A program made the translations under genes and the position numbers. Below are positions 1-64,000 of a stretch of DNA of 64,000 nucleotides, one piece after another (positions within the stretch are counted from its first letter, which is position 1; every line of letters starts with the position of its first letter). Origin of the DNA: Methylophilus sp. 14 (GTDB lineage Bacteria > Pseudomonadota > Gammaproteobacteria > Burkholderiales > Methylophilaceae); the NCBI RefSeq assembly GCF_015354345.1, contig NZ_JADKYS010000003.1, forward strand, positions 340,856 through 404,855, given 5' to 3'. A model generated the notes under the pieces. The model was not told where the DNA came from and made no database searches. It worked only from the letters and a program-made list of their open reading frames with translations.

Positions 1-1153
1 TGATAGAACTGAGAGTAAAGCCGATATTCTTTATTGGCCTCCATGTCACCGAACCCGACACACTCTGTTCATCATCACTCCTGTTTGCCAAACCAGGAGT
101 GATGCCTTGCCTAAAGTCTCTCTGAGCCAACCGGCCATTCAGCATAAAAGTAATTTTATCTGAAAATAAATAGCTTAAACCGATATTTGCGGAATCTGTA
201 ACACTGTAAGTGCTGTAGTTTGTTTCAAATGGGCTCGCAGTTCTAGTAAGGTCAAGATTAGCTCTGATTTTTCCAGTCAGAAGTAAGTCATACTTTATGT
301 ATCCGATCCACACATCATAATTTCTAACGGTAAAGTTGTCATAATCACGTGATAGATGTGCCAACTTACTGCTCAAGTTACTTTTGCCTGTAGCTTTTAA
401 AACAAAATCCAGCTCATACTCATTTTCACTGAAGCCATTATCGAATAGTGAGAATGAGTTCAATGCTCGATCAAATTGACCATTTCGCTTGTGCCCAAGA
501 AAACTTAAATTACTCCCAGATGCAAAACTGTAACGAGCGCCATAATCAAAAGCCGTTGAGTTATATTCAGCAATTGCATTAAAAGTTTGACTGTTTGTCA
601 CATCAGTCTCTGTTAAACCACCAATCAAAGCCCAAACTTTATATGGTGAATATTCCGCTCTAAATTGACTAATATCTATTGTTCTGATGTTTTGCGTGAA
701 CGATCGAAAGTCACTAAATCCATTTAACGTTTTATTGCGGCTGGTGGTCAAGCTACCTGTTAGAGAGGGCGTTAAAGACCATAGCCATTTTGCATCATAG
801 TTTAAAGCTTCAAAGTCCAAAAAGTCGTTGGTTTGATATTTATAGTCAACGTAGGACACATCCACAATAAATCTTTGTAATGAATATGTTTTATCTAGCT
901 TAACACCTGCTGTAGAGGTTGTAATCTGGTCAGAACTTTGATTATTCTTAACCCTAAACAGGTTGTCATCATAAGCTCTGTTGATGGAAGTGCTAAATTG
1001 TATCGTATCAAACTCATCAGCGGTGACTGTTAATGGCAGTGCACTCAGGCTAAGTGTAAGCCAGTAATGGATGGAGCGTTTAATTTTTACTTTGGGAGAT
1101 TGCTTGCAGGATGACATTTGTTTAAGCAACAGTAAATTGATGTTTGGATACAT
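1..1153 (-). CDS. epsL: EpsL-like outer-membrane protein of the exopolysaccharide/exosortase-B locus (partial, C-terminus outside window)
   Basis: An open minus-strand frame of 384 codons runs off the left edge. The N-terminus (ATG at 1153, or the internal ATG at 1117) has a basic stretch and a hydrophobic segment ending near LPLTVTADE, a plausible signal peptide. The mature part alternates polar and aromatic residues in short stretches (for example SFASGSNLSFLGHKRNGQFD and VWIGYIKYDLLLTGKIRANL), as in an outer-membrane beta-barrel. Together with the divergent epsB next door this fits EpsL, the barrel proposed to help export polysaccharide in Methylobacillus-type eps loci that also carry exosortase B. 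The family call is by overall character and context, since no short diagnostic motif exists. The choice between the two start codons is open because neither has a clear ribosome site. The gene is AT-rich compared with the housekeeping genes to its right. Confidence 0.65.
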   Translation of the reverse strand, partial: MYPNINLLLLKQMSSCKQSPKVKIKRSIHYWLTLSLSALPLTVTADEFDTIQFSTSINRAYDDNLFRVKNNQSSDQITTSTAGVKLDKTYSLQRFIVDVSYVDYKYQTNDFLDFEALNYDAKWLWSLTPSLTGSLTTSRNKTLNGFSDFRSFTQNIRTIDISQFRAEYSPYKVWALIGGLTETDVTNSQTFNAIAEYNSTAFDYGARYSFASGSNLSFLGHKRNGQFDRALNSFSLFDNGFSENEYELDFVLKATGKSNLSSKLAHLSRDYDNFTVRNYDVWIGYIKYDLLLTGKIRANLDLTRTASPFETNYSTYSVTDSANIGLSYLFSDKITFMLNGRLAQRDFRQGITPGLANRSDDEQSVSGSVTWRPIKNIGFTLSSI

Positions 1154-1355
1154 TCTAACCCGTAAACATACATTTAATGCTAGAGAAATTTAACTTTTTA
1201 GTAATACTTGCATAATCAGCAAAAGCGACTACTTAGTTTACCTTGACGACCAAGACATTTATATGACATCGGCACTGATTTTTAATGGCCATTCGCTGAT
1301 TGCCGTTAAGGCTGAATTTAGTTACACTCAGAGTGCTATTTTGAATTAAATAATT
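1154..1355. promoter_or_regulatory. Divergent intergenic region between epsL and epsB
   Basis: About 200 bp of AT-rich sequence separates the divergent starts and must hold both promoters. I see no convincing paired -35/-10 hexamers and no long dyad, so no exact site is called. Immediately before epsB there is only a weak purine stretch, so its ribosome site is poor. Confidence 0.4.
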
Positions 1356-2765
1356 ATGAAAAAAACTATCAGGCCGCCAATCAGAACCATCTCAGGGTTA
1401 TCCTCAGGGCCCAGAAGCCCGCTTTACTTCGTTGAATCTATTGTAGAGCCTCTCGTTTTAGTATTTTTCATGTGGGGCATTTTTATTTATTTTGAAGATA
1501 GAATCCCTATCTCCATCTTTTTTACCTCCATCCTGTTATTTTCAGTCACCTTTCCCAGTGGTGCAAAAATTCGCCTCGGCTTCTGGAAGATGGTCAGGGA
1601 TGTCATTTTTCAATGGCTGTTACTGGCTGGCATGGTCCTTATTTTTGCCCGCATCACAGGCTATATCACGCTTTACACCCCTGAAATCATATATACCTGG
1701 TTAATCGGTACGCCGATTGCACAAATTCTGGCACTGACCGCGCTCAAGGAGTTGTCACCATTTTTTATCAGCCTGCAGGGCCCAACCAAAAATGCTGTGA
1801 TTATCGGCCTCAATGAGCAGGGTCTGGCAGTTGCCAATAACTTGCTGGCAGACGAGTATAGCCGTGTAAATGTATTGGGCTTCTTTGAAGACCGGGCACC
1901 CGAGCGTACGCCGCAAGACCACGGCTTTGACATTCTGGGAGCGTTGACAGATATCCCGGCCTACTGCAAAGATCATCAAATTCATACTATTTATATTGCG
2001 CTGCCAATGTCCAGCCATCCTCGCATCTTGAAGTTGCTGGATGATTTGAAAGACACGACGGCCTCTATTTACTTTGTACCGGATATTTTTGTCACCGACC
2101 TGATTCAAGGCAGAGTCTCTGATGTGAATGGTATTCCTGTAGTTTCGGTATGTGAAACGCCTTTTACTGGTGTAGATGGCCTGATTAAGCGTACAGCAGA
2201 CATCTTGTTCTCGCTGTTTGTGCTGATTCTGATTTCGCCGATTTTGTTAGGGATTGCCGCGGCAGTAAAACTCACCTCTCCCGGCCCTATCATTTTCAAG
2301 CAGCGCCGCTATGGCCTGGATGGGCAACAAATTCTTGTCTACAAGTTCCGCTCGATGACTGTGACGGAAGATGGCGGCACCGTGACTCAAGCGACCAGGA
2401 ATGATCAGCGTATTACGCCGTTGGGCGCATTTTTACGCAAGTCGTCATTGGATGAGCTGCCGCAGTTCATTAACGTGCTGCAAGGCCGTATGAGTGTGGT
2501 GGGCCCGCGCCCGCATGCGGTTGCCCATAACGAAGAATACCGCAAGCTGATTAAAGGCTATATGGTGCGGCATAAAGTGAAACCAGGAATTACTGGCTGG
2601 GCACAGGTCAACGGCTTCCGTGGTGAGACGGATACTTTAGAGAAAATGGAACAGCGCGTTCACTATGACCTTGAGTACCTGCGTAACTGGAGTCCTCGTC
2701 TGGATATGCTCATCGTGGCAAAAACGGCCTGGTTAACCATCGTCGGCCAAGATGGCGCTTACTAG
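1356..2765 (+). CDS. epsB: Undecaprenyl-phosphate glucose phosphotransferase (EpsB/WcaJ type, starts the exopolysaccharide repeat unit)
   Basis: 469 aa polyprenyl glycosylphosphotransferase. Four to five hydrophobic segments lie in the first 150 residues, followed by a nucleotide-binding-like middle region (NAVIIGLNEQG), one more membrane segment near 280-305 and the catalytic bacterial sugar transferase domain. In the last part the family hallmarks KQRRYGLDGQ, YKFRSM, DELPQFINVLQGRMSVVGPR and KPGITGWAQVNGFRG are all readable. Family members move a sugar-1-phosphate, usually glucose, from UDP-sugar to undecaprenyl phosphate on the cytoplasmic membrane face. The divergent EpsL supports assignment to an eps locus. 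Sugar specificity is inferred from the WcaJ-like length, not shown. A strong hairpin terminator follows at once. Confidence 0.9.
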   Translation: MKKTIRPPIRTISGLSSGPRSPLYFVESIVEPLVLVFFMWGIFIYFEDRIPISIFFTSILLFSVTFPSGAKIRLGFWKMVRDVIFQWLLLAGMVLIFARITGYITLYTPEIIYTWLIGTPIAQILALTALKELSPFFISLQGPTKNAVIIGLNEQGLAVANNLLADEYSRVNVLGFFEDRAPERTPQDHGFDILGALTDIPAYCKDHQIHTIYIALPMSSHPRILKLLDDLKDTTASIYFVPDIFVTDLIQGRVSDVNGIPVVSVCETPFTGVDGLIKRTADILFSLFVLILISPILLGIAAAVKLTSPGPIIFKQRRYGLDGQQILVYKFRSMTVTEDGGTVTQATRNDQRITPLGAFLRKSSLDELPQFINVLQGRMSVVGPRPHAVAHNEEYRKLIKGYMVRHKVKPGITGWAQVNGFRGETDTLEKMEQRVHYDLEYLRNWSPRLDMLIVAKTAWLTIVGQDGAY

Positions 2766-2770
2766 ATAAT

Positions 2771-2799
2771 AAAAAAACCGGACAATGTCCGGTTTTTTT
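2771..2799. terminator. Bidirectional terminator between epsB and miaA
   Basis: Stem AAACCGGAC / GTCCGGTTT with a 3-nt loop, flanked by an A-run on the left and a T-run on the right, so it can act in both directions between the converging genes. The T-run overlaps the miaA stop codon. Confidence 0.9.
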
Positions 2800-3745
2800 A
2801 TGACGGCGTATGCTGCTGTATCATTATTAATCCCTGCGCTACCCAATCCTCACGCAAGCAATCCAGCACCTGCACATCGTCCATGCCGCGTAGCCAGGTA
2901 AGCTGGCGTTTGGCAAGTTGGCGCGTGGCGTAGACGCCATGCTCTCCCAAAGTGGGTAAGTCGATGTCGCCGTTTAAATATTGTAACGCCTGGCGGTAGC
3001 CGACGCAGCGCATACTGGGGCTATCTACGGTTAATTGCGGATATTTAATCAACAGGTGTTTTACTTCATCGACAAAGCCCTGCTCTAGCATGCTTTGAAA
3101 ACGTTGCGCAATCCGTTGGTGCAACACGCTGCGCTCGCTGGGCATCAAGGCGAGTTTAAGGATATTAAAAGGCAGTGAGATTTTTTGCGATTGGGCGCGT
3201 AATACGCTCATGGGTTTGCCACTAATGCGGTAGACCTCTAATGCACGCTCAATACGCTGCGAGTCGGTGGTATGTATCTTCGCCGCCACGGCCGGGTCGA
3301 TGCTGGCCAATTGCGCATGCATCGCAGGCCAGCCTAAGGCATTTGCCTCAGCTTCAATCTGAGCGCGGATAGCGACATCGGCTTCTGGCAAATCGCTGAG
3401 GCCATGCTGCAAAGCGTTGAAATACAGCATGGTGCCGCCGACCAGCACCGGGATACGACCGTTTGCCGTCGCCGTGTGCATCAGCGCCAAGGCGTCTTTA
3501 GCAAATTGCGCGGCAGAATACTGTTCTAGCGGCGAAATCAGGTCTATTAAGTGATGCGGCGCCAGGCGTAATGTGTCGGCATCCGGTTTGGCGGTGCCGA
3601 TATCCATATCGCGATAGACCAATGCCGAATCGACACTGATGATGTCGACGGGAAAGCGTTCACACAAGGCAATGGTGGCCGCCGTTTTGCCGCTGGCGGT
3701 GGGGCCCATTAAGAAGATGGCTGGCGGCAAATGGGTGGCGGTCAT
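2798..3745 (-). CDS. miaA: tRNA dimethylallyltransferase
   Basis: 315 aa, normal family length. It transfers a dimethylallyl group to N6 of A37 in tRNAs that read codons starting with U. The P-loop GPTASGKT is at residues 14-21, followed by DSALVYRDMDIGTAKP, GGTMLYFNAL and TDSQRIERALEVYRISGKP, which are the characteristic MiaA blocks for the prenyl donor and tRNA. It is the last gene of the minus-strand run that begins with the C1 genes, 36 bp after the carbinolamine dehydratase gene, and may be co-transcribed with it. Confidence 0.97.
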   Translation of the reverse strand: MTATHLPPAIFLMGPTASGKTAATIALCERFPVDIISVDSALVYRDMDIGTAKPDADTLRLAPHHLIDLISPLEQYSAAQFAKDALALMHTATANGRIPVLVGGTMLYFNALQHGLSDLPEADVAIRAQIEAEANALGWPAMHAQLASIDPAVAAKIHTTDSQRIERALEVYRISGKPMSVLRAQSQKISLPFNILKLALMPSERSVLHQRIAQRFQSMLEQGFVDEVKHLLIKYPQLTVDSPSMRCVGYRQALQYLNGDIDLPTLGEHGVYATRQLAKRQLTWLRGMDDVQVLDCLREDWVAQGLIMIQQHTPS

Positions 3746-3781
3746 ACAGCGTGGAGCATCAACAAGCAGGTATCAACTGGA

Positions 3782-4153
3782 TTAATCGTATTTAACGTAG
3801 CTAAAGCGTAAGTCACTCTGCGGCGTGCCTTCCAGGGCTGATCCGGCTTGTAATTGTGGTTGCCATTGCACGACTTCTTCAATTTTACGGGCGAGTTCGA
3901 TGTCTTTCATGGTGATGCCTTTGGCGCTGTGCGTGCACAGTTTGACGATGACAAAGGCATAAGAAACGGTTAAATCAGGATGGTGCCAGGCGGCTTCAGC
4001 CAGGTGACCGACGGTATTGACGACCATCAGTGTGCCTTTCCAGCTATTGGTTTTGTATTTGCGGCGTATCCAGCCGTCTTCAAAGACCCAATGGGGTAAA
4101 GACTCAGTTAAATGCTGTTGCAGTTCCTGTTCTGTGAGCACTTGGTCGGTCAT
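3782..4153 (-). CDS. 4a-hydroxytetrahydrobiopterin dehydratase (pterin carbinolamine dehydratase family)
   Basis: 123 aa. It carries the family signature AWHHPDLTVSYAFVIVKLCT followed by H and, further on, the conserved D of MKDIELA, the active-site pattern of pterin-4a-carbinolamine dehydratases. The start has an excellent ribosome site (AGGAGG, 5 nt before ATG). Classical members recycle the pterin cofactor of phenylalanine hydroxylase. No hydroxylase is visible here, whereas pterin-using C1 genes are directly upstream. A role connected with H4MPT chemistry or synthesis is therefore an inference from context; members of this family have been noted among methylotroph H4MPT gene sets. The enzyme class is secure, the physiological substrate is not. 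Confidence 0.88.
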   Translation of the reverse strand: MTDQVLTEQELQQHLTESLPHWVFEDGWIRRKYKTNSWKGTLMVVNTVGHLAEAAWHHPDLTVSYAFVIVKLCTHSAKGITMKDIELARKIEEVVQWQPQLQAGSALEGTPQSDLRFSYVKYD

Positions 4154-4215
4154 GGCATCCTCCTGATAATACGTGCATTAAAACCATGCAGTATACCTCA
4201 GCTATGCCGACTGAC

Positions 4216-5079
4216 TTAAGAGAAACCGGCAGGATTGCTTGTTGCCAGCTGTGAGAGCATGGCCGTGATCACAGTGAGATCGGCACTGGTACCCGGATTG
4301 AGCTTATTCTGCTTGAGCACCGCATCCCATTGCAGCAAGTCCGGCATGTAGTGTTTGGGATTCTCCAGCGCCTGAAAAGCCTGGTAATGCGTGGTAGCAA
4401 GCTGTTGGACCTCTGCGGCTGTCGCCGCCCCATACTTGCGGGCAATATGGCTGTCCGGCACGCTGGCCAGCCAATACAAGTAAACCGCCGTCAGTGCCCA
4501 GGCTGGCCGCTGCCAGCGCTGACACAGCGCATGGTAAAGAGGTATGGCGGCTGAAAAAATCTGGACATAGCCATCTACATACTGGCGCGCCACCATGTCG
4601 CTCCCGCTGGCCAATTGCATGGCCTCCAGCAAGGTGATTTGGGGTGCCTGTGCCACATCGTGCTCATCGCGCTGGCCCATGCCCGCTGGGCTGACCAGCC
4701 GGATACCTTCATATACCAGGGCCGCATCATCCACCGTTGTTTGTTGCAACACTTGCTGCAAGCTTGCTTGCAGTGCCATCCCGGGATATTGCAAACTGGC
4801 CTGTACGGCTGGCGCAGCAAGCAGGATGATTCCCAAATTGGTATTACATCCCACTTTTGCGTGGGTGGCTTGCAAGGCGTGCAAAATGCGCTGACCCAAG
4901 CTGCGTACACCAAATATAGTGTCATCACATAAGGCTGGCGCCGACACCTCGGCACTGCTAATAAAGTCCTGCACCTGCATGCCATGGCCGTCGGCAAAAA
5001 TATGTACATTGCCGGGTTTTAATGCTTCCAGCTCCGCTAAGCACGCTTGCTGGTAGGCCTGTTGTAGTAAAGTCGTCAT
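4216..5079 (-). CDS. CitG/MdcB-type triphosphoribosyl-dephospho-CoA synthase homologue of the H4MPT cluster
   Basis: 287 aa. ELEALKPGNVH at the N-terminus, CNTNLGIILLAAPAV in the middle and GSDMVARQYVDGYVQIF are the conserved blocks of the CitG family, which normally condenses ATP with dephospho-CoA to make the citrate- or malonate-lyase prosthetic group. No lyase genes are present. Its start overlaps the stop of the upstream ATP-grasp gene by 4 nt, so the two are translationally coupled inside the mch/mtdB operon. Members of this family occur in H4MPT clusters of other methylotrophs, where a role in cofactor synthesis has been proposed but, to my knowledge, the reaction is not established. 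Family call strong, function inferred. Confidence 0.82.
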   Translation of the reverse strand: MTTLLQQAYQQACLAELEALKPGNVHIFADGHGMQVQDFISSAEVSAPALCDDTIFGVRSLGQRILHALQATHAKVGCNTNLGIILLAAPAVQASLQYPGMALQASLQQVLQQTTVDDAALVYEGIRLVSPAGMGQRDEHDVAQAPQITLLEAMQLASGSDMVARQYVDGYVQIFSAAIPLYHALCQRWQRPAWALTAVYLYWLASVPDSHIARKYGAATAAEVQQLATTHYQAFQALENPKHYMPDLLQWDAVLKQNKLNPGTSADLTVITAMLSQLATSNPAGFS

Positions 5080-5987
5080 ACCAAGGTCCTAGCTGTATCC
5101 GCCTGCAGCAATAAATCATTCACCAACACATCGGCAATTTCTACGCTGGTCACTGTTTGCAGGCCGCGCCAGGCCGGAATACTGTTCACTTCGATCACCC
5201 ACAGTTTGCCATCGCGGTCACGCATCACATCCACGCCAGCATAATCAATCCCTATTGCCTTGGCAGCCAGGACGCCAATGTCAGCCACATCCAGCTCATC
5301 ACAGGCCGTGCAGCGCGCACCACGCGCCACATTGTGCAACCAGCTATCCCCTTGCCGCTTCATCACGGCAATCGGTTCGCCACGCACCACAAATACCCGG
5401 TAATCATGCTGGTAGGCACCGCAATCAATTTTCTCTTGCAGATAATAAACGCCATCGACAAACATATCTTGCGGTAGCGCAAATTGCGCGCGCTGTTCAA
5501 TTAATCGCACGCCTTTGCCCTGTGAGCCAAACAGCGGCTTGATCACCAGTGTTTTTCCATTATCCAGCGCCTGCTGCATGAGCGCATGCGCAATGTGCCG
5601 GTGCTCGCACACCCAGGTCGTCGGTGTTGCGACGCCCTGCTCTGCCAGCAACTGGCTGGTCAGGCCTTTATCGACGGTCGTTTCAATGGCTCTGGCATGG
5701 TTGTAAATCGTCATGCCTTGCCGTTGCAAGGTATGCAACAGATTCATGCGCGTAATGATTTGCTGCGTGGAGCCGGCAGCGACCCCACGTACAAACGCCA
5801 TAGGCGCTGCTTGCGTTAATCCGGGAATATGCACTTGCACCGACTGATTGACGATGCTGACGTAACAGCTATCCAAGGAGACCATCAACGCTTGCCAGCC
5901 ACGCCGCGCAAATGCCTGCGCCAATGACTGTCCGTGCCAGCCGCCTGCTTGGGCGACTTCGTCGGTGAAAATAGGAACAACCTTCAT
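5076..5987 (-). CDS. RimK-like ATP-grasp ligase of the H4MPT cluster
   Basis: 303 aa ATP-grasp protein of the RimK/MptN type, enzymes that join a carboxylate to an amine, often adding glutamate. The ATP-binding region VIKPLFGSQGKGVRLIE and the Mg-binding end WVIEVNSIPAWRGLQ are clear. Archaeal MptN adds glutamate to tetrahydromethanopterin and is a relative, so tailoring of the methanopterin side chain is a reasonable guess, but nothing in the sequence fixes the substrate. It lies between mch, with a hairpin in the 83-bp gap, and the CitG-like gene, which it overlaps by 4 nt. Confidence 0.82.
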   Translation of the reverse strand: MKVVPIFTDEVAQAGGWHGQSLAQAFARRGWQALMVSLDSCYVSIVNQSVQVHIPGLTQAAPMAFVRGVAAGSTQQIITRMNLLHTLQRQGMTIYNHARAIETTVDKGLTSQLLAEQGVATPTTWVCEHRHIAHALMQQALDNGKTLVIKPLFGSQGKGVRLIEQRAQFALPQDMFVDGVYYLQEKIDCGAYQHDYRVFVVRGEPIAVMKRQGDSWLHNVARGARCTACDELDVADIGVLAAKAIGIDYAGVDVMRDRDGKLWVIEVNSIPAWRGLQTVTSVEIADVLVNDLLLQADTARTLV

Positions 5988-6003
5988 GTCAGCTCTAAAG
6001 AAA

Positions 6004-6045
6004 TCACGCGGGAACAGTGCATGGCATGCATTGATTCCCGCGTGA
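6004..6045 (-). terminator. Hairpin between mch and the RimK-like gene (partial terminator or processing site)
   Basis: Perfect 11-bp arms TCACGCGGGAA / TTCCCGCGTGA enclose a 20-nt loop that itself contains TGCAT/ATGCA. On the minus strand it is followed only by a short broken T-stretch, so it looks like an attenuating or RNA-stabilising structure within the operon rather than a full stop. Confidence 0.5.
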
Positions 6046-6070
6046 AAATGATTTTTATAAGACTTTAAGT

Positions 6071-7045
6071 TTAACCGCCAAATGACTGATTCAAAAGGTC
6101 TTCATTAAATTTACCAGCAAAGAATGTCTTGCCGGACTTGAGGTTGGTCACGCTGACTTTGGCTGGCGAGAATAACATTGGGTCTATCTGGTAGAAGTCC
6201 ATGTTCACGGCTTTAAACACTTCAGCAAATGGACGGCCATAGTCTTTAGACGCAGAAGAAGGTAATTGTTTGGCCAGTTGCTCTGCTGCTGCATCGTCAG
6301 CATTGACGAACAACTGCACGAAGCCGCCAAACAGGATGGCATCATTGGTGCGCCCCATGCCGACAATAAAGTCTGGTGAGGGGGCAGGCACTGGCGCAAC
6401 GCCATAACCATCAACAATCGCATCCAGGTCAAAATGCAGGGTATGGCATTTGTGCAGCGCCACTTCGAGTACGCGCGCAGTCACCTGCAAAGAGCCTGCA
6501 ACACTGCGTGTCGGTGTCAGGATAAAGGTCAACTTATCGGCTGGCAAACCGGTATCCCTGGCCACTTTCTCAATGACTTGCACCGGCGGCACTTTATCAG
6601 TTTCGAGCACCAAGACGGTTTGTTCGCCTTTGTCGCTATAGTGAATGTCTTTAAACACTTCTTCGCGCTGCGCAATCGAGCGTGCCGGGCCGCTACCCAG
6701 TGAGAAAAACTTCTCGTGTGACAATGCCCAGCCGGCATACTGGCTACCTAAACACGCAATCACTGGCTGTTTGGCCGTCACGACAACGCTCAGTGGCCAA
6801 TTGGCAAACTGAGGCACTTGTTGCAAAGTGACACTCCCTAGTCCGCCCATGCAGATTTCGGCAATAATACGCCCCGCCTCTAACCCACCTGGCACCTGAA
6901 TACCGGCGTCGATAATGGTCGCACCGCTTTCGTGGGTAGATACCGCACAGCCCAGGGCTGGTGCGTTGGCGATCAAATGTGCGACCAACGGTGCGCTGTA
7001 TTGTTGAACGCTAATGGATGTTGAATTCGATGCTGTCACAGACAT
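6071..7045 (-). CDS. mch: Methenyltetrahydromethanopterin cyclohydrolase
   Basis: 324 aa, the expected length. It interconverts methenyl-H4MPT and formyl-H4MPT, the step after MtdB in cytoplasmic formaldehyde oxidation. Recognised from its whole sequence, including GGLEAGRIIAEICMGGLG, the central LSHEKFFSLGSGPARSIAQ, and VDGYGVAPVPAPSPDFIVGM near residues 210-230. The start at 7045 has a strong GGGGG ribosome site 7 nt upstream, even though this makes the gene overlap the preceding ATP-grasp gene by 35 bp. The overlap suggests coupled translation. Confidence 0.96.
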   Translation of the reverse strand: MSVTASNSTSISVQQYSAPLVAHLIANAPALGCAVSTHESGATIIDAGIQVPGGLEAGRIIAEICMGGLGSVTLQQVPQFANWPLSVVVTAKQPVIACLGSQYAGWALSHEKFFSLGSGPARSIAQREEVFKDIHYSDKGEQTVLVLETDKVPPVQVIEKVARDTGLPADKLTFILTPTRSVAGSLQVTARVLEVALHKCHTLHFDLDAIVDGYGVAPVPAPSPDFIVGMGRTNDAILFGGFVQLFVNADDAAAEQLAKQLPSSASKDYGRPFAEVFKAVNMDFYQIDPMLFSPAKVSVTNLKSGKTFFAGKFNEDLLNQSFGG

Positions 7046-8108
7046 AAGTCCCCCATAATGTTTCTAATCGTGTTTTTCTGTCCTGCAAAGCCTGTAGCAC
7101 TTCGCTGTCTGAGTGCCCTTCTGCATAGAGGCTGCAAACGGGCTGCCCGGCAGCGATCATACCGCCGCTGGGCCGGTCTTCCAGCCAGTCAGGTAAACTA
7201 AACTGGCTTAAATCAATCTCTTTTCGCGCATACGCAATGCAATGACTCGCATGCGTCGTTTGCGATTGCAATACCGGCATGGTTTGATGCTGGCAACTGG
7301 CCATATGCATTTGTATCAATGGCAGATGCCTGTACAAGCGCATACTGGCACTCAACCTTGGGTTGACCTCTATGACATGCAAAGTGCCTTCATGCCAAAT
7401 GGCATCAATACTATTAATGCCCACCAAGCCCAACGCTGGCACTAACGCCTGTAACAGCGTGTTTGCAGCAGCATACAACGCAGCCTCATGTAAGCGCGTT
7501 GCACCGGCATAAGCATAGCTATTCACATGTTGCTTGAGCGCATGCACACCAATCAATGTCGCTGCCTGCCCTTGTGCCGCAAATAATATTCCCACTGCCT
7601 GCCCTGGCTGAAATGCTTGCCAGTAGCCTGATGCATCTGCATGACTCACCGCCTGCCAATCTTGCACATGGCTGCCGCCACATTGCCCGGCCTGCTTGTA
7701 CAGCCACCGCCCAGCTACAGGCTTGCTTTCAGCGATCAGCGGCGATTGCACGCCTTGCCTATCGCAACAAGCTTTTAACCATTGCGGATGTTTGACACGA
7801 CCAACCGTGTCAGGCGTATTTCCAGCAACATTGTAGCGTGCAAACAAGGCGGCATACGCCGCCTGGTTGGCTTCAAAGCCAGAGCCCACTAGTACGGCTT
7901 CCGGTTGATATGCGTCCAGCACCTTAAATAACGCGGTCAATGCATCGCCGTCATGTTGCCCGTACAGCCCTGGCCATTGATATACCGCTTCTGCGGCTAG
8001 CCGTGTATCGCTATCCGCAAATGCATCCACGGCCAGTACACGCCATCCCTCTTGTTGCGCGATCTGGCTATAGATACGCGCACTATGAGACAAAATGACC
8101 AGCCGCAA
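7011..8108 (-). CDS. ATP-grasp protein of the H4MPT cluster, function unknown
   Basis: 365 aa. The C-terminal half has the metal- and ATP-binding end of the ATP-grasp fold (GINSIDAIWH, then LHVIEVNPRLSASM), and the N-terminus MRLVILSHSARIYSQIAQQ resembles the pre-grasp domain. It starts with TTG, chosen because AAGG precedes it at normal spacing, it lies 8 nt after the mtdB stop, and no ATG occurs for a long way. It sits between mtdB and mch and overlaps mch. An uncharacterised ATP-grasp protein in this position is a known companion of methylotroph H4MPT genes. The likely role is ligation during cofactor synthesis, but the substrate is unknown. Confidence 0.82.
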   Translation of the reverse strand: MRLVILSHSARIYSQIAQQEGWRVLAVDAFADSDTRLAAEAVYQWPGLYGQHDGDALTALFKVLDAYQPEAVLVGSGFEANQAAYAALFARYNVAGNTPDTVGRVKHPQWLKACCDRQGVQSPLIAESKPVAGRWLYKQAGQCGGSHVQDWQAVSHADASGYWQAFQPGQAVGILFAAQGQAATLIGVHALKQHVNSYAYAGATRLHEAALYAAANTLLQALVPALGLVGINSIDAIWHEGTLHVIEVNPRLSASMRLYRHLPLIQMHMASCQHQTMPVLQSQTTHASHCIAYARKEIDLSQFSLPDWLEDRPSGGMIAAGQPVCSLYAEGHSDSEVLQALQDRKTRLETLWGTYVCDSIEFNIH

Positions 8109-8116
8109 GAATGACC

Positions 8117-9010
8117 TTATTCTACGTGAGCACAGGCATACTCATAAGCCTGGTGGTAATCAATGTGCATCGGGCTTTCGCTTTGCAACATTTGCTCCAG
8201 CAATTTGTTTTGTGTCACATATTTCAGTTGACCAATCGCCAAGGCGCCAAACCCGGCCACCTGTGTGCCTTCAATCAGGCCACCATTAGAAAAGGTATCC
8301 ACCCCTTCAATCCCAGACGGTGGTACCGCGTTGACGTCAGCAACCACTTTTAATGATTTGGAGTTGGCAAACTGTTTTACTTCCAATACGCGAATCCCGG
8401 CCGGTGTCGCACACAAAGCAACCGTTGCCTCATTCAATACGGCAATTTTTGCGGCCTCGCTGCTACCATCTACCACTTGCAGACTGACGTCATAACTGGA
8501 GGATAATTTATCTACATAAGCCTGCATGCTTTCCACACCCGCGTGTGCAACCATGAATACTGTCGCTCCCTGGCGTGCGGCGATGAGGGCGGCGGTAGAG
8601 CCGACCGTACCACTGGCACCAAAAATGGCTACTTTTTCCTTGCCCAAGCCGCTCCCGGATTTTTGCAGGTAAAAGTCAACTTTGGCCAGCATGGCCGCGG
8701 CGGTGGTAAAAGCACCTGAAGGATCAGAGAACGTATGGCACTCAAATGGTTTGAACATGGCACTGCGTGCCTGTTTTTGCATTTCCAGCGCAACCTGGAT
8801 ATCGCGGCCGCCAAAGAATAAGGCCTGCTGCTTTAAACCGCTAGGACTACGTGAAAAGATCGCATCTTGTGTCAGCGCGACAATTTCATTCAAGGTGACA
8901 TCAGTGTAGGAGATGATTTTTTCATAGCCCGCATCAAACGCCATATTCACATCGAATGGACTGGCGTTTTTAGCTGCAGTGAACAAATGCATAATACTGG
9001 TTTTTTTCAT
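8117..9010 (-). CDS. mtdB: NAD(P)-dependent methylene-tetrahydromethanopterin dehydrogenase
   Basis: 297 aa. It oxidises methylene-H4MPT to methenyl-H4MPT with NAD or NADP. The dinucleotide-binding GASGTVGSTA is at residues 131-140. The N-terminal half (SPFDVNMAFDAGYEKII, FGGRDIQVALEMQKQAR) is typical of the MtdA/MtdB family. MtdB rather than MtdA is preferred because it sits directly upstream of mch in an H4MPT operon. The ribosome site is strong (GGGGGGAAG before ATG). A sigma-70-like promoter can be read in the 119-bp gap upstream, so mtdB probably heads the operon mtdB, ATP-grasp, mch, RimK-like, CitG-like. Confidence 0.95.
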   Translation of the reverse strand: MKKTSIMHLFTAAKNASPFDVNMAFDAGYEKIISYTDVTLNEIVALTQDAIFSRSPSGLKQQALFFGGRDIQVALEMQKQARSAMFKPFECHTFSDPSGAFTTAAAMLAKVDFYLQKSGSGLGKEKVAIFGASGTVGSTAALIAARQGATVFMVAHAGVESMQAYVDKLSSSYDVSLQVVDGSSEAAKIAVLNEATVALCATPAGIRVLEVKQFANSKSLKVVADVNAVPPSGIEGVDTFSNGGLIEGTQVAGFGALAIGQLKYVTQNKLLEQMLQSESPMHIDYHQAYEYACAHVE

Positions 9011-9047
9011 TCTTCCCCCCGGAACAGTGTGTTAACAATACCTTCTG

Positions 9048-9076
9048 CCAATATACACATTTCCAGACCAGTTCAA
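9048..9076 (-). promoter_or_regulatory. mtdB: Putative sigma-70 promoter of the mtdB-mch operon
   Basis: Reading the minus strand, TTGAAC (9076-9071) and TATTGG (9053-9048) are separated by 17 bp, about 40 bp before the mtdB start. An overlapping TATATT would give 15-bp spacing. Called by eye only. Confidence 0.4.
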
Positions 9077-9129
9077 AATAAAGAGTAGACCGTGAAAATC
9101 ATAACTTTTCAAAATTATCTTAAAAAGTT

Positions 9130-10104
9130 TTAATTTGCCACATCTTCTATCGTGATGCTGGCTGGCTGGTTGACGGCAGCGGTCACCAGGAAACCCAAGG
9201 CAGGTTCCCCGGCATAAGTTTCAAGCAATTGCATTTGCATGGCCACCGCTTCCGCACGCGATGGCAACAGCACAAAACCGGTCGGGCCCCATGAGGTTTG
9301 GCCGATGCCGGTATATCCCTGCTGTTTGAGCGACTGTAAAATATTGCCCACCGCCTGGCTGGCATAGGCGCCGCCCTGTGCGGGGCCAAAGTAATCCGCA
9401 TTATATGATTGCAAATCCCCTAAAAACGCACTGAATCCTGCAAAGTCCTGCTCCATTAAGGCAGGTAGCCCCTCACTTAACAATTGCTGCTGAATTGCCT
9501 GCGTCGCCGCCAGTGTGGGCGGCACCAGTTCTTTAAAAGCTGTTTTCTCGCCCTGCCCGTGCAAGCCATCACGGCAATTATCAATGATCAGTAAAAAGTG
9601 CCAATCCGCAGGAAACGCCTGCTGCACCAGCATGGGCGGTACTACAGTATTTGGTCCGCGTCCGCCATCGACAACCAGTCCACCATGCTCAAAGGTTGCA
9701 ATACCGATGCCTGAGCGTGCGCCACGCTGATGAACGGCTGCAATCCGCGCTGCATCGACTGGTTGCCCGAGTAAACTATTCACCGCCGCGCCCAGCGCCA
9801 AGGCCATTTGCGTGCCCGATCCCAAGCCGCCATGACGTGGGATGGCCTGATGTATGCTGACATTCAGGTCTATTGCAAGCTGGTGTGCATCCAGATGTCG
9901 CCGCAAAATGGCGGCAGCCCAAGGGTCCAATGGTGACGACTGAATACCAGGGGTGAGGCTAAGAGAAGTTTGAAATGCATCAATGGCAACACCGACACTG
10001 CCGAACTGGCGCTGCGTCTGCTGATTCAGGTTAAAAAAACCGAGATGTAAGCGACCGTAAGTGGTGACACTGACCGTGCGCTCTGCGGGAATAACTGCAT
10101 TCAT
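9130..10104 (-). CDS. mptG: Beta-ribofuranosylaminobenzene 5'-phosphate synthase-like protein (first committed step of methanopterin synthesis)
   Basis: 324 aa GHMP-fold protein. TTYGRLHLGFFNLNQ at the N-terminus and HGGLGSGTQMALALGAAVN (about residues 91-109, the GHMP phosphate loop) match RFA-P synthases, which join 4-aminobenzoate to phosphoribosyl pyrophosphate with loss of CO2. VVDGGRGPNTVVPPM and TSWGPTGFVLLPS further on fit the family. It is divergent from ppsA and 119 bp upstream of mtdB, so it probably has its own promoter in the 204-bp gap to ppsA. The position beside mtdB and mch supports a cofactor-synthesis role. Confidence 0.9.
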   Translation of the reverse strand: MNAVIPAERTVSVTTYGRLHLGFFNLNQQTQRQFGSVGVAIDAFQTSLSLTPGIQSSPLDPWAAAILRRHLDAHQLAIDLNVSIHQAIPRHGGLGSGTQMALALGAAVNSLLGQPVDAARIAAVHQRGARSGIGIATFEHGGLVVDGGRGPNTVVPPMLVQQAFPADWHFLLIIDNCRDGLHGQGEKTAFKELVPPTLAATQAIQQQLLSEGLPALMEQDFAGFSAFLGDLQSYNADYFGPAQGGAYASQAVGNILQSLKQQGYTGIGQTSWGPTGFVLLPSRAEAVAMQMQLLETYAGEPALGFLVTAAVNQPASITIEDVAN

Positions 10105-10308
10105 GGCGTTTTATTATAGGGATGCTAAAAAAAATGAAATGCCACCCTCACGGCGACGTGACATTAAAACATGATTTTGGCATAATGCCCGATATAAAAG
10201 TCATTCTGTAATCAGACGATGTCCGGTAGACAGCCTCTATTTATCGAATTCAATCCATTGCACTCCGCGATAGATTATCACCAGTTTTAAAATAATTAAG
10301 GGTTTTAT
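10105..10308. promoter_or_regulatory. Divergent control region between mptG and ppsA
   Basis: 204 bp between two divergent starts. AT-rich patches occur (for example GATATAAAAG near 10191), but no single promoter can be fixed by eye. The ppsA ribosome site AAGGG is at the right end. Confidence 0.4.
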
Positions 10309-12681
10309 ATGGTAAGTCATGTTATTCCATTTGAGAATCTACGAAACACTGATGTGCCGTCTGTAGGCGGCAAAAACGCTTCTCTAGGCGAAATGATCTC
10401 TCAACTCACCGCCAAAGGCGTACGCGTACCTACCGGTTTTGCGACCACGGCGGATGCTTATCGTGAGTTTTTGGCGCAAGGTGGATTAAACAACAAAATC
10501 AATGACTTGCTGGACAAGCTGAACGCAGACGATACTCAAGAGCTGGCCCGCGTTGGTTCACAGATCCGCCAGTGGATCATGGAAGCCGAGTTTCCACCAG
10601 CACTGCAGACAGCGATTGCTGAAAACTATGCCAAACTGATTGAACGATCAGCACAAGGCACTACCTTTGCGGTGCGTTCTTCTGCCACGGCAGAAGACTT
10701 GCCAGATGCGTCTTTCGCTGGCCAGCAAGAGTCTTTCCTGAATATCCATGGTCTGGACAACATTAACCATGCGATTAAAGAAGTATTTGCTTCTTTGTAT
10801 AACGACCGTGCAATCTCCTACCGTGTACACAAAGGCTTTGTACACGCAGATGTGGCCCTGTCTGCAGGCGTACAACAAATGGTGCGTTCAGACATTGGCT
10901 GTGCCGGTGTGATGTTTACCATTGACACTGAATCTGGTCACCGTGATGTTGCCTTTATTACTTCATCCTATGGCCTGGGTGAAACTGTGGTGCAAGGTGC
11001 TGTGAACCCGGATGAGTTCTATGTACACAAGCCATTGCTGGCACAAGGGAAGCCAGCCATCGTGCGTCGCACCATGGGCTCCAAATTGATCAAAATGGTG
11101 TTTTCTGACGCCACCCAAGCGGGTAAATCTACCCACACGGTGGATGTAGATGCGGCAGAAAGCAACCGCTACTCCCTGACCGATGCCGATATTCTGGAAT
11201 TAGCCGGTTACGCCATGACCATTGAGCAACACTATGGTTGCCCTATGGATATCGAGTGGGGCAAAAACGGCCTGGATAACAAACTGTACATTCTGCAAGC
11301 ACGTCCTGAGACTGTGAAGTCTCAAGAAGCGGCGAAAAACGTGACAGAAACCTTCAAGCTGCAAAAGCACTCTTCAGTGCCTGTGGTGGCTGGCCGTGCC
11401 GTGACACAAAAAGTAGGCGTGGGCCCGGTGCGTATCGTGCTGGATCCGGCAGAGATGCATGAAGTACAACCAGGTGACGTGCTGGTGGCCGACATGACTG
11501 ATCCTAACTGGGAGCCAGTGATGAAACGTGCCAGCGCATTGGTGACCAACCGTGGCGGCCGTACTTGCCACGCTGCGATTATTGCGCGTGAACTGGGTAT
11601 CCCGGCGATTGTAGGTTCTGTCAATGCGACTGACCTGCTGCGTGATGGCGAAATGGTCACAGTTTCTTGTGCTGAAGGCGAAACCGGTTTTGTTTACCAC
11701 GGCGCATTGGACTTCGAAGTGTCTACACAATCGAACAGCGCACTGGCAAAACCACCTTGCAAGATCATGATGAACGTGGGCAACCCGGACATGGCATTCA
11801 CCTTTGCCCAGACACCAAACGACGGTGTTGGCCTGGCGCGCCTGGAGTTCGTGATTAACAACATGGTAGGCATACACCCGAAAGCTATCCTCAATGTGGA
11901 TGCCATGCCAGCAGCCATGCAGGCCACCATCAAGAACCGTGCGCGTGGCTATGCCAGCCCGAAACAGTTCTACATTGATAAAGTGGCTGAAGGTGTTGCC
12001 ACCATTGCGGCAGCATTCTATCCAAAACCAGTGATTGTACGTACTTCAGACTTCAAGTCTAACGAGTATAAAAAACTGGTTGGTGGTGACATTTACGAGC
12101 CAGACGAAGAAAACCCAATGATCGGTTTCCGCGGCGCGGCACGTTATATGGCAGAAGACTTTAAAGAGTGCTTTGCCATGGAATGCCAGGCCATGAAAAA
12201 AGTCCGTGATGAACTGGGCCTGGTCAACGTTGAGTTGATGATCCCATTCGTACGTACCCTGGAAGAAGCACGTGCCGTGACTGAAATCATGGCTGCCAAC
12301 GGCCTCAAGCGCGGCGAAAATGGCCTGCGCCTGATCATGATGTGTGAAATCCCGGCCAACGCGTTGCTGGCTGAGCAGTTCCTGGAGTATTTCGATGGTT
12401 TCTCTATCGGCTCTAACGACCTGACACAGCTGACATTAGGGATGGACCGTGACTCGGGTATCCTGGCTGACGGTTTTGACGAGCGTAACGATGCGGTGAA
12501 AGTATTGCTGAAAATGGCAATCAACACCTGTAACCGTTTAGGCAAATACGTTGGTATTTGTGGTCAGGGTCCTTCTGACCATGAAGACTTTGCTGAGTGG
12601 CTGGTCGCAGAAGGGATTCAGTCTGTTTCCCTGAATCCTGACACTGTGGTCGCGACCTGGCAGCGTCTGACAAAGAAATAA
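10309..12681 (+). CDS. ppsA: Phosphoenolpyruvate synthase
   Basis: 790 aa, matching the roughly 790-residue family. It converts pyruvate, ATP and water to PEP, AMP and phosphate. The N-terminal ATP-grasp domain starts with [12 protein letters not shown] and contains [20 protein letters not shown]. The swivelling domain carries the phospho-histidine in [21 protein letters not shown] near residue 420. The C-terminal PEP-binding barrel ends in [19 protein letters not shown] and GICGQGPSD. In a ribulose-monophosphate methylotroph the enzyme would recover PEP from pyruvate. A good AAGGG site precedes ATG. Its regulator ppsR follows 37 bp later. Confidence 0.97.
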
Positions 12682-12718
12682 GCGTTAGGCTTGATTAGCA
12701 ATTACTTGAGGCATCTGT

Positions 12719-13522
12719 ATGAATCACCGTTCTGTGTTTATTATTTCTGATGGTACGGGGATTACGGCAGGTGCCTTAAGCAAATTGCTGGAACATTTTC
12801 CGAATACCAAATTCACCACCACTCGCCTGCCCTTTACTGACAATGACGAGAAGGTGCAAGCTGCTTTCGAGCATATCCAGAAAATTGCAGACCAGGATGG
12901 TATTCGCCCGATTGTGATTATGTCCGTCGGCAATGGCGAACACCGCAATCACCTTAAGCAGGCCAACGCCTACTTTATTGATTTATTCCACCGTTTTATT
13001 TACCCGCTGGGCTCAGAGCTTAACCAGGAGCCTCTCACTGGCGCCAGTATCGCTTACAGCGCCATGGGCAACAGCTACTCAGAGCGTATGGAAGCGATTA
13101 ATTTCACGCTGAACCATGATGACGGGATGACCAATACCGGCCTCGATGAAGCTGAAGTAATCCTGATTGGTGTCTCCCGTTGCGGCAAAACGCCGACCAG
13201 CATTTACCTGGCCATGCAGTTTGGCATCAAGGCGGCCAACTACCCGTTGATTCCAGAAGACTTTGAGCGTGGCGCTTTACCTGCCGCCCTGCAAAAGAAT
13301 ATCGACAAGATTTTCGGCCTGACCATTAAGCCTGAGCGCTTGCACTCTGTACGCAATGAGCGTCGCCCGGACAGTTTTTATGCCTCACTGGATAACTGCC
13401 GCAAGGAAATTGAAATTGCTGAAGGCATGATGCGCAGTGCAGGCATCCCCTGGGCAGACTCGACTAGCCGTTCGATTGAAGAGTTATCTGCCTTGATCCT
13501 GCAAAAAATTCGCCAGCGCTAA
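12719..13522 (+). CDS. ppsR: PEP synthase regulatory protein (ADP-dependent kinase/phosphorylase)
   Basis: 267 aa protein of the DUF299/PSRP family. It switches PEP synthase off and on by ADP-dependent phosphorylation and phosphate-dependent dephosphorylation of a threonine next to the catalytic histidine. The N-terminal FIISDGTGITAGAL and the P-loop GVSRCGKT at residues 151-158 are diagnostic, and SLDNCRKEIEIAEGMM near the end is typical. GAGG lies 7 nt before ATG. It is an operon partner of ppsA. Confidence 0.95.
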   Translation: MNHRSVFIISDGTGITAGALSKLLEHFPNTKFTTTRLPFTDNDEKVQAAFEHIQKIADQDGIRPIVIMSVGNGEHRNHLKQANAYFIDLFHRFIYPLGSELNQEPLTGASIAYSAMGNSYSERMEAINFTLNHDDGMTNTGLDEAEVILIGVSRCGKTPTSIYLAMQFGIKAANYPLIPEDFERGALPAALQKNIDKIFGLTIKPERLHSVRNERRPDSFYASLDNCRKEIEIAEGMMRSAGIPWADSTSRSIEELSALILQKIRQR

Positions 13523-13551
13523 GGCTGGCGGCTAGGTTTTGTTGTTGACAC

Positions 13552-13573
13552 AATGGCTGCTTAGGCAGCCATT
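13552..13573. terminator. Perfect dyad at the converging ends of ppsR and the duplicated-domain gene
   Basis: AATGGCTGC, a 4-nt centre, then GCAGCCATT. It includes the stop codon of the minus-strand gene. There is no T-run on either side, so termination is possible but unproved. Confidence 0.35.
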
Positions 13574-14247
13574 GCCATTTCACGGGCTGGCGATGTATGA
13601 ACGCGTTCAGCTTGTGGCTTCAACATGTCGCCACGCCAAAAATAATAAAACTCACGAGAGACACTGAGGAATGTGTGCTGCGAACCCAGCGCATTAAACA
13701 ATGGCAGGTTTCTGTCCACCATCTGGCGGTAGCTATGGGATTGTTTGTGTGAAATGTGGCGCAAAGACAGCAACAGGCATTTTGCCATGCGCATACGCTC
13801 TTTAAACACCGCAGGCTCAAAGCCCCGCACCAGCGTGACTTGCTCAAAAGCGTCCATGACTTGTGTTTCATGGCTGGTCATGGCTGTTTTATCCAGGTCA
13901 TACCAATGCTTGAATAATTCATCCTGTGTCACCATTGCCACCGGCGTACTGCCATTGAATACTTTGGCCTGGCTCATCGCCGCAATGGCTTTGATATCAC
14001 GCACCCAGAATGAGAAAAACTCGCGAATGACCGGCAGGATGCTTGGAATTTCAGCAGGGTCTATGCTGGCAATAAAACGGTCGACGGCATGTCGGTAATG
14101 GCTGCCATCACAAGGGATATCTTTTAGAAAAGCACTGACTCGAATAATAATGAACTCGCGTTGTACCAGCACACGCTCACTCACACCCTGTCCGGTCAGC
14201 AATTTGACGTAAGCTTTACGAGCTTCTTCTTCTCTGGTCATTTCCAT
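13561..14247 (-). CDS. Unrecognised protein with two internal repeats
   Basis: 228 aa; I do not recognise the family. It is real by its strong ribosome site (GGGGAG, 6 nt before ATG), its typical codon use and a clear internal duplication. Residues 27-86 and about 147-208 repeat the same pattern: a helix, then SHYRHAVDRFI / HSYRQMVDRNL, then VIREFFSFWVRDI / VSREFYYFWRGDM. No signal peptide or membrane segment is seen, so a soluble, mostly helical two-domain cytoplasmic protein is likely. It stands alone, converging on ppsR, with a TGATCG-T-CGATCA palindrome 75 bp upstream that may be an operator. No function is proposed. Confidence 0.75.
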   Translation of the reverse strand: MEMTREEEARKAYVKLLTGQGVSERVLVQREFIIIRVSAFLKDIPCDGSHYRHAVDRFIASIDPAEIPSILPVIREFFSFWVRDIKAIAAMSQAKVFNGSTPVAMVTQDELFKHWYDLDKTAMTSHETQVMDAFEQVTLVRGFEPAVFKERMRMAKCLLLSLRHISHKQSHSYRQMVDRNLPLFNALGSQHTFLSVSREFYYFWRGDMLKPQAERVHTSPAREMAMAA

Positions 14248-14321
14248 GATTCACTCCCCTGATTGATTCTGAATAATGCCTGATTATTTAACGGGCATTG
14301 ACAGTTTCATCTTAAATCAGG

Positions 14322-14334
14322 TGATCGTCGATCA
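14322..14334. promoter_or_regulatory. 13-bp palindrome TGATCG-T-CGATCA, possible operator
   Basis: A perfect dyad with a single central base, about 75 bp upstream of the gene starting at 14247. The TGAT..ATCA halves are separated by five bases, so it is not a standard FNR box, which has four. The regulator is unknown. Confidence 0.35.
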
Positions 14335-14404
14335 AACATGTAATGAAATTGGTAAATCCCCCACATTTCCGCGCTTGCGCTTAGTGTGTGTTTACCACAA
14401 CGGG

Positions 14405-15595
14405 CTACTTGGGCTGGCGCGCCAGCAATAACAACAGGCTACTCAGCAAGGTCATCGCCAGCATGGCAGCCGCTAATGTTAGTGTGGAATGCCAGACCAA
14501 AGGCACAATCAGTGCCGAGCTCAAGGTTGAGCATAGCATTTGCATAAAGGCCTGCGCTGAGGCGGCCGTGCCGCGTAATGCTGGATAGCAATCAAGCGCG
14601 GCAATCGACAATACAGGCATGGCCGCGGCCATCCCCACATTAAACAAGGCAATTGGGATAATGGCCAGCCACCAGGCAATGTGCACGCTAGTGCTAGCCC
14701 ACCACTGCAAGCCCACATTACAACTGGCAATCAATACCATCCAGGCAAATGCCCAGTATAAAATACGCGCGGGCGCCACTTTGCCCGCAGTATGCCGTGA
14801 GATCCAGGAGCCTAGCATCATGCCCGTCACCGTGGGAATAAACAGGTAACCGAACTGCTGGCTGTTTAAATGCAAATGTTTGACCAAAAACACCGGACTG
14901 GCCAGCACATAAATAAAAAATGCGGAAAAGTTCAAGCCCAGGCAAGCGATCAGGCCTAGAAATACCTTGTGCTTAAGCATCTTGCCGTAGGTAGCGATGA
15001 TGCCTTGCACAGAAAAAACAATACGCTTTTCCGGCGTCATGGTTTCTGGCAGATAGCGCACCGCCATCCATAGTGCAATCGCCGCATAAACAGATAAGAA
15101 GATAAATATCGCCTGCCAGTGTATGCCCAACAACACGCCACCTAAAATCGGCGCGACGGCTGGCGCGATGCCGAACAACAGTTGCACGGTCGCCATCACC
15201 CGCTGTGCCTGCGCGCCCGAAAACAGATCGCGCACCATGGCGCGCGCCACCGTATTCCCTGCCCCGCCGCTCACGCCTTGTAATGCACGGAATAACCATA
15301 AGGTCTGCACATTCGGCGCAAACGCACAGCCCAGGCTCGCCAGTGCAAAAATAGCCAATCCCCATTTAATGGTGGTGATGCGTCCAATAGCATCTGAAAT
15401 GGTGCCGTGGCATAAAGTCATCACGGCATAAGGCAATAAATACAAGGTCAGGCTTTGCTGGATGGCCAGTTCATCGGTGCCAAACTCAGCGGCCATCACG
15501 TGGAAAGCAGGCAGATAGGTGTCAATCGCAAACGGTGCTAAAGCAGCCAGCCCAGCCAAAACCAGCACCAGGGTAGAAGAACGGGATATCAACAT
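14405..15595 (-). CDS. Bcr/CflA-type multidrug efflux MFS transporter
   Basis: 396 aa from the start chosen here. About twelve hydrophobic segments are visible. The first, LVLVLAGLAALAPFAIDTYLPAF, carries the Asp-Thr-Tyr-Leu-Pro signature of drug/H+ antiporters of the Bcr/CflA subfamily, and GRITTIKWGL and FRALQGVSGGAGNTVARAMVRD are the loop 2-3 and helix-5 motifs. A longer frame begins at 15655 but would run through the pqq terminator. ATG at 15595 has AAGG 8 nt upstream and gives the usual N-terminus. Expected to export small toxic compounds; the substrate is not deducible. Confidence 0.9.
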   Translation of the reverse strand: MLISRSSTLVLVLAGLAALAPFAIDTYLPAFHVMAAEFGTDELAIQQSLTLYLLPYAVMTLCHGTISDAIGRITTIKWGLAIFALASLGCAFAPNVQTLWLFRALQGVSGGAGNTVARAMVRDLFSGAQAQRVMATVQLLFGIAPAVAPILGGVLLGIHWQAIFIFLSVYAAIALWMAVRYLPETMTPEKRIVFSVQGIIATYGKMLKHKVFLGLIACLGLNFSAFFIYVLASPVFLVKHLHLNSQQFGYLFIPTVTGMMLGSWISRHTAGKVAPARILYWAFAWMVLIASCNVGLQWWASTSVHIAWWLAIIPIALFNVGMAAAMPVLSIAALDCYPALRGTAASAQAFMQMLCSTLSSALIVPLVWHSTLTLAAAMLAMTLLSSLLLLLARQPK

Positions 15596-15607
15596 GAACA
15601 ACCTTGT

Positions 15608-15640
15608 AAAAAAAGCAAAGGTGCCCTCAGGCACCTTTAA
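15608..15640 (-). terminator. Rho-independent terminator of the pqq operon
   Basis: On the minus strand, AAAGGTGCC, a 4-nt loop, GGCACCTTT, then a T-run. It lies between the pqqE stop and the efflux gene start. Confidence 0.85.
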
Positions 15641-15675
15641 GATTATAAGCCACAATACCTGCGCTATGAGCAGCC

Positions 15676-16857
15676 TTAAGGCAAGGCATGAAATTGCGCG
15701 ATTCTTTCCTTGTCACCCTCGACATATTTTTTGGAGTTCTTGTCCGTTCTGAAAATGATGGGCTGCTCACGGACCAAGGGGTTTTGTGAATTTACCAAGG
15801 CTTCATCAATCAAATGACGGTTGGGGGACTTGGTACATACCGGATCTGCCATTTCTGCATCCCCACTGAGCAAGTAGGATTGGCAACGGCAGCCGCCCAA
15901 ATCATTCTCTTTTTCATCGCAGCTACGGCAAGGCTCTTTCATCCACTCCATGCCACGATATTTAGTAAACGCTGGCGACTCTTTCCAGGCCCATTCCAGG
16001 CCATTTTCGCGCACATTGGGGAACGTCATGCCTGGTAACACACGGGCTGAATGACAGGGCAATACATCGCCATTGGCAGTCACGATCATGAACACTTCGC
16101 CCCAGCCATTCATGCATTTTTTGGGCCGGTCAGCAAAGTAATCAGGCACCACAAAGAATACCTTCATTTTATTGCCCACGCGCTCCCTGAACGCATTGGT
16201 CGCTGCTTCTGCGCGATCTAACTGCTCACGCGTAGGCATCAATTGATCACGATTCACCAGGCTCCAGCCGTAATACTGCGTATTGGCTAGCTCGACATAA
16301 TCCGCGCCTAATGCTTCTGCCATTTCCAGGATCTTGCCAACCTGGTCAATGTTGTAACGGTGTATCACCACATTGAGCACCATGGGATAGCCATGCGATT
16401 TGATCATGGCTGCGACCTTTTTCTTGAGCTCAAAGGTACGCGTATTGGTAATAAAGTTGCTGATGTCTTCAGTCACATCGTGCATGGAAAGCTGGATGTG
16501 ATCCAGGCCACCTTCTTTAAAGGCCTGGATACGCTTTTCAGTCAGGCCCACGCCAGAAGTGATCAGGTTGCTGTAATAGCCCAGCTTGTGTGCTTCAGCG
16601 ACAATCTCTTCAATGTCATCACGCAGCAGGGGCTCGCCGCCTGAAATGCCCAACTGGATGGCGCCCATTTTACGGGCGTCACGCAAGGCGCTGATCCATT
16701 GCTCGGTCGTTAATTCATTTTTGGTGTGTTTGTCATAATCGGTTGGGTTATAACAAAACGCACAATGCAGCGGACAACGATAAGTCACCTCAGCCAATAA
16801 CCACAAAGGCTGCTTTTGTGTGACGCTTGCTGCTACACCATTATTTAACTGTGCCAT
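15676..16857 (-). CDS. pqqE: PqqA peptide cyclase (radical SAM, PQQ synthesis)
   Basis: 393 aa. It forms the carbon-carbon bond between Glu and Tyr of the PqqA peptide, the first step of PQQ assembly. The radical-SAM cluster motif CPLHCAFC is near residues 29-36, and ISGGEPLLRDD follows. The C-terminal SPASM region has the auxiliary-cluster cysteines (CHSARVLPG, CRSCDEKENDLGGCRCQ, DPVC). It is the last gene of pqqB-C-D-E. PQQ is the cofactor of methanol dehydrogenase, made in the periplasm-facing branch of methylotrophy. Confidence 0.97.
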   Translation of the reverse strand: MAQLNNGVAASVTQKQPLWLLAEVTYRCPLHCAFCYNPTDYDKHTKNELTTEQWISALRDARKMGAIQLGISGGEPLLRDDIEEIVAEAHKLGYYSNLITSGVGLTEKRIQAFKEGGLDHIQLSMHDVTEDISNFITNTRTFELKKKVAAMIKSHGYPMVLNVVIHRYNIDQVGKILEMAEALGADYVELANTQYYGWSLVNRDQLMPTREQLDRAEAATNAFRERVGNKMKVFFVVPDYFADRPKKCMNGWGEVFMIVTANGDVLPCHSARVLPGMTFPNVRENGLEWAWKESPAFTKYRGMEWMKEPCRSCDEKENDLGGCRCQSYLLSGDAEMADPVCTKSPNRHLIDEALVNSQNPLVREQPIIFRTDKNSKKYVEGDKERIAQFHALP

Positions 16858-16874
16858 GATGCCCTCCTTGCGGA

Positions 16875-17159
16875 TTAATTCAGCTTGCGCAACCAGGCTT
16901 TACCAACGGCCAGGTCAAACATGCCTAAAATATCACTCTCAATGTCTTCGGCATCCGGAAAGGTTGTTTTCAAATCAGCCACAATATCGCCAACACTCGC
17001 TTTGCCATCCACGCGCTTGAGAATCTCGCCAGCGCCACCATGCAACTTGACCATGCCTTCCGGAAACAGGATGACATAGCTTTGCTGCGCCTCTTCCCAT
17101 TGAAAGCGATGGTGTAAGGCAATCGCGTAAATGTCCGCGTGTTGAATATTGTTTTCCAT
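16875..17159 (-). CDS. pqqD: PqqD peptide chaperone
   Basis: 94 aa, the usual size. It binds PqqA and presents it to PqqE. VILFPEGMVKLHGGAGEILKRVDGKASVGDIVADL is the typical wing-like PqqD core and spans most of residues 25-60. Placed between pqqC and pqqE with short gaps (35 and 17 bp), so clearly within the operon. Confidence 0.95.
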   Translation of the reverse strand: MENNIQHADIYAIALHHRFQWEEAQQSYVILFPEGMVKLHGGAGEILKRVDGKASVGDIVADLKTTFPDAEDIESDILGMFDLAVGKAWLRKLN

Positions 17160-17194
17160 ATGTCTACTTTCTAATGCGCTGACTTGTCGGTCAT

Positions 17195-17959
17195 TTAATT
17201 TTCAATGTTGATGACCGGCTGACGCAGATAATCACGCCCTTCGGTTTTAATCTCGGTCGAAGCCAGCATAATGGAGTCTGCAATCACCCACAGTACATTC
17301 AGTTTAAATTGCAAAATTTCCAATGCCTTCATCTGCATCTCGCGTGAGGTACTGAAGTAATCCAGCGTGACGCTTAAGCCTTGCTCGACATCGCGGCGCG
17401 CTTCGGTCAGGCGTTTTTTAAAGTACATCAGGCCTTCTTCCTTAACCCATGGATACATGCTCGGCCAGGAGCTGATACGTTGCTGATGGATGTGTGGCGC
17501 AAACAACTCGGTCAGGCTGGAGCAAACGCTCTCTTGCCAGGGGCGCTGTTTGGCAAAATTGATATAGGCATCCACCGCAAAACGCACGCCTGGTGACACC
17601 AGCTCCAGGCTGGTCACTTGCTCACGGGTCAGGCCAACAGCTTCGCCGAGCTTAATCCAGGCTTCAATACCGCCAATCTGGTCATCTACGCCATCATGAT
17701 CAGTAATACGCACTATCCATTGTTTACGCACTTCTTTGTCCGGGCAATTGGATAAAATCGCCGCATCCTTCATCGGAATCGCGATCTGGTAATAAAAACG
17801 GTTAGCGACCCAGCATTGCAATTGTTCTTTAGTCAGTTTGCCTTCATACATCATCACGTGAAACGGATGATAAATATGGTACCCCTGCCCTTTTTCGCGA
17901 AGCTTGGCCTCAAATTCTTCACGGGTCCATGGCAACTGTGCCTGAGTCACTGCGTTCAT
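17195..17959 (-). CDS. pqqC: Pyrroloquinoline-quinone synthase
   Basis: 254 aa, family length about 250. It catalyses the final ring closure and eight-electron oxidation to PQQ without a cofactor. [29 protein letters not shown] and [20 protein letters not shown] at the N-terminal end, and ITDHDGVDD with conserved acidic and histidine residues, match PqqC. It starts 9 bp after the pqqB stop. Confidence 0.97.
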
Positions 17960-17968
17960 TTTGTTCTC

Positions 17969-18910
17969 CTATAGAATGATGTCCATGCCGTCGTACGCCA
18001 CCTCGATCTTGTGATCATTGAGAGTTGCACGCTCGGCGGAATCTTCCCTTAAAATCGGGTTGGTATTATTGATATGAATCAGCACTTTACGCACTGCTTT
18101 ATCCATACCAAACTTGTCCAACTCTTCTATCATGCCGCCCGGGCCAGATTGTGGGTTATGGCCGATACTGCGCGCAGTTTTGGTCATTAAGCCCATATCC
18201 AGCATTTCGGTATTGGTCCAGAATGTGCCATCCACCATAATGCAATCGGCCTGATGCATTAATGGTGGCAAATGCGGCTCAATTTCTGCGAGGCCAGGTG
18301 AATACCAGCATTTTTTGCCGGTAGAAATTTCTTCAATCAGCACGCCTATGGTGTCACCCGGATGCGGGTCGTTACGGTGTGGGGAATACGGCGGTGCGGC
18401 ACTCTTTAATGCCACCGCGGTAAAGCGCAGGTTAGGTACTCCGGGGATCTCAAAGCTGTGCGCATTGCTCACATCGTTGGCATCAATCGCGATTTCGTGG
18501 TGATTGACACCGCAATAATGGCCCAGGATATTCAGGATCTGGTTACCGGTGGTGAGGTCCTCATAGACCATTTTCGTGCAGTAAATCTCACGTTTGACTT
18601 GGCCTTCGCGCAGCATAAACAAGCCGGTAGTATGGTCAATTTGCGCGTCAATCAGCACAATGCCCTGAATACCGCTATCACGCACGGCACGGCCTGGTTG
18701 CAAGGGTGCAAACTCTTGGATTTGCTGCAACACATCGGGGGACGCATTAAACAACACCCAATCTACGCCATTGCTGGAAACACAAATCGATGACTGAGTG
18801 CGGCGTTTGGCCTTGATGGTGCCTTTGCGCAAACCGTCACAATTTGGACAATTACAGTTCCACTGTGGAAAGCCACCGCCTGCCCCAGCCCCTAATACGT
18901 GTATATGCAT
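17969..18910 (-). CDS. pqqB: PqqB, metallo-beta-lactamase-fold PQQ synthesis protein
   Basis: 313 aa, normal length. MHIHVLGAGAGGGFPQWNC with the Cys-x-Cys-x2-Cys that follows (NCNCPNCDG) is the PqqB N-terminus, and DAQIDHTTGLFMLREG holds the metal-site variant of the fold. It acts on a PQQ intermediate, probably by tyrosine hydroxylation. It is the first gene of the operon here. No pqqA is found in the 280 bp upstream on either strand. Confidence 0.96.
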   Translation of the reverse strand: MHIHVLGAGAGGGFPQWNCNCPNCDGLRKGTIKAKRRTQSSICVSSNGVDWVLFNASPDVLQQIQEFAPLQPGRAVRDSGIQGIVLIDAQIDHTTGLFMLREGQVKREIYCTKMVYEDLTTGNQILNILGHYCGVNHHEIAIDANDVSNAHSFEIPGVPNLRFTAVALKSAAPPYSPHRNDPHPGDTIGVLIEEISTGKKCWYSPGLAEIEPHLPPLMHQADCIMVDGTFWTNTEMLDMGLMTKTARSIGHNPQSGPGGMIEELDKFGMDKAVRKVLIHINNTNPILREDSAERATLNDHKIEVAYDGMDIIL

Positions 18911-19190
18911 AATCGCTCGTTATTCAATTCTGTTAATTCATGGTTGTAAGAGAGTACCAAGCCTCATCATACAACAATTGTTTGTGACTACTGCATCCAT
19001 CGCAAACCTGGCGCAACGCTGGCCTGCAATGTCTGTTAAGTAAGACTGGCATCATACGCATGCGTTGCATGAACAGCCTGCAACTGACAATGATTCCCTG
19101 CTCATGATTTTCATGAGCGCATGCTTGTTTGCGAGATAACCCCCATAAAAAAGCCGCGCTCACTGGCGCGGCTTTGATTAAAACGATGGA
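18911..19190. other. pqqB: Gap upstream of pqqB: promoter region, no pqqA
   Basis: 280 bp that should hold the pqqB promoter and the aroG terminator. All frames were searched for the Glu-x3-Tyr signature of PqqA and none was found. An open minus frame of 76 codons (18933-19163) has no signature or ribosome site and is not called. Confidence 0.6.
19144..19177 (-). terminator. Rho-independent terminator of the gyrA-to-aroG run
   Basis: Minus strand: AAAGCCGCG, 9-nt loop, CGCGGCTTT followed by a T-run, directly after the aroG stop. Confidence 0.85.
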
Positions 19191-20273
19191 TTACTCTTCT
19201 GAAGCATGCTTTTCGCGGCGTGTTTTGACTGCTGCAGCCAGTGTTTCCAGTACAGTCACAGAGTCATCCCAGCCTAGGCAGGCATCGGTAATCGACTGGC
19301 CATAATTCAGGCTACAGCCTGGTGAATGGTCCTGGCGGCCTTCATTCAGGTGCGACTCCAGCATCACGCCGATAATGCGCGCATCGCCAGCAGAGACTTG
19401 CGCAGCCACATCATCCACCACGGCGATTTGGTTTTTATATTGTTTCTGGCTATTGCCGTGACTGCAATCGACCATCAGCACCGGCGCCAGGCCTGCATCG
19501 GCTAACTGGTCGCACACGGCGGCCACGCTTTGCGCATCATAATTAGGGGCTTTACCACCACGCAATATCACATGGCAGTCTTCATTGCCTTTGGTCGCAA
19601 AAATGGCCGATTCACCTTCTTTGGTCATCGACAAAAAGTGGTGCGGGCTGGCTGCGGTTTTAATCGCGTCTATCGCCACTTTGGCACCACCGTCAGTACC
19701 GTTTTTAAAGCCCACGGGGCAGGATAATCCAGATGCCAGTTCACGGTGAATCTGTGACTCAGTGGTGCGCGCACCAATGGCGCCCCAGCTGACCAAGTCT
19801 GCCGTGTATTGCGGCGATACCACATCCAGGAACTCGGTTGCTGCCGGCATGCCAATCTCATTCACATCCAGCAAAAAGCGGCGTGCTTTTTCCAGGCCCT
19901 GGTTAATGTCGTAAGTGCCATCCAGATGCGGATCGTTGATCAAGCCCTTCCAGCCCACGGTGGTGCGTGGTTTCTCGAAGTAGACACGCATGACAATCAG
20001 CAACTCACCGGCCAGCCGTGTACGCACGTCCAGCAAGCGTTTGGCATATTCCATACCAGCGTCAGTATCGTGAATCGAGCATGGTCCGACAATCACCAGC
20101 AAGCGATCATCACCTTGATGCAAAATATGGTGAATCGCAGTGCGTGTTTTGAGGATGTTTTGTGTGCTGACCGTACTTTCCTGCAGGCGCGACAACAATT
20201 CCGCCGGTTTTACCAGTGGCTTGATCTCCAGCACCCGTACATCATCAGTGGCTAATTTTTCGTATACAGTCAT
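19191..20273 (-). CDS. aroG: 3-deoxy-7-phosphoheptulonate synthase (class I DAHP synthase)
   Basis: 360 aa class-I DAHP synthase, which condenses PEP with erythrose 4-phosphate to open the shikimate pathway. LLVIVGPCSIHDTDAGMEYA, GARTTESQIHRELASGLS, VGFKNGTDGG and DCSHGNSQKQY are the family's substrate and metal sites. Its start overlaps the hisC stop by 4 nt, so it is coupled to the aromatic-amino-acid genes pheA and hisC. Which amino acid inhibits it cannot be read, so the symbol aroG is a label for the family rather than for an isozyme. Confidence 0.95.
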   Translation of the reverse strand: MTVYEKLATDDVRVLEIKPLVKPAELLSRLQESTVSTQNILKTRTAIHHILHQGDDRLLVIVGPCSIHDTDAGMEYAKRLLDVRTRLAGELLIVMRVYFEKPRTTVGWKGLINDPHLDGTYDINQGLEKARRFLLDVNEIGMPAATEFLDVVSPQYTADLVSWGAIGARTTESQIHRELASGLSCPVGFKNGTDGGAKVAIDAIKTAASPHHFLSMTKEGESAIFATKGNEDCHVILRGGKAPNYDAQSVAAVCDQLADAGLAPVLMVDCSHGNSQKQYKNQIAVVDDVAAQVSAGDARIIGVMLESHLNEGRQDHSPGCSLNYGQSITDACLGWDDSVTVLETLAAAVKTRREKHASEE

Positions 20274-21382
20274 GACTTCAAAATCTTTTCCAGCACTTCG
20301 AGGAAGCGTGCGTTTTCGCTAAATAAACCAATACTGACGCGCAAATAATCCGGCATCTCATAATTGGCCACCGGGCGTACGATCACGCCTTGCTTGAGCA
20401 AAGCCTGATTGACGGCACTGGCGTTGGTCACTTTAAAACTGACAAAGTTGCCATAAGACGGAATATAGCTAAGGCCCAGTTGCTCCAGCCCCTGCGTGAT
20501 CTGCGTCATGCCAGCTTGATTAGCAGCATAACTGCGTGCCACAAAGTCCTCATCTTGCAATGAGACGGTTGCGGCCACCTGCGCCAGGCTATTCACATTG
20601 AATGGCTGGCGCACGCGGTTCATCAAGTCAGCCAGCGTGGCATGCATCAGGCCAAACCCCACGCGTAAGCCAGCCAGGCCATAAGCTTTCGAGAACGTAC
20701 GTGAAATAATCAGATTTTCAAACTCAGTCAGCCAGCATATCGCCTCAGACTTATCGACTGAAGACAAATATTCATCGTAAGCTTCATCCAGCACGACCAG
20801 AATGTGTTTGGGCACTTGCTGTAAAAAGGCTTTCAAATCGGTTTTGCTAATCAGTGTGCCGGTTGGATTATTCGGATTGGCCACAAAAATCAATTTGGTT
20901 TTAGGCGTAATTGCCTTTAAAAAACCAGGTAAGTCATGGCCAAAGTCTACTGCAGGCACTACCACACCTTGCGCGCCTACCGCTTGTGTCACCAAGGGAT
21001 ATACGGCAAACGCATGCTGGGAATAAATCGCTTCATCACCTGCCGTCAGGAAAGCACGTGCTGCCAGCTCCAGTATGTCATTGGAACCATTGCCAAACAC
21101 AATTTGTGCCGGTTGCACGCCGTATTTGTGGCTCACGGCATCACGCAAGGCAAAGCTGTTGCCATCCGGATAACGCGCAATCTCATAAATGGCCTCTTCT
21201 AGCGCCATTTGTGCTTTGGGACTCATGCCCAAGGGGTTTTCATTAGACGCCAGCTTGACGATATCGGTTTCATTGAGGCCCATTTCACGGGCTAATTCAC
21301 TGATAGGCTTGCCACCTTGATATGGCGCAATGGCACGAATATTGGCTGGAGCTAACGCTGCTAAAGAGACGGATGACGACAT
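20270..21382 (-). CDS. hisC: Histidinol-phosphate/aromatic aminotransferase
   Basis: 370 aa, PLP-dependent class-I/II aminotransferase of the HisC type. KLASNENPLGMSPKA, FGNGSNDILELAARAF, VANPNNPTGTLI and ISRTFSKAYGLAGLRVG, which contains the PLP lysine, are all clear. The position between pheA and aroG suggests it may mainly transaminate phenylpyruvate or related aromatic keto acids in addition to, or instead of, histidinol phosphate. This gene order is common in betaproteobacteria. It overlaps aroG by 4 nt. Confidence 0.95.
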   Translation of the reverse strand: MSSSVSLAALAPANIRAIAPYQGGKPISELAREMGLNETDIVKLASNENPLGMSPKAQMALEEAIYEIARYPDGNSFALRDAVSHKYGVQPAQIVFGNGSNDILELAARAFLTAGDEAIYSQHAFAVYPLVTQAVGAQGVVVPAVDFGHDLPGFLKAITPKTKLIFVANPNNPTGTLISKTDLKAFLQQVPKHILVVLDEAYDEYLSSVDKSEAICWLTEFENLIISRTFSKAYGLAGLRVGFGLMHATLADLMNRVRQPFNVNSLAQVAATVSLQDEDFVARSYAANQAGMTQITQGLEQLGLSYIPSYGNFVSFKVTNASAVNQALLKQGVIVRPVANYEMPDYLRVSIGLFSENARFLEVLEKILKS

Positions 21383-21390
21383 AGAGTGCT

Positions 21391-22473
21391 TTAAATAATA
21401 GCGGTTGGGTAAGAGCCCAACACTTTGAGTAAAGTGGCGCGCTCAGCAAGATCTTTCAGTGCCGCCTGTACGGCAGGCTGTTGCTGATGGCCTTCAATAT
21501 CCACAAAGAACACGTAATTCCACAAGTTTTGACGCGATGGGCGTGACTCCAGCTTGGTCATGCTGACGCCATGGCGTGAAAATGGCTCGAGCAACTGCAA
21601 CACGGCACCGGGCTTGTTGTGTGCGCTCATAACCAGTGACGTTTTGTCCTGGCCGGAAGGGGCAACAGCGTGATTGCCCACAACTAAGAAGCGTGTGGTA
21701 TTTTTCGGGTCATCCTCGATATTTTCAGCAAGGATATGCAAATCAAACAGTTCAGCTGCACGCTTGCTGGCAATGGCCGCCGCAAACGTGCCTTCACTGG
21801 CGACTAGCTCATGAATCATCTGGGCGGCACGCGCATTGCTGGTGACCGCTTCACGTGCCGCATTCGGTAAGTGTTTGTTTAACCACTCATGGCATTGCGA
21901 CAAAGATTGCGCATGCGAAAACACATGGCTGATCTGACGGATATCCTGCTGCGCAGATAACAGGCAGTGATGCACAGGTAAAGTGATTTCACCGATCACC
22001 TGCAAGGGGCTAGATAGTAGCAAATCCAGAGTAATGCCCACGGCACCCTCGGTGGAGTTTTCAACCGGCACCACGCCATAATCAGCCTGTCCCGCTTCTA
22101 CGGTACGGAATACTTCATCAATACTTGCACATACCACGGCCTGGCGGCCCTCGCCAAACTGCTTGAGCGCTGCTTCTTCACTGTAGGTGCCTAACGGTCC
22201 CAAGAAGGCAATAGAAAGTTCTTTTTCAAGGGCACGGCAATTGGACATGACGGCACGGAAAAGATGGCTCACCGCCTCAGATGACAAGGGGCCCTGGTTT
22301 TCAGACTGCAGGCGCCGTATGACTTGCGCTTCGCGCTCAGGTCGATAAATGACACCATCATCTTTCAAATGCCCGATCTCGCGTGCAAGCGCTGCGCGCT
22401 CATTGACGAGCGTCAGCACCTGCGTATCAATCGCATCAATTTTATCTCTAAATTGTTTTAATAAATCAGACAT
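21391..22473 (-). CDS. pheA: Bifunctional chorismate mutase/prephenate dehydratase
   Basis: 360 aa. Residues 1-85 form an AroQ chorismate mutase (FRDKIDAIDTQVLTLVNERA). From about 90, AFLGPLGTYSEEAALKQFG opens the prephenate dehydratase domain, with VPVENSTEGAVG further on. The C-terminal ACT domain (NKPGAVLQLLEPFSRHGVSM, then LESRPSR) is the phenylalanine-binding regulatory region. It leads to phenylpyruvate. It lies 23 bp after serC and 8 bp before hisC. Confidence 0.97.
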   Translation of the reverse strand: MSDLLKQFRDKIDAIDTQVLTLVNERAALAREIGHLKDDGVIYRPEREAQVIRRLQSENQGPLSSEAVSHLFRAVMSNCRALEKELSIAFLGPLGTYSEEAALKQFGEGRQAVVCASIDEVFRTVEAGQADYGVVPVENSTEGAVGITLDLLLSSPLQVIGEITLPVHHCLLSAQQDIRQISHVFSHAQSLSQCHEWLNKHLPNAAREAVTSNARAAQMIHELVASEGTFAAAIASKRAAELFDLHILAENIEDDPKNTTRFLVVGNHAVAPSGQDKTSLVMSAHNKPGAVLQLLEPFSRHGVSMTKLESRPSRQNLWNYVFFVDIEGHQQQPAVQAALKDLAERATLLKVLGSYPTAII

Positions 22474-22496
22474 TTAAAATGAGTATTTAAAGTGTT

Positions 22497-23576
22497 TTAT
22501 GAGTGACTTTTTTCGAATTCCTGCATGAATTCGACCAATGCCTGCACGCCTTCAATCGGCATGGCGTTGTAAATGCTGGCACGCATGCCACCGACGGAAC
22601 GATGGCCTTTTAATTGCAGTAAGCCACGCGTATCAGCAGCCTTCAAAAAGGCGTCATTAAGGCTTTCGTCACGTAAACGGAACGGGATATTCATGCGTGA
22701 GCGGTAAGCGGGTTCAATGTCATTGCTATAAAACTCGGTTTGATCCAGGCAGTTATATAACAAATTGGCTTTGGCGATATTGATTTGCTCAATGGCTTCC
22801 ACACCGCCTTGCGCCAGCAACCACTCGAATACCAGACCAGCAATATAAATGCTATAGGTGGGTGGCGTGTTAATCATGCTCTGGTTATCGGCCTGGGTTT
22901 TCCAATGGAATACCGCCGGGGTCAGTGGTGACGCCTGTTCAAGCAAGTCTTCACGCACAATCACCAGGCACAAGCCAGCCGGGCCGATATTTTTTTGTGC
23001 ACCGCCATAAATCACACCATATTTTGAAACATCAATCGGGCGCGACAGGATATGTGACGACATATCCGCCACAATTGGCACACCATGCGTGTCGGGCACC
23101 TCCAGAAACTCAACGCCGTTGATGGTTTCGTTGGTGCAATAGTGCACGTAAGCCGCGTCTTTGTTCAGCTTCCAGTCGGTAAAAGCGGGTACGGTGGTAA
23201 AGCCACCTGCTTCCGCGCTGGCAACGATATTAATCTGACCGTAGGCTTTTGCGTCTTCTACGCTACGCTTGCTCCAGGAGCCAGTGACCACATAATCCGC
23301 AGACTTGCCATTCAGCAGGTTCATGGGGATGATGGCATTTTCGGCAATCGCCCCCCCCTGCAAGAACAACACTTTGTAATTGGCTGGAATAGCCAGCAGC
23401 TTGCGCAAATCAGCTTCGGTTTTTTCCAGGATGCTGGTGAATTCCTTGCCGCGATGCGACATTTCCATCACGCTCATGCCGGAGCCATGCCAGTCTAGCA
23501 TTTCAGCTTGCGCGCGCTCCAACACAGGTTTAGGCAGCACTGCCGGACCGGCAGAAAAATTAAAGATTTTCTTCAT
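22497..23576 (-). CDS. serC: Phosphoserine aminotransferase
   Basis: 359 aa. It makes phosphoserine from 3-phosphohydroxypyruvate and also serves pyridoxine synthesis. [19 protein letters not shown] at the N-terminus and [13 protein letters not shown], which contains the PLP lysine, are the SerC hallmarks, and [17 protein letters not shown] closes the protein. It lies between gyrA and pheA as in many betaproteobacteria. Confidence 0.97.
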
Positions 23577-23600
23577 GCGTGTATTTATTTTTCGCTATGC

Positions 23601-26171
23601 TTATTCTTCAGTCTCGTCACCATCATCGTCGGTCTCGACAATTTTCTCCAGACCGGACAACTTCTCACCTTCACCGAGGTTAATCAAGGTCACGCCTTGT
23701 GCTGCACGGCCCATATCGCGGATTTCCTTCACGCGGGTGCGGATCAATACACCACCGGTGGTAATCAGCATGATTTCGTCTTCTGCCGTCACCAGTCTAG
23801 CCGCCACGGCCAAGCCGTTACGCTCACTGATGGCAATCGCTTTCACGCCTTGGGTACCACGGCCAGAGTGACGGAACTCTGACAACACTGTGCGCTTACC
23901 GTAACCGTTCTCGGTAGCAACTAACACCGACTGCTGGTCATTTTCAGCAATCAGCAAGGACAGCACCTGCTGTTTAGCGGCCAGTTTCATGCCACGTACA
24001 CCACGCGTTGCACGACCCATCGGACGTACATCATCCTCAGTAAACCACACCGCTTTACCGCCATTAGATACCAGCACAATGTCGTTCTGGCCATTGGTCA
24101 CTTCAGCACCAATCAGGTAATCCCCTTCATCCAGGTTAATCGCGATAATGCCGGACTTACGTGGGTTAGCGAACTCAGTCAGTGCAGTTTTCTTCACGGT
24201 GCCCTTGGCGGTCGCCATAAACACGTAGTGATTCTCGTCAAACTCTTTCACTGGCAGGATGGCGTTGATTTTTTCGCCCTCTTCCAACGGGAACAGGTTC
24301 ACAATCGGCTTACCACGGCTGACACGGCTGCCTTGTGGCACTTCGTATACCTTCAGCCAGTAAACACGGCCGCGGCTGCTAAAGCACAGGATGTAATCAT
24401 GGGTATTCGCCACAAACATCTTGTCGATAAAGTCATCTTCTTTAGTCGCAGCGGCCTGTTTGCCACGGCCACCACGACGCTGTGCGCGGTATTCATCCAA
24501 CGGCTGGGATTTGACATAGCCGGTGTGCGATAAAGTCACCACGACATCTTGCGGCGTAATCAGGTCTTCCAGTGACAAGTCCTGCGTATTTTGCTCAATC
24601 TCGGAACGACGTTTGTCACCAAACTGTTTCTGGATCTCGTTCAACTCTTCGACAATAATCGCCGTCACGCGCTCTGGCTTGGCCAGGATATCCAGCAAGT
24701 CAGCGATGATATCCATCACTTCTTTGTACTCATTGACGATCTTGTCTTGTTCCAGGCCAGTCAGGCGTTGCAAGCGCATTTGCAGAATTTCCTGCGCCTG
24801 CACATCAGACAGCTTGTAGCCTTTTGGCGTCATACCAAAGTCTACCGACAAGCCTTCTGGACGCGAGGCCTCCATGGCCGCACGTTTAAGCATTTCCTCG
24901 ACCACTGGTGAGTTCCAGCTGCGTGCCATCAATTCTTTTTTCGCTTCTGGCGGCGTTGGCGCAGCTTTGATGATCGCAATCATCTCGTCCACGTTGGCCA
25001 GTGCCACAGCCAGACCTTCCAGCACATGACCGCGATCACGCGCTTTGCGCAGTTCGAACACGGTACGACGCGTCACCACTTCGCGGCGATGGCGCAAGAA
25101 GGCTTCCAGCATCTGTTTCAGGTTGAGCAAACGTGGCTGGCCATCCATCAGCGCCACCATGTTCATACCGAAGGTATCTTGCAACTGTGTTTGTTTGTAG
25201 AGGTTGTTTAAAATCACCTCTGGCACTTCGCCGCGCTTGAGCTCGATGACCACTCGCATGCCTGACTTGTCGGACTCGTCACGCAGGTCAGAAATACCTT
25301 CGATTTTTTTCTCGTTTACCAGCTCGGCAATTTTCTCAATCAGTGTTTTCTTGTTAACCTGGTATGGCAATTCATCAATAATGATGGACTGACGACCACC
25401 TTTTTCCAGGTCTTCAAAGTGGGTACGGCCACGCATGACAACACGGCCACGGCCCGTACGGTAGCCTTCTTTCACGCCCACCGTGCCATAAATAATGCCC
25501 GCTGTCGGAAAGTCTGGCGCCGGGATAAACTCAATCAGCTCATCCACACTGATTTCAGGATTTTTCAGCAGTGCAAAACAGGCGTTGAGCACTTCATTGA
25601 GGTTGTGTGGTGGAATGTTAGTCGCCATCCCCACCGCGATGCCTGAGCTGCCGTTAATCAGCAGGTTAGGAATACGCGTTGGCATAATCAGCGGCTCTTG
25701 CTCGCTGCCGTCGTAGTTAGGGCCAAAATCAACGGTTTCTTTTTCGATATCCGCCAGCAATTCATGCGCAATTTTGGACATACGGATTTCTGTATACCGC
25801 ATCGCCGCCGCATTGTCGCCATCCACAGAACCGAAGTTACCCTGGCCGTCGACCAGCATGTAGCGCAGTGAGAAGTCCTGCGCCATACGCACAATCGTGT
25901 CATACACCGCGGTATCGCCGTGCGGATGGTACTTACCGATTACGTCACCGACAATACGGGCAGATTTTTTATAAGGCTTGTTGTAGTCATTGGACAGCTC
26001 GTGCATGGCGAACAGTACGCGTCTGTGCACAGGCTTTAAACCATCACGCACATCGGGAAGCGCACGCCCCACAATCACGCTCATGGCGTAATCGAGGTAG
26101 CTACGACGCATCTCGTCTTCTAAGCTGATAGGCAGGGTTTCTTTAGCAAATTGATCTGGAGACTGACTCAT
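23601..26171 (-). CDS. gyrA: DNA gyrase subunit A
   Basis: 856 aa. It introduces negative supercoils as the A2B2 enzyme. [20 protein letters not shown] opens the breakage-reunion domain. The quinolone region [17 protein letters not shown] has Thr where E. coli has Ser83 and keeps the Asp87 equivalent; Thr is the normal residue in several susceptible genera, so this is not evidence of resistance. The active-site Tyr is in [12 protein letters not shown]. Six-bladed beta-pinwheel repeats follow, including the GyrA-box-like QRRGGRGK. The tail is acidic ([11 protein letters not shown]). Confidence 0.98.
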
Positions 26172-26292
26172 TCTTGACCCAATTTATAGTTAAAAGTTAT
26201 CACGCGATTTTAGCATATCTAGCGTAATCTGGCTTGCCAAATCGCGGCTGCCAGGCCAATTAAGCACACAGCGCCAACATCTTGGCCGCCAG

Positions 26293-26324
26293 AAAAAACA
26301 ATGGGGAGCAAAATTGCTCCCCAT
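26293..26324 (-). terminator. Rho-independent terminator of metZ
   Basis: Stem of 11 bp (ATGGGGAGCAA / TTGCTCCCCAT), 2-nt loop, followed on the minus strand by TGTTTTTT. It lies 30 bp past the metZ stop and upstream of gyrA. Confidence 0.9.
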
Positions 26325-26354
26325 GCAGTGCTGATTGCCGTCAACGATGTGGCA

Positions 26355-27542
26355 TTAAGTGCGCGTCAACAACTGCAAATCTGCTTTCAAGTCATCCACA
26401 TGCTCCAGGCCAACGGCAATCCTGACCAGGTTATCTTTAATGCCCGCCTCGGCCCGGGCTTCAGCGCTCACGCGACTATGCGTGGTCGTTGCCGGATGCG
26501 TGATGGTCGATTTGGCATCACCCAGGTTGGCCGTGATCGAGATCAGGCGCGTAGCATCAATTAACGCCCACGCGGCTTCTTGTGCTGTTTGGTCTGCTTT
26601 TGGCTTCACCTCAAAGGTCACAATGCCGCCACCCAAGCGCTGCTGTTTTTGTGCCAGCGCATATTGCGGATGTGATGGTAAACCAGGGTAATACACACGT
26701 TCAACGCCAGGCTGCTGCTCCAGCCACTGCGCCAATGCCAGCGCACGTGCAGCATGGGCTTCCATACGCACCTGTAGGGTTTCTAAGCCTTTGACAAACA
26801 CCCAGGCATTAAATGCACTCATGGTGACGCCTGCAGTACGCAAAAAGGCATAGACCGGCTCAATTAAAACTTTGTTACCCAGCACAGCGCCGCCCAGCAC
26901 CCTGCCCTGGCCATCGATATACTTGGTCGCAGAGTGAATCACAATGTCCGCCCCCAGTTTGAGCGGCTGTTGCAAGGCCGGTGTACAAAAGCAGTTATCC
27001 ACCGCCAGGTAAGCGCCTGCGGCATGCGCCACTTCTGAAAGCCTGGCAATATCGCCCACTTCAGTCAGTGGGTTAGAAGGGGTTTCTGCAAAAAACAATT
27101 TTGTATTTGGTTTGGCAGCGGCTTTCCATGCCTCCACATCGGTGAGTGACACCAGGGTCACTTCCAGTCCCCAGCGCTTGAGAATATTGGTAAACAGCTG
27201 CACCGTGGTGCCAAAAATGCTGCGTGAGGCTACGATATGGTCGCCTGCGCTGCAAATGCCCATAATGCAAGCCAATATCGCAGACATGCCACTGGCCGTC
27301 GCCACGCACTGCTCGGCGCCTTCTAAGGCAGCCAGCTTATCCTGAAACATGGTGACCGTTGGGTTAGTAAAACGCGAGTAAATATTACCTGGCTCTGTGC
27401 CACCAAAACGGGCCGCCGCTTGAGCCGCACTATTAAAACGGAAACTGGAATTTAAAAACAAGGCTTCAGAGTTTTCACCAAACTCGGTGGTGAGTGTGCC
27501 AGCGCGCACCGCCAGCGTTTCCAAATGGTATTGGTCGTTCAT
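26355..27542 (-). CDS. metZ: O-succinylhomoserine sulfhydrylase
   Basis: 395 aa PLP enzyme of the Cys/Met metabolism family. It forms homocysteine directly from an acylated homoserine and sulfide. SNPLTEVGDIARLSEVAH, then VIHSATKYIDGQGRVLGGAV with the PLP lysine, and NLGDAKSTITHPATTTHSR fit MetZ better than cystathionine synthases. Expression is probably controlled by the SAM-II-type riboswitch and terminator in the 195-bp gap behind purF, which also supports the methionine assignment. Confidence 0.93.
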   Translation of the reverse strand: MNDQYHLETLAVRAGTLTTEFGENSEALFLNSSFRFNSAAQAAARFGGTEPGNIYSRFTNPTVTMFQDKLAALEGAEQCVATASGMSAILACIMGICSAGDHIVASRSIFGTTVQLFTNILKRWGLEVTLVSLTDVEAWKAAAKPNTKLFFAETPSNPLTEVGDIARLSEVAHAAGAYLAVDNCFCTPALQQPLKLGADIVIHSATKYIDGQGRVLGGAVLGNKVLIEPVYAFLRTAGVTMSAFNAWVFVKGLETLQVRMEAHAARALALAQWLEQQPGVERVYYPGLPSHPQYALAQKQQRLGGGIVTFEVKPKADQTAQEAAWALIDATRLISITANLGDAKSTITHPATTTHSRVSAEARAEAGIKDNLVRIAVGLEHVDDLKADLQLLTRT

Positions 27543-27579
27543 GTTTCCTCAATCTTCTGTCCGGGAGACGGACGGCAAT

Positions 27580-27613
27580 AAAAAACCCGTTTCAGCATTG
27601 CGCTAAAACGGGT
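27580..27613 (-). terminator. metZ: Intrinsic terminator of the metZ riboswitch
   Basis: Minus strand: ACCCGTTT, a 13-nt loop, AAACGGGT then a T-run, just after the aptamer and 38 bp before the metZ start. This is the likely expression platform; SAM binding would favour it. Confidence 0.85.
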
Positions 27614-27625
27614 CTTTGGGGCTCT

Positions 27626-27701
27626 CGCTTTAGCGGTATTTATAATGCGCTCGCAAGCTGAGTTTGGCTTCGTTTAAAGTTCGCCACTCAAATCAGCGCA
27701 A
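27626..27701 (-). promoter_or_regulatory. SAM-II (SAM-alpha) riboswitch before metZ
   Basis: The minus-strand RNA reads GCGCUGAUUU, then after an insert CUUGCGAGCGCAU, UAUAAAUACCGCUAAAG. From memory these match the conserved blocks of the SAM-II class: GCGCUGAUUU, UUGCAAGCGC, AUAAAU and GCUAAA. UGCGC pairs with GCGCA as helix P1. Between the blocks is an extra hairpin of about 30 nt with arms GAGU/ACUC and GGC/GCC, longer than in the compact textbook aptamer. A terminator follows and metZ is downstream, the classical SAM-II target. Confidence 0.85.
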
Positions 27702-27737
27702 TTTCATTAAACGCCTTTTGCTGGCGCCTGTCAACTT

Positions 27738-29273
27738 CTAATCGGCCCCTACCAGGTCTGTAGATAGCAGGTTTAAATCCAACTGCGTGGTCGAGTTTGG
27801 TGGCAATTGCTTTTTATTCATATCACTGCGCGCAGACTCGATGCGGTTCAAATAAGCCGCATCAATATCGCCGGTGACATATTTGCCATCAAAGCAGCTG
27901 CAGTCAAACTCAGTCATGTGCGGATTAGACTTGGTGATGCTTTCACGCAAAGCATCCAGGTCCTGGTAAATCAGCGCATCGGCACCAATTTCAGCACAAA
28001 TTTCTTCATCGGTACGATTGGTCGCCAGCAACTCATGGCGGCTAGGCATATCAATACCGTACACATTCGGGTAACGCACCGGTGGCGCCGCAGAAGCGAA
28101 GTAAACCTTGTTCGCACCTGCATCACGCGCCATTTGCACGATTTGTTGCGAAGTCGTGCCACGCACAATCGAGTCATCGACCAGCAGCACATTCTTGCCC
28201 TTGAACTCAATGCCAATCGGGTTCAGCTTCTGGCGCACGGATTTTTTGCGCAATGCCTGACCAGGCATAATAAAAGTACGGCCGATATAACGGTTTTTGA
28301 TAAAGCCTTCACGGTAATCCAGGCCCAAAGCAATACCTAACTGCAATGCACTTGGGCGGCTGGTATCCGGGATAGGAATCACCACATCAATCTGCTTATC
28401 AGCCCATTCACGCTTGATTTTTTCAGCCAGCAATGTGCCCATATCCAGACGGGTCTGATACACAGACACGCCATCAATCACAGAGTCAGGACGTGCCAGG
28501 TAAACGTATTCAAAAATACAGGAAGTCAGTTTTGGATTAGTCGCACATTGACGGCTGAACAGGTTGCCGTCCATGTCAATAAACACCGCTTCACCAGGCT
28601 CCACATCACGCAACATGGTAAAGCCCAACACATCCAGCGCCACGCTTTCAGAAGCGACAATATATTCGGTGCCCTTGTCAGTCTCCTGCTTGCCGATCAC
28701 CAAAGGACGAATACCATGTGGATCACGGAAGGCCAGCAAACCAAAGTTGGCGATCATCGCCACCACGGCATAAGCACCTTTACAACGTCTGTGCACACCA
28801 GCCACGGCATCAAACACCATGTCACTGTTAAGCAAGGCGTTTTTAGACGTGCTTTCGATTTCATGCGCCAGCACGTTCAACAACACTTCGGAGTCAGAGT
28901 TGGTATTGATGTGACGTAAATCTTGCCTGAACATTTCAGACTTGAGTTGCTCGGAGTTGGTCAGGTTGCCGTTATGGCCCAACACAATACCAAATGGTGA
29001 GTTTACATAGAATGGCTGCGCTTCAGCCGCACTTGAGGAGCCTGCGGTCGGATAACGTACATGGGCAATCCCCACGTTGCCGATCAGGTTGCGCATATGG
29101 CGGGTGTGAAATACATCTTTCACCAGGCCATTGTTTTTATGCATGTGGAAAGTGTTGCCATCACAAGTGACGATACCAGCGGCATCCTGACCACGGTGCT
29201 GTAATACCAGCAATCCGTCATACAACAACTGATTCACCGGGTTCTTGCCTACAATACCGATAATTCCACACAT
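27738..29273 (-). CDS. purF: Amidophosphoribosyltransferase
   Basis: 511 aa. It commits PRPP to purine synthesis. Cys2 after Met1 is the glutaminase nucleophile (MCGIIGIVG), [14 protein letters not shown] follows, and the PRPP loop [20 protein letters not shown] lies in the C-terminal half. It sits directly downstream of cvpA in the cvpA-purF arrangement known from E. coli. It is followed by the metZ riboswitch. Confidence 0.98.
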
Positions 29274-29297
29274 AGCGACATCCTATCAAACACTTGA

Positions 29298-29831
29298 TTA
29301 CAAATTAAAGGCAGACTCATCTACCCGCTGATGATCCAAATGCACGTGCCTTGCAATACTAGATGGCATCCACGGCAATAATTTCAAGACCAACGCTTCT
29401 ACTGGCGCACTGAATGTTGCGTTCGTCCAGCGCGGATCCTTGGGTAAATCAGTCATGGCAGCCAGCATCACTAGGATACACACGACCAACACCCCTTTCA
29501 CAATCCCGGCCAAACCGCCCAACACCCGGTTAAGCCCACCCAAGCCCACAGCCTTGATTAAAGTGGTCAGCAACAAGGCCAGCAAGGTGCTCACGAACAG
29601 TACCAGTAAAAAAACCACTAAAAAAGCCGCCAGGGCTTTCACTGCATCGCCAGGAATCTGCTCAGGCATATAACTGATGACTTCGCCATTAAAGCGGTTA
29701 GCCAGGTAAAAAGCCAGCACCCAGCCCAGCACAGAAAACAACTCACGGATGGCGCCACGCATCAGCCCGACCAAAATGGAAAAGCCGATAATGCCCAGTA
29801 CCAGATAATCAAAAACCGTCATGGCCGACAT
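29298..29831 (-). CDS. cvpA: CvpA family inner-membrane protein
   Basis: 177 aa with four hydrophobic helices, beginning VFDYLVLGIIGFSILVGLMRGAIRELFSVLGW. This is the CvpA pattern, required for colicin V production in E. coli and otherwise of unclear function. It shares one base with the stop of the SPOR gene upstream (TGATG) and is 24 bp before purF. A second Met at codon 4 could also serve as start. Confidence 0.93.
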   Translation of the reverse strand: MSAMTVFDYLVLGIIGFSILVGLMRGAIRELFSVLGWVLAFYLANRFNGEVISYMPEQIPGDAVKALAAFLVVFLLVLFVSTLLALLLTTLIKAVGLGGLNRVLGGLAGIVKGVLVVCILVMLAAMTDLPKDPRWTNATFSAPVEALVLKLLPWMPSSIARHVHLDHQRVDESAFNL

Positions 29832-30583
29832 CAGGACTTGCTGGCGACAATACCGCTAAACCCGGCTGCTTCCAGTTTTTTCAATGCGGCAGCGGCATCA
29901 TTACGTGTGGCATAAGTACGTGTGCGCAAGCGTAATTTCTGGCCAGCGGCATCCACTTTTTCAGTGGCAGATTCAAACCCAGCCTGCTTCAGCTTGCTTT
30001 GCAGGTTTTCAAGGTTTTTAGGATCAGAAAACACACCAAACTGCACAAAGAACTTACCCGTTTTTTTATCGGATGCTACAGCCTCTTCTTTAGCCTCAGC
30101 CTTGGCTGCCGCAACTTTGGGTTCAACTTTGGGTTCAACTTTGGGTTCAACTTTGGGTTCAACTTTGGGTTCAACTTTGGGTTCAACTGGTTTCACGGGA
30201 GCTGGCACGACAACAGGCTTGGCAGGTTCTGCCTTGGCCAATTTTTGCGGTGCGACAGGGGCTGCGGGGGCGGTAGCCAGGGCCTCTTCAATGTTAGCCT
30301 CAGGCACTTCCTGGGCGTTGGTTTCTGGGGTATTGGCAGCCGGAGCGGCCTCGTTGTCCAACACTACTTCATCGTCAGGCAATTCAAGAATAGGCTCGCG
30401 ATTGGCCTGGCGGTTGACGACTGTAATTTCTACGTTATCGTGGCTGGATTCGACTACCCGATCCTTGAGCACAAAGGGCAATATGATTAACATCAACACC
30501 ACCAGCGTGATCGCACCGACCAACCGTCTGCGGGCCGTTTTCTTGAGCAACAGTTCGTTGTCTGTCAAAGCATCTCTCGCCAT
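29831..30583 (-). CDS. SPOR-domain cell-division protein (DedD-like) with an EPKV repeat
   Basis: 250 aa. A single membrane helix near residues 19-38 (LVGAITLVVLMLIILPFVL) is followed by a long proline/alanine-rich periplasmic linker and a C-terminal SPOR domain (KFFVQFGVFSDPKNLENLQ to the end) that binds denuded septal peptidoglycan. The linker contains six consecutive EPKV units encoded by a nearly identical 12-bp DNA repeat. The layout folC-dedD-cvpA-purF is conserved in gamma- and betaproteobacteria, which supports a DedD-type role in division. Confidence 0.88.
   Translation of the reverse strand: MARDALTDNELLLKKTARRRLVGAITLVVLMLIILPFVLKDRVVESSHDNVEITVVNRQANREPILELPDDEVVLDNEAAPAANTPETNAQEVPEANIEEALATAPAAPVAPQKLAKAEPAKPVVVPAPVKPVEPKVEPKVEPKVEPKVEPKVEPKVAAAKAEAKEEAVASDKKTGKFFVQFGVFSDPKNLENLQSKLKQAGFESATEKVDAAGQKLRLRTRTYATRNDAAAALKKLEAAGFSGIVASKS
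30112..30190. repeat. 12-bp tandem repeat inside the SPOR gene
   Basis: Six back-to-back copies of CAACTTTGGGTT (plus strand), with a partial copy after them. They are near identical at DNA level and code for EPKV units. Because the unit is a multiple of three, copy changes would keep the frame and only alter linker length. Confidence 0.95.
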
Positions 30584-30631
30584 AATGTTTTGAAGTTCTC
30601 ACTCAGTTCTATGTATACGCCAGGAGCGCAG

Positions 30632-31927
30632 TTACGCAGCCCATTGATCAGGCGTTAATTCCAGTATCGCAGCTACAGTGAAGAATGAGCCGAACACAAT
30701 AATTTTATCATTTTTTGCTGCTTTTTTATAAGCTGTCCGCAATGCGGTTGGCAAATCTGCATGCAGGTGAATATCTGTCTGCGGCACTTTCTGGCTTAAA
30801 CAGGTATGCAAATAATCAAGCGCTGCTGCCCGCGGATGCTGGATAGGGGCAATATGCCAGGTATCAATCACGGGGTGCAGGATATCAACCACACTGGCAA
30901 TATCTTTATCAGACAGCATGGAGAAGACGGCAATCACCTGGCTACCATCGGCACTCAGGCGTTGCAAATTATCGCGTAGTGCACGTGCGGCATGTGGGTT
31001 ATGCGCGACATCCAGAATCACATCAGGCGCTTGCTGTATATATTGAAAGCGACCAGTGACTTCTGTCCCGGTTAATGCCTGCAATAGCTGATCTTCAGTG
31101 ACTGGCAATATTGCCTGTAAGGCACGTACGGCAAAGATAACGCTGGCGGCATTATTCCACTGGTAATGGCCGAACAGGCGCAAGGTGCCAATATCCAACT
31201 GCCCCAGACTATCCCGGTAGTGCGCGTGTTGCGCATCGGAAACATCCATCTGGTAGTCCACGCCAAAACGGTTTAACTTAACGCCCAGCGATGCGGCATA
31301 GGCCAGCAAGGAGGCTGGCGGAGCAACATCGCCGCAAATGGCAATCTGCGGCTGGCGATAAATACCGGCTTTTTCGTGGCCAATTAACTCACGGGTATCG
31401 CCAAGAAACTCCATATGGTCGAGGTCGACATTGGTCACGATGGCACAATCGGCATCGACAATATTTACCGCATCCAGGCGGCCACCCAAGCCAACCTCAA
31501 GAATGACGACGTCCAGCGGTTGCTGCTCAAATGCCCACAATGCTGCCAACGTGCCCATTTCAAAATAGGTCAGCGTGATATCACCGCGCGCCTGCTCCAC
31601 AGCAGCAAAGGCGTCACAGAGCATAGCATCGGCAATCACATTGGCATTGAAGCGCACACGCTCCTGGTAGTGCACCAGATGCGGCGAAGTGTAACAGCCA
31701 ACCTGATAACCGGCAGTGCTGTAGATACGCTCCAGCATGGCACAGGTAGACCCTTTGCCATTGGTGCCGCCGACGGTGATAACGGTAAACGGAAATTGTA
31801 GCTGCAGACGAGCAGCCACTGTTTGCACCCTACCCAAGCCCATCTCGATGGATTTGGGGTGCAGGGATTCAATGTAGCCGAGCCAATCCTCAACAGTTTG
31901 GGGAAGCTCGGGTATCACAGGCGGCAT
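30632..31927 (-). CDS. folC: Bifunctional folylpolyglutamate/dihydrofolate synthase
   Basis: 431 aa Mur-ligase-fold enzyme that makes dihydrofolate and adds glutamates to folates. TVGGTNGKGSTCAMLERIY is the P-loop near residue 55. TSPHLVHYQERVRFN and VGLGGRLDAVN are FolC signatures, and DVAHNPHAARALRDNL lies in the C-terminal domain. Its start shares one base with the accD stop (TGATG), a common conserved coupling. Confidence 0.97.
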   Translation of the reverse strand: MPPVIPELPQTVEDWLGYIESLHPKSIEMGLGRVQTVAARLQLQFPFTVITVGGTNGKGSTCAMLERIYSTAGYQVGCYTSPHLVHYQERVRFNANVIADAMLCDAFAAVEQARGDITLTYFEMGTLAALWAFEQQPLDVVILEVGLGGRLDAVNIVDADCAIVTNVDLDHMEFLGDTRELIGHEKAGIYRQPQIAICGDVAPPASLLAYAASLGVKLNRFGVDYQMDVSDAQHAHYRDSLGQLDIGTLRLFGHYQWNNAASVIFAVRALQAILPVTEDQLLQALTGTEVTGRFQYIQQAPDVILDVAHNPHAARALRDNLQRLSADGSQVIAVFSMLSDKDIASVVDILHPVIDTWHIAPIQHPRAAALDYLHTCLSQKVPQTDIHLHADLPTALRTAYKKAAKNDKIIVFGSFFTVAAILELTPDQWAA

Positions 31928-32793
31928 CAGGCAGCTTTGGTAATATGCAGGAAATTGGACAACAACTGGCTCAGCTTGGCGCGCATTTCACGACGGTCAA
32001 TAATCATATCAATGGCACCGTGCGTCAGCAAAAACTCTGCGCGCTGGAAGCCCTCAGGCAAGGTCTCGCGTACGGTCTGCTCAATCACGCGCGGACCGGC
32101 AAAACCGATCAAGGCATTCGGCTCAGCCACAATCACATCACCCAGCATGGCAAAGCTGGCAGATACCCCACCCATGGTCGGATCCGTCAACACAGAAACA
32201 TATGGCAAGCCCGCTTCAGACAGCTTGGTCAAGGCAGCACTGGTTTTAGCCATTTGCATCAAGGACAGCAAGCCTTCTTGCATACGTGCACCACCGCTGG
32301 CAGAGATACAGATAAAAGCAGCTTTGTGCTGGATGGCATCTTGTACACCGCGCACAAAACGCTCGCCAACCACTGAGCCCATGGAACCGCCCATAAACTT
32401 GAATTCAAACACGGCCGCCACGACCGGCACACCTTCAATCGCACCGCGCATCACAATCAGCGCATCTTTTTCCTTAACGTCACGCTGGGCAGATTTCATG
32501 CGCTCGGCGTAAGTTTTGCTGTCTTTAAATTTCAACGCATCCACTGGCGTGACATCGGCGCCAATTTCAACGCGGCCTTCTGCATCCAGCAACACATTCA
32601 GGCGGTCACGCGCGCCCAAACGGTGATGATGGCCGCATTGCGGACAAACCTCCAGGTTGGCATCCAGGTCAGTACGGTATAGTACCGTCTGGCAGGCATC
32701 GCATTTGTGCCACAGGCCTTCTGGCACATTGCGCTTTTGTACTGAGCCAACAGCACGTTTAATTTTTTGTGGAATCTTGTCTAACCAGCTCAT
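31927..32793 (-). CDS. accD: Acetyl-CoA carboxylase carboxyltransferase subunit beta
   Basis: 288 aa from the start used here. With AccA it transfers the carboxyl group from biotin to acetyl-CoA. The N-terminal zinc ribbon has CDAC and CPQC pairs. The crotonase-fold core includes [20 protein letters not shown] and [19 protein letters not shown] at 32793 is chosen because AGGAGA precedes it at 6 nt and the protein then begins [12 protein letters not shown] as in relatives. A frame extending to 32832 lacks such a site. Confidence 0.96.
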
Positions 32794-32844
32794 AGTTTCT
32801 CCTGCTTTTATATTGCGATATTCTGAAGACATGAATAAACAGTC

Positions 32845-33645
32845 CTATACAGAGTCAATCGCAGTACGTAATTCTTTGGTTAATGCCTGCACATTGGTAA
32901 TCAGGTGAGTGGCGTCAGAGTTTTCAATTGCCAATACCATGCGGCTACCGACCACAACAGCATCTGCAATCGCCGCCACTTCACGCGCTGTAGCAGCATC
33001 CTTCACGCCAAAGCCAACACCAATCGGCAAGCTGGTTTGTTGACGTATCTCTGCCACGCGTTTTTTGACCTCGACAATATCCAGGTTGGCCGCGCCTGTC
33101 ACGCCTTTGAGCGACACATAATACAGAAAGCCTGTTGCCTGCTTCACGATCAACTCGGTACGTGAAGGCTCGGTGGTTGGTGACAACAGAAAAATACTGT
33201 CGATATCGGCGCTGGCCAGCTCCTGGTTAAAGCGTTCGCACTCCTCAGGTGGATAATCCACAGTCAGCACGCCATCGACCCCTGCCTCTTTCGCCAAAGC
33301 AACAAATTGGCTGCTACCCATGGCTTCAATCGGGTTGGCATAGCCCATGAGTACGATAGGCGTTGTTTGATTGCTAGCGCGAAACTCTTTAACCATGCCA
33401 AGTACTTTGCGCAGACCCATTTTGTGTACCAGCGCACGCTCACTGGCGCGCTGAATGACCGGACCATCCGCCATCGGGTCAGAAAACGGCACACCCAGTT
33501 CAATCATGTCGGCACCGGCCTCAACCAAGGCATGCAACAAAGGCACGGTGTGGTCAGGATGCGGATCACCGGCTGTAATGTAGGGAATCAGTGCCTTTTT
33601 ACCTTGCGCCTTGAGTGTGGCGAATACAGATTGAATGCGGGACAT
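32845..33645 (-). CDS. trpA: Tryptophan synthase alpha chain
   Basis: 266 aa TIM barrel that cleaves indole-3-glycerol phosphate. ALIPYITAGDPHPDHT, then MIELGVPFSDPMADGPVIQ with the catalytic Glu and Asp, and VGFGVKDAATAREVA are typical. It is encoded after trpB in the usual trpF-trpB-trpA-accD-folC series of betaproteobacteria, with a 101-bp gap to trpB that holds an inverted repeat. Confidence 0.97.
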   Translation of the reverse strand: MSRIQSVFATLKAQGKKALIPYITAGDPHPDHTVPLLHALVEAGADMIELGVPFSDPMADGPVIQRASERALVHKMGLRKVLGMVKEFRASNQTTPIVLMGYANPIEAMGSSQFVALAKEAGVDGVLTVDYPPEECERFNQELASADIDSIFLLSPTTEPSRTELIVKQATGFLYYVSLKGVTGAANLDIVEVKKRVAEIRQQTSLPIGVGFGVKDAATAREVAAIADAVVVGSRMVLAIENSDATHLITNVQALTKELRTAIDSV

Positions 33646-33692
33646 AAGAATGCTTTTTTAATTAATTCAAATAATGACAGTGGATTTGCAAG

Positions 33693-33737
33693 GCATGACT
33701 GTGCGTATAAATATAAAGTAGACAAGCGCAGTCATGC
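33693..33737. repeat. Inverted repeat between trpB and trpA
   Basis: Arms GCATGACTG (33693-33701) and CAGTCATGC (33729-33737) are perfect and separated by 27 AT-rich bases. There is no T-run, so a regulator site or an mRNA-stability hairpin is more likely than a terminator. Confidence 0.5.
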
Positions 33738-33746
33738 TAGCCAAGG

Positions 33747-34949
33747 TCACAGGGTAATATTCGCCAACCGTGCCACGGTGTTAATATCTTTATCACCACG
33801 GCCAGAGAGATTCACCAGCACGACCTGGTCCGGAGACATGGTTTTAGCCAGTTTTTCTGCATGCGCCAGGGCGTGACTGGACTCCATTGCCGGAATAATG
33901 CCTTCAGTACGGCACAGGTTATGGAAAGCAGTCATGGCCTCCTCATCTGTGATTGCCACATATTCCGCGCGCTTGATGTCTTTTAACCAGGCATGCTCAG
34001 GGCCCACGCCTGGGTAATCCAGGCCTGCAGAGATAGAGTGGGTTTCAATGATATTGCCATCTTCATCTTGCATCAGGTAAGTACGGTTGCCGTGCAGTAC
34101 GCCAATCGGGCTATTTGCCGTTAAGGGGGCCGCATGCTGGCCAGTGCTCAAACCGTGACCGCCCGCTTCAACGCCAATCAGGCGCACACCTTCAACGTCG
34201 ATGTATGGGTAGAAAATGCCCATGGCATTGGAGCCGCCACCGACACAGGCGACAACCGCATCTGGCTGGCGACCGATCATTTCCTGCATCTGCTCTTTTG
34301 CTTCGATACCGATAACTGCCTGGAAATCACGCACCATCATTGGGTAAGGATGTGGGCCGGCCACGGTGCCGATAATGTAGAAAGTATTGGAGATATTGGT
34401 CACCCAGTCACGCATGGCTTCATTCAATGCGTCTTTGAGGGTTTTTGAACCGCTCTCAACAGGCACCACGGTTGCACCCAGTAACTTCATGCGGAACACG
34501 TTTGGCGCCTGGCGTTTTACATCCTCAGCGCCCATGTAGACCACACACTCTAGACCCAGGCGCGCCGCGATGGTGGCGGTCGCCACGCCATGCTGCCCGG
34601 CACCGGTTTCCGCAATCACGCGTGGCTTACCCATGCGCTTGGCCAGCAATGCCTGGCCGATGGTGTTGTTGATTTTGTGCGCGCCAGTGTGGTTTAAATC
34701 TTCGCGCTTGAGATAAATTTGTGCGCCACCGACTTTGTCAGACAGGCGTTTAGCATGATAAATCGGGCTGGGACGGCCAACGAAGTGCTTCAGGTCATAA
34801 GCAAATTCAGCCAGGAACTCAGGATCGTGACGGTATTTCTCATACATCACTCTCAGCTCTTCCAGTGCTTCCACCAGGGTTTCTGCGACAAAAACGCCAC
34901 CAAAAGGGCCAAAATGACCGCGCTCATCTGGCATGTCATACATTTGCAT
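33747..34949 (-). CDS. trpB: Tryptophan synthase beta chain
   Basis: 400 aa PLP enzyme joining indole to serine. [41 protein letters not shown] with the PLP lysine, [15 protein letters not shown] and [12 protein letters not shown] are diagnostic. GGAG lies 6 nt before the ATG. It is 22 bp downstream of trpF. Confidence 0.98.
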
Positions 34950-34971
34950 GCGTTACTCCGTATCTCGTTTG

Positions 34972-35622
34972 TTACTCTAACCGCCCACGACGTGCAGCAT
35001 CACACTGCACCACCTGCTGCATGAATGCAGCTATCTTTTGCGGGGACTTAATCCCCTTTTGTGCTTCTACCCCGCCACTCACATCCAGTGCATAAGGGCG
35101 TACCTGATGCGTGGCTTGCGCGACATTTTCCGGATTCAAACCACCGGCCAATATCACCGGCTTTTGCAAATCGGCGGGGATCAGCGACCAGTCAAATGCC
35201 TCGCCGGTCCCACCCACTGCTTTTTCAGAGTAAGTATCCAGTAGCAAGGCTGAAGCTGACGCAAAATCAAGCTCGCATTGTACCAAATTTACCCCTGGTT
35301 TGACGCGGATTGCTTTGTAATATGGCAGATTAAATTGCGCGCAATAGTCTGCTGACTCATCGCCATGAAACTGCAGGCAATCCAGGTCTGTGCTTGTGAT
35401 CACTTGCTGCACTTCTTCAGCCGACGCATTCACAAACAGGCCGACCTTGCTCACAAAGGGCGGCAGTGCCGCCATAATTGCTTGCGCCTGTGTCGCCGTT
35501 ACCGCACGCGGGCTAGGGGCATAAAACACAAAACCCAACGCATCCGCACCTGCGGCAATCGCTGTCAGCGCATCTTCCAGGCGGGTGATCCCGCAAATTT
35601 TTACCCTGGTTCTGGTCATCAT
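34972..35622 (-). CDS. trpF: Phosphoribosylanthranilate isomerase
   Basis: 216 aa from the start chosen. It isomerises phosphoribosylanthranilate to the CdRP intermediate of tryptophan synthesis. [20 protein letters not shown] with the catalytic Cys, [18 protein letters not shown] and [10 protein letters not shown] are the TrpF blocks. The frame is open to 35769 but that would overlap truA by 130 bp. The ATG-ATG pair at 35622/35619 directly precedes the conserved TRTRVKICG, so it is preferred, although its ribosome site is weak. Separate from trpC, unlike E. coli. Confidence 0.95.
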
Positions 35623-35638
35623 GATTGATTCGTTCTCT

Positions 35639-36412
35639 TTAGTCCCAATGTGCCTCACACACCGGCAATTGCCAGCTGGCGTCATACTCCACACCGGTAA
35701 AATACAATCCATCTGGCATAAAGGTGGGCGGTGCAAGGCGCCGGTCTTGATGTTGCAATAAATCGGCAAATGCGGCCGGACTCAATTTACCCTGCCCAAC
35801 ATACACCAAGGCGCCCACCATATTGCGAATCTGGTGCTGCAAAAAGGCATTCGCCTTAAAGCTGAAAATAATATATCGCCCTTGCTGCCTCAGGTCGGCC
35901 CTATGCATGGTCCGTATCGGCGTACTGGCCTGACACTCACTGGCCCGAAAAGCACTGAAATCATGTTCGCCGATTAAGCATGGCATGGCCTGCTGCATCA
36001 GGCTAATATCCAACGGCCGGTGATACCAACCAACGCGCCCGTGCTGGCTGGCTGGGGCCACCGCGTGGTTATGCAACACATATTGATAGCTGCGCGCGCG
36101 TGCACTGAATCTGGCGTGAAAGTCTGCCGCCACCTCAGTGGCCCACAAGACGCGTACCCAGGCAGGCAAGTGCGCATTGGTGCCACGCACCCAGGCACTC
36201 AATGGTCTGACAGCAGACGTTTCAAAATGTGCCACCTGCATCAGCGCATGCACGCCTGAATCGGTACGCCCGGCAGCATGCAAGCGGACTTTTTCACCGC
36301 CCACCTGTTCAACGGCTCGTTCAATGGCATCTTGTACGCCTGCGGCATTTGGCTGACTTTGCCACCCTTGAAAATAGGCGCCGTGATATTCAATGCCAAT
36401 CGCAATTTTCAT
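35639..36412 (-). CDS. truA: tRNA pseudouridine(38-40) synthase
   Basis: 257 aa. It converts U38-U40 in the anticodon stem to pseudouridine. [18 protein letters not shown] at the N-terminus and [19 protein letters not shown] with the catalytic Asp are the family's signature, and [20 protein letters not shown] is in the C-terminal half. It is located between fimV and trpF, a conserved betaproteobacterial neighbourhood. Confidence 0.97.
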
Positions 36413-36487
36413 GGCGCCTAGTATAAGGGCTGTCGTTGATTACACCAAATCAGGGCACACAGCCCGTGAATGGCCACTAAAATGAAC

Positions 36488-36507
36488 AAGGCCGGGAACC
36501 CGGCCTT
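36488..36507 (-). terminator. Palindrome/terminator after fimV
   Basis: AAGGCCGGGAACCCGGCCTT is a perfect 20-bp palindrome, 3 bp past the fimV stop, followed on the minus strand by a moderately T-rich stretch. Confidence 0.6.
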
Positions 36508-36510
36508 GAT

Positions 36511-39438
36511 TTACGCTAGTTTCGCCAGTAGTTCACTGGCACGTTGCCGCTGACGCTCGCCACCTTCTGCGATCACCTCATCGATCAACTCCTTAGCGCC
36601 TACCACATCTTCCATATCGATATACGCTTGGATCAGGTCGAGCTTGGTATTCACTTCTTCCGGCTCATCTGTGATCGCCTCGGTACTGACTGAGGCACTA
36701 TCGGCCATATCCAGGGAGATTTCAGGGAAAGCAACATTATCGCCCGCCGCGTCTACCACTGGTGCTTCATTCAATGCCGTGTCAGCAGCGCCCAGGCTGA
36801 TTTCTTCGATTTCCAGCGCATCATCTGCCGCTTGTTCAGCAATCGCATCATTCGGACCACCCAATTCCAGTGACAACTCAGGCAATGACTCAAACACAGC
36901 ATCCTCGCTGGATAAGGTTTGCTCACCGGTCGTTGTTGACAAAGGTTTATTGCTGGCAACATCCAGCCCTTGCGCGCCCTCATCCAAATTTAGCGATGGC
37001 AAATCCAATGCTTTAGGGGTCAATGCAAGATCAGCATCTTCATTTAAAGCATCACCGCCCAGATCGTCCACGGAGTCGGGCTCTACCACAGAGGCTGGCT
37101 CCACCTCAAAACGCAAGCTATCCGCATTGGTCACTGGCTCTGCAGAAAATGCAAGGCTAGTGTCATCCACCTCTGGCAGCGTTGACTCAGCGACTGGGGT
37201 ATCTATCTGCAATGTATCAGAATCGCTGATCACAGGCGACACATCCGCACTGGATTCAATTGTAATTTCCTCTGTGGCGGTACGCGCCGAGCTTTCAGTA
37301 GACGCTACAGGCTCGCTACTCGCCGCTGCCATCGCTTCAGACGCACCGTCAAACTCCAATGCCGGCGCTTCAAAGTTAAAGTGATAGGCATCCTCTTCAT
37401 TCTGCGTTTCTGTCACTGGCAATACGCTTGACTCGGCTGCAGCCGTAACCTCATTGGCAGCAACTGGCGTGCCTTGGTAAAGCGCATTATCCGGATCCAG
37501 CTTTTGCCCCATGGCACTGACTTTTGACCAGGTCGCATCTGCCGGACCAGCTTTGGCATACACCTCACCAGCCAGCGACTCAAACGCAACCTTATTACCG
37601 GTGGTCTGATAAATTTCCAGCAACTTCACTTTGAGTTCCTGGCGCTCAGGATCTTTTTGAATCGCATCTTTGAGGATTTCCTCAGCCTGGGCATCACGGC
37701 CATACGCCATATACACCTCGGCCTCAGCAATCGGATCCACATCATGCGAATCGATCATGCCACCGACGCCACTCTGCGAGAAGTCGGTCAAAAAGGAGGT
37801 GTCGCCAGAAGCCGCAGCCTGCGTATCACCGAACACAGTGTTATTCTGCATTTCGGTCGCCGGCGAGGTCACGATCGCATCTTCAAACGTATCAATCTGT
37901 TTTTTGCGACGGATACGAATCAATGCCCAGACACACAGCAGCACCGGCAAAGCAATCAGCGCCAGTGGCAACACCGGGCTGATATTTTTCAGGCGCTCAA
38001 ACAACACATGCATAAAGGAAGGCTGCTGCACAGGCTCATCAGCGGCAGGCGTTTCTACTGGCGCCACCGGCTTGGCAGGCTCTGCCGCAGGCTTCTCTGC
38101 AGCCACTGGTGCAGGCGGCACCTTGGCAGCTTCAACAGGAGCAGCCTCAACAGGTTTTTCTACTGCAGGCGCAGGCTCAACTTTAGATTCTACTTTCGCT
38201 TCGGCTTTAGGCTCGGCAGCTGCTTGTGCCGCATTCTTCTCTGCCAGCGCCATCGCATTGTTCTTCATTTCCATCAGTTTTTTCATGTCCGCGACTTGTT
38301 TTTCAAGCGCGGCTGCACGAGACTGTTCTTCTTTGATGGCGTTTGCCTTGGCAGTCGCATCTTCTTGCGCTGCGGTTGCGGATGTTTTGGCTGCTGACTT
38401 ATCAGCTAGCGTTGTTGACTTCTCATCACCAGCCGACAGTTTCAATACATCTTTCCCTGGCTTGGCTTGCGGCGCGGGTTTCGCCCCTGCGGCACCAATT
38501 TTGCCCGCGGATTGCTGTGTATTGCCGCCACTTTGGCTGGCTGCACTTTCCTGGACGACTTTAGCCAGTGAATTTTTATAGGCTTGCCAGTTGGTCGCAT
38601 GTTCTGCGATCAGGCTTTTCGCCTGTGGGCGGCTAATGCTATCCAGGGTTGCCTGGTCTGGCATACGCATAATCTTGCCGACCTTGAGGCGGTTCATGTT
38701 TTTACCATCAAACGCCTGCTGGTTTGTTTGGTAGAGCGCAGCGAGCATTTGTTCAACACTTACATTGTCAGGTTTCATTTGTCTGGCAATGGCATAAAGG
38801 GTATCGCCACGCTCGGTGGTCAACGCATTTTCTGCGTTTGTTTCTTCGGCAAGCTCAGGTTTCGTTTCAGTTTTAGTCGCAGGTTTTGCAGCGGCTGGTC
38901 TGAATGACGCAGGCTTCTTGGCCTCTGGCACAACAGCCTGGCTAGGTTCGGGCACCACTGCTGCTGGAGGTGTACTAGGCGCAGGTGCTGCCTGACCATT
39001 GACGGGCAAACCAGCAGACTCGGATACATAATTAGAGTTAAACCCAGGCGGATCCAGCAACAGGGTATATTCTTTGACCAGTCGGCCAGTCGGCCAATCG
39101 ACCTGGATCAGCATATCCAGGAAGGCTTCGGTAATCGGCTGGGAGCTGGTCAGCTTGAGGATGGGCTGACCTTTGATGTTATTGCCAACTTCAATTTTAA
39201 TAAATGGGTAAGACGCAGGCTTTTCCAGCATTTGGTCCTGATAGACCTGCTCGCTCGCCAATGCTGCCTGGATGCTATTGAGTTCACTTGGCGTGACCGC
39301 CAGCAACTCAATTTCCGCATTGAGCGGTTCCCCCAGTTTTGAGCTTGAAACCATGCCCCCCAAACCAGCGGCATGCGCCGAAAGGGCAGTACTCAAACTC
39401 AAGGCAAAGGCTATTTTTTTTAATTGAAATTTACTCAC
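36511..39438 (-). CDS. fimV: FimV/HubP-family polar peptidoglycan-binding protein
   Basis: 975 aa. It starts with GTG, supported by AAGGG 8 nt upstream and a proper signal peptide (LKKIAFALSLSTALSAHAAG). The FimV N-terminal domain (MVSSSKLGEPLNAEIELLAV) is followed by a LysM-like segment (about residues 204-260, ERGDTLYAIARQMKPDNVSV), an Ala/Pro/Lys-rich linker with a coiled-coil stretch, one membrane helix (about 488-507), a long acidic cytoplasmic part with a TPR-like piece near EAEVYMAYGRDAQAEEILK, and the conserved C-terminal helix pair LIQAYIDMEDVVGAKELIDE. Relatives organise the cell pole and type IV pilus function; the exact role here is inferred from domain order. Confidence 0.93.
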   Translation of the reverse strand: MSKFQLKKIAFALSLSTALSAHAAGLGGMVSSSKLGEPLNAEIELLAVTPSELNSIQAALASEQVYQDQMLEKPASYPFIKIEVGNNIKGQPILKLTSSQPITEAFLDMLIQVDWPTGRLVKEYTLLLDPPGFNSNYVSESAGLPVNGQAAPAPSTPPAAVVPEPSQAVVPEAKKPASFRPAAAKPATKTETKPELAEETNAENALTTERGDTLYAIARQMKPDNVSVEQMLAALYQTNQQAFDGKNMNRLKVGKIMRMPDQATLDSISRPQAKSLIAEHATNWQAYKNSLAKVVQESAASQSGGNTQQSAGKIGAAGAKPAPQAKPGKDVLKLSAGDEKSTTLADKSAAKTSATAAQEDATAKANAIKEEQSRAAALEKQVADMKKLMEMKNNAMALAEKNAAQAAAEPKAEAKVESKVEPAPAVEKPVEAAPVEAAKVPPAPVAAEKPAAEPAKPVAPVETPAADEPVQQPSFMHVLFERLKNISPVLPLALIALPVLLCVWALIRIRRKKQIDTFEDAIVTSPATEMQNNTVFGDTQAAASGDTSFLTDFSQSGVGGMIDSHDVDPIAEAEVYMAYGRDAQAEEILKDAIQKDPERQELKVKLLEIYQTTGNKVAFESLAGEVYAKAGPADATWSKVSAMGQKLDPDNALYQGTPVAANEVTAAAESSVLPVTETQNEEDAYHFNFEAPALEFDGASEAMAAASSEPVASTESSARTATEEITIESSADVSPVISDSDTLQIDTPVAESTLPEVDDTSLAFSAEPVTNADSLRFEVEPASVVEPDSVDDLGGDALNEDADLALTPKALDLPSLNLDEGAQGLDVASNKPLSTTTGEQTLSSEDAVFESLPELSLELGGPNDAIAEQAADDALEIEEISLGAADTALNEAPVVDAAGDNVAFPEISLDMADSASVSTEAITDEPEEVNTKLDLIQAYIDMEDVVGAKELIDEVIAEGGERQRQRASELLAKLA

Positions 39439-39574
39439 CGATTAACCCTTATTCATTCATGGCGTTTGTCAAAATAGCATCATTCAGACAGCCACGCAAG
39501 CGCGCCCAGGCGGCTTGTGAGCAATAAATACACCGTTTTGAAGCTATAGTAACCATTAAACAGGATTATATAAA

Positions 39575-39631
39575 AAGCAAAAGCCCGAAAAGACCATGAT
39601 TTCATTAATAAATCATGGCTTTACGGGCCGC
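39575..39631 (-). terminator. Two-tier terminator after asd
   Basis: Minus strand: outer arms GCCCG/CGGGC and inner arms CCATGATTT/AAATCATGG, followed by TTTTGCTTTTT. It lies 16 bp past the asd stop. Confidence 0.75.
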
Positions 39632-39646
39632 TATTTAATCCATTAC

Positions 39647-40759
39647 TTAAGCTTCGACTAAAATTCTCAACATACGGCGCAAAGGTTCTGCCGCGCCCCA
39701 CAACAACTGATCACCAACAGTGAAGGCCGACAGGTATTCACCCCCCATGGCCAACTTGCGCAAACGACCAACCGGGGTCGTCAATGTGCCAGTAATCGCC
39801 GCCGGTGTGAGCTCACTCATACTGATTTCACGTTCGTTAGGCACCACTTTGGCCCACTCGTTGGCTTCAGCCAACATTTGGTTGATTTCGTCCAAAGGCA
39901 CATCCTTGCGCAGCTTGATGGTTAGCGCCTGTGAATGACAGCGCATGGCGCCGATACGCACACACAGACCATCAATCACGATCGGATTCGCTTCACGACC
40001 TAAAATCTTGTTGGTCTCAACGCCGCCCTTCCACTCTTCCTTGCTTTGGCCATTGCCCAGGTCTTTATCAATCCATGGGATCAGGCTGCCAGCCAGTGGC
40101 ACGCCAAAATTGGACTGCGGTAAATCATCGCTACGGATGGTATCCGCAACTGTTTTATCAATCTGCAAAATCGCAGAAGCCGGATCCGCCAACAAACCAG
40201 CGACAGAAGCATTGATCACACCCATCTGGCTAATCAACTCACGCATATTCTGCGCGCCTGCGCCTGAAGCGGCCTGGTAAGTCATGGACGTTGCCCACTC
40301 AACCAAGTCAGCTTTAAACAGGCCATTGAGCGCCATCAGCATCAATGACACGGTACAGTTGCCGCCTATCCAGTTCTTGCCACCATTGGCCAAGGCATCC
40401 TTAATCACGTGCATATTCACCGGATCCAAAATGATCACGGAGTCTTGTTCCATGCGCAAGGTAGAGGCCGCATCAATCCAGTGGCCGTTCCAGCCGGTTG
40501 TGCGCAATTGCGGAAACACTTCACTGGTGTAATCACCGCCCTGACAGGTGACAATGACATCCATCTGACGCAATGCATCAATATTTTTGGCATCTTTCAG
40601 TGCAGGAGAATCCTTGCCTACTTGAGGCGCAGCGCCACCTGTTTGCGAGGTGGTGAAAAACTGCGGCTCGATATCCGCAAAATCATTTTCCTGCATCATG
40701 CGCTGCATCAGCACGGACCCAACCATGCCACGCCAGCCTACAAACCCTACTTTTAACAT
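39647..40759 (-). CDS. asd: Aspartate-semialdehyde dehydrogenase
   Basis: 370 aa, the longer Gram-negative type. It reduces aspartyl phosphate on the way to lysine, threonine and methionine. [18 protein letters not shown] is the NADP-binding start, [15 protein letters not shown] has the catalytic Cys, and [16 protein letters not shown] holds the catalytic His and substrate Arg. It follows the entericidin and leu genes on the same strand, as in many betaproteobacteria. Confidence 0.97.
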
Positions 40760-40802
40760 AGTGACTCGATATTTCAGCCGGTATCCCCGGCATTAAAATT
40801 GA

Positions 40803-40922
40803 TTATTTGGAAGATTTTTGAACAGCTTCACCCGCTTGTTCAATGTCTTTACCCATACCATTAATGGTGTTGCAACCTGCCAACACTAACACCGTCAATA
40901 CTAATGTCACCCACTTCGCCAT
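40803..40922 (-). CDS. Entericidin A/B family lipoprotein
   Basis: 39 aa. The ATG at 40922 has GGGAGA at normal distance. The protein is a lipoprotein signal (LVLTVLVLAGC, lipobox LAGC) followed by NTINGMGKDIEQAGEAVQKSS, the GCNTxxGxGKDIE pattern of entericidins. In E. coli the family forms a toxin/antidote lipoprotein pair under envelope stress; only a single member is here, so a toxin-antidote role is not supported, and a small structural lipoprotein is an equal possibility. It lies 16 bp after the YajQ gene and 43 bp before asd. Confidence 0.9.
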   Translation of the reverse strand: MAKWVTLVLTVLVLAGCNTINGMGKDIEQAGEAVQKSSK

Positions 40923-40938
40923 CTTATTCTCCCAATGA

Positions 40939-41433
40939 CTAATCTCTGAAATTACCGAATTTTAAAGGAAAATCGGTAATACTTTTTTTCACAAACGCTA
41001 TCGCCTCTTGCAGCACATCGCGCTTGGCGCCATTCACACGCACGGTGTCGCCCTGAATCGTCGCCTGCACCTTCATACCGCTATCTTTAATCAGCTTGGT
41101 GATCTTCTTGGCCAGGTCGCTATCAATGCCATCCTGCACGCGCAAATCCTGCTTCACCTTATTACCAGAGACCTTCTGCACATCCTTGTGTTCCAGACGT
41201 TTGGAAGACTCAGGTTCTTTTTTTTCCATGGATGGCAACAGAATATCTTTCACCTGATCCAGCTGGAAATCGTTATCACCAAACAAGGTGATGACTTTGT
41301 CTTTTTCGTTGAAATCTATTTTGGCCGACGTGCCTTTGAAGTCATAACGATTGGTGATCTGCTTGCTGGCAGCATCAATCGAGTTCTTCAAGTTCACCAT
41401 ATCGACTTCAGACGTAATATCAAAGCTTGGCAT
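40939..41433 (-). CDS. YajQ-family nucleotide/cyclic di-GMP-binding protein
   Basis: 164 aa, typical YajQ length and sequence: MPSFDITSEVDMVNLKNSID, RYDFKGTSAKIDFNEKDKVI, QDLRVQDGIDSDLAKKITKL and a C-terminal VKKSITDFPLKFGNFRD. Relatives bind cyclic di-GMP or tRNA and tune gene expression; which applies here cannot be told. It is followed by the entericidin gene and preceded by a large hairpin. Confidence 0.93.
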   Translation of the reverse strand: MPSFDITSEVDMVNLKNSIDAASKQITNRYDFKGTSAKIDFNEKDKVITLFGDNDFQLDQVKDILLPSMEKKEPESSKRLEHKDVQKVSGNKVKQDLRVQDGIDSDLAKKITKLIKDSGMKVQATIQGDTVRVNGAKRDVLQEAIAFVKKSITDFPLKFGNFRD

Positions 41434-41450
41434 ATATACTCTCTCCTACA

Positions 41451-41552
41451 CCAACTAGAAATTGCGCAGCTTGAGCAAGGCATACGCCCGCAGGCAGTAC
41501 ATTAAGTACGACAAGGGCGTATAACACCGCTCAAGCAAGCAAGTTCGGTTGG
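41451..41552. repeat. Nested long inverted repeat between ppnP and the YajQ gene
   Basis: Five-step dyad centred near 41503: CCAAC/GTTGG (41451-41455, 41548-41552), CTTGAGC/GCTCAAG (41470-41476, 41529-41535), ATACGCCC/GGGCGTAT (41482-41489, 41515-41522) and GTAC/GTAC (41497-41500, 41506-41509) around ATTAA. It could fold in DNA or RNA. No T-run on either side. Confidence 0.8.
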
Positions 41553-41554
41553 TC

Positions 41555-41866
41555 TTATTCGAAGTGGCAGACGTAGTCTACTGTTTCTACAACCTCAATA
41601 TCAAAACTGGAATTACCAGGCACCGTAAACTTTTCACCGCCTTTGTAAGTGGTCCAGTGTTCTTCGCCTTTTTGACGTACCTTGCACAGGCCGTCATTGA
41701 TTTCCATCAACTCTGGTGAGCCGGTGTTAAACGTCAATGTGCTAGGAAAAATCACGCCCACGGTACAGCGTGTGCCGTTCGGAAACAACACGGTATGACT
41801 CACACACTTGCCATCAAAGTAGACGTTGGCTTTCTTTTTTACGCTGACATTATCAAATTGTGCCAT
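41555..41866 (-). CDS. ppnP: Pyrimidine/purine nucleoside phosphorylase (PpnP)
   Basis: 103 aa cupin of the former DUF1255 family. It phosphorolyses a broad range of nucleosides. [40 protein letters not shown] and the end [18 protein letters not shown] are characteristic. It lies between leuB and the YajQ gene and is probably transcribed from its own promoter. Confidence 0.93.
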
Positions 41867-41966
41867 TTTAAATTCCTAATTAATTCCAGTTACTACAATC
41901 ATAGTGACGACTATATCTTAAAACCAGGCGGACGGCATGCACAGTCATCCGCCCGCACAGCCAGTG

Positions 41967-43037
41967 CTACATAGCAGCGACGATCTGGTCACCCATTTCA
42001 GAGCAAGAAACTTTCTTCGTGCCCTCTTCATAGATGTCACCCGTACGGTAGCCAGCAGCCAATACTTTTTTGACTGCGTTTTCAATGCGGGTGGCGGCTG
42101 CTTCGTTGTCAAAGCTGTAACGCAACATCATGGCAGCAGACAAAATGGTCGCAATCGGGTTCGCCAGGTTTTTACCAGCGATATCAGGTGCAGAGCCGTG
42201 TGATGGCTCGTACAGGCCTTTTTTGCTTTCATTCAATGAGGCAGATGCCAGCATGCCAATAGAGCCGGTCAACATGGAAGCTTCGTCAGACAAGATGTCG
42301 CCGAAGATGTTACCGGTCACCATCACGTCAAATTGTTTTGGATTACGGATCAGCTGCATGGCGGCATTGTCGACATACATATGGCTAAGTTCGACTTCCG
42401 GGTACTCTTTGGCCACATCAATGACAATTTCTTTCCAGAACTCGGTGGTTTCCAGCACGTTGGCCTTGTCCACAGAACACAATTTCTTGCCACGTTTCAT
42501 GGCGATCTCAAACGCCACATGCGCAATACGGCGCACTTCAGGCTCGCTGTAAATCATGGTGTTAAAGCCTTCGCGTACACCCTGCTCGTTGGTACGCATG
42601 CCACGAGGCTGGCCAAAGTACACGTCGCCGGTCAACTCGCGTACGATCATGATATCCAAGCCTGCCACCACTTCTGGTTTTAAGGTTGAAGCGTTTGCCA
42701 GTTCAGGGAACAGCACCGCTGGACGCAAGTTAGCGAACAAGCCTAAATCTTTACGAATCGCCAGCAAGCCGCGCTCAGGGCGCAATGGGCGATCCAGGGT
42801 GTCGTACTGCGGGCCGCCAACGGCACCTAATAATACGGCGTCCGCTTTGCGACAGATGTCCTGCGTGAACTCAGGGTATGGATGACCGTATTGATCATAC
42901 GCCTGGCCACCGAGTGGCGCTTCCGTAAAGGTCATGTCCAGACCTTCTTTTTTCAATACTTCGAGCACGCGCAACGCTTGCGCAATAATTTCCGGGCCGA
43001 TGCCATCACCAGGCAACACAGCGATATTTAACGCCAT
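41967..43037 (-). CDS. leuB: 3-isopropylmalate dehydrogenase
   Basis: 356 aa. It oxidatively decarboxylates isopropylmalate in leucine synthesis. [40 protein letters not shown] and [20 protein letters not shown] are the LeuB signatures. Third gene of leuC-leuD-leuB. Confidence 0.98.
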
Positions 43038-43090
43038 TGTAGAATTCCTTTATTTTAAAACCCACGCCCATGCATGGGAGATTAGTTCAA

Positions 43091-43147
43091 TTAAGCAAAT
43101 AACCTAGGTTTAAACAAACAACCAGGGGTTAAGCAAACAACCAAGGT
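43091..43147. repeat. 19-bp sequence repeated three times at the end of leuD
   Basis: Contiguous copies at 43091-43109, 43110-43128 and 43129-43147 share the pattern TTAARCAAAYAACCNRGG. The third copy begins exactly at the leuD stop codon and includes its last codons; the other two lie in the leuD-leuB gap. Confidence 0.9.
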
Positions 43148-43767
43148 TGTGCCGCTTGATGTTTTTGCTCAAAGGCTTTGATCGCGTCGGCATGCTGCAA
43201 GGTTAAGCCGATTTCGTCCAGGCCGTTCAGCAGGTTGTGCTTACGGGTGGGTGTGATTTCAAAGCTGAATGACTGGCCAGACGGCGTGGTCACGGTTTGT
43301 GCTTCCAAATCAACGTTCAGCGTGTAGCCTTCATTCGCCAGGCACTCTTTAAACAGGCTATCGACTTGTTCAGCAGAGGCCACAATCGGCAAAATGCCAT
43401 TTTTGTAGCAGTTATTAAAGAAAATATCTGCAAAGCTAGGCGCAATGATCACGCGGAAGCCTTGGTCCTCAATCGCCCATGGCGCATGTTCACGTGAGGA
43501 ACCACAGCCGAAGTTATCACGGGCCAGCAATACTTGCGCACCTTGGTAACGCGGCTGGTTGAGCACGAAGTCCTTATTCAATGGACGTGTGCTGCAATCC
43601 ATGCCTGGCTCACCATAGTTGGTGTAACGCCACTCATCAAACAGGTAAGGGCCAAAACCGGAACGCTTGATCGACTTTAAAAACTGCTTGGGAATAATCG
43701 CGTCGGTATCGACATTAGCGCGGTCAAGCGGACAAACCAGGCCATTCAAGGTAGTAAATGCTTTCAT
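43129..43767 (-). CDS. leuD: 3-isopropylmalate dehydratase small subunit
   Basis: 212 aa. With LeuC it isomerises isopropylmalate. [20 protein letters not shown] at the N-terminus and [20 protein letters not shown] are the small-subunit hallmarks. It lies 12 bp after leuC. Its 3' end has been copied twice downstream (19-bp repeat). Confidence 0.98.
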
Positions 43768-43779
43768 AGTGTTCTCCTC

Positions 43780-45186
43780 TTATGCGCTACGCACGTCCAC
43801 AAAGTGACCGGCAATCGCAGCAGCAGCAGCCATCTCCGGGCTGACCAGGTGGGTACGACCGCCTGGGCCCTGACGGCCTTCAAAGTTACGGTTGGAGGTT
43901 GAAGCACAGCGCTCACCTGGACTCAGGCGGTCTGAGTTCATGGCCAGGCACATAGAGCAGCCTGGTTCACGCCATTCAAAACCAGCTTCAATAAAAATCT
44001 TGTCCAAACCTTCAGCCTCAGCCTGGCGCTTGACCTGGCCAGAGCCCGGCACCACCATTGCCAGCTTGATATTGCTAGCGACTTTTTTGCCTTTAGCGAC
44101 ACCAGCTGCAGCGCGCAAGTCTTCAATACGTGAGTTAGTGCATGAGCCAATAAAGATTTTATCCAGTTGGATCTGGTCAATCGGCGTATTGGCAGTCAGG
44201 CCCATATATTTCAAGGCGTTTTCGATGCTGGTACGCTTGGTCGCATCGGCTTCTTGTGCCGGATCAGGCACAGTAGAACCAATCGGCAGCACTTGCTCAG
44301 GTGAAGTGCCCCAAGTCACTTGCGGGGCGATCTCAGCACCATTCAATACCACCACTGTGTCAAATGTAGCATCCGCTTCTGACTTCAGTGTGCTCCAGTA
44401 AGCCACGGCTTTGGTCCAGTTGTCACCTTTAGGCGCATGCAGGCGGCCCTCAAGATAAGCCGCTGTTTTTTCATCCGGCGCCACCAGGCCTGCGCGTGCA
44501 CCGGCTTCAATCGCCATGTTGCACAACGTCATACGGCCTTCCATGGACAGGCCACGGATCACTTCACCACCAAACTCAATCGCATAGCCGGTGCCGCCAG
44601 CGGTACCGATTTTGCCGATAATCGCCAGCGCGACGTCTTTCGCTGTCACGCCTTTCCCTAACTGGCCATCCACACGCACCAGCATGCTTTTGGACTTTTT
44701 AGCCACCAGCGTTTGTGTTGCCAATACATGTTCAACTTCAGAGGTACCAATACCATGCGCCAAGGCGCCAAACGCACCATGCGTAGAAGTGTGGCTATCA
44801 CCACAGACCACGGTCATGCCAGGCAGCGTGGTGCCATTTTCAGGCCCGATGACATGGATAATGCCCTGGTCTTTATTTTTAAACGGGAAATACACCAACG
44901 CACCAAACTCTTTGATGTTGTTGTCCAGCGTTTCCACTTGCAGGCGAGAGATCGGGTCTTCAATGCCCTTATCCCAATCCTTGGTCGGTGTATTATGGTC
45001 TGGGTTAGCCACAATACTGGAGTTACGCCATGGCTTGCGGCCAGCCAGTCGCAGCCCCTCAAAAGCCTGCGGGCTGGTGACTTCGTGTACCAGATGGCGG
45101 TCAATGTAAATCAAGCAGGTGCCATCCGCTTCTTCATGCACCACGTGCGATTCCCACAATTTGTCGTACAGCGTTTTACCAGCCAT
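43780..45186 (-). CDS. leuC: 3-isopropylmalate dehydratase large subunit
   Basis: 468 aa from the start used. Aconitase-type [4Fe-4S] enzyme. [15 protein letters not shown] at the start, [36 protein letters not shown] and [13 protein letters not shown] supply the cluster cysteines. ATG at 45186 is preferred over 45210 because AAGGA precedes it at 7 nt and MAGKTLYDK matches the family N-terminus. It is the first gene of the leuCDB run and divergent from the XRE regulator. Confidence 0.97.
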
Positions 45187-45305
45187 GACAGTTCCTTTCT
45201 TACCACGCAAATATTTATAAAACTTGCGCAGAATACCTAAGTTTCAATACCCTTACAAGAAGATAGTTTATACTAGTATTAACACTAATAGGATAAACAA
45301 ATCAA
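45187..45305. promoter_or_regulatory. Divergent control region between leuC and the XRE regulator
   Basis: 119 bp. An AT-rich imperfect palindrome, CTAGTATTAACACTAAT near 45275, lies about 15-30 bp before the regulator start and could be its autoregulatory operator. No assignment beyond this is possible by eye. Confidence 0.35.
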
Positions 45306-46106
45306 ATGGATACGAGACGACAGGAACTCGCTGAATTTCTACAAGCTATGCGTCAGCGCGGCACCCCGGAAGAATTCGGATTCCCATCCGGTTCGCGCCG
45401 CCGCACACAAGGATTAAGGCGTGAAGAAGTCGCACAACTGGCGAGCATCAGCGCGACCTGGTATACCTGGATTGAGCAGGCGCGCGAAGTCAATGTCTCA
45501 GCCGAAGCACTGGACAGGCTGGCCACAGCCTTAAAGTTGAGCAAGTCTGAACGCAACTATTTATTTGATATGGCAGACAGACGCGACCCGCAAGCCCATC
45601 AGAGCGAAGTCGACACCGCGCCGGAAACACTGGTCGCCATGCTGGATCAGATGCAGATTCCCGCCTATGTGATGGGTCGCACCTGGGATATCCTGGCCTG
45701 GAACCAGCCAGCGGGTAAGCTGTTCACCGGCCTGCTGGATGTGCCGTGGCCGACATCCCAGCGCCCTAACCTGTTGCGTTTTGTGTTTGCCAACCCGCAA
45801 GCCCGACAGTTTGTGGTCAATTGGGAGATGCGCGCACGACGCCTGGTCGCGGAGTTCCGTGCAGATTGCCGCTCACGATTAGAGGAACCTGAGGTCAAGC
45901 AACTGGTCAGTGAATTAAGTACCGCCAGCGTGGAGTTTACACAGTTCTGGAAACAACATGACGTATTGGAACGGCAAGGCGGGCAACGGGAGTTCCAACA
46001 CCCCGTCGAAGGACTCATTCATTTTCAACAGGTGACATTAAAACCGGTCGAGCAAGAACAATTGAAGTTGGTGCTGTTACAGCCAGCAAGCACTGCCATT
46101 TCGTGA
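45306..46106 (+). CDS. XRE-family transcriptional regulator with MmyB-like C-terminal domain
   Basis: 266 aa. The N-terminal helix-turn-helix (SRRRTQGLRREEVAQLASIS, then WYTWIEQAREVNVS, about residues 28-65) is followed by a ligand-binding region starting near AMLDQMQIPAYVMGRTWDIL (about 105-130), as in actinobacterial MmyB-type regulators, which occur in proteobacteria too. The N-terminal RREEVAQLA and WYTWIEQ are typical of that group. It is divergent from leuC and 35 bp upstream of pagP. What it senses and regulates is unknown; its own operon and pagP are the first candidates. Confidence 0.88.
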   Translation: MDTRRQELAEFLQAMRQRGTPEEFGFPSGSRRRTQGLRREEVAQLASISATWYTWIEQAREVNVSAEALDRLATALKLSKSERNYLFDMADRRDPQAHQSEVDTAPETLVAMLDQMQIPAYVMGRTWDILAWNQPAGKLFTGLLDVPWPTSQRPNLLRFVFANPQARQFVVNWEMRARRLVAEFRADCRSRLEEPEVKQLVSELSTASVEFTQFWKQHDVLERQGGQREFQHPVEGLIHFQQVTLKPVEQEQLKLVLLQPASTAIS

Positions 46107-46141
46107 GAAAATGTTAAGTTAACGTTCAAGCACTTAGAAAT

Positions 46142-46699
46142 ATGATGAAAATAACCATACTCTTATTGATCAGCACACTCAGCCTTTGTGCAAATGCTGA
46201 AGATTCGGGCGCAGACAGCCAAAGCGGCTGGTATGCTCAGCTCAAAAATCATCTGACTGAGGTGTGGCAAAAGTCTGATCAAACTGATTTATATGTGCCG
46301 CTGGTGACCTACCATAACAGAAGCATGTACTCCAGAGAGAAAATCGACTCTTTTAACGAGCGGCCGTGGGGCTTGGGTATCGGCAAGTCAATGCGCGATG
46401 CTGACAGTAACTGGGACGGCTATTATGTGATGGCGTTTAAAGATTCGCACGATGACTGGGAACCAATTGTCGGCTACGGACACGTTAAAAACCTGGTTGG
46501 TCAGGCCAGTGGCTTGAATGCCGGGGTGGGATTAACAGCAGGGTTCACCGCCAGAAGTGATTACAACTACAAGCCGCTCCCTGTTTTGCTACCGATTGCA
46601 GCCATGGGCTACGATAAAGTGATTGTGAATGCGACTTATGTGCCGGGCACCAAAGGCAATGGCAATGTGCTGTTTATGTGGTCAACCGTGGCGTTCTAG
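46142..46699 (+). CDS. pagP: Lipid A palmitoyltransferase PagP
   Basis: 185 aa outer-membrane acyltransferase that moves a palmitate from a phospholipid to lipid A. Signal peptide ends near SLCANAED. YVPLVTYHNR contains the catalytic His, and FKDSHDDWEPIVGYG the Asp-Ser pair of the active site. GLGIGKSMRDADSNWDGYYV and the final NGNVLFMWSTVAF are barrel strands. A two-component-style inducer is known in enterics; here a nearby XRE gene is the only visible regulator. Confidence 0.93.
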   Translation: MMKITILLLISTLSLCANAEDSGADSQSGWYAQLKNHLTEVWQKSDQTDLYVPLVTYHNRSMYSREKIDSFNERPWGLGIGKSMRDADSNWDGYYVMAFKDSHDDWEPIVGYGHVKNLVGQASGLNAGVGLTAGFTARSDYNYKPLPVLLPIAAMGYDKVIVNATYVPGTKGNGNVLFMWSTVAF

Positions 46700-46736
46700 C
46701 AAACGGTTTCTAACGCCAGCGCAAACTAACACGTGA

Positions 46737-48305
46737 TCAGGCACGAATCAGCTTATATTCCAGTGCATCTTTCAAAGCCAGCCATGACGCCTCAATAATA
46801 TCGGATGACACACCTATGGTTGTCCAGTTGCTTTGCTGATCGGTCGATTCAATCAGCACCCGCACCTTGGCCGCCGTCGCCTGGTTAGAATCGAGCACAC
46901 GCACCTTGTAATCCACCAGCTTGATCTCTTTGATTACCGGGTAAAATTGTTCCAGCGCTTGCCGCATGGCCTTATCCAGCGCATTCACCGGCCCGTCACC
47001 TTGGGCAGTCGCACTGGACTCCTGGTCATTCACACAAATCTGAATGGTCGCGGTCGAGTTCTGACCGTTGGCCGAAGGCTCGTCGATATTGACGTTGTAA
47101 TGCTTGAGGCTGAAAAACGGCTGGAACTTGCCCAGCAGCTTTTGCATGAGCAAATCAAACGAGCTTTCAGCATTTTCAAACTGGTAGCCTTCATGCTCCA
47201 GCGCTTTCAACTGTTCCAATATATTGACGGCAGCGTCAGACTCTTTGGTCAGGCTAGGATCAATTTGCTGCAACTTGCGCAAAATCGCGCCGCGCCCCGC
47301 TACCTCAGACACCAGAATCTGGCGCTCATTACCCACCATGCCTGGGTTGATATGCTCGTAGGACTTGGGATTTTTATTCACCGCATCAATATGCATGCCG
47401 CCTTTGTGGGCAAACGCATCGTGCCCCACGTAAGGCGCCTTGTCATTAAAAGCCACATTCGCCACTTCACTGACAAACCGTGCTGCTGCAGTTAACGCAG
47501 TCAGCTGTGCATCCGAAATACATTCTAGCCCAAGCTTTAACTGCACATTGGGGATGATAGAAACCAGGTTGGCATTGCCACAGCGCTCACCGATGCCATT
47601 GATTGTGCCCTGCACCTGCGTTGCGCCCGCTTGCACGGCTGCGACGGAGTTTGCCACCGCCATTTCACAATCGTTGTGGCAATGTATCCCAATTTGCACG
47701 GATGGGAACTGTTTGACCACCGTCTCGGTGATGGCAAACACTTCGTTCGGGAACGTGCCGCCATTGGTATCACACAATGCCAGCACATCCGCACCGGCAT
47801 CCACCGCCGCTTGCAAGGTTTGCATGGCGTAATCAGCGTTAGCTTTATAGCCATCGTAAAAATGCTCGGCGTCAAACACCACTTCTTTGCCTTGTGCTTT
47901 TAAATAGGCAATGGTGTCGCTTATCATGGCCAGGTTTTCTGGCAAGGTGGTACGCAGAATATCCGTGACCTGATAATCCCAGCTTTTGCCGAAAATGGCC
48001 ACCGCCTGTGTATTGGCAGACAGCAGTGACTGCAAGTTTTTGTCTTCAGCCGCCGTGATACCAATGCGACGCGTGCTGCCAAACGCAATGATTTTGGCAT
48101 GTTGTAACTGCAACTCGCCGACGCGGGCAAAGAACTCCAGGTCTTTGGGATTAGAGCCCGGATTGCCTGCCTCAATATAGCCAATGCCCAACTGGTCCAG
48201 ACGCTGGACCACTTTGAGTTTGTCTTCCACCGAGAAAGAGACCCCTTGCGCCTGCGCGCCATCACGCAGGGTGGAGTCATAGGCGATGACGCGTCGACTG
48301 GCCAT
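46737..48305 (-). CDS. cimA: Citramalate synthase
   Basis: 522 aa member of the alpha-isopropylmalate/homocitrate synthase family. YDSTLRDGAQAQGVSFSVED, IGIHCHNDCEMAVANS (metal-binding HxH) and a C-terminal LeuA-type regulatory domain with VNIDEPSANG are present. The AQAQGV form and length fit citramalate synthase, which condenses pyruvate with acetyl-CoA in a threonine-independent route to isoleucine; isopropylmalate synthase is the alternative. It lies 5 bp after argG on the same strand. Confidence 0.9.
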   Translation of the reverse strand: MASRRVIAYDSTLRDGAQAQGVSFSVEDKLKVVQRLDQLGIGYIEAGNPGSNPKDLEFFARVGELQLQHAKIIAFGSTRRIGITAAEDKNLQSLLSANTQAVAIFGKSWDYQVTDILRTTLPENLAMISDTIAYLKAQGKEVVFDAEHFYDGYKANADYAMQTLQAAVDAGADVLALCDTNGGTFPNEVFAITETVVKQFPSVQIGIHCHNDCEMAVANSVAAVQAGATQVQGTINGIGERCGNANLVSIIPNVQLKLGLECISDAQLTALTAAARFVSEVANVAFNDKAPYVGHDAFAHKGGMHIDAVNKNPKSYEHINPGMVGNERQILVSEVAGRGAILRKLQQIDPSLTKESDAAVNILEQLKALEHEGYQFENAESSFDLLMQKLLGKFQPFFSLKHYNVNIDEPSANGQNSTATIQICVNDQESSATAQGDGPVNALDKAMRQALEQFYPVIKEIKLVDYKVRVLDSNQATAAKVRVLIESTDQQSNWTTIGVSSDIIEASWLALKDALEYKLIRA

Positions 48306-48310
48306 AAAAA

Positions 48311-49534
48311 TTATTTTTTACGGTTATGCAGGTTCGCTGCGATACGCATACGCAAGGCATTCAGCTTGATAAAGCCGCCTGCATCTTTTTGATCGTAAGC
48401 GCCTTTATCATCTTCAAACGTCGCAATGGTTGAGTCAAACAGTGAATCTGTTTTGCTGTCACGACCAACGACAATGACATTGCCTTTGTAAAGCTTAACG
48501 CGCACCCAGCCATTCACGGTGGCTTGTGTATGGTCGATCAACGTTTGCAATGCCACACGCTCCGGGCTCCACCAGTAACCGTTGTAAATCAGGCTGGCGT
48601 AACGTGGCATCAGGTCATCTTTCAGATGCGCCACTTCACGGTCCAGCGTGATGCTTTCAATCGCACGGTGGGCTTTGAGAATAATGGTGCCGCCAGGCGT
48701 TTCGTAGCAGCCACGTGACTTCATGCCCACATAACGGTTTTCCACCAGGTCCAGGCGACCGACACCGTGTTTACCACCAATGCGGTTCAATTCAGCCAGA
48801 ATCTCATGCGCTTTCATGGCTTTGCCATTCAAGGCAACGATGTCACCATTCTTGAACTCGATATCCAGGTACTCAGGCGCATCTGGTGCTTTTTCCGGTG
48901 ACACGGTCCAGCGCCACATATCTTCTTCCGCTTCGGCAGAAGGGTCTTCCAAATGACGGCCTTCGTAAGAGATATGCAACAAGTTGGCATCCATAGAGTA
49001 TGGGCTACCGCCTTGCTTATGTTTCATCTCGACGGGAATGCCGTGTTTTTCGGCATAAGCCAGCAGTTTTTCACGGGACAACAAATCCCACTCACGCCAC
49101 GGGGCAATAATCTGGATGTTTGGGTTGAGCGCATAAGCACCTAACTCAAAACGCACCTGGTCGTTACCTTTACCAGTCGCGCCGTGTGAAATAGCATCGG
49201 CTTTGGTCTCGTTGGCAATTTCAATCAGGCGCTTGGCAATCAATGGACGTGCAATGGAGGTACCCAGCAGGTATTCACCTTCATAGACAGTGTTGGCGCG
49301 GAACATTGGGAACACAAAGTCACGCACAAACTCTTCACGCAGGTCATCAATGTAAATCTCGCTGACGCCAAATTTCTTGGCTTTTTCACGTGCAGGCTCC
49401 AGCTCTTCGCCTTGGCCGAGATCAGCGGTAAACGTCACCACCTCACATTGATAAGTGTCTTGCAACCATTTCAGGATCACGGAAGTGTCCAGACCACCGG
49501 AATAGGCCAATACGGCTTTTTTAATATCGCTCAT
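48311..49534 (-). CDS. argG: Argininosuccinate synthase
   Basis: 407 aa. It joins citrulline and aspartate with [21 protein letters not shown] holds the pyrophosphate loop, [20 protein letters not shown] and [13 protein letters not shown] are the other signature blocks. It is followed by cimA and preceded by a 267-bp gap with repeat-rich sequence, so it is unlikely to share a simple operon with argF. Confidence 0.98.
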
Positions 49535-49602
49535 TGAAGTTGTATTTCCATAAAAAAATTTTTACCTCACAGCTAACGAGAGGAAAAAGAAAGTCTATAA
49601 AA

Positions 49603-49800
49603 AAGCCTTTCTCTGTGACCTCTGTGTTCTCTGTGGCTAACTCATGTTATTGGCGTAACATTTGTTGTGACGCCAGACTGACACGCGTGACTTGAATTTC
49701 GTGTCAGAGTAAAACTAAAAAACAATTTTTTTTGGCCACAGAGATCACAGAGGTCAAGGAGAAAAGCACCTTGAAACGCTCTGTGTCTCTGTGGTGAAAA
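49603..49800. repeat. MITE-like inverted-repeat element between argF and argG
   Basis: Arms GTGACCTCTGTGTTCTCTG... (49615-49637) and its near-perfect complement (49735-49756, one mismatch over 22) flank about 100 bp with further hairpins (GGCGT/ACGCC at 49652/49670 and CTGACAC/GTGTCAG around 49680-49708). A third CTCTGTGTCTCTGTGGTG copy sits at 49779-49796. CACAGAG-type repeats of this kind occur in many proteobacterial intergenic regions. No coding frame of note. Confidence 0.75.
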
Positions 49801-49801
49801 A

Positions 49802-50716
49802 TCAAACCTTGCCTAACAACAAATATTCCATCAGCGCTTTTTGCGTGTGCAATCTGTTTTCTGCTTCATCCCACACCACGCTTTGCTTGCCATCAATCAC
49901 CTCGGCAGATACTTCTTCGCCGCGGTGCGCAGGCAGGCAATGCATAAATACCGCATCGGCTTTCGCCACTTTCATCATGTCTGCATCGACTTGCCAGTCG
50001 GCAAAGTCTTTACGGCGCTCTTCGTTTTCGGCTTCAAAGCCCATGGACGTCCACACATCGGTGGTGACCAGGTCTGCGCCACGCGCGGCTTCCATCGGGT
50101 CAGCAAACGACTCGAAGTGAGAAGTACCATACAAGTTGGCACGCTCAGGCTCGACTTCATAGCCAGGCGGCGTCGACACATGTACATTAAAGTCCAGCAC
50201 CTCTGCGGCTTGCAGCCAGGTGTTGCAGACATTATTGCTGTCGCCAATCCAGGCCACGGTTTTGCCTTGAATTGAACCACGGTGCTCAATAAAGGTGAAA
50301 ATATCGGCCAGGATCTGGCACGGGTGATATTCATTGGTCAGGCCATTAATCACCGGCACACGCGAGTTTTGCGCAAAACGCTCGATAATGCTTTGCTCAA
50401 AGGTACGGATCATGACAATGTCACTCATGCGCGAAATCACTTGCGCCGCGTCTTCTACTGGCTCGCCGCGACCTAATTGTGAGTCACGGGTATTGAGGTA
50501 AATGGCCGAACCACCCAATTGCTGCATGCCCGCCTCAAATGACAAACGCGTACGTGTGCTGGCTTTTTCAAAAATCATGACCAGCGTGCGGTCTACCAGT
50601 GGCCAGTATTGTTTGTAGTCTTTAAACTGCGATTTAATCCATTTGGCGCGCGCAAAAATATGTTCGATCTCGTCGCGGGTCAGGTCATTAAATTGCAAAA
50701 AGTGTTTGATACTCAT
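49802..50716 (-). CDS. argF: Ornithine carbamoyltransferase
   Basis: 304 aa. It makes citrulline from ornithine and carbamoyl phosphate. FEKASTRTRLSFEAGMQQLG is the carbamoyl-phosphate site, NEYHPCQILADIFT and MHCLPAHRGEE the other family motifs. It lies 22 bp after argD, so argD-argF form an operon. Confidence 0.98.
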   Translation of the reverse strand: MSIKHFLQFNDLTRDEIEHIFARAKWIKSQFKDYKQYWPLVDRTLVMIFEKASTRTRLSFEAGMQQLGGSAIYLNTRDSQLGRGEPVEDAAQVISRMSDIVMIRTFEQSIIERFAQNSRVPVINGLTNEYHPCQILADIFTFIEHRGSIQGKTVAWIGDSNNVCNTWLQAAEVLDFNVHVSTPPGYEVEPERANLYGTSHFESFADPMEAARGADLVTTDVWTSMGFEAENEERRKDFADWQVDADMMKVAKADAVFMHCLPAHRGEEVSAEVIDGKQSVVWDEAENRLHTQKALMEYLLLGKV

Positions 50717-50738
50717 AATGTGTTGGGCACCTGTTAAA

Positions 50739-51929
50739 TCAAGCGCTTGCCTTTAAAAAATTCAATATCAGTGGCGTTAGTCTGCTCACCAGTTCATCGG
50801 CTTCCTGCTTGTTCATCACCAAAGATGGCAGCAAACGAATCACTTTTTCTGAGGTCACGTTGATCAGCAATTTGGCCGCCAATGCCTGCTTGACCAAATC
50901 GGCGCATGGTCTATCCAGCTCAATACCTATCATCATGCCGGCATTGCGGACATTAACCACACCCGCTTCACCTTTAAGCGCAGCCGTGAATTGCTCACGG
51001 ATGTAATCACCCACCGTGTCGGCATTTTCACGCAGTTTTTCTTCGGCAATGATGTCCAGCGTGGCTAAACCAGCCGCTGTCGCCAAAGGGTTGCCACCAA
51101 AGGTAGAGCCATGTTTGCCGGGGGTAAACGTTTCAGCGGCGACGCCACGTGCGACACAGGCACCAATCGGTACGCCTGAACCCAGGCCTTTAGCCAAGGT
51201 CATCACGTCCGGTACGATGCCGGTATGCTGAAAAGCAAACCAGGTGCCGGTTCTGGCAATGCCGGATTGCACTTCGTCCAGCATCAACAGCCAGCCGTTG
51301 GCATCACAAATTTCACGCAGGCCTTGCAAATAAGCTTTAAGGCTGGCCGGGATATGCACGCCGCCTTCGCCTTGCACCGGCTCGACCAAAATAGCCACCA
51401 CGTTATTTTTGTGTGAAGCGATGGTTTTCACCGCTTCCAGGTCATCAAATGGCACACGCAGGAAACCACTCACCAGTGGTTCAAAACCCGCTTGCACTTT
51501 GCGGTTGCCAGTGGCTGACAAGGTTGCCATGGTTCTGCCGTGGAAGCTTTGATCCATGACAATGATTTCAGGATAGTCTATGCCCTTGTTGTGGCCATAC
51601 AGACGCGCCAGCTTGATGGCGGCCTCGTTGGCTTCACAGCCGGAGTTACAGAAGAACACGCGGTCCATGCCTGACAGTTCTGCCAACTTGTCAGCCAAGG
51701 CTGACTGCTCGGCAATCTGGTAGATATTGGAAACATGGATCAATCTGGCAATTTGCGCATTAAGTGCAGCTACAAATTTTGGATGGGCGTGGCCCAAGCC
51801 ATTCACTGCCACGCCGGACAGCGCATCCAGATAGCGATCACCGGCAGTGTCTGTCAGCCAGACGCCCTCGCCTTTGACAAAAGTCACAGGCTGCCTGCCA
51901 TAGGTGTTCATTAAGTGTTCCGAATGCAT
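50739..51929 (-). CDS. argD: Acetylornithine aminotransferase
   Basis: 396 aa from the start used. PLP enzyme of arginine synthesis. FFCNSGCEANEAAIKLARLY, then DQSFHGRTMATLSATG, LMLDEVQSGIARTGTWF and MTLAKGLGSGVPIGACVA with the PLP lysine are clear. ATG at 51929 is chosen over 51953 because AAGGG lies 8 nt upstream and the frame then starts HSEHLMNTYGRQPV. Confidence 0.96.
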   Translation of the reverse strand: MHSEHLMNTYGRQPVTFVKGEGVWLTDTAGDRYLDALSGVAVNGLGHAHPKFVAALNAQIARLIHVSNIYQIAEQSALADKLAELSGMDRVFFCNSGCEANEAAIKLARLYGHNKGIDYPEIIVMDQSFHGRTMATLSATGNRKVQAGFEPLVSGFLRVPFDDLEAVKTIASHKNNVVAILVEPVQGEGGVHIPASLKAYLQGLREICDANGWLLMLDEVQSGIARTGTWFAFQHTGIVPDVMTLAKGLGSGVPIGACVARGVAAETFTPGKHGSTFGGNPLATAAGLATLDIIAEEKLRENADTVGDYIREQFTAALKGEAGVVNVRNAGMMIGIELDRPCADLVKQALAAKLLINVTSEKVIRLLPSLVMNKQEADELVSRLTPLILNFLKASA

Positions 51930-51991
51930 TTCAAACCCTTTTTCAAAAAACAAAAACGGCGGCTTAAGCCGCCGTAAACGCCTTAAACCCG

Positions 51992-52483
51992 CTAAAAACC
52001 TAATACCGCACGATGACTCAATCCATTGGCCATGAAAAACAACATGGGCAGAGAGAGCATCAAGTTGGTACGCGATGCCAGCATGGCCACGCGTCGCGCT
52101 TTATTCTTGGCTGCATCATCGGCAGCCACCATGCCCAGAATCTTTTTCTGATTGGGCCAAATCAACACCCAGACGTTGATCAGCATAATCGTGCCCAGCC
52201 AGGCACCCACACCTATCAATTCAAATCCATTGCGCAATGCAAAGGCATCAGGAAAATGCGGCCCCAGCAATGCCGCGCCAGCCAACCAGGTGACGACAGC
52301 AGACCAGCGAAACCATAACAGTGCGCGTGGTGCAATATGCTTGTTAATGCCAGCTGCTGTGCCATCTGCCGCGGCAGCCTTGAGGCCTGCCATTTGTACC
52401 AGATTAAAGTAATAGAGCAAGCCTACCCAGGTAATGCCTGCCAGAAAATGAATCCATCGTGCCAGTGCCGGTACCAGTTCCAT
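51992..52483 (-). CDS. Membrane protein of the urate-oxidase N-terminal-like family
   Basis: 163 aa with four membrane helices; it begins ALARWIHFLAGITWVGLLYYFN, with a conserved His in the first helix and Trp-Val-Gly following. This resembles the membrane domain of PuuD-type urate hydroxylases (Urate_ox_N), but there is no cytochrome c domain, so urate oxidation cannot be assumed. It follows a 34-aa membrane protein by 3 nt, suggesting coupling. Function unknown. Confidence 0.75.
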   Translation of the reverse strand: MELVPALARWIHFLAGITWVGLLYYFNLVQMAGLKAAAADGTAAGINKHIAPRALLWFRWSAVVTWLAGAALLGPHFPDAFALRNGFELIGVGAWLGTIMLINVWVLIWPNQKKILGMVAADDAAKNKARRVAMLASRTNLMLSLPMLFFMANGLSHRAVLGF

Positions 52484-52486
52484 GGA

Positions 52487-52591
52487 TCAGCCTCCAGCCA
52501 CAATAAAATTTTTCAGGAAAAAAACCAGTGCCAGGGTGAGTAGCAACCCCGAAATGATGGACCCTGCAACAGATTCCAGCGGATTTTTCAT
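52487..52591 (-). CDS. 34-aa single-pass membrane protein
   Basis: MKNPLESVAGSIISGLLLTL with the following ALVFFLKNFIVAGG is an almost pure single membrane helix. A GGGGGTG site precedes the ATG at 52591. Its stop is 3 nt before the start of the urate-oxidase-like membrane gene, so both are probably translated as a unit and may interact. The family is not recognised. Too short for most gene finders. Confidence 0.65.
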   Translation of the reverse strand: MKNPLESVAGSIISGLLLTLALVFFLKNFIVAGG

Positions 52592-52913
52592 ACGCACCCC
52601 CAATCACGTGTCCCTTAAGCACCCTGACCATCTGGCAAACAGTCCGCGCAGCATACTCTCCGCCTCGCGAAGTGTTTGGCCTAACTTCAAGTCAGGATTC
52701 GTTTTTTTCTAGTTTTAAACCATTTCTGGTTAATGCTAGAGATTACCGCAAAAGCCTTTTGTTGACAAGTTCGCAGCATCACCATCACGGCAAGCTGACA
52801 GGGGCGTAGGTAAGCGCAATGCGGCGTGTTTTTCGATTTATATTATAATGCGCGGCGGCATTATGATTGTGCGTTTGACATCCAGACGCCTCAAAACGGG
52901 GGAATCACATACC
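52592..52913. other. Divergent gap between the small membrane genes and mqo
   Basis: 322 bp without a gene. It must hold promoters for both directions. A TATAAT hexamer lies at 52844-52849, about 65 bp before mqo, without a good -35 at standard spacing, and TTGACA occurs at 52762. No repeats or terminators were seen. Confidence 0.45.
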
Positions 52914-54401
52914 ATGGCAACAACTGATCTCGATGTATTGCTGGTCGGTGGCGGCATTATGAGCGCTACGCTGGCAGTTCTGCTACATCGGCTCGACCCA
53001 ACTCTACATATTTGCATGGTAGAACAACTGGACGATGTTGCCCTCGAAAGCTCTGATGCATTAAACAATGCAGGCACCGGGCACGCTGGTTATTGTGAGC
53101 TCAACTACACCCCCAAAGCCAAAAATGGTGACATCCAGATCCGCCGTGCGCTGGAAATCAATGCAGCATTTGAGGTTTCCCTGCAATGCTGGTCTACCCT
53201 GGTGAAAGAAGGCGTCTTAAACGCGGCTGACTTTATTCAGCGCGTGCCACACCTGAGTGCGGTATGGGGCGAAGAAGATGCCGCATTTTTACGCCAGCGC
53301 CACGCCTTATTACAGGCGCACCCGCTGTTTGCCGAGATGCAATGGGCAGACCAGGCGACGACACTCAATGACTGGATGCCACTGATGATGGCAGGCCGCC
53401 AGACTTCAGACAAAATGTCTGCCACGCGTGTCGCCCATGGCTCGGATGTGAACTTTGGCGCCCTGACGCGCCAACTGGTCAGCTACTTAAAAACACGCCC
53501 CAACTTTACCCTGCTCACGCAATCGCGCGTGACCAAACTCAAGCAAGCACAACAGCGTGAACAAAATAGCTGGCACGTGCATATACAACACCTGCCTTCA
53601 GGCCAGTCGCAGACCTATCACTCCAAATTTGTGTTTTTAGGCGCAGGCGGTGGCGCCTTGCCGTTGCTGCAACAGTCTGGCATTCCTGAAGCCCATGGTT
53701 ACGGCGGCTTCCCGGTGAGCGGCCAATGGCTGATCTGCAACAACAGCAAGCTAATTAACACCCATCATGCAAAAGTCTACAGCCAGGCAGCCGTCGGCGC
53801 ACCGCCCATGTCTGTGCCACACCTGGACACCCGCATGATACAAGGCAAACCCGCCTTGCTGTTTGGTCCTTATGCCGGATTTACTACCCGCTTCCTCAAA
53901 CAGGGCTCGCGCTTCGATTTGGCCAAATCAGTTAAATTCAAGAATATTAAAAGCTTGCTGGGCGCTGGCCGCCACAACTTGGACCTGACCAAATACCTGA
54001 TCAAAGAAGTTTTCCAAAGCCATGAGCAGCGCATGGAGTCTTTGCGCGTCTTTTTACCAGACGCCCACGGCGATGACTGGCAACTCGCACATGCCGGGCA
54101 ACGCGTACAAATTATCAAACGCTGTCACCAACATTGGGGAAAACTGGAGTTTGGCACAGAGATTGTCGCCAGCAGCGACGGCACGCTGGCAGCCCTGTTA
54201 GGCGCCTCACCAGGGGCTTCCGTCAGTGTCAAAGCCATGTTGGATGTGCTGCAACGCTGTTTTGCCAGCCGCATGCAAAGCAGCGAATGGCAAAACTCTC
54301 TGAAAGCACTGATTCCCTCTTTTGGTGAATCACTGATTGACGATGCCAGCTTACTCACCCGCGTGCGCAGCGACACATTGAGCACCCTGAACCTGGGATA
54401 A
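52914..54401 (+). CDS. mqo: Malate:quinone oxidoreductase
   Basis: 495 aa from the start used. Membrane-associated FAD enzyme that oxidises malate to oxaloacetate and passes electrons to quinones, replacing or assisting malate dehydrogenase. DVLLVGGGIMSATLAVLLHRL is the FAD-binding start, NNAGTGHAGYCELNYTP follows, and GGFPVSGQWLICNN and FGPYAGFTTRFLKQGSR are typical MQO blocks. ATG at 52914 gives MATTDLDVLLVGGG as in relatives with a purine-rich site upstream. An upstream in-frame ATG at 52848 lacks support. Confidence 0.96.
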   Translation: MATTDLDVLLVGGGIMSATLAVLLHRLDPTLHICMVEQLDDVALESSDALNNAGTGHAGYCELNYTPKAKNGDIQIRRALEINAAFEVSLQCWSTLVKEGVLNAADFIQRVPHLSAVWGEEDAAFLRQRHALLQAHPLFAEMQWADQATTLNDWMPLMMAGRQTSDKMSATRVAHGSDVNFGALTRQLVSYLKTRPNFTLLTQSRVTKLKQAQQREQNSWHVHIQHLPSGQSQTYHSKFVFLGAGGGALPLLQQSGIPEAHGYGGFPVSGQWLICNNSKLINTHHAKVYSQAAVGAPPMSVPHLDTRMIQGKPALLFGPYAGFTTRFLKQGSRFDLAKSVKFKNIKSLLGAGRHNLDLTKYLIKEVFQSHEQRMESLRVFLPDAHGDDWQLAHAGQRVQIIKRCHQHWGKLEFGTEIVASSDGTLAALLGASPGASVSVKAMLDVLQRCFASRMQSSEWQNSLKALIPSFGESLIDDASLLTRVRSDTLSTLNLG

Positions 54402-54523
54402 ATCATGGCATATCATCGTATTGCCACACACCCTCGGCAATGTATAGAAAATGAAAAAAATGGAATTTCATACGCCGTGTTGCGGTCATGTATGAAATGA
54501 TTTCAATTGAAAGTCCCCAGTTT

Positions 54524-56269
54524 ATGCGTTCTTTTTTGCCAGACTCTTTAACATTTAAAACGCTCGGCGCCGGTTTTGCCGCCCTCTTGTTACTTGGCTG
54601 CCAGGCGACCGATGCCAAAAAAGCGCAGCCGCTGATACCCGACTTTGGTGCCAATGTCATTATTCTGGATCCCGGCATGTCGCCGGACGCGATCCAAAAC
54701 AAACTGGACAGTCTGTTCAAGCAGCAGGAAGCTAACCAGTTTGGCCCAGAGCGCTATGCCGTACTGTTTAAACCTGGCGTTTACCACAACAAAGTAAAAC
54801 TCGGCTTTTATACGCAACTGCTGGGCTTGGGGCAGTTTCCAGACGATGTCATGTTGCAAGGTGGCATACAGGTAGAAGCCGCCTGGCATGAAGAAGATGC
54901 CACGCAAAACTTCTGGCGTAGCGTGGAAAACCTGTCAGTCACGCCTGAAAACGGCACCATGCAATGGGCGGTATCACAAGCCGCACCGCTACGCCGCATC
55001 CACGTGCGCGGCAACATGCTGCTCGATGACAATGGCGGCTGGTCCAGCGGCGGCTTTATTGCCGATAGCCTGATAGACCAACAAGTCAACTCCGGCACCC
55101 AGCAACAATGGCTGACCAGGAACTCAACGCTAGGCAGCTGGACCAACGCCAACTGGAACATGGTGTTCGTCGGCGTTAAAAATGCGCCCAATGCCGAGCA
55201 CTGGCCAACGCCACCTTACACCGTGGTCGAACAAACCCCAGTCGTGCGTGAAAAACCCTTTTTAACCCTGGACAGCACTGGTGCTTACCAGGTATTTGTC
55301 CCTGCCCTGCACACCAATACCCAAGGTATCTCCTGGCAAGAAACCCACCCACAGGGTGAAAACGTGCCACTGACGCAGTTTTATATCGCCAAAGCAGCCA
55401 CCGATACGGCAGATACCATTAACAACGCCCTTAGCCAGGGTAAACACCTGCTACTCACCCCAGGCATCTACCTGCTGGACAAACCGTTGCAGGTCAGCCA
55501 TGCAAACACCATCATTCTCGGCCTGGGCATTGCAACCTTGCAGCCCGTAGCAGGCAATGCCGCCATGACTATTGCAGATGTCGATGGTGTCAAACTGGGC
55601 GGCGTGTTGTTTGATGCCGGGGAAAAGAATTCCGAGGTCCTACTGCAAGTAGGTGACCGCAAAAACACAGTGAGTCATGCAAACAATCCAGTGACGCTAC
55701 ATGATGTATTTTTCCGTGTCGGCGGCGCAGCGGTCGGCAATGCCACACACAGCGTCATCATTAACAGCAACCACGTCATCGGCGACAACCTGTGGGTGTG
55801 GCGTGGTGACCACGGCAATGGCATCGGCTGGGCGCTCAATAAAACCAAACACGGCATCGTCATCAATGGCGATGACGTCACCATGTATGGCTTGTTTGTA
55901 GAGCACTTTCACGACTACCAAACGTTGTGGAACGGTGAAAATGGCGCGGTCTATTTTTACCAGAGCGAAGCCCCTTATGATGTGCCTAACCAGCAAAGCT
56001 GGATGAATGGCAGCGTCAACGGGTTTGCTTCTTATAAAGTGGGCGATCAGGTCAAACATCACACCGCCATCGGCATGGGGGTTTATTGCTTCTTTAACGA
56101 AAACCCTGAGGTCAAACTCAATAGTGCGATTGAAGCACCAGCAGGCGAGAACATTCATTTTAGCCACGTCACCAGCGTTTCACTGGGCGGTACGGGGGAA
56201 ATTACGCATGTGCTGAATGCATTAGGCGAAACGGCAAAACCGGGGCACGAAGTATCGCGCATGCCATAA
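54524..56269 (+). CDS. Lipoprotein with a predicted right-handed beta-helix fold
   Basis: 581 aa from the start chosen. MRSFLPDSLTFKTLGAGFAA then LLLLGC is a lipoprotein signal with a lipobox at Cys; frames to 54488 add an acidic, non-signal-like stretch, so the later ATG is preferred although its ribosome site is weak. The mature protein is rich in repeated Asn/Gly/Val strands (VILDPGMSPDAIQ, AVGNATHSVIINSNHVIGDN, HGIVINGDDVTMYGLFVEHF), the pattern of pectate-lyase-like beta-helices related to polysaccharide-acting enzymes. No catalytic signature is claimed. It could act on a surface polysaccharide. It lies 122 bp after mqo. Confidence 0.7.
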   Translation: MRSFLPDSLTFKTLGAGFAALLLLGCQATDAKKAQPLIPDFGANVIILDPGMSPDAIQNKLDSLFKQQEANQFGPERYAVLFKPGVYHNKVKLGFYTQLLGLGQFPDDVMLQGGIQVEAAWHEEDATQNFWRSVENLSVTPENGTMQWAVSQAAPLRRIHVRGNMLLDDNGGWSSGGFIADSLIDQQVNSGTQQQWLTRNSTLGSWTNANWNMVFVGVKNAPNAEHWPTPPYTVVEQTPVVREKPFLTLDSTGAYQVFVPALHTNTQGISWQETHPQGENVPLTQFYIAKAATDTADTINNALSQGKHLLLTPGIYLLDKPLQVSHANTIILGLGIATLQPVAGNAAMTIADVDGVKLGGVLFDAGEKNSEVLLQVGDRKNTVSHANNPVTLHDVFFRVGGAAVGNATHSVIINSNHVIGDNLWVWRGDHGNGIGWALNKTKHGIVINGDDVTMYGLFVEHFHDYQTLWNGENGAVYFYQSEAPYDVPNQQSWMNGSVNGFASYKVGDQVKHHTAIGMGVYCFFNENPEVKLNSAIEAPAGENIHFSHVTSVSLGGTGEITHVLNALGETAKPGHEVSRMP

Positions 56270-56366
56270 AGTTGACCTTGCGATACTATATAGAAAAATT
56301 CAACATTCGCTTACACACCATCATTGAGATGGTTACTAATAGTTAGACCTCATAGAAGTCCAATTG

Positions 56367-57440
56367 ATGACAACCCTAACACTTGGCTGGCGTCGCCTAT
56401 ATGACGCACTCGGTTTTTCTATTAAACACACCGGACCCATAACTGCTTCCGCCAATACATGCGATGGGCGGCAAATAAATTTCTACCTAGGGCTTGAGCC
56501 CCCCATAGGAGTCATGTCTGTAAACGAAGGCGGCTACCTAATTCCAGGTCATAAAGTCGATATTCTAAAAACCGACTCAGACTACAAGGCCGACTGTTTC
56601 TGCGAGATATCCGTTACATGGCAAAGAAATTTGAATGCTGAAGAAGAGAAGCTTGTAGCAATAGCAGACAACACCTTCTACCACCAAATACTTGCCGAAG
56701 CGAGAGAATCATTCAGCGAGCCAGAAAACATACTAGACACCACTGCTGGAGCACTTGGCTTGGCAATTCACCGGCAACTAGTCCTAAAGCCACTTATCGA
56801 GCACCTCTTCTTTACTGGGGGTCCTCAGCCCGTTAGCTCGTTCCATGGCCCGACTTGGGAGCGCTTAGACAACATTGGATTATCAGAAGATGGCAAATCA
56901 ACAGTTTCCAACTTGTTAGGCAGCATTGGCCAAGCCCCCGAAAAGGCTTCGACTAAGGCCGGTGCGGTTTTGCATTGGCTGCTCAAAGCATGGAGAGAGC
57001 GGGATCATATAACAAAATTCATGTACCTGTTCATCCCCTTAGAAGCTGTGATTCAATCAACTCCGGAGTTAGCAGCTGAAGCAGTACGTGAACTAAACGC
57101 GATCAAAGAAATTGTCGAACAATCGGAAAGCAAGGAAAAAATAGAGTTAATACACTTCATTGAGCGAACCAAAACAAAGTTTAATCCAACACTAAACGCT
57201 CGATTTGAAGAGCTTGCAAAAAAGCACTCACTACCCGGATGGGAGCTTGACGTAGAGGCATTCAAGAAATTCAACAGAATGCGCAACCTTCTATTGCACA
57301 AGGGTAACAGGCGACTTAGCACTCACATTGACTTTGAGCACAACACAAGAACTCTAGAGGATTTGGTGGAAAGGTATGTTGCACTCGAAATCGTTGGCAC
57401 CCCAACCGTATACCAATCAAACCATCGTCCGCATAGATAG
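56367..57440 (+). CDS. Orphan HEPN-type protein (ApeA-like), possible abortive-infection factor
   Basis: 357 aa from the ATG at 56367 (a TTG 3 nt earlier is less likely). The C-terminal third is helical and carries R306-N-L-L-L-H311 in FNRMRNLLLHKGNRR, the Rx4H ribonuclease motif of HEPN domains, preceded by MYLFIPLEAVIQST as in Apea-like HEPN proteins. The N-terminal 100 residues are of unknown type. The gene is AT-rich with many AGA and CTA codons unlike its neighbours, stands alone, and has no visible nucleotidyltransferase antitoxin, so recent transfer and a phage-defence role are plausible but unproved. Confidence 0.65.
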   Translation: MTTLTLGWRRLYDALGFSIKHTGPITASANTCDGRQINFYLGLEPPIGVMSVNEGGYLIPGHKVDILKTDSDYKADCFCEISVTWQRNLNAEEEKLVAIADNTFYHQILAEARESFSEPENILDTTAGALGLAIHRQLVLKPLIEHLFFTGGPQPVSSFHGPTWERLDNIGLSEDGKSTVSNLLGSIGQAPEKASTKAGAVLHWLLKAWRERDHITKFMYLFIPLEAVIQSTPELAAEAVRELNAIKEIVEQSESKEKIELIHFIERTKTKFNPTLNARFEELAKKHSLPGWELDVEAFKKFNRMRNLLLHKGNRRLSTHIDFEHNTRTLEDLVERYVALEIVGTPTVYQSNHRPHR

Positions 57441-57516
57441 AAACGTAAATTTCTAGCGAAACCTTGCTGTTGCTAGGTAAAAGTCAGTTCGTTAGTGCAA
57501 GCTTGAATTAGCAACA

Positions 57517-59289
57517 CTACCCCTGCTGTCCATACAACCGCTGATACACACTACCCGCCTGCTGGACCAGCGTCTCGTGCTGACCTTCTTCAATAATCCT
57601 ACCACCGTCAAATACCAATACTCGGTCAGCCTCTTTCACTGCTGACAATCGGTGGGCAATCACGATAGTGGTACGGCCGCGCAAAAATGTGCGCATGGCT
57701 TGATGCAGCAAGGCTTCGGTGTGGGTATCCAGCATAGAGGTCGCTTCATCCAGAATGACGATTTGTGGCTGTTTGAGCATCATACGGGCAATCGCCAGAC
57801 GCTGGCGCTGCCCACCCGACAGCCGCACACCGCTTCGGCCTAATTGTGTGTCCAAGCCCTCCGGCAGGTCTCGAACGAACTGCGCCAGTTGAGCTACTTC
57901 TAACGCCTGCCAAAGTGCCGCGTCGGCATAGGGTTGATCTAAGCTCAGGTTTTGCCGCACGCTATCGTTAAACAGCATGGGCTGTTGCAACACCACACCT
58001 AAATGCTCGCGAATCTGGGCGTAGCCCAGTTGCTCAATGGCTTGCCCGTTAAACAAAATGTGACCACTGCTGGGGGCATACAAGCCAAGCAGTAATTGCA
58101 CTAGCGTGGATTTGCCTGCGCCTGAGACACCAACCAGCGCCACTTGCTCGCCAGGGGCAATGTTGAGGGTGACGTCATCGAGGATGGCACTGCCTTCACC
58201 ATAAGCAAAAGAGACATTTTGCAAGCGAATGGCCGCTGGGCTTTGCGCAGAAAAACCTTGCACTTGTGCGGGGTAATGCGGCTCTTCATCCGCATCCAGC
58301 ACCTGATTAATCCGCCCCAATGCGGCTTTGGCGGCGTAATAAGACACCTGCACCGATAACAGCTCTTGCACTGGCCCCATCATGAACCACAAGTAGCCAA
58401 ACACGGCGATCATTTGCCCGACAGACAAGTTGGAGAACACCACCATCAGCATGGCAACGGCGCGGAAGATTTCAAAGCCAAACAGAAAGATACCAAACGA
58501 CAAGCGCGATAAGGCGTCAGACTTCCACCCAGATGCTGTGGCCGCGGCACGCACGGCTTCGGCAGCTTGCTTGGCTTTATCTAAAAAGCGTTTATCGCTG
58601 TTGCTGGCACGCAACTGTTGCATGACTTCGAGGGTTTCGGTGACGGATTGCGATAACAGTTCAAAGGCACTGTTTTCGCGTTGCTTCCACACTTTAACCT
58701 TTTTACCCAGCACCATGGTCAGCCCGATGACAAATGGGTTTAGCAGCAAGATAATCAACGCCAGTTGCCAGTGCATCCACAGTAAAACCGCCGCGACACC
58801 GATGACACTCAGCACGGCGACGATCACTTTGGCGATGGTTTCACCGAGAAACTTGTCCAGCGTTTCAATATCGGTGAGCAGACGCGCGGTGATCTGGCCT
58901 GCGCCCAGGCTTTCATAAACCTGCATGCGAATGCGGGCGAGTTTGTCGAGCAAGGTCTGGCGCACACCCAGCGTCACCTGCTTGGATAAGCCGACAAAAA
59001 TACGCGTGGTGGCGACCCCCAGCAACACGCTGGACAGACGTAAACTCATGGTCAGCAATGTCACACACAGGATAATGGCAATCGGCCCCAGCCAATCCGC
59101 AGGCAATAACCAGCGCATGAGTTGCGTGAGCTTGCCTGGTTGATGCAACAGCACTTCATCTACCAGCAAGGGCATCAGCAAAGGGATAGGCACCGCGACA
59201 ATGGCGCCTAAAAACGCCAGCGACTGGCCCAGCCACAAACGCCGGGCGCGTTGGCGCAATTGCAGCCATAAATCGTGCAAGGTCAACAT
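57517..59289 (-). CDS. ABC exporter (fused membrane and ATPase domains)
   Basis: 590 aa, one half-transporter with about six membrane helices in the first 310 residues and an ATPase domain after. Walker A GVSGAGKST (about residue 390), Q-loop and signature LSGGQRQRLAIARMM (about 490), Walker B IVILDEATSMLD and the H-loop IVIAHRL are all intact, so it should be active. No C39 peptidase domain precedes it, so it does not look like a double-glycine-peptide processor. It resembles lipid/drug or peptide exporters; substrate unknown. It follows rlmB by 9 bp. Confidence 0.9.
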   Translation of the reverse strand: MLTLHDLWLQLRQRARRLWLGQSLAFLGAIVAVPIPLLMPLLVDEVLLHQPGKLTQLMRWLLPADWLGPIAIILCVTLLTMSLRLSSVLLGVATTRIFVGLSKQVTLGVRQTLLDKLARIRMQVYESLGAGQITARLLTDIETLDKFLGETIAKVIVAVLSVIGVAAVLLWMHWQLALIILLLNPFVIGLTMVLGKKVKVWKQRENSAFELLSQSVTETLEVMQQLRASNSDKRFLDKAKQAAEAVRAAATASGWKSDALSRLSFGIFLFGFEIFRAVAMLMVVFSNLSVGQMIAVFGYLWFMMGPVQELLSVQVSYYAAKAALGRINQVLDADEEPHYPAQVQGFSAQSPAAIRLQNVSFAYGEGSAILDDVTLNIAPGEQVALVGVSGAGKSTLVQLLLGLYAPSSGHILFNGQAIEQLGYAQIREHLGVVLQQPMLFNDSVRQNLSLDQPYADAALWQALEVAQLAQFVRDLPEGLDTQLGRSGVRLSGGQRQRLAIARMMLKQPQIVILDEATSMLDTHTEALLHQAMRTFLRGRTTIVIAHRLSAVKEADRVLVFDGGRIIEEGQHETLVQQAGSVYQRLYGQQG

Positions 59290-59298
59290 CGGTTAAAA

Positions 59299-60060
59299 CT
59301 AGGCTTTGCCGCCTGCCAGCACGCGCTGACGGCGAATCTCGTAGAGCGCAATGCCGCTAGCCACGCTCACATTCAAGCTTTGCACCGAGCCGAACATCGG
59401 GATGGTGATTAGCGCATCACAGGTTTCTTGGGTTAAACGACGCATGCCATCACCCTCTGCGCCCATGACCAGTGCAATCGGGCCTTCTAGCTTGGTGTTA
59501 TGCAATGAGCTTGGCGCATCCATGGTAGTGCCAACGATATGCACACCGGCTTCTTTCAACTCACGAATGGTACGGGCCAGATTGGTTACCGAGATAAACG
59601 GCACAGTCTCTGCCGCGCCACTGGCGACTTTACGTACCGTACCGTTTAAGCCGACAGAACGGTCTTTAGGCGCAATAATTGCGTGTACGCCCATGGCATC
59701 GGCCACGCGCAAACAGGCGCCCAGGTTATGCGGATCCTGCACGCCATCCAGAATCAGGAAAAATGGCGGCTCATCCAGGTCAGACTCCAGCACATCGTGA
59801 ATATCCTTGTAAGGCATAGGCGTTTCAACCACGCGGGCAATCACGCCCTGGTGGCGGCCATGGGCGCCAATAAAACCATCCAGGCGATGACGCTCGGCCT
59901 GGATCACGCGAATATTTTGCGATTTGGCCATATCGAGTAAATCGCGCATGCGCGCATCGACACGGTCTTGATCAATAATAATTTCCTGAATGCTGCTGCC
60001 ATGCTGACGCATGCGACTCAACACCGCATGAAAACCGAACAGAATGCGGGTTTCCGACAT
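59299..60060 (-). CDS. rlmB: 23S rRNA (guanosine-2'-O)-methyltransferase RlmB
   Basis: 253 aa SPOUT-fold enzyme that methylates G2251 of 23S rRNA. ILFGFHAVLSRMRQHGSS opens the substrate-binding domain, FLILDGVQDPHNLGACLRVA, IALVMGAEGDGMRRLTQETC and MFGSVQSLNVSVASGIALYE are the family's SAM/knot motifs. The rnr-rlmB order is widely conserved. Confidence 0.96.
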   Translation of the reverse strand: MSETRILFGFHAVLSRMRQHGSSIQEIIIDQDRVDARMRDLLDMAKSQNIRVIQAERHRLDGFIGAHGRHQGVIARVVETPMPYKDIHDVLESDLDEPPFFLILDGVQDPHNLGACLRVADAMGVHAIIAPKDRSVGLNGTVRKVASGAAETVPFISVTNLARTIRELKEAGVHIVGTTMDAPSSLHNTKLEGPIALVMGAEGDGMRRLTQETCDALITIPMFGSVQSLNVSVASGIALYEIRRQRVLAGGKA

Positions 60061-60102
60061 AGTGACTCCTAATTTTTCTTGGTGACTTTTGCCAGGCTAT
60101 CT

Positions 60103-60130
60103 GCAAAAGATAAACCGTGCAAAAGATAAA
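60103..60130. repeat. Direct repeat upstream of rlmB
   Basis: GCAAAAGATAAA occurs at 60103-60114 and again at 60119-60130, period 16, in the rnr-rlmB gap. Meaning unknown. Confidence 0.6.
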
Positions 60131-60137
60131 ACACGAA

Positions 60138-60180
60138 TCGCGCAGGCCCAGCAAGTGTTGGCATGCTGTGCACTGCGCGA
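60138..60180 (-). terminator. Hairpin after rnr, possible terminator
   Basis: Arms TCGCGCAG/CTGCGCGA (60138-60145, 60173-60180) with inner AGCA/TGCT, 28 bp past the rnr stop and followed on the minus strand by a T-rich stretch. Confidence 0.45.
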
Positions 60181-60208
60181 ATAGATGACAAATTAACTCA
60201 AGACGCTA

Positions 60209-62725
60209 TTATCGTGCTTTTGCCTTGGGTTTGCCTTTATTTTTTTGTGCCGAATGGCGACCTTTGTCTTTGGCCGAACGCGGCTTACCTACCGCCGCCT
60301 TGCCTGTGGCTGGCTGATCATCCTGACGTCTGGCAGATTTGGCACCTGCAGCAGCTGCCTTGACGCTTGTCGATTTAGCAGCAGATTTGGGCGCCGCTGT
60401 TTTTGGTGCTGCGGCCTTGGCCCAGGCTGCAGGCGCAGTTTTCACTGGCGCATTTAACCCAGCCGATTTGGTCGCACGCCCTTTTGTGCTGACAACTGCG
60501 GCCCCTTCATCAGAGAGCCCGCCCTGCACGTCAGCCGCCCCTTCTGCGGCTGCAACCAGCGTGAAGTCTATGCGTGAAGTTTCCAAGTCCACCCGCACCA
60601 CTTTCACCGTCAAGCGGTCGCCCAGGCGATAACGTACACCGGTGCGCTCACCCACCATCTCATGACGCGCCTTATCGTGAATGAAGTAGTCATTGCCCAG
60701 ATCAGTCACGTGCAACAAGCCCTCAACGTAGACTTCGTCCAGCGCCACAAACAACCCAAAGCTGGTGACCCCGGCAACGGTGCCGCTAAACACTTCGCCA
60801 ACCTTGTCTTGCATATAAAAGCATTTGAGCCAGTTGGTCACATCACGCGTGGCATCATCAGCGCGGCGCTCAGTCATTGAACAATGCACACCTAACTGAT
60901 GCCAGTCTTTGGCCTGGTAACGCTTGCCTTCGACCACCGCCTTGATGGCGCGGTGCACCAGCAAGTCCGGATAACGGCGGATAGGCGAGGTGAAGTGTGT
61001 ATAGGCCTCATACGCCAGCCCGAAGTGGCCAACGTTATCCGGGCTATACACCGCTTGCTGCATAGAGCGCAGCATCACGGTTTGCAGCAATTGCGCATCT
61101 GGCCGCGCTTTAATGCGCTGCATCAGCTTGGCATAATCTTTGGCGCTTGGATTTTCACCGCCGCCGACACCAAAACCAAACTCGCCCATAAACAGGCGCA
61201 AGGCCTCCAGTTTCTCAGGCGTCGGACCTTCGTGGATACGGAATAAACAGGTTTGTTCGTTTTTGAGCAAAAAGTCTGCAGCACAGACGTTCGCCGCCAA
61301 CATGCACTCTTCAATCAGCTTGTGCGCGTCATTACGCACCACAGGCACAATCTTGTCGATCTTGCCGTTATCGTTAAACACCATCATGGTTTCGGTCGAT
61401 TCAAACTCCACCGCACCGCGTTTTTCGCGCTGGGTCAGCATCAACCTGAACAAGCTGTTTAAATTTTGCACATGCGGCAACAGCCAGGCGTATTCTTCCG
61501 ACAAGGCTGGATCTTCGCCCTGCAACAAGGCCGCGACCTTGGTATAGGTCATGCGCGCCTTAGACAGCATCACAGAAGGATAAAACTGGTATTGCTTGAC
61601 CACGCCCTGGCCATCGATCTGCATATCGCACACCATGCACAAGCGCTCAACATCCGGGTTCAGTGAACACAGGCCATTAGACAAGGCCTCTGGCAGCATA
61701 GGGATCACGCGGCGAGGAAAATACACCGAGTTGCCACGGTCGTACGCCTCTTTATCCAGCGCATCGCCAGGCTGCACATAAAAACTCACATCGGCAATCG
61801 CCACTACCAGGCGCCAGCCTTTGCCCTGCGGTTCGGCAAACACGGCATCATCAAAGTCACGCGCCGTTTCACCGTCAATGGTAATCAAGGCCAGATCACG
61901 CAAATCCTTGCGGCCTTTGTAATCCTTGGCCTGCACGGTTCTAGGGAAGTCTTCAGCCTGCTTGACCGCTGCCGGGTTGAATTGATGCGGCAAATGATGC
62001 TTGCGCAAAGCAATCTCAATCTCCATGCCACTGTCAGCATAGTTACCCAAAATCTCTACAATCTTGCCCATCGGGCTGGAATGCGAAGAGGGATACTCCG
62101 TCAATTCGACAGTCACAATCTGCCCGACCTGCGCGTCCATATCCAGGTGATAAGGAATCAGCACATCCTGGCTGATACGCTTGTCTTCAGCAGCGACGAT
62201 CGTCACGCCCTGTGCGCGAATCACGCGACCGACCAATGTCTTGTTGGCACGCTCCAGCACCTCAACCAGCTTGCCTTCTGGGCGACCCTTACGGTCCACG
62301 CCCGCCAGTCGCACCATGGCACGGTCACCATGCATGACCATGGTCATTTCTTTGGGGCCGAGGAAAATATCTTCAGGATTCTTGGTTTTATCGTCAGGGA
62401 CTAAAAAACCATAACCATCGGTATGGCCAAACACGGTGCCTGCAATCAGGTGAATCTTATCCGGCAGGCAAAATGCACCCTTACGGTTACGCATGAGCTG
62501 GCCATCGCGCTCCATGGCACCCAGCCTGCGGTTAAAAATGTCTCGCTCATCATGGCTGATGTCGAGCAACACATAAATCTGGTCAGCACTCAGGGGCACC
62601 CCCTGATCTGACAACAACTGCAACACCAACTCGCGACTTGGCAATGGTGTTTGGTATAACTCAGCTTCACGCTGGGCCTGCGGGTCATTTGCACGCAGGG
62701 ATTTTTTCGTTTTTCTGGTTGACAA
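60209..62725 (-). CDS. rnr: Ribonuclease R
   Basis: 838 aa 3'-5' exoribonuclease for structured RNA. It begins with TTG, supported by AAGGAAG at 8 nt, with no better ATG nearby. Helix-turn-helix-like start, cold-shock domains, then the catalytic RNB domain with LITIDGETARDFDDAVFAE (Asp cluster, about residues 280-300), an S1 domain (EVFSGTVAGVTSFGLFVALD, about 645-665) and a long Ala/Lys-rich basic tail from about 730 to the end. A tail of this kind is common in RNase R. It is divergent from tRNA-Leu by 35 bp. Confidence 0.96.
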   Translation of the reverse strand: MSTRKTKKSLRANDPQAQREAELYQTPLPSRELVLQLLSDQGVPLSADQIYVLLDISHDERDIFNRRLGAMERDGQLMRNRKGAFCLPDKIHLIAGTVFGHTDGYGFLVPDDKTKNPEDIFLGPKEMTMVMHGDRAMVRLAGVDRKGRPEGKLVEVLERANKTLVGRVIRAQGVTIVAAEDKRISQDVLIPYHLDMDAQVGQIVTVELTEYPSSHSSPMGKIVEILGNYADSGMEIEIALRKHHLPHQFNPAAVKQAEDFPRTVQAKDYKGRKDLRDLALITIDGETARDFDDAVFAEPQGKGWRLVVAIADVSFYVQPGDALDKEAYDRGNSVYFPRRVIPMLPEALSNGLCSLNPDVERLCMVCDMQIDGQGVVKQYQFYPSVMLSKARMTYTKVAALLQGEDPALSEEYAWLLPHVQNLNSLFRLMLTQREKRGAVEFESTETMMVFNDNGKIDKIVPVVRNDAHKLIEECMLAANVCAADFLLKNEQTCLFRIHEGPTPEKLEALRLFMGEFGFGVGGGENPSAKDYAKLMQRIKARPDAQLLQTVMLRSMQQAVYSPDNVGHFGLAYEAYTHFTSPIRRYPDLLVHRAIKAVVEGKRYQAKDWHQLGVHCSMTERRADDATRDVTNWLKCFYMQDKVGEVFSGTVAGVTSFGLFVALDEVYVEGLLHVTDLGNDYFIHDKARHEMVGERTGVRYRLGDRLTVKVVRVDLETSRIDFTLVAAAEGAADVQGGLSDEGAAVVSTKGRATKSAGLNAPVKTAPAAWAKAAAPKTAAPKSAAKSTSVKAAAAGAKSARRQDDQPATGKAAVGKPRSAKDKGRHSAQKNKGKPKAKAR

Positions 62726-62760
62726 TATTTATTCTTCCTTTAAAATGCACAGCTTCTTTA

Positions 62761-62845
62761 GCCCAGATGGCGAAATTGGTAGACGCGCTAGTTTCAGGTA
62801 CTAGTGTTTAACGACGTGGAGGTTCGAGTCCTCTTCTGGGCACCA
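62761..62845 (+). tRNA. tRNA-Leu (anticodon CAG)
   Basis: 85 nt with CCA encoded. Acceptor GCCCAGA pairs with TCTGGGC before ACCA. The D-arm contains AATTGGTAGACGC, the anticodon stem CTAGT/ACTAG encloses loop TTCAGGT (anticodon CAG), a long variable arm is present as expected for a class-II tRNA, and the T-arm is GAGGTTCGAGTCCTC. Confidence 0.96.
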
Positions 62846-63385
62846 TCAAGCAGCTTTTCAGCTGCGCCAAATCTAGATTCCCAAGCACTCAATTTGTTTC
62901 GTTTTTGAATAATTGCTTTTGCTTCTTGTTGAATCATCATGGTCACAGTTTAACATCTTTCATGTTTGAGGCTGATTAAACTTTAACTCTACTGCAAACA
63001 CACATTGCACAGACCTCGGTGTCTTCTTCGTGCTGACTATCTATCACGCCTGTAACACATATCGGCAAATGACCTTTGTCACAAATACGCCCACGCTTTA
63101 ACCACGCTTTCTAGCATGACTCGATGCCAATCAATTTGATCTTTTTAGCCATCGCGTGAAATGCAGATATTCATAGCCCTCCAAAATTAACTTGTATTAA
63201 TTTAAGTTTATATTTAACATTAATTAACACTTTGAATAAGCATCGAAGTGGGTCCCGTCAGCAGTGCACTCATTTAATCAGGCGCAAATGACGTTTCAAG
63301 GTAATTCAGGGCGCAATCACAACCGTGGCGAAACACTAAAACGGTCAGCAAACTGAGTTCATGTTAACTTTTGAAGAGGTAAAAT
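62846..63385. other. 540-bp gene-poor AT-rich stretch between tRNA-Leu and the leader-peptide gene
   Basis: No intact gene. A short hairpin (GCAGC/GCTGC) follows the tRNA at about 62850. A minus frame of 59 codons (62976-63152) reads MAKKIKLIGIESC, an in-frame TAG at 63113-63111, then a Cys-rich stretch ending CAMCVCSRVKV and stops; no ribosome site, so it is at best a decayed small gene. A strongly AT-rich segment (63180-63240) precedes the peptide gene and may hold its promoter. Confidence 0.55.
63192..63220 (+). promoter_or_regulatory. Possible promoter of the leader-peptide gene
   Basis: TTGTAT (63192-63197) and TAACAT (63215-63220) with 17-bp spacing in an AT-rich stretch, implying a 5' leader of about 160 nt. 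By eye only. Confidence 0.35.
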
Positions 63386-63628
63386 ATGGCTATCAATCAG
63401 CTTTCCCAACCTGAAATACAAACCATTTCTGGCGGCTCACAGTTTTTCCCAGGCTATCCGTACAACCCATTTGTCATGGGCAGCGTATTTAGCGTTTTTA
63501 ATCAACCCGGCATTAACTATGGGCCAATCTCATGGTACAACCCAGGTTGTGCACCAGCACCAAGCCCATGCACGCCTCCCCCACCGCCACCATGTGGGTC
63601 ATGCTCACCAAGCAATCATGACCACTAA
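63386..63628 (+). CDS. Small peptide with a double-glycine leader, possible bacteriocin-like or secreted peptide
   Basis: 80 aa, ATG with GAGG 8 nt upstream. Residues 1-17 are MAINQLSQPEIQTISGG, an exact match to the double-glycine export leader: L at -12, S at -11, E at -8, I at -7, I at -4, GG at -2/-1. The 63-aa remainder is aromatic- and proline-rich at first (FFPGYPYNPFV), then has four Cys at 55, 62, 70 and 73 around a run of six Pro, and ends HDH. The leader predicts cleavage by a C39-peptidase ABC exporter, but none is adjacent and the transporter 4 kb away lacks that domain. Bacteriocin, signalling peptide or secreted surface peptide remain possible. Confidence 0.75.
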   Translation: MAINQLSQPEIQTISGGSQFFPGYPYNPFVMGSVFSVFNQPGINYGPISWYNPGCAPAPSPCTPPPPPPCGSCSPSNHDH

Positions 63629-63731
63629 ACCCATGACCACTAAATTAAGTCACAAAACGTCAATCATCCATGCATAGTTACCATTGAGATATTGACAGCC
63701 ATTAATTGAGTAGAAAATCACTTGTTAAAAC

Positions 63732-63760
63732 AAAAAGCCCCTGAATTCAGGGGCTTTTTT
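63732..63760. terminator. Bidirectional terminator
   Basis: AAAAAGCCCCTGAA/TTCAGGGGCTTTTTT forms a perfect dyad with A-run and T-run, between the peptide gene and the minus-strand PEP-CTERM gene. Confidence 0.93.
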
Positions 63761-63791
63761 ATATCACTGCTTTTTATATGACCTGGCCGAA

Positions 63792-64000
63792 CTACAGGCG
63801 ACGGCGTGAAAGCCCCATGAGCGCACCCAAGCCTAGCAGCATCATTAAGGAGGAAGAAGCTTCTGGCACCGGCGTGACAGTGGCTGATGCATAAGAATGC
63901 CCAACGGTAATGCACAAATCGGTCGTGGCTGAAAGATTAGCAAGCCCTAACAAGCCTAATGAATTTATGCCAATCTCGTCCAGCGTAATTTGCAGGGCAT
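63792..64000 (-). CDS. PEP-CTERM sorting-signal protein (partial, C-terminus only)
   Basis: The last 69 residues of a minus-strand protein whose beginning lies outside the window. The end reads TVTPVPEASSSLMMLLGLGA followed by LMGLSRRRL and stop: VPEA box, hydrophobic helix and arginine cluster, the PEP-CTERM signal recognised by exosortases, which cleave and attach or release secreted proteins. The VPEAS variant is common in betaproteobacteria. EpsL/EpsB at the left edge point to an exosortase-B locus in this genome, which is not itself visible here. Confidence 0.9.
   Translation of the reverse strand, partial: ALQITLDEIGINSLGLLGLANLSATTDLCITVGHSYASATVTPVPEASSSLMMLLGLGALMGLSRRRL

Follow-up and report, generated by a model that had tools for sequence, protein, structure and literature searches.

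A double-glycine-leader peptide gene beside tRNA-Leu in Methylophilus sp. 14, a probable cargo of a C39 exporter encoded elsewhere

The peptide gene and the tRNA-Leu site

In the window (the whole 64,000-nucleotide stretch of Methylophilus sp. 14 DNA that was analysed), a gene for an 80-aa precursor lies, as the earlier note had placed it, between a tRNA-Leu gene and a PEP-CTERM-like gene on the opposite strand (Table 1). The precursor consists of the leader MAINQLSQPEIQTISGG and a core that starts with SQFFPGYPYNPF and ends in CGSCSPSNHDH. Excerpts of PMC6959990 and PMC6363468 give L(-12)xxxE(-8)L(-7)xxxxGG as the leader consensus for C39 (PCAT) substrates. With Leu(-12), Glu(-8), Ile(-7), Ile(-4), and GG(-2/-1), the window leader agrees with the PCAT consensus (PMC6959990), and the initial claim that it carries every conserved double-glycine position holds. 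The predicted core of 63 residues contains 16 Pro, 10 aromatic residues, 4 Cys, and a single residue among D/E/K/R. Its C-terminal tail has the spacing C-x6-C-x7-C-x2-C with NHDH as the final residues, and the run of six prolines, the four cysteines, and the HDH end described before are all present. The core had also been called unlike known bacteriocins. The peptide matched no Pfam or NCBIfam family at E up to 10, the RiPP-type leader families (Nif11 / NHLP) included, and gave no PHROGs match. A PDB sequence search returned a sole match at E 0.49, and AlphaFold2 gave, at low confidence, a model with no secondary structure (pLDDT 51, pTM 0.13). No published description of the peptide was recognised in the part of the literature surveyed.

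Table 1 Features in and around the peptide gene, in window coordinates
Feature	Position	Strand	Basis or remark
tRNA-Leu (CAG), left border of variable site	62761..62845	+	Site compared across genomes
AT-rich upstream element, repeated TTAAC/GTTAA	63184..63229	+	Conserved before 5/6 family genes
Second conserved upstream block AAATGACGTTT	63286..63296	+	Alignment of five copies
Ribosome-binding-site-like AAGAGG	63374..63379	+	Sequence reading; purine-rich stretch likewise placed in relatives
Double-glycine-leader peptide gene, 80-aa precursor	63386..63628	+	ORF; homologues in 4/22 genus genomes; dN/dS
17-aa double-glycine leader MAINQLSQPEIQTISGG	63386..63436	+	L(-12), E(-8), I(-7), I(-4), GG; PCAT consensus
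Predicted 63-aa mature peptide	63437..63625	+	Aromatic/Pro/Gly half, then Cys tail
Inverted repeat AAAAAGCCCCTG-AATT-CAGGGGCTTTTTT between convergent genes	63732..63760	.	Sequence reading
PEP-CTERM-like gene, 3' part, convergent, leaves window	63792..64000	-	Full ORF L020:6648-7619

A strict leader pattern, composed with knowledge of the window leader, is found a single time in the 64-kb window and in none of 60 dinucleotide shuffles. The double-glycine leader in six of six homologues provides what we consider a stronger argument against chance than this shuffle test, and homologues, dN/dS (see below), and dinucleotide shuffles together rule out a chance ORF.

The PEP-CTERM-like protein scores 23.9 bits against PF07589 (cut-off 20.7) and 14.4 bits against TIGR02595, below the cut-off of 16. 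At E<=1e-20 its gene is found in four of the 22 Methylophilus genomes, the same four that carry the peptide gene, and the two genes are convergent in all of them, with two transposase-like ORFs between them in one (G008). The inverted repeat between the convergent genes is likely a two-way terminator; a terminator scan listed no site at its position. At gathering threshold, the tRNA was the only RNA feature in 62700-64000.

The tRNA-Leu site was inspected in 20 of the 22 genomes, G013 and G018 being left out as they gave no rnr match. In six genomes (G001, G002, G005, G010, G017, and G021) a conserved gene, u122, lies 0.16-1.0 kb past the tRNA, and neither the peptide gene nor the PEP-CTERM-like gene is matched in between. 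This same u122 follows the peptide/PEP-CTERM-like pair in the sp. 14 genome (G000) and is absent from the fetched stretch in eight others (G003, G004, G006, G009, G011, G012, G019, and G020); no tRNA was seen at the site in G014. The site in G015 spans 3.9 kb and contains, in place of the peptide gene, two ORFs that look by eye like a recombinase and a transposase (L080:1663-4145); it is because of these ORFs that we regard the tRNA-Leu site as a variable spot. A two-component system, its domains checked in G007 only, follows the PEP-CTERM-like gene in the remaining carriers G007, G008, and G016, and beyond it lies a gene for an efflux-type outer-membrane protein in G007 and G016, the G008 stretch stopping short of this point. 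Reading further in G007 (Methylophilus sp. 42; L004:12826-19254), we recognised by eye a response regulator, an efflux outer-membrane protein, an adaptor, and a large RND-type-looking transporter; these efflux genes are not at the corresponding place in the sp. 14 genome.

Peptide family, C39 exporter, and other leader-bearing peptides

Clear homologues of the peptide gene occur in four of the 22 Methylophilus genomes: the source genome G000, G007, G008, and G016. G004 and G018 gave weak matches only (E about 0.02), which were dismissed because no GG-leader ORF was seen at either. At the scale of the taxonomic family the gene was found in 4 of 187 genomes, and a search of named-genome contigs gave at least two loci, in Methylophilus sp. 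42 and Methylophilus sp. QUAN among the matches listed; a methylotroph host, as first supposed, fits these carriers. The order-level draw contained the gene in 1 of 399 genomes, that one being sp. 14 itself; because the other three carriers have no row there, they were evidently not drawn, and this figure informs on more distant groups only. A tblastn search with the window peptide gave no match in the phage and plasmid collections, the long copy from G008 gave none in the plasmid collection, and none of 10 pattern hits in viral contigs was confirmed, so that a phage or plasmid origin is unsupported by these searches.

As G007 and G008 each hold a tandem pair, the family comprises six genes in the four carriers. 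All six keep MAINQL, Gln8, Glu10, Gln12, Ser15, and GG, and the leader positions whose loss in homologues would have told against the initial reading are retained: Leu(-12), Glu(-8), and GG in six of six and Ser(-11) (Ser7) in five, with Thr in the remaining one. Position -7 is Thr in five members and Ile in the window copy. Four members are long, with the tail CTPPPPP(P)CGSC[SQ]PSNHDH (one with an extra Gly), and two are short and lack the tail; in one long copy the FFPG module is absent, with a Gly/His-rich linker in its place, and one family core contains 6 His. For the three full-length orthologues the whole-gene dN/dS values are 0.05, 0.11, and 0.10 (dS 1.0-1.7), and across the 15 possible pairings of the six genes they range from 0.05 to 0.50, the maximum being that of the two G008 copies, which differ in their cores; all were obtained with a simple counting method on short sequences.

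The gene had been described as an orphan, which is true only locally: no C39 exporter is adjacent, and an exporter is encoded elsewhere in the genome. In the Methylophilus sp. 14 genome, Peptidase_C39 is matched once, at 126.7 bits, on contig C10, which is not the contig of the peptide gene. The match belongs to a 707-aa transporter in which a C39 domain is combined with the membrane and ATPase domains of an ABC protein and whose alignment with PCAT1 spans residues 20 to 699. The gene order is HlyD-type adaptor, C39-ABC transporter, TolC-type protein. All three proteins pass their Pfam cut-offs and all three fall below the NCBIfam subfamily cut-offs. About 1.5 kb before this operon, beyond a porin-like ORF, there is another PEP-CTERM-like ORF (L015:9050-9616, end VPEPESYGLLMAGLGLVGFAARRKTSK).

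Across the 22 genomes, any C39 match at E<=0.001 was found in 18 and the strong class in eight. The search gave 29 rows, nine strong (two of them a single G021 gene split across two contig ends) and 20 weak. Cys, His, and Asp stand at places aligned with the PCAT1 catalytic residues in all seven intact strong transporters. Of the 20 weak rows, 13 were aligned with the strong class. Nine of these have the length of a transporter (718-749 aa) and no catalytic Cys, a trait of degenerate C39-like domains; the other four, frames of 325-362 aa, keep the QCG Cys with His and Asp nearby, are too short to be C39-ABC transporters, and may be other peptidases. In our judgement, none of the 20 weak matches counts as an exporter of the peptides described here. 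A strong catalytic-type C39 ABC transporter, whose absence from carriers the earlier note had held fatal to its proposal, is present in four of four, and the probability that all four fall among the eight strong-C39 genomes of the 22 is 0.0096, relatedness ignored. In the single-contig genomes G007 and G008, the peptide-to-exporter distance is about 1.72 and 1.75 Mb along the contig. The co-occurrence counts overstate independence, because the carriers are near kin (98-99% identity over 500 aa of rnr) and because G015, 98% identical in rnr, has the exporter without the peptide.

Approximately 190 bases past the exporter operon on contig C10 lies the gene for a MAIQ-type GG peptide (L015:16186-16416), in which MAIQSLKKVEVEAVSGG precedes a hydrophobic, glycine-rich core that is rich in glycine zippers and Cdz-like in composition. 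All eight strong-C39 genomes have this GG peptide or a relative of it, its leader closely similar, next to the exporter, and the window leader and the exporter-linked leader are identical in length and register. A leader-only model, built from 14 leaders drawn from these same genomes, matched five peptides in the sp. 14 genome at E up to 10: the exporter-linked peptide, the window gene, two MREL peptides (C1:986542 and C1:986952), and one at C9:166447, the last being absent from the training set. At genus scale (E<=0.01) it found 29 leaders in eight genomes, exactly the strong-C39 set, and no match in the remaining 14, four of which are under 90% complete. Manual sorting gave 10 MAIQ, 8 MREL, 5 MAMH, and 6 window-type leaders. 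The cores of 23 of these peptides are hydrophobic and glycine-rich; a Pro/aromatic core is found only in the six window-family members, four of them with the Cys/His tail. Four peptide types dispersed on the chromosome, one of them with a distinct core, appear to share a single C39 exporter. Exporter-adjacent searches alone would miss such distant cargos, which the whole-genome leader model found.

The two MREL peptides (L016:8543-8758 and L016:8953-9150, contig C1) have hydrophobic cores and lie behind an ORF that looks smpB-like by eye; MREL relatives occur in 5 of the 22 genomes, each with a strong C39 exporter. The peptide at C9:166447 begins MAMHELNAVEVDVVSGG (L099:1502-1758), and similar ones occur in G007, G008, G015, and G016.

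The AT-rich element upstream of the window gene is a candidate promoter or operator, and the one family gene that lacks it is the second in a tandem pair. A degenerate pattern of the element has a single match in the sp. 14 genome at up to 3 mismatches. The element is partially matched before some of the other GG peptide genes, and in one of the five AAATGACGTTT copies ATT replaces the first T-run of GTTT. The 13-mer AATTAACTTGTTT is found exactly in the G007 element and upstream of the exporter-linked MAIQ peptide, and with 1 mismatch in the window copy. In sp. 14, TTAAC/GTTAA words (observed; shuffle mean) are above shuffles for the window gene (5; 1.0), MAMH (6; 1.5), and MREL2 (4; 1.0), with a weak excess or none for MAIQ (3; 0.95), PEP (3; 0.86), the exporter (2; 0.71), and MREL1 (1; 1.1). 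We also compared two versions of the element with 34 controls, 12 of them AT-rich, the exporter upstream itself being included. The number of controls scoring at least as high as the target was 0 for MAIQ and for MAMH, which thus beat all 34, and 1-2 for the exporter, 0-2 for MREL2, 1-6 for MREL1, and 4-5 for PEP, none of which did so in both versions. A sigma-70 scan found one site against a shuffle mean of 1.7, no excess. For several genes the link through the upstream motif is weak, and a shared promoter motif or common regulator of exporter and cargos is suggestive only.

Probable export and possible roles of the peptide

The peptide belongs to a new and narrowly distributed family, probably cargo of an already known exporter kind. 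We propose that the 17-aa leader would be recognised by the C39 peptidase domain of the distant ABC exporter, composed of HlyD-like adaptor, C39-ABC transporter, and TolC-like outer-membrane protein, and that cleavage after Gly17 would set the 63-aa peptide free outside. From sequence and co-occurrence, such cleavage and export in trans are very probable. Export in trans, already put forward in the earlier note, is well supported because a similar leader lies beside the exporter and because the genomes found by the leader model are the strong-C39 genomes; the matching leaders and the C39 transporter in all four carriers speak for it. Counted against it is Thr(-7) in five of six family members, as the available text of PMC6959990 reports that Leu(-7) matters for binding to PCAT1.

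Once outside, the aromatic/Pro/Gly half of the peptide could drive association, and the C-terminal Cys4/His tail could cross-link it via disulfides or metal. A function at the cell surface or in the biofilm matrix is a tentative assignment, to which we give slightly less than an even chance; composition, sequence constraint (the low dN/dS), and the precedent of the EbfG peptides of Synechococcus point to it, as does the lack of an immunity candidate among the small hydrophobic ORFs scanned for in 6.5 kb, and the resemblance of the other cargos to bacteriocins counts against it. Taken as a whole, an exported surface or matrix peptide is the explanation that we favour, and we hold it to be about evenly poised, with a bacteriocin as its main rival.

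According to this rival, the peptide would be a class II microcin-like bacteriocin sent out by the same exporter, perhaps acting as a pair of short and long tandem copies, with immunity provided elsewhere or unneeded. We consider this unlikely, though it has several points in its favour: it is well established that microcins and class II bacteriocins typically carry GG leaders (see also excerpts of PMC13174018), the cores of the 23 other leader-bearing peptides look bacteriocin-like in being hydrophobic and glycine-rich, two of the four carrier genomes have a tandem pair, and the gene sits in a variable site at tRNA-Leu. However, the core of the window peptide has a GRAVY of -0.39, as compared with +1.47, +1.03, and +1.01 in single examples of the three other cargo types, and the window copy lacks a glycine zipper. 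The low dN/dS and the lack of tblastn matches in the phage and plasmid collections also argue against a bacteriocin, and the clustering frequent among such genes is not seen, the exporter being on another contig in sp. 14 and 1.7 Mb off in two single-contig relatives. A scan of 6.5 kb around the gene for small hydrophobic ORFs, which soluble immunity proteins would escape, found three, of which the only one with a ribosome site resembles a secreted protein with a signal peptide, and no immunity-like membrane ORF.

It could also be imagined that the peptide binds copper, nickel, or zinc outside the cell through its Cys4/His tail, as a scavenger or for protection. Cys4 and NHDH are present in all four long members, and the core with 6 His would suit such a role. 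The same is true of the two-component system past the PEP-CTERM-like gene in three of four carriers, of the efflux outer-membrane protein in two of these three, and of the adaptor and large transporter, RND-type by eye, in the one genome read further. Nevertheless, the tail is absent from two of six family members, and sp. 14 has other genes at the two-component/efflux position. We regard this role as improbable, and metal binding by the tail is itself a guess. Finally, it seems very improbable that the gene encodes the precursor of a modified peptide (RiPP) or of a signalling peptide: RiPPs and pheromones also use GG leaders (excerpts of PMC6363468) and Cys and Tyr could be modified, but inspection by eye of the gene's neighbours and of the exporter locus revealed no recognisable modification enzyme, and neither Pfam nor NCBIfam gave a leader match for the window peptide.

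To return to the surface or matrix peptide, one could speculate further on a lineage-specific two-part assembly encoded at the variable tRNA-Leu site, in which the GG peptide sent out by the exporter would meet the PEP-CTERM-like protein, delivered by another route, at the cell surface, and the Cys/His tail would cross-link the two or capture metal. The same exporter, partly under common TTAAC/GTTAA-type control, would then serve bacteriocin-like and structural peptides alike. This extended scheme is doubtful, and we would not expect it to hold in full.

Comparison with known systems

In PCAT1/CtA and LahT, leaders are recognised at -12, -8, -7, -4, and GG (excerpts of PMC6959990 and PMC6363468), as would be the case here. 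Those are Gram-positive systems, however, and the present family differs from them by its frequent Thr(-7). The microcin V system of E. coli, one of the class II microcins, likewise combines a GG leader with a C39 peptidase transporter, an adaptor, and TolC. For class II microcins, the peptide is often encoded together with its transporter, adaptor, and immunity protein (PMC13174018, in excerpt), whereas here the exporter is distant and no immunity candidate was seen in the 6.5-kb scan.

The contact-dependent Cdz system of Caulobacter also pairs a type I exporter with small peptides whose leaders have GG-like ends. PMC5380434, in excerpt, describes Cdz candidates as 60-151 residues long, with a leader end G[G/A/S], and encoded no more than about 10 kb from the exporter. 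At 80 aa and with GG, the window peptide falls within the size and leader ranges, but its exporter is on a different contig rather than within ~10 kb. It also differs in having no adjacent small membrane ORF and no glycine zipper: two patterns gave 0 matches in the window copy, and the looser one gave 4, 2, and 1 matches in three of five relatives. Cdz is the nearest system known to us for the MAIQ cargo, which is glycine-zipper rich; the MREL cargos gave 0 zipper matches.

The favoured reading has its precedent in EbfG1-4 and PteB of Synechococcus elongatus. The EbfG peptides are small GG-leader proteins whose export is helped by a C39 transporter that needs its Cys; they are required for biofilm and occur at the surface as well as in the matrix, with EbfG4 found at both places and EbfG1-3 forming amyloid (excerpts of PMC4997328 and PMC9981879). 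Two of the three mature-start fragments of EbfG quoted in these excerpts are Tyr/Pro-rich. The likeness is one of description, and the EbfG system differs in being cyanobacterial and in having its peptide and transporter genes close together (PMC4997328, PMC9981879, in excerpt). A structural role for the Methylophilus peptide, if borne out, would extend to the Proteobacteria the part that GG peptides are known to play in Synechococcus biofilm.
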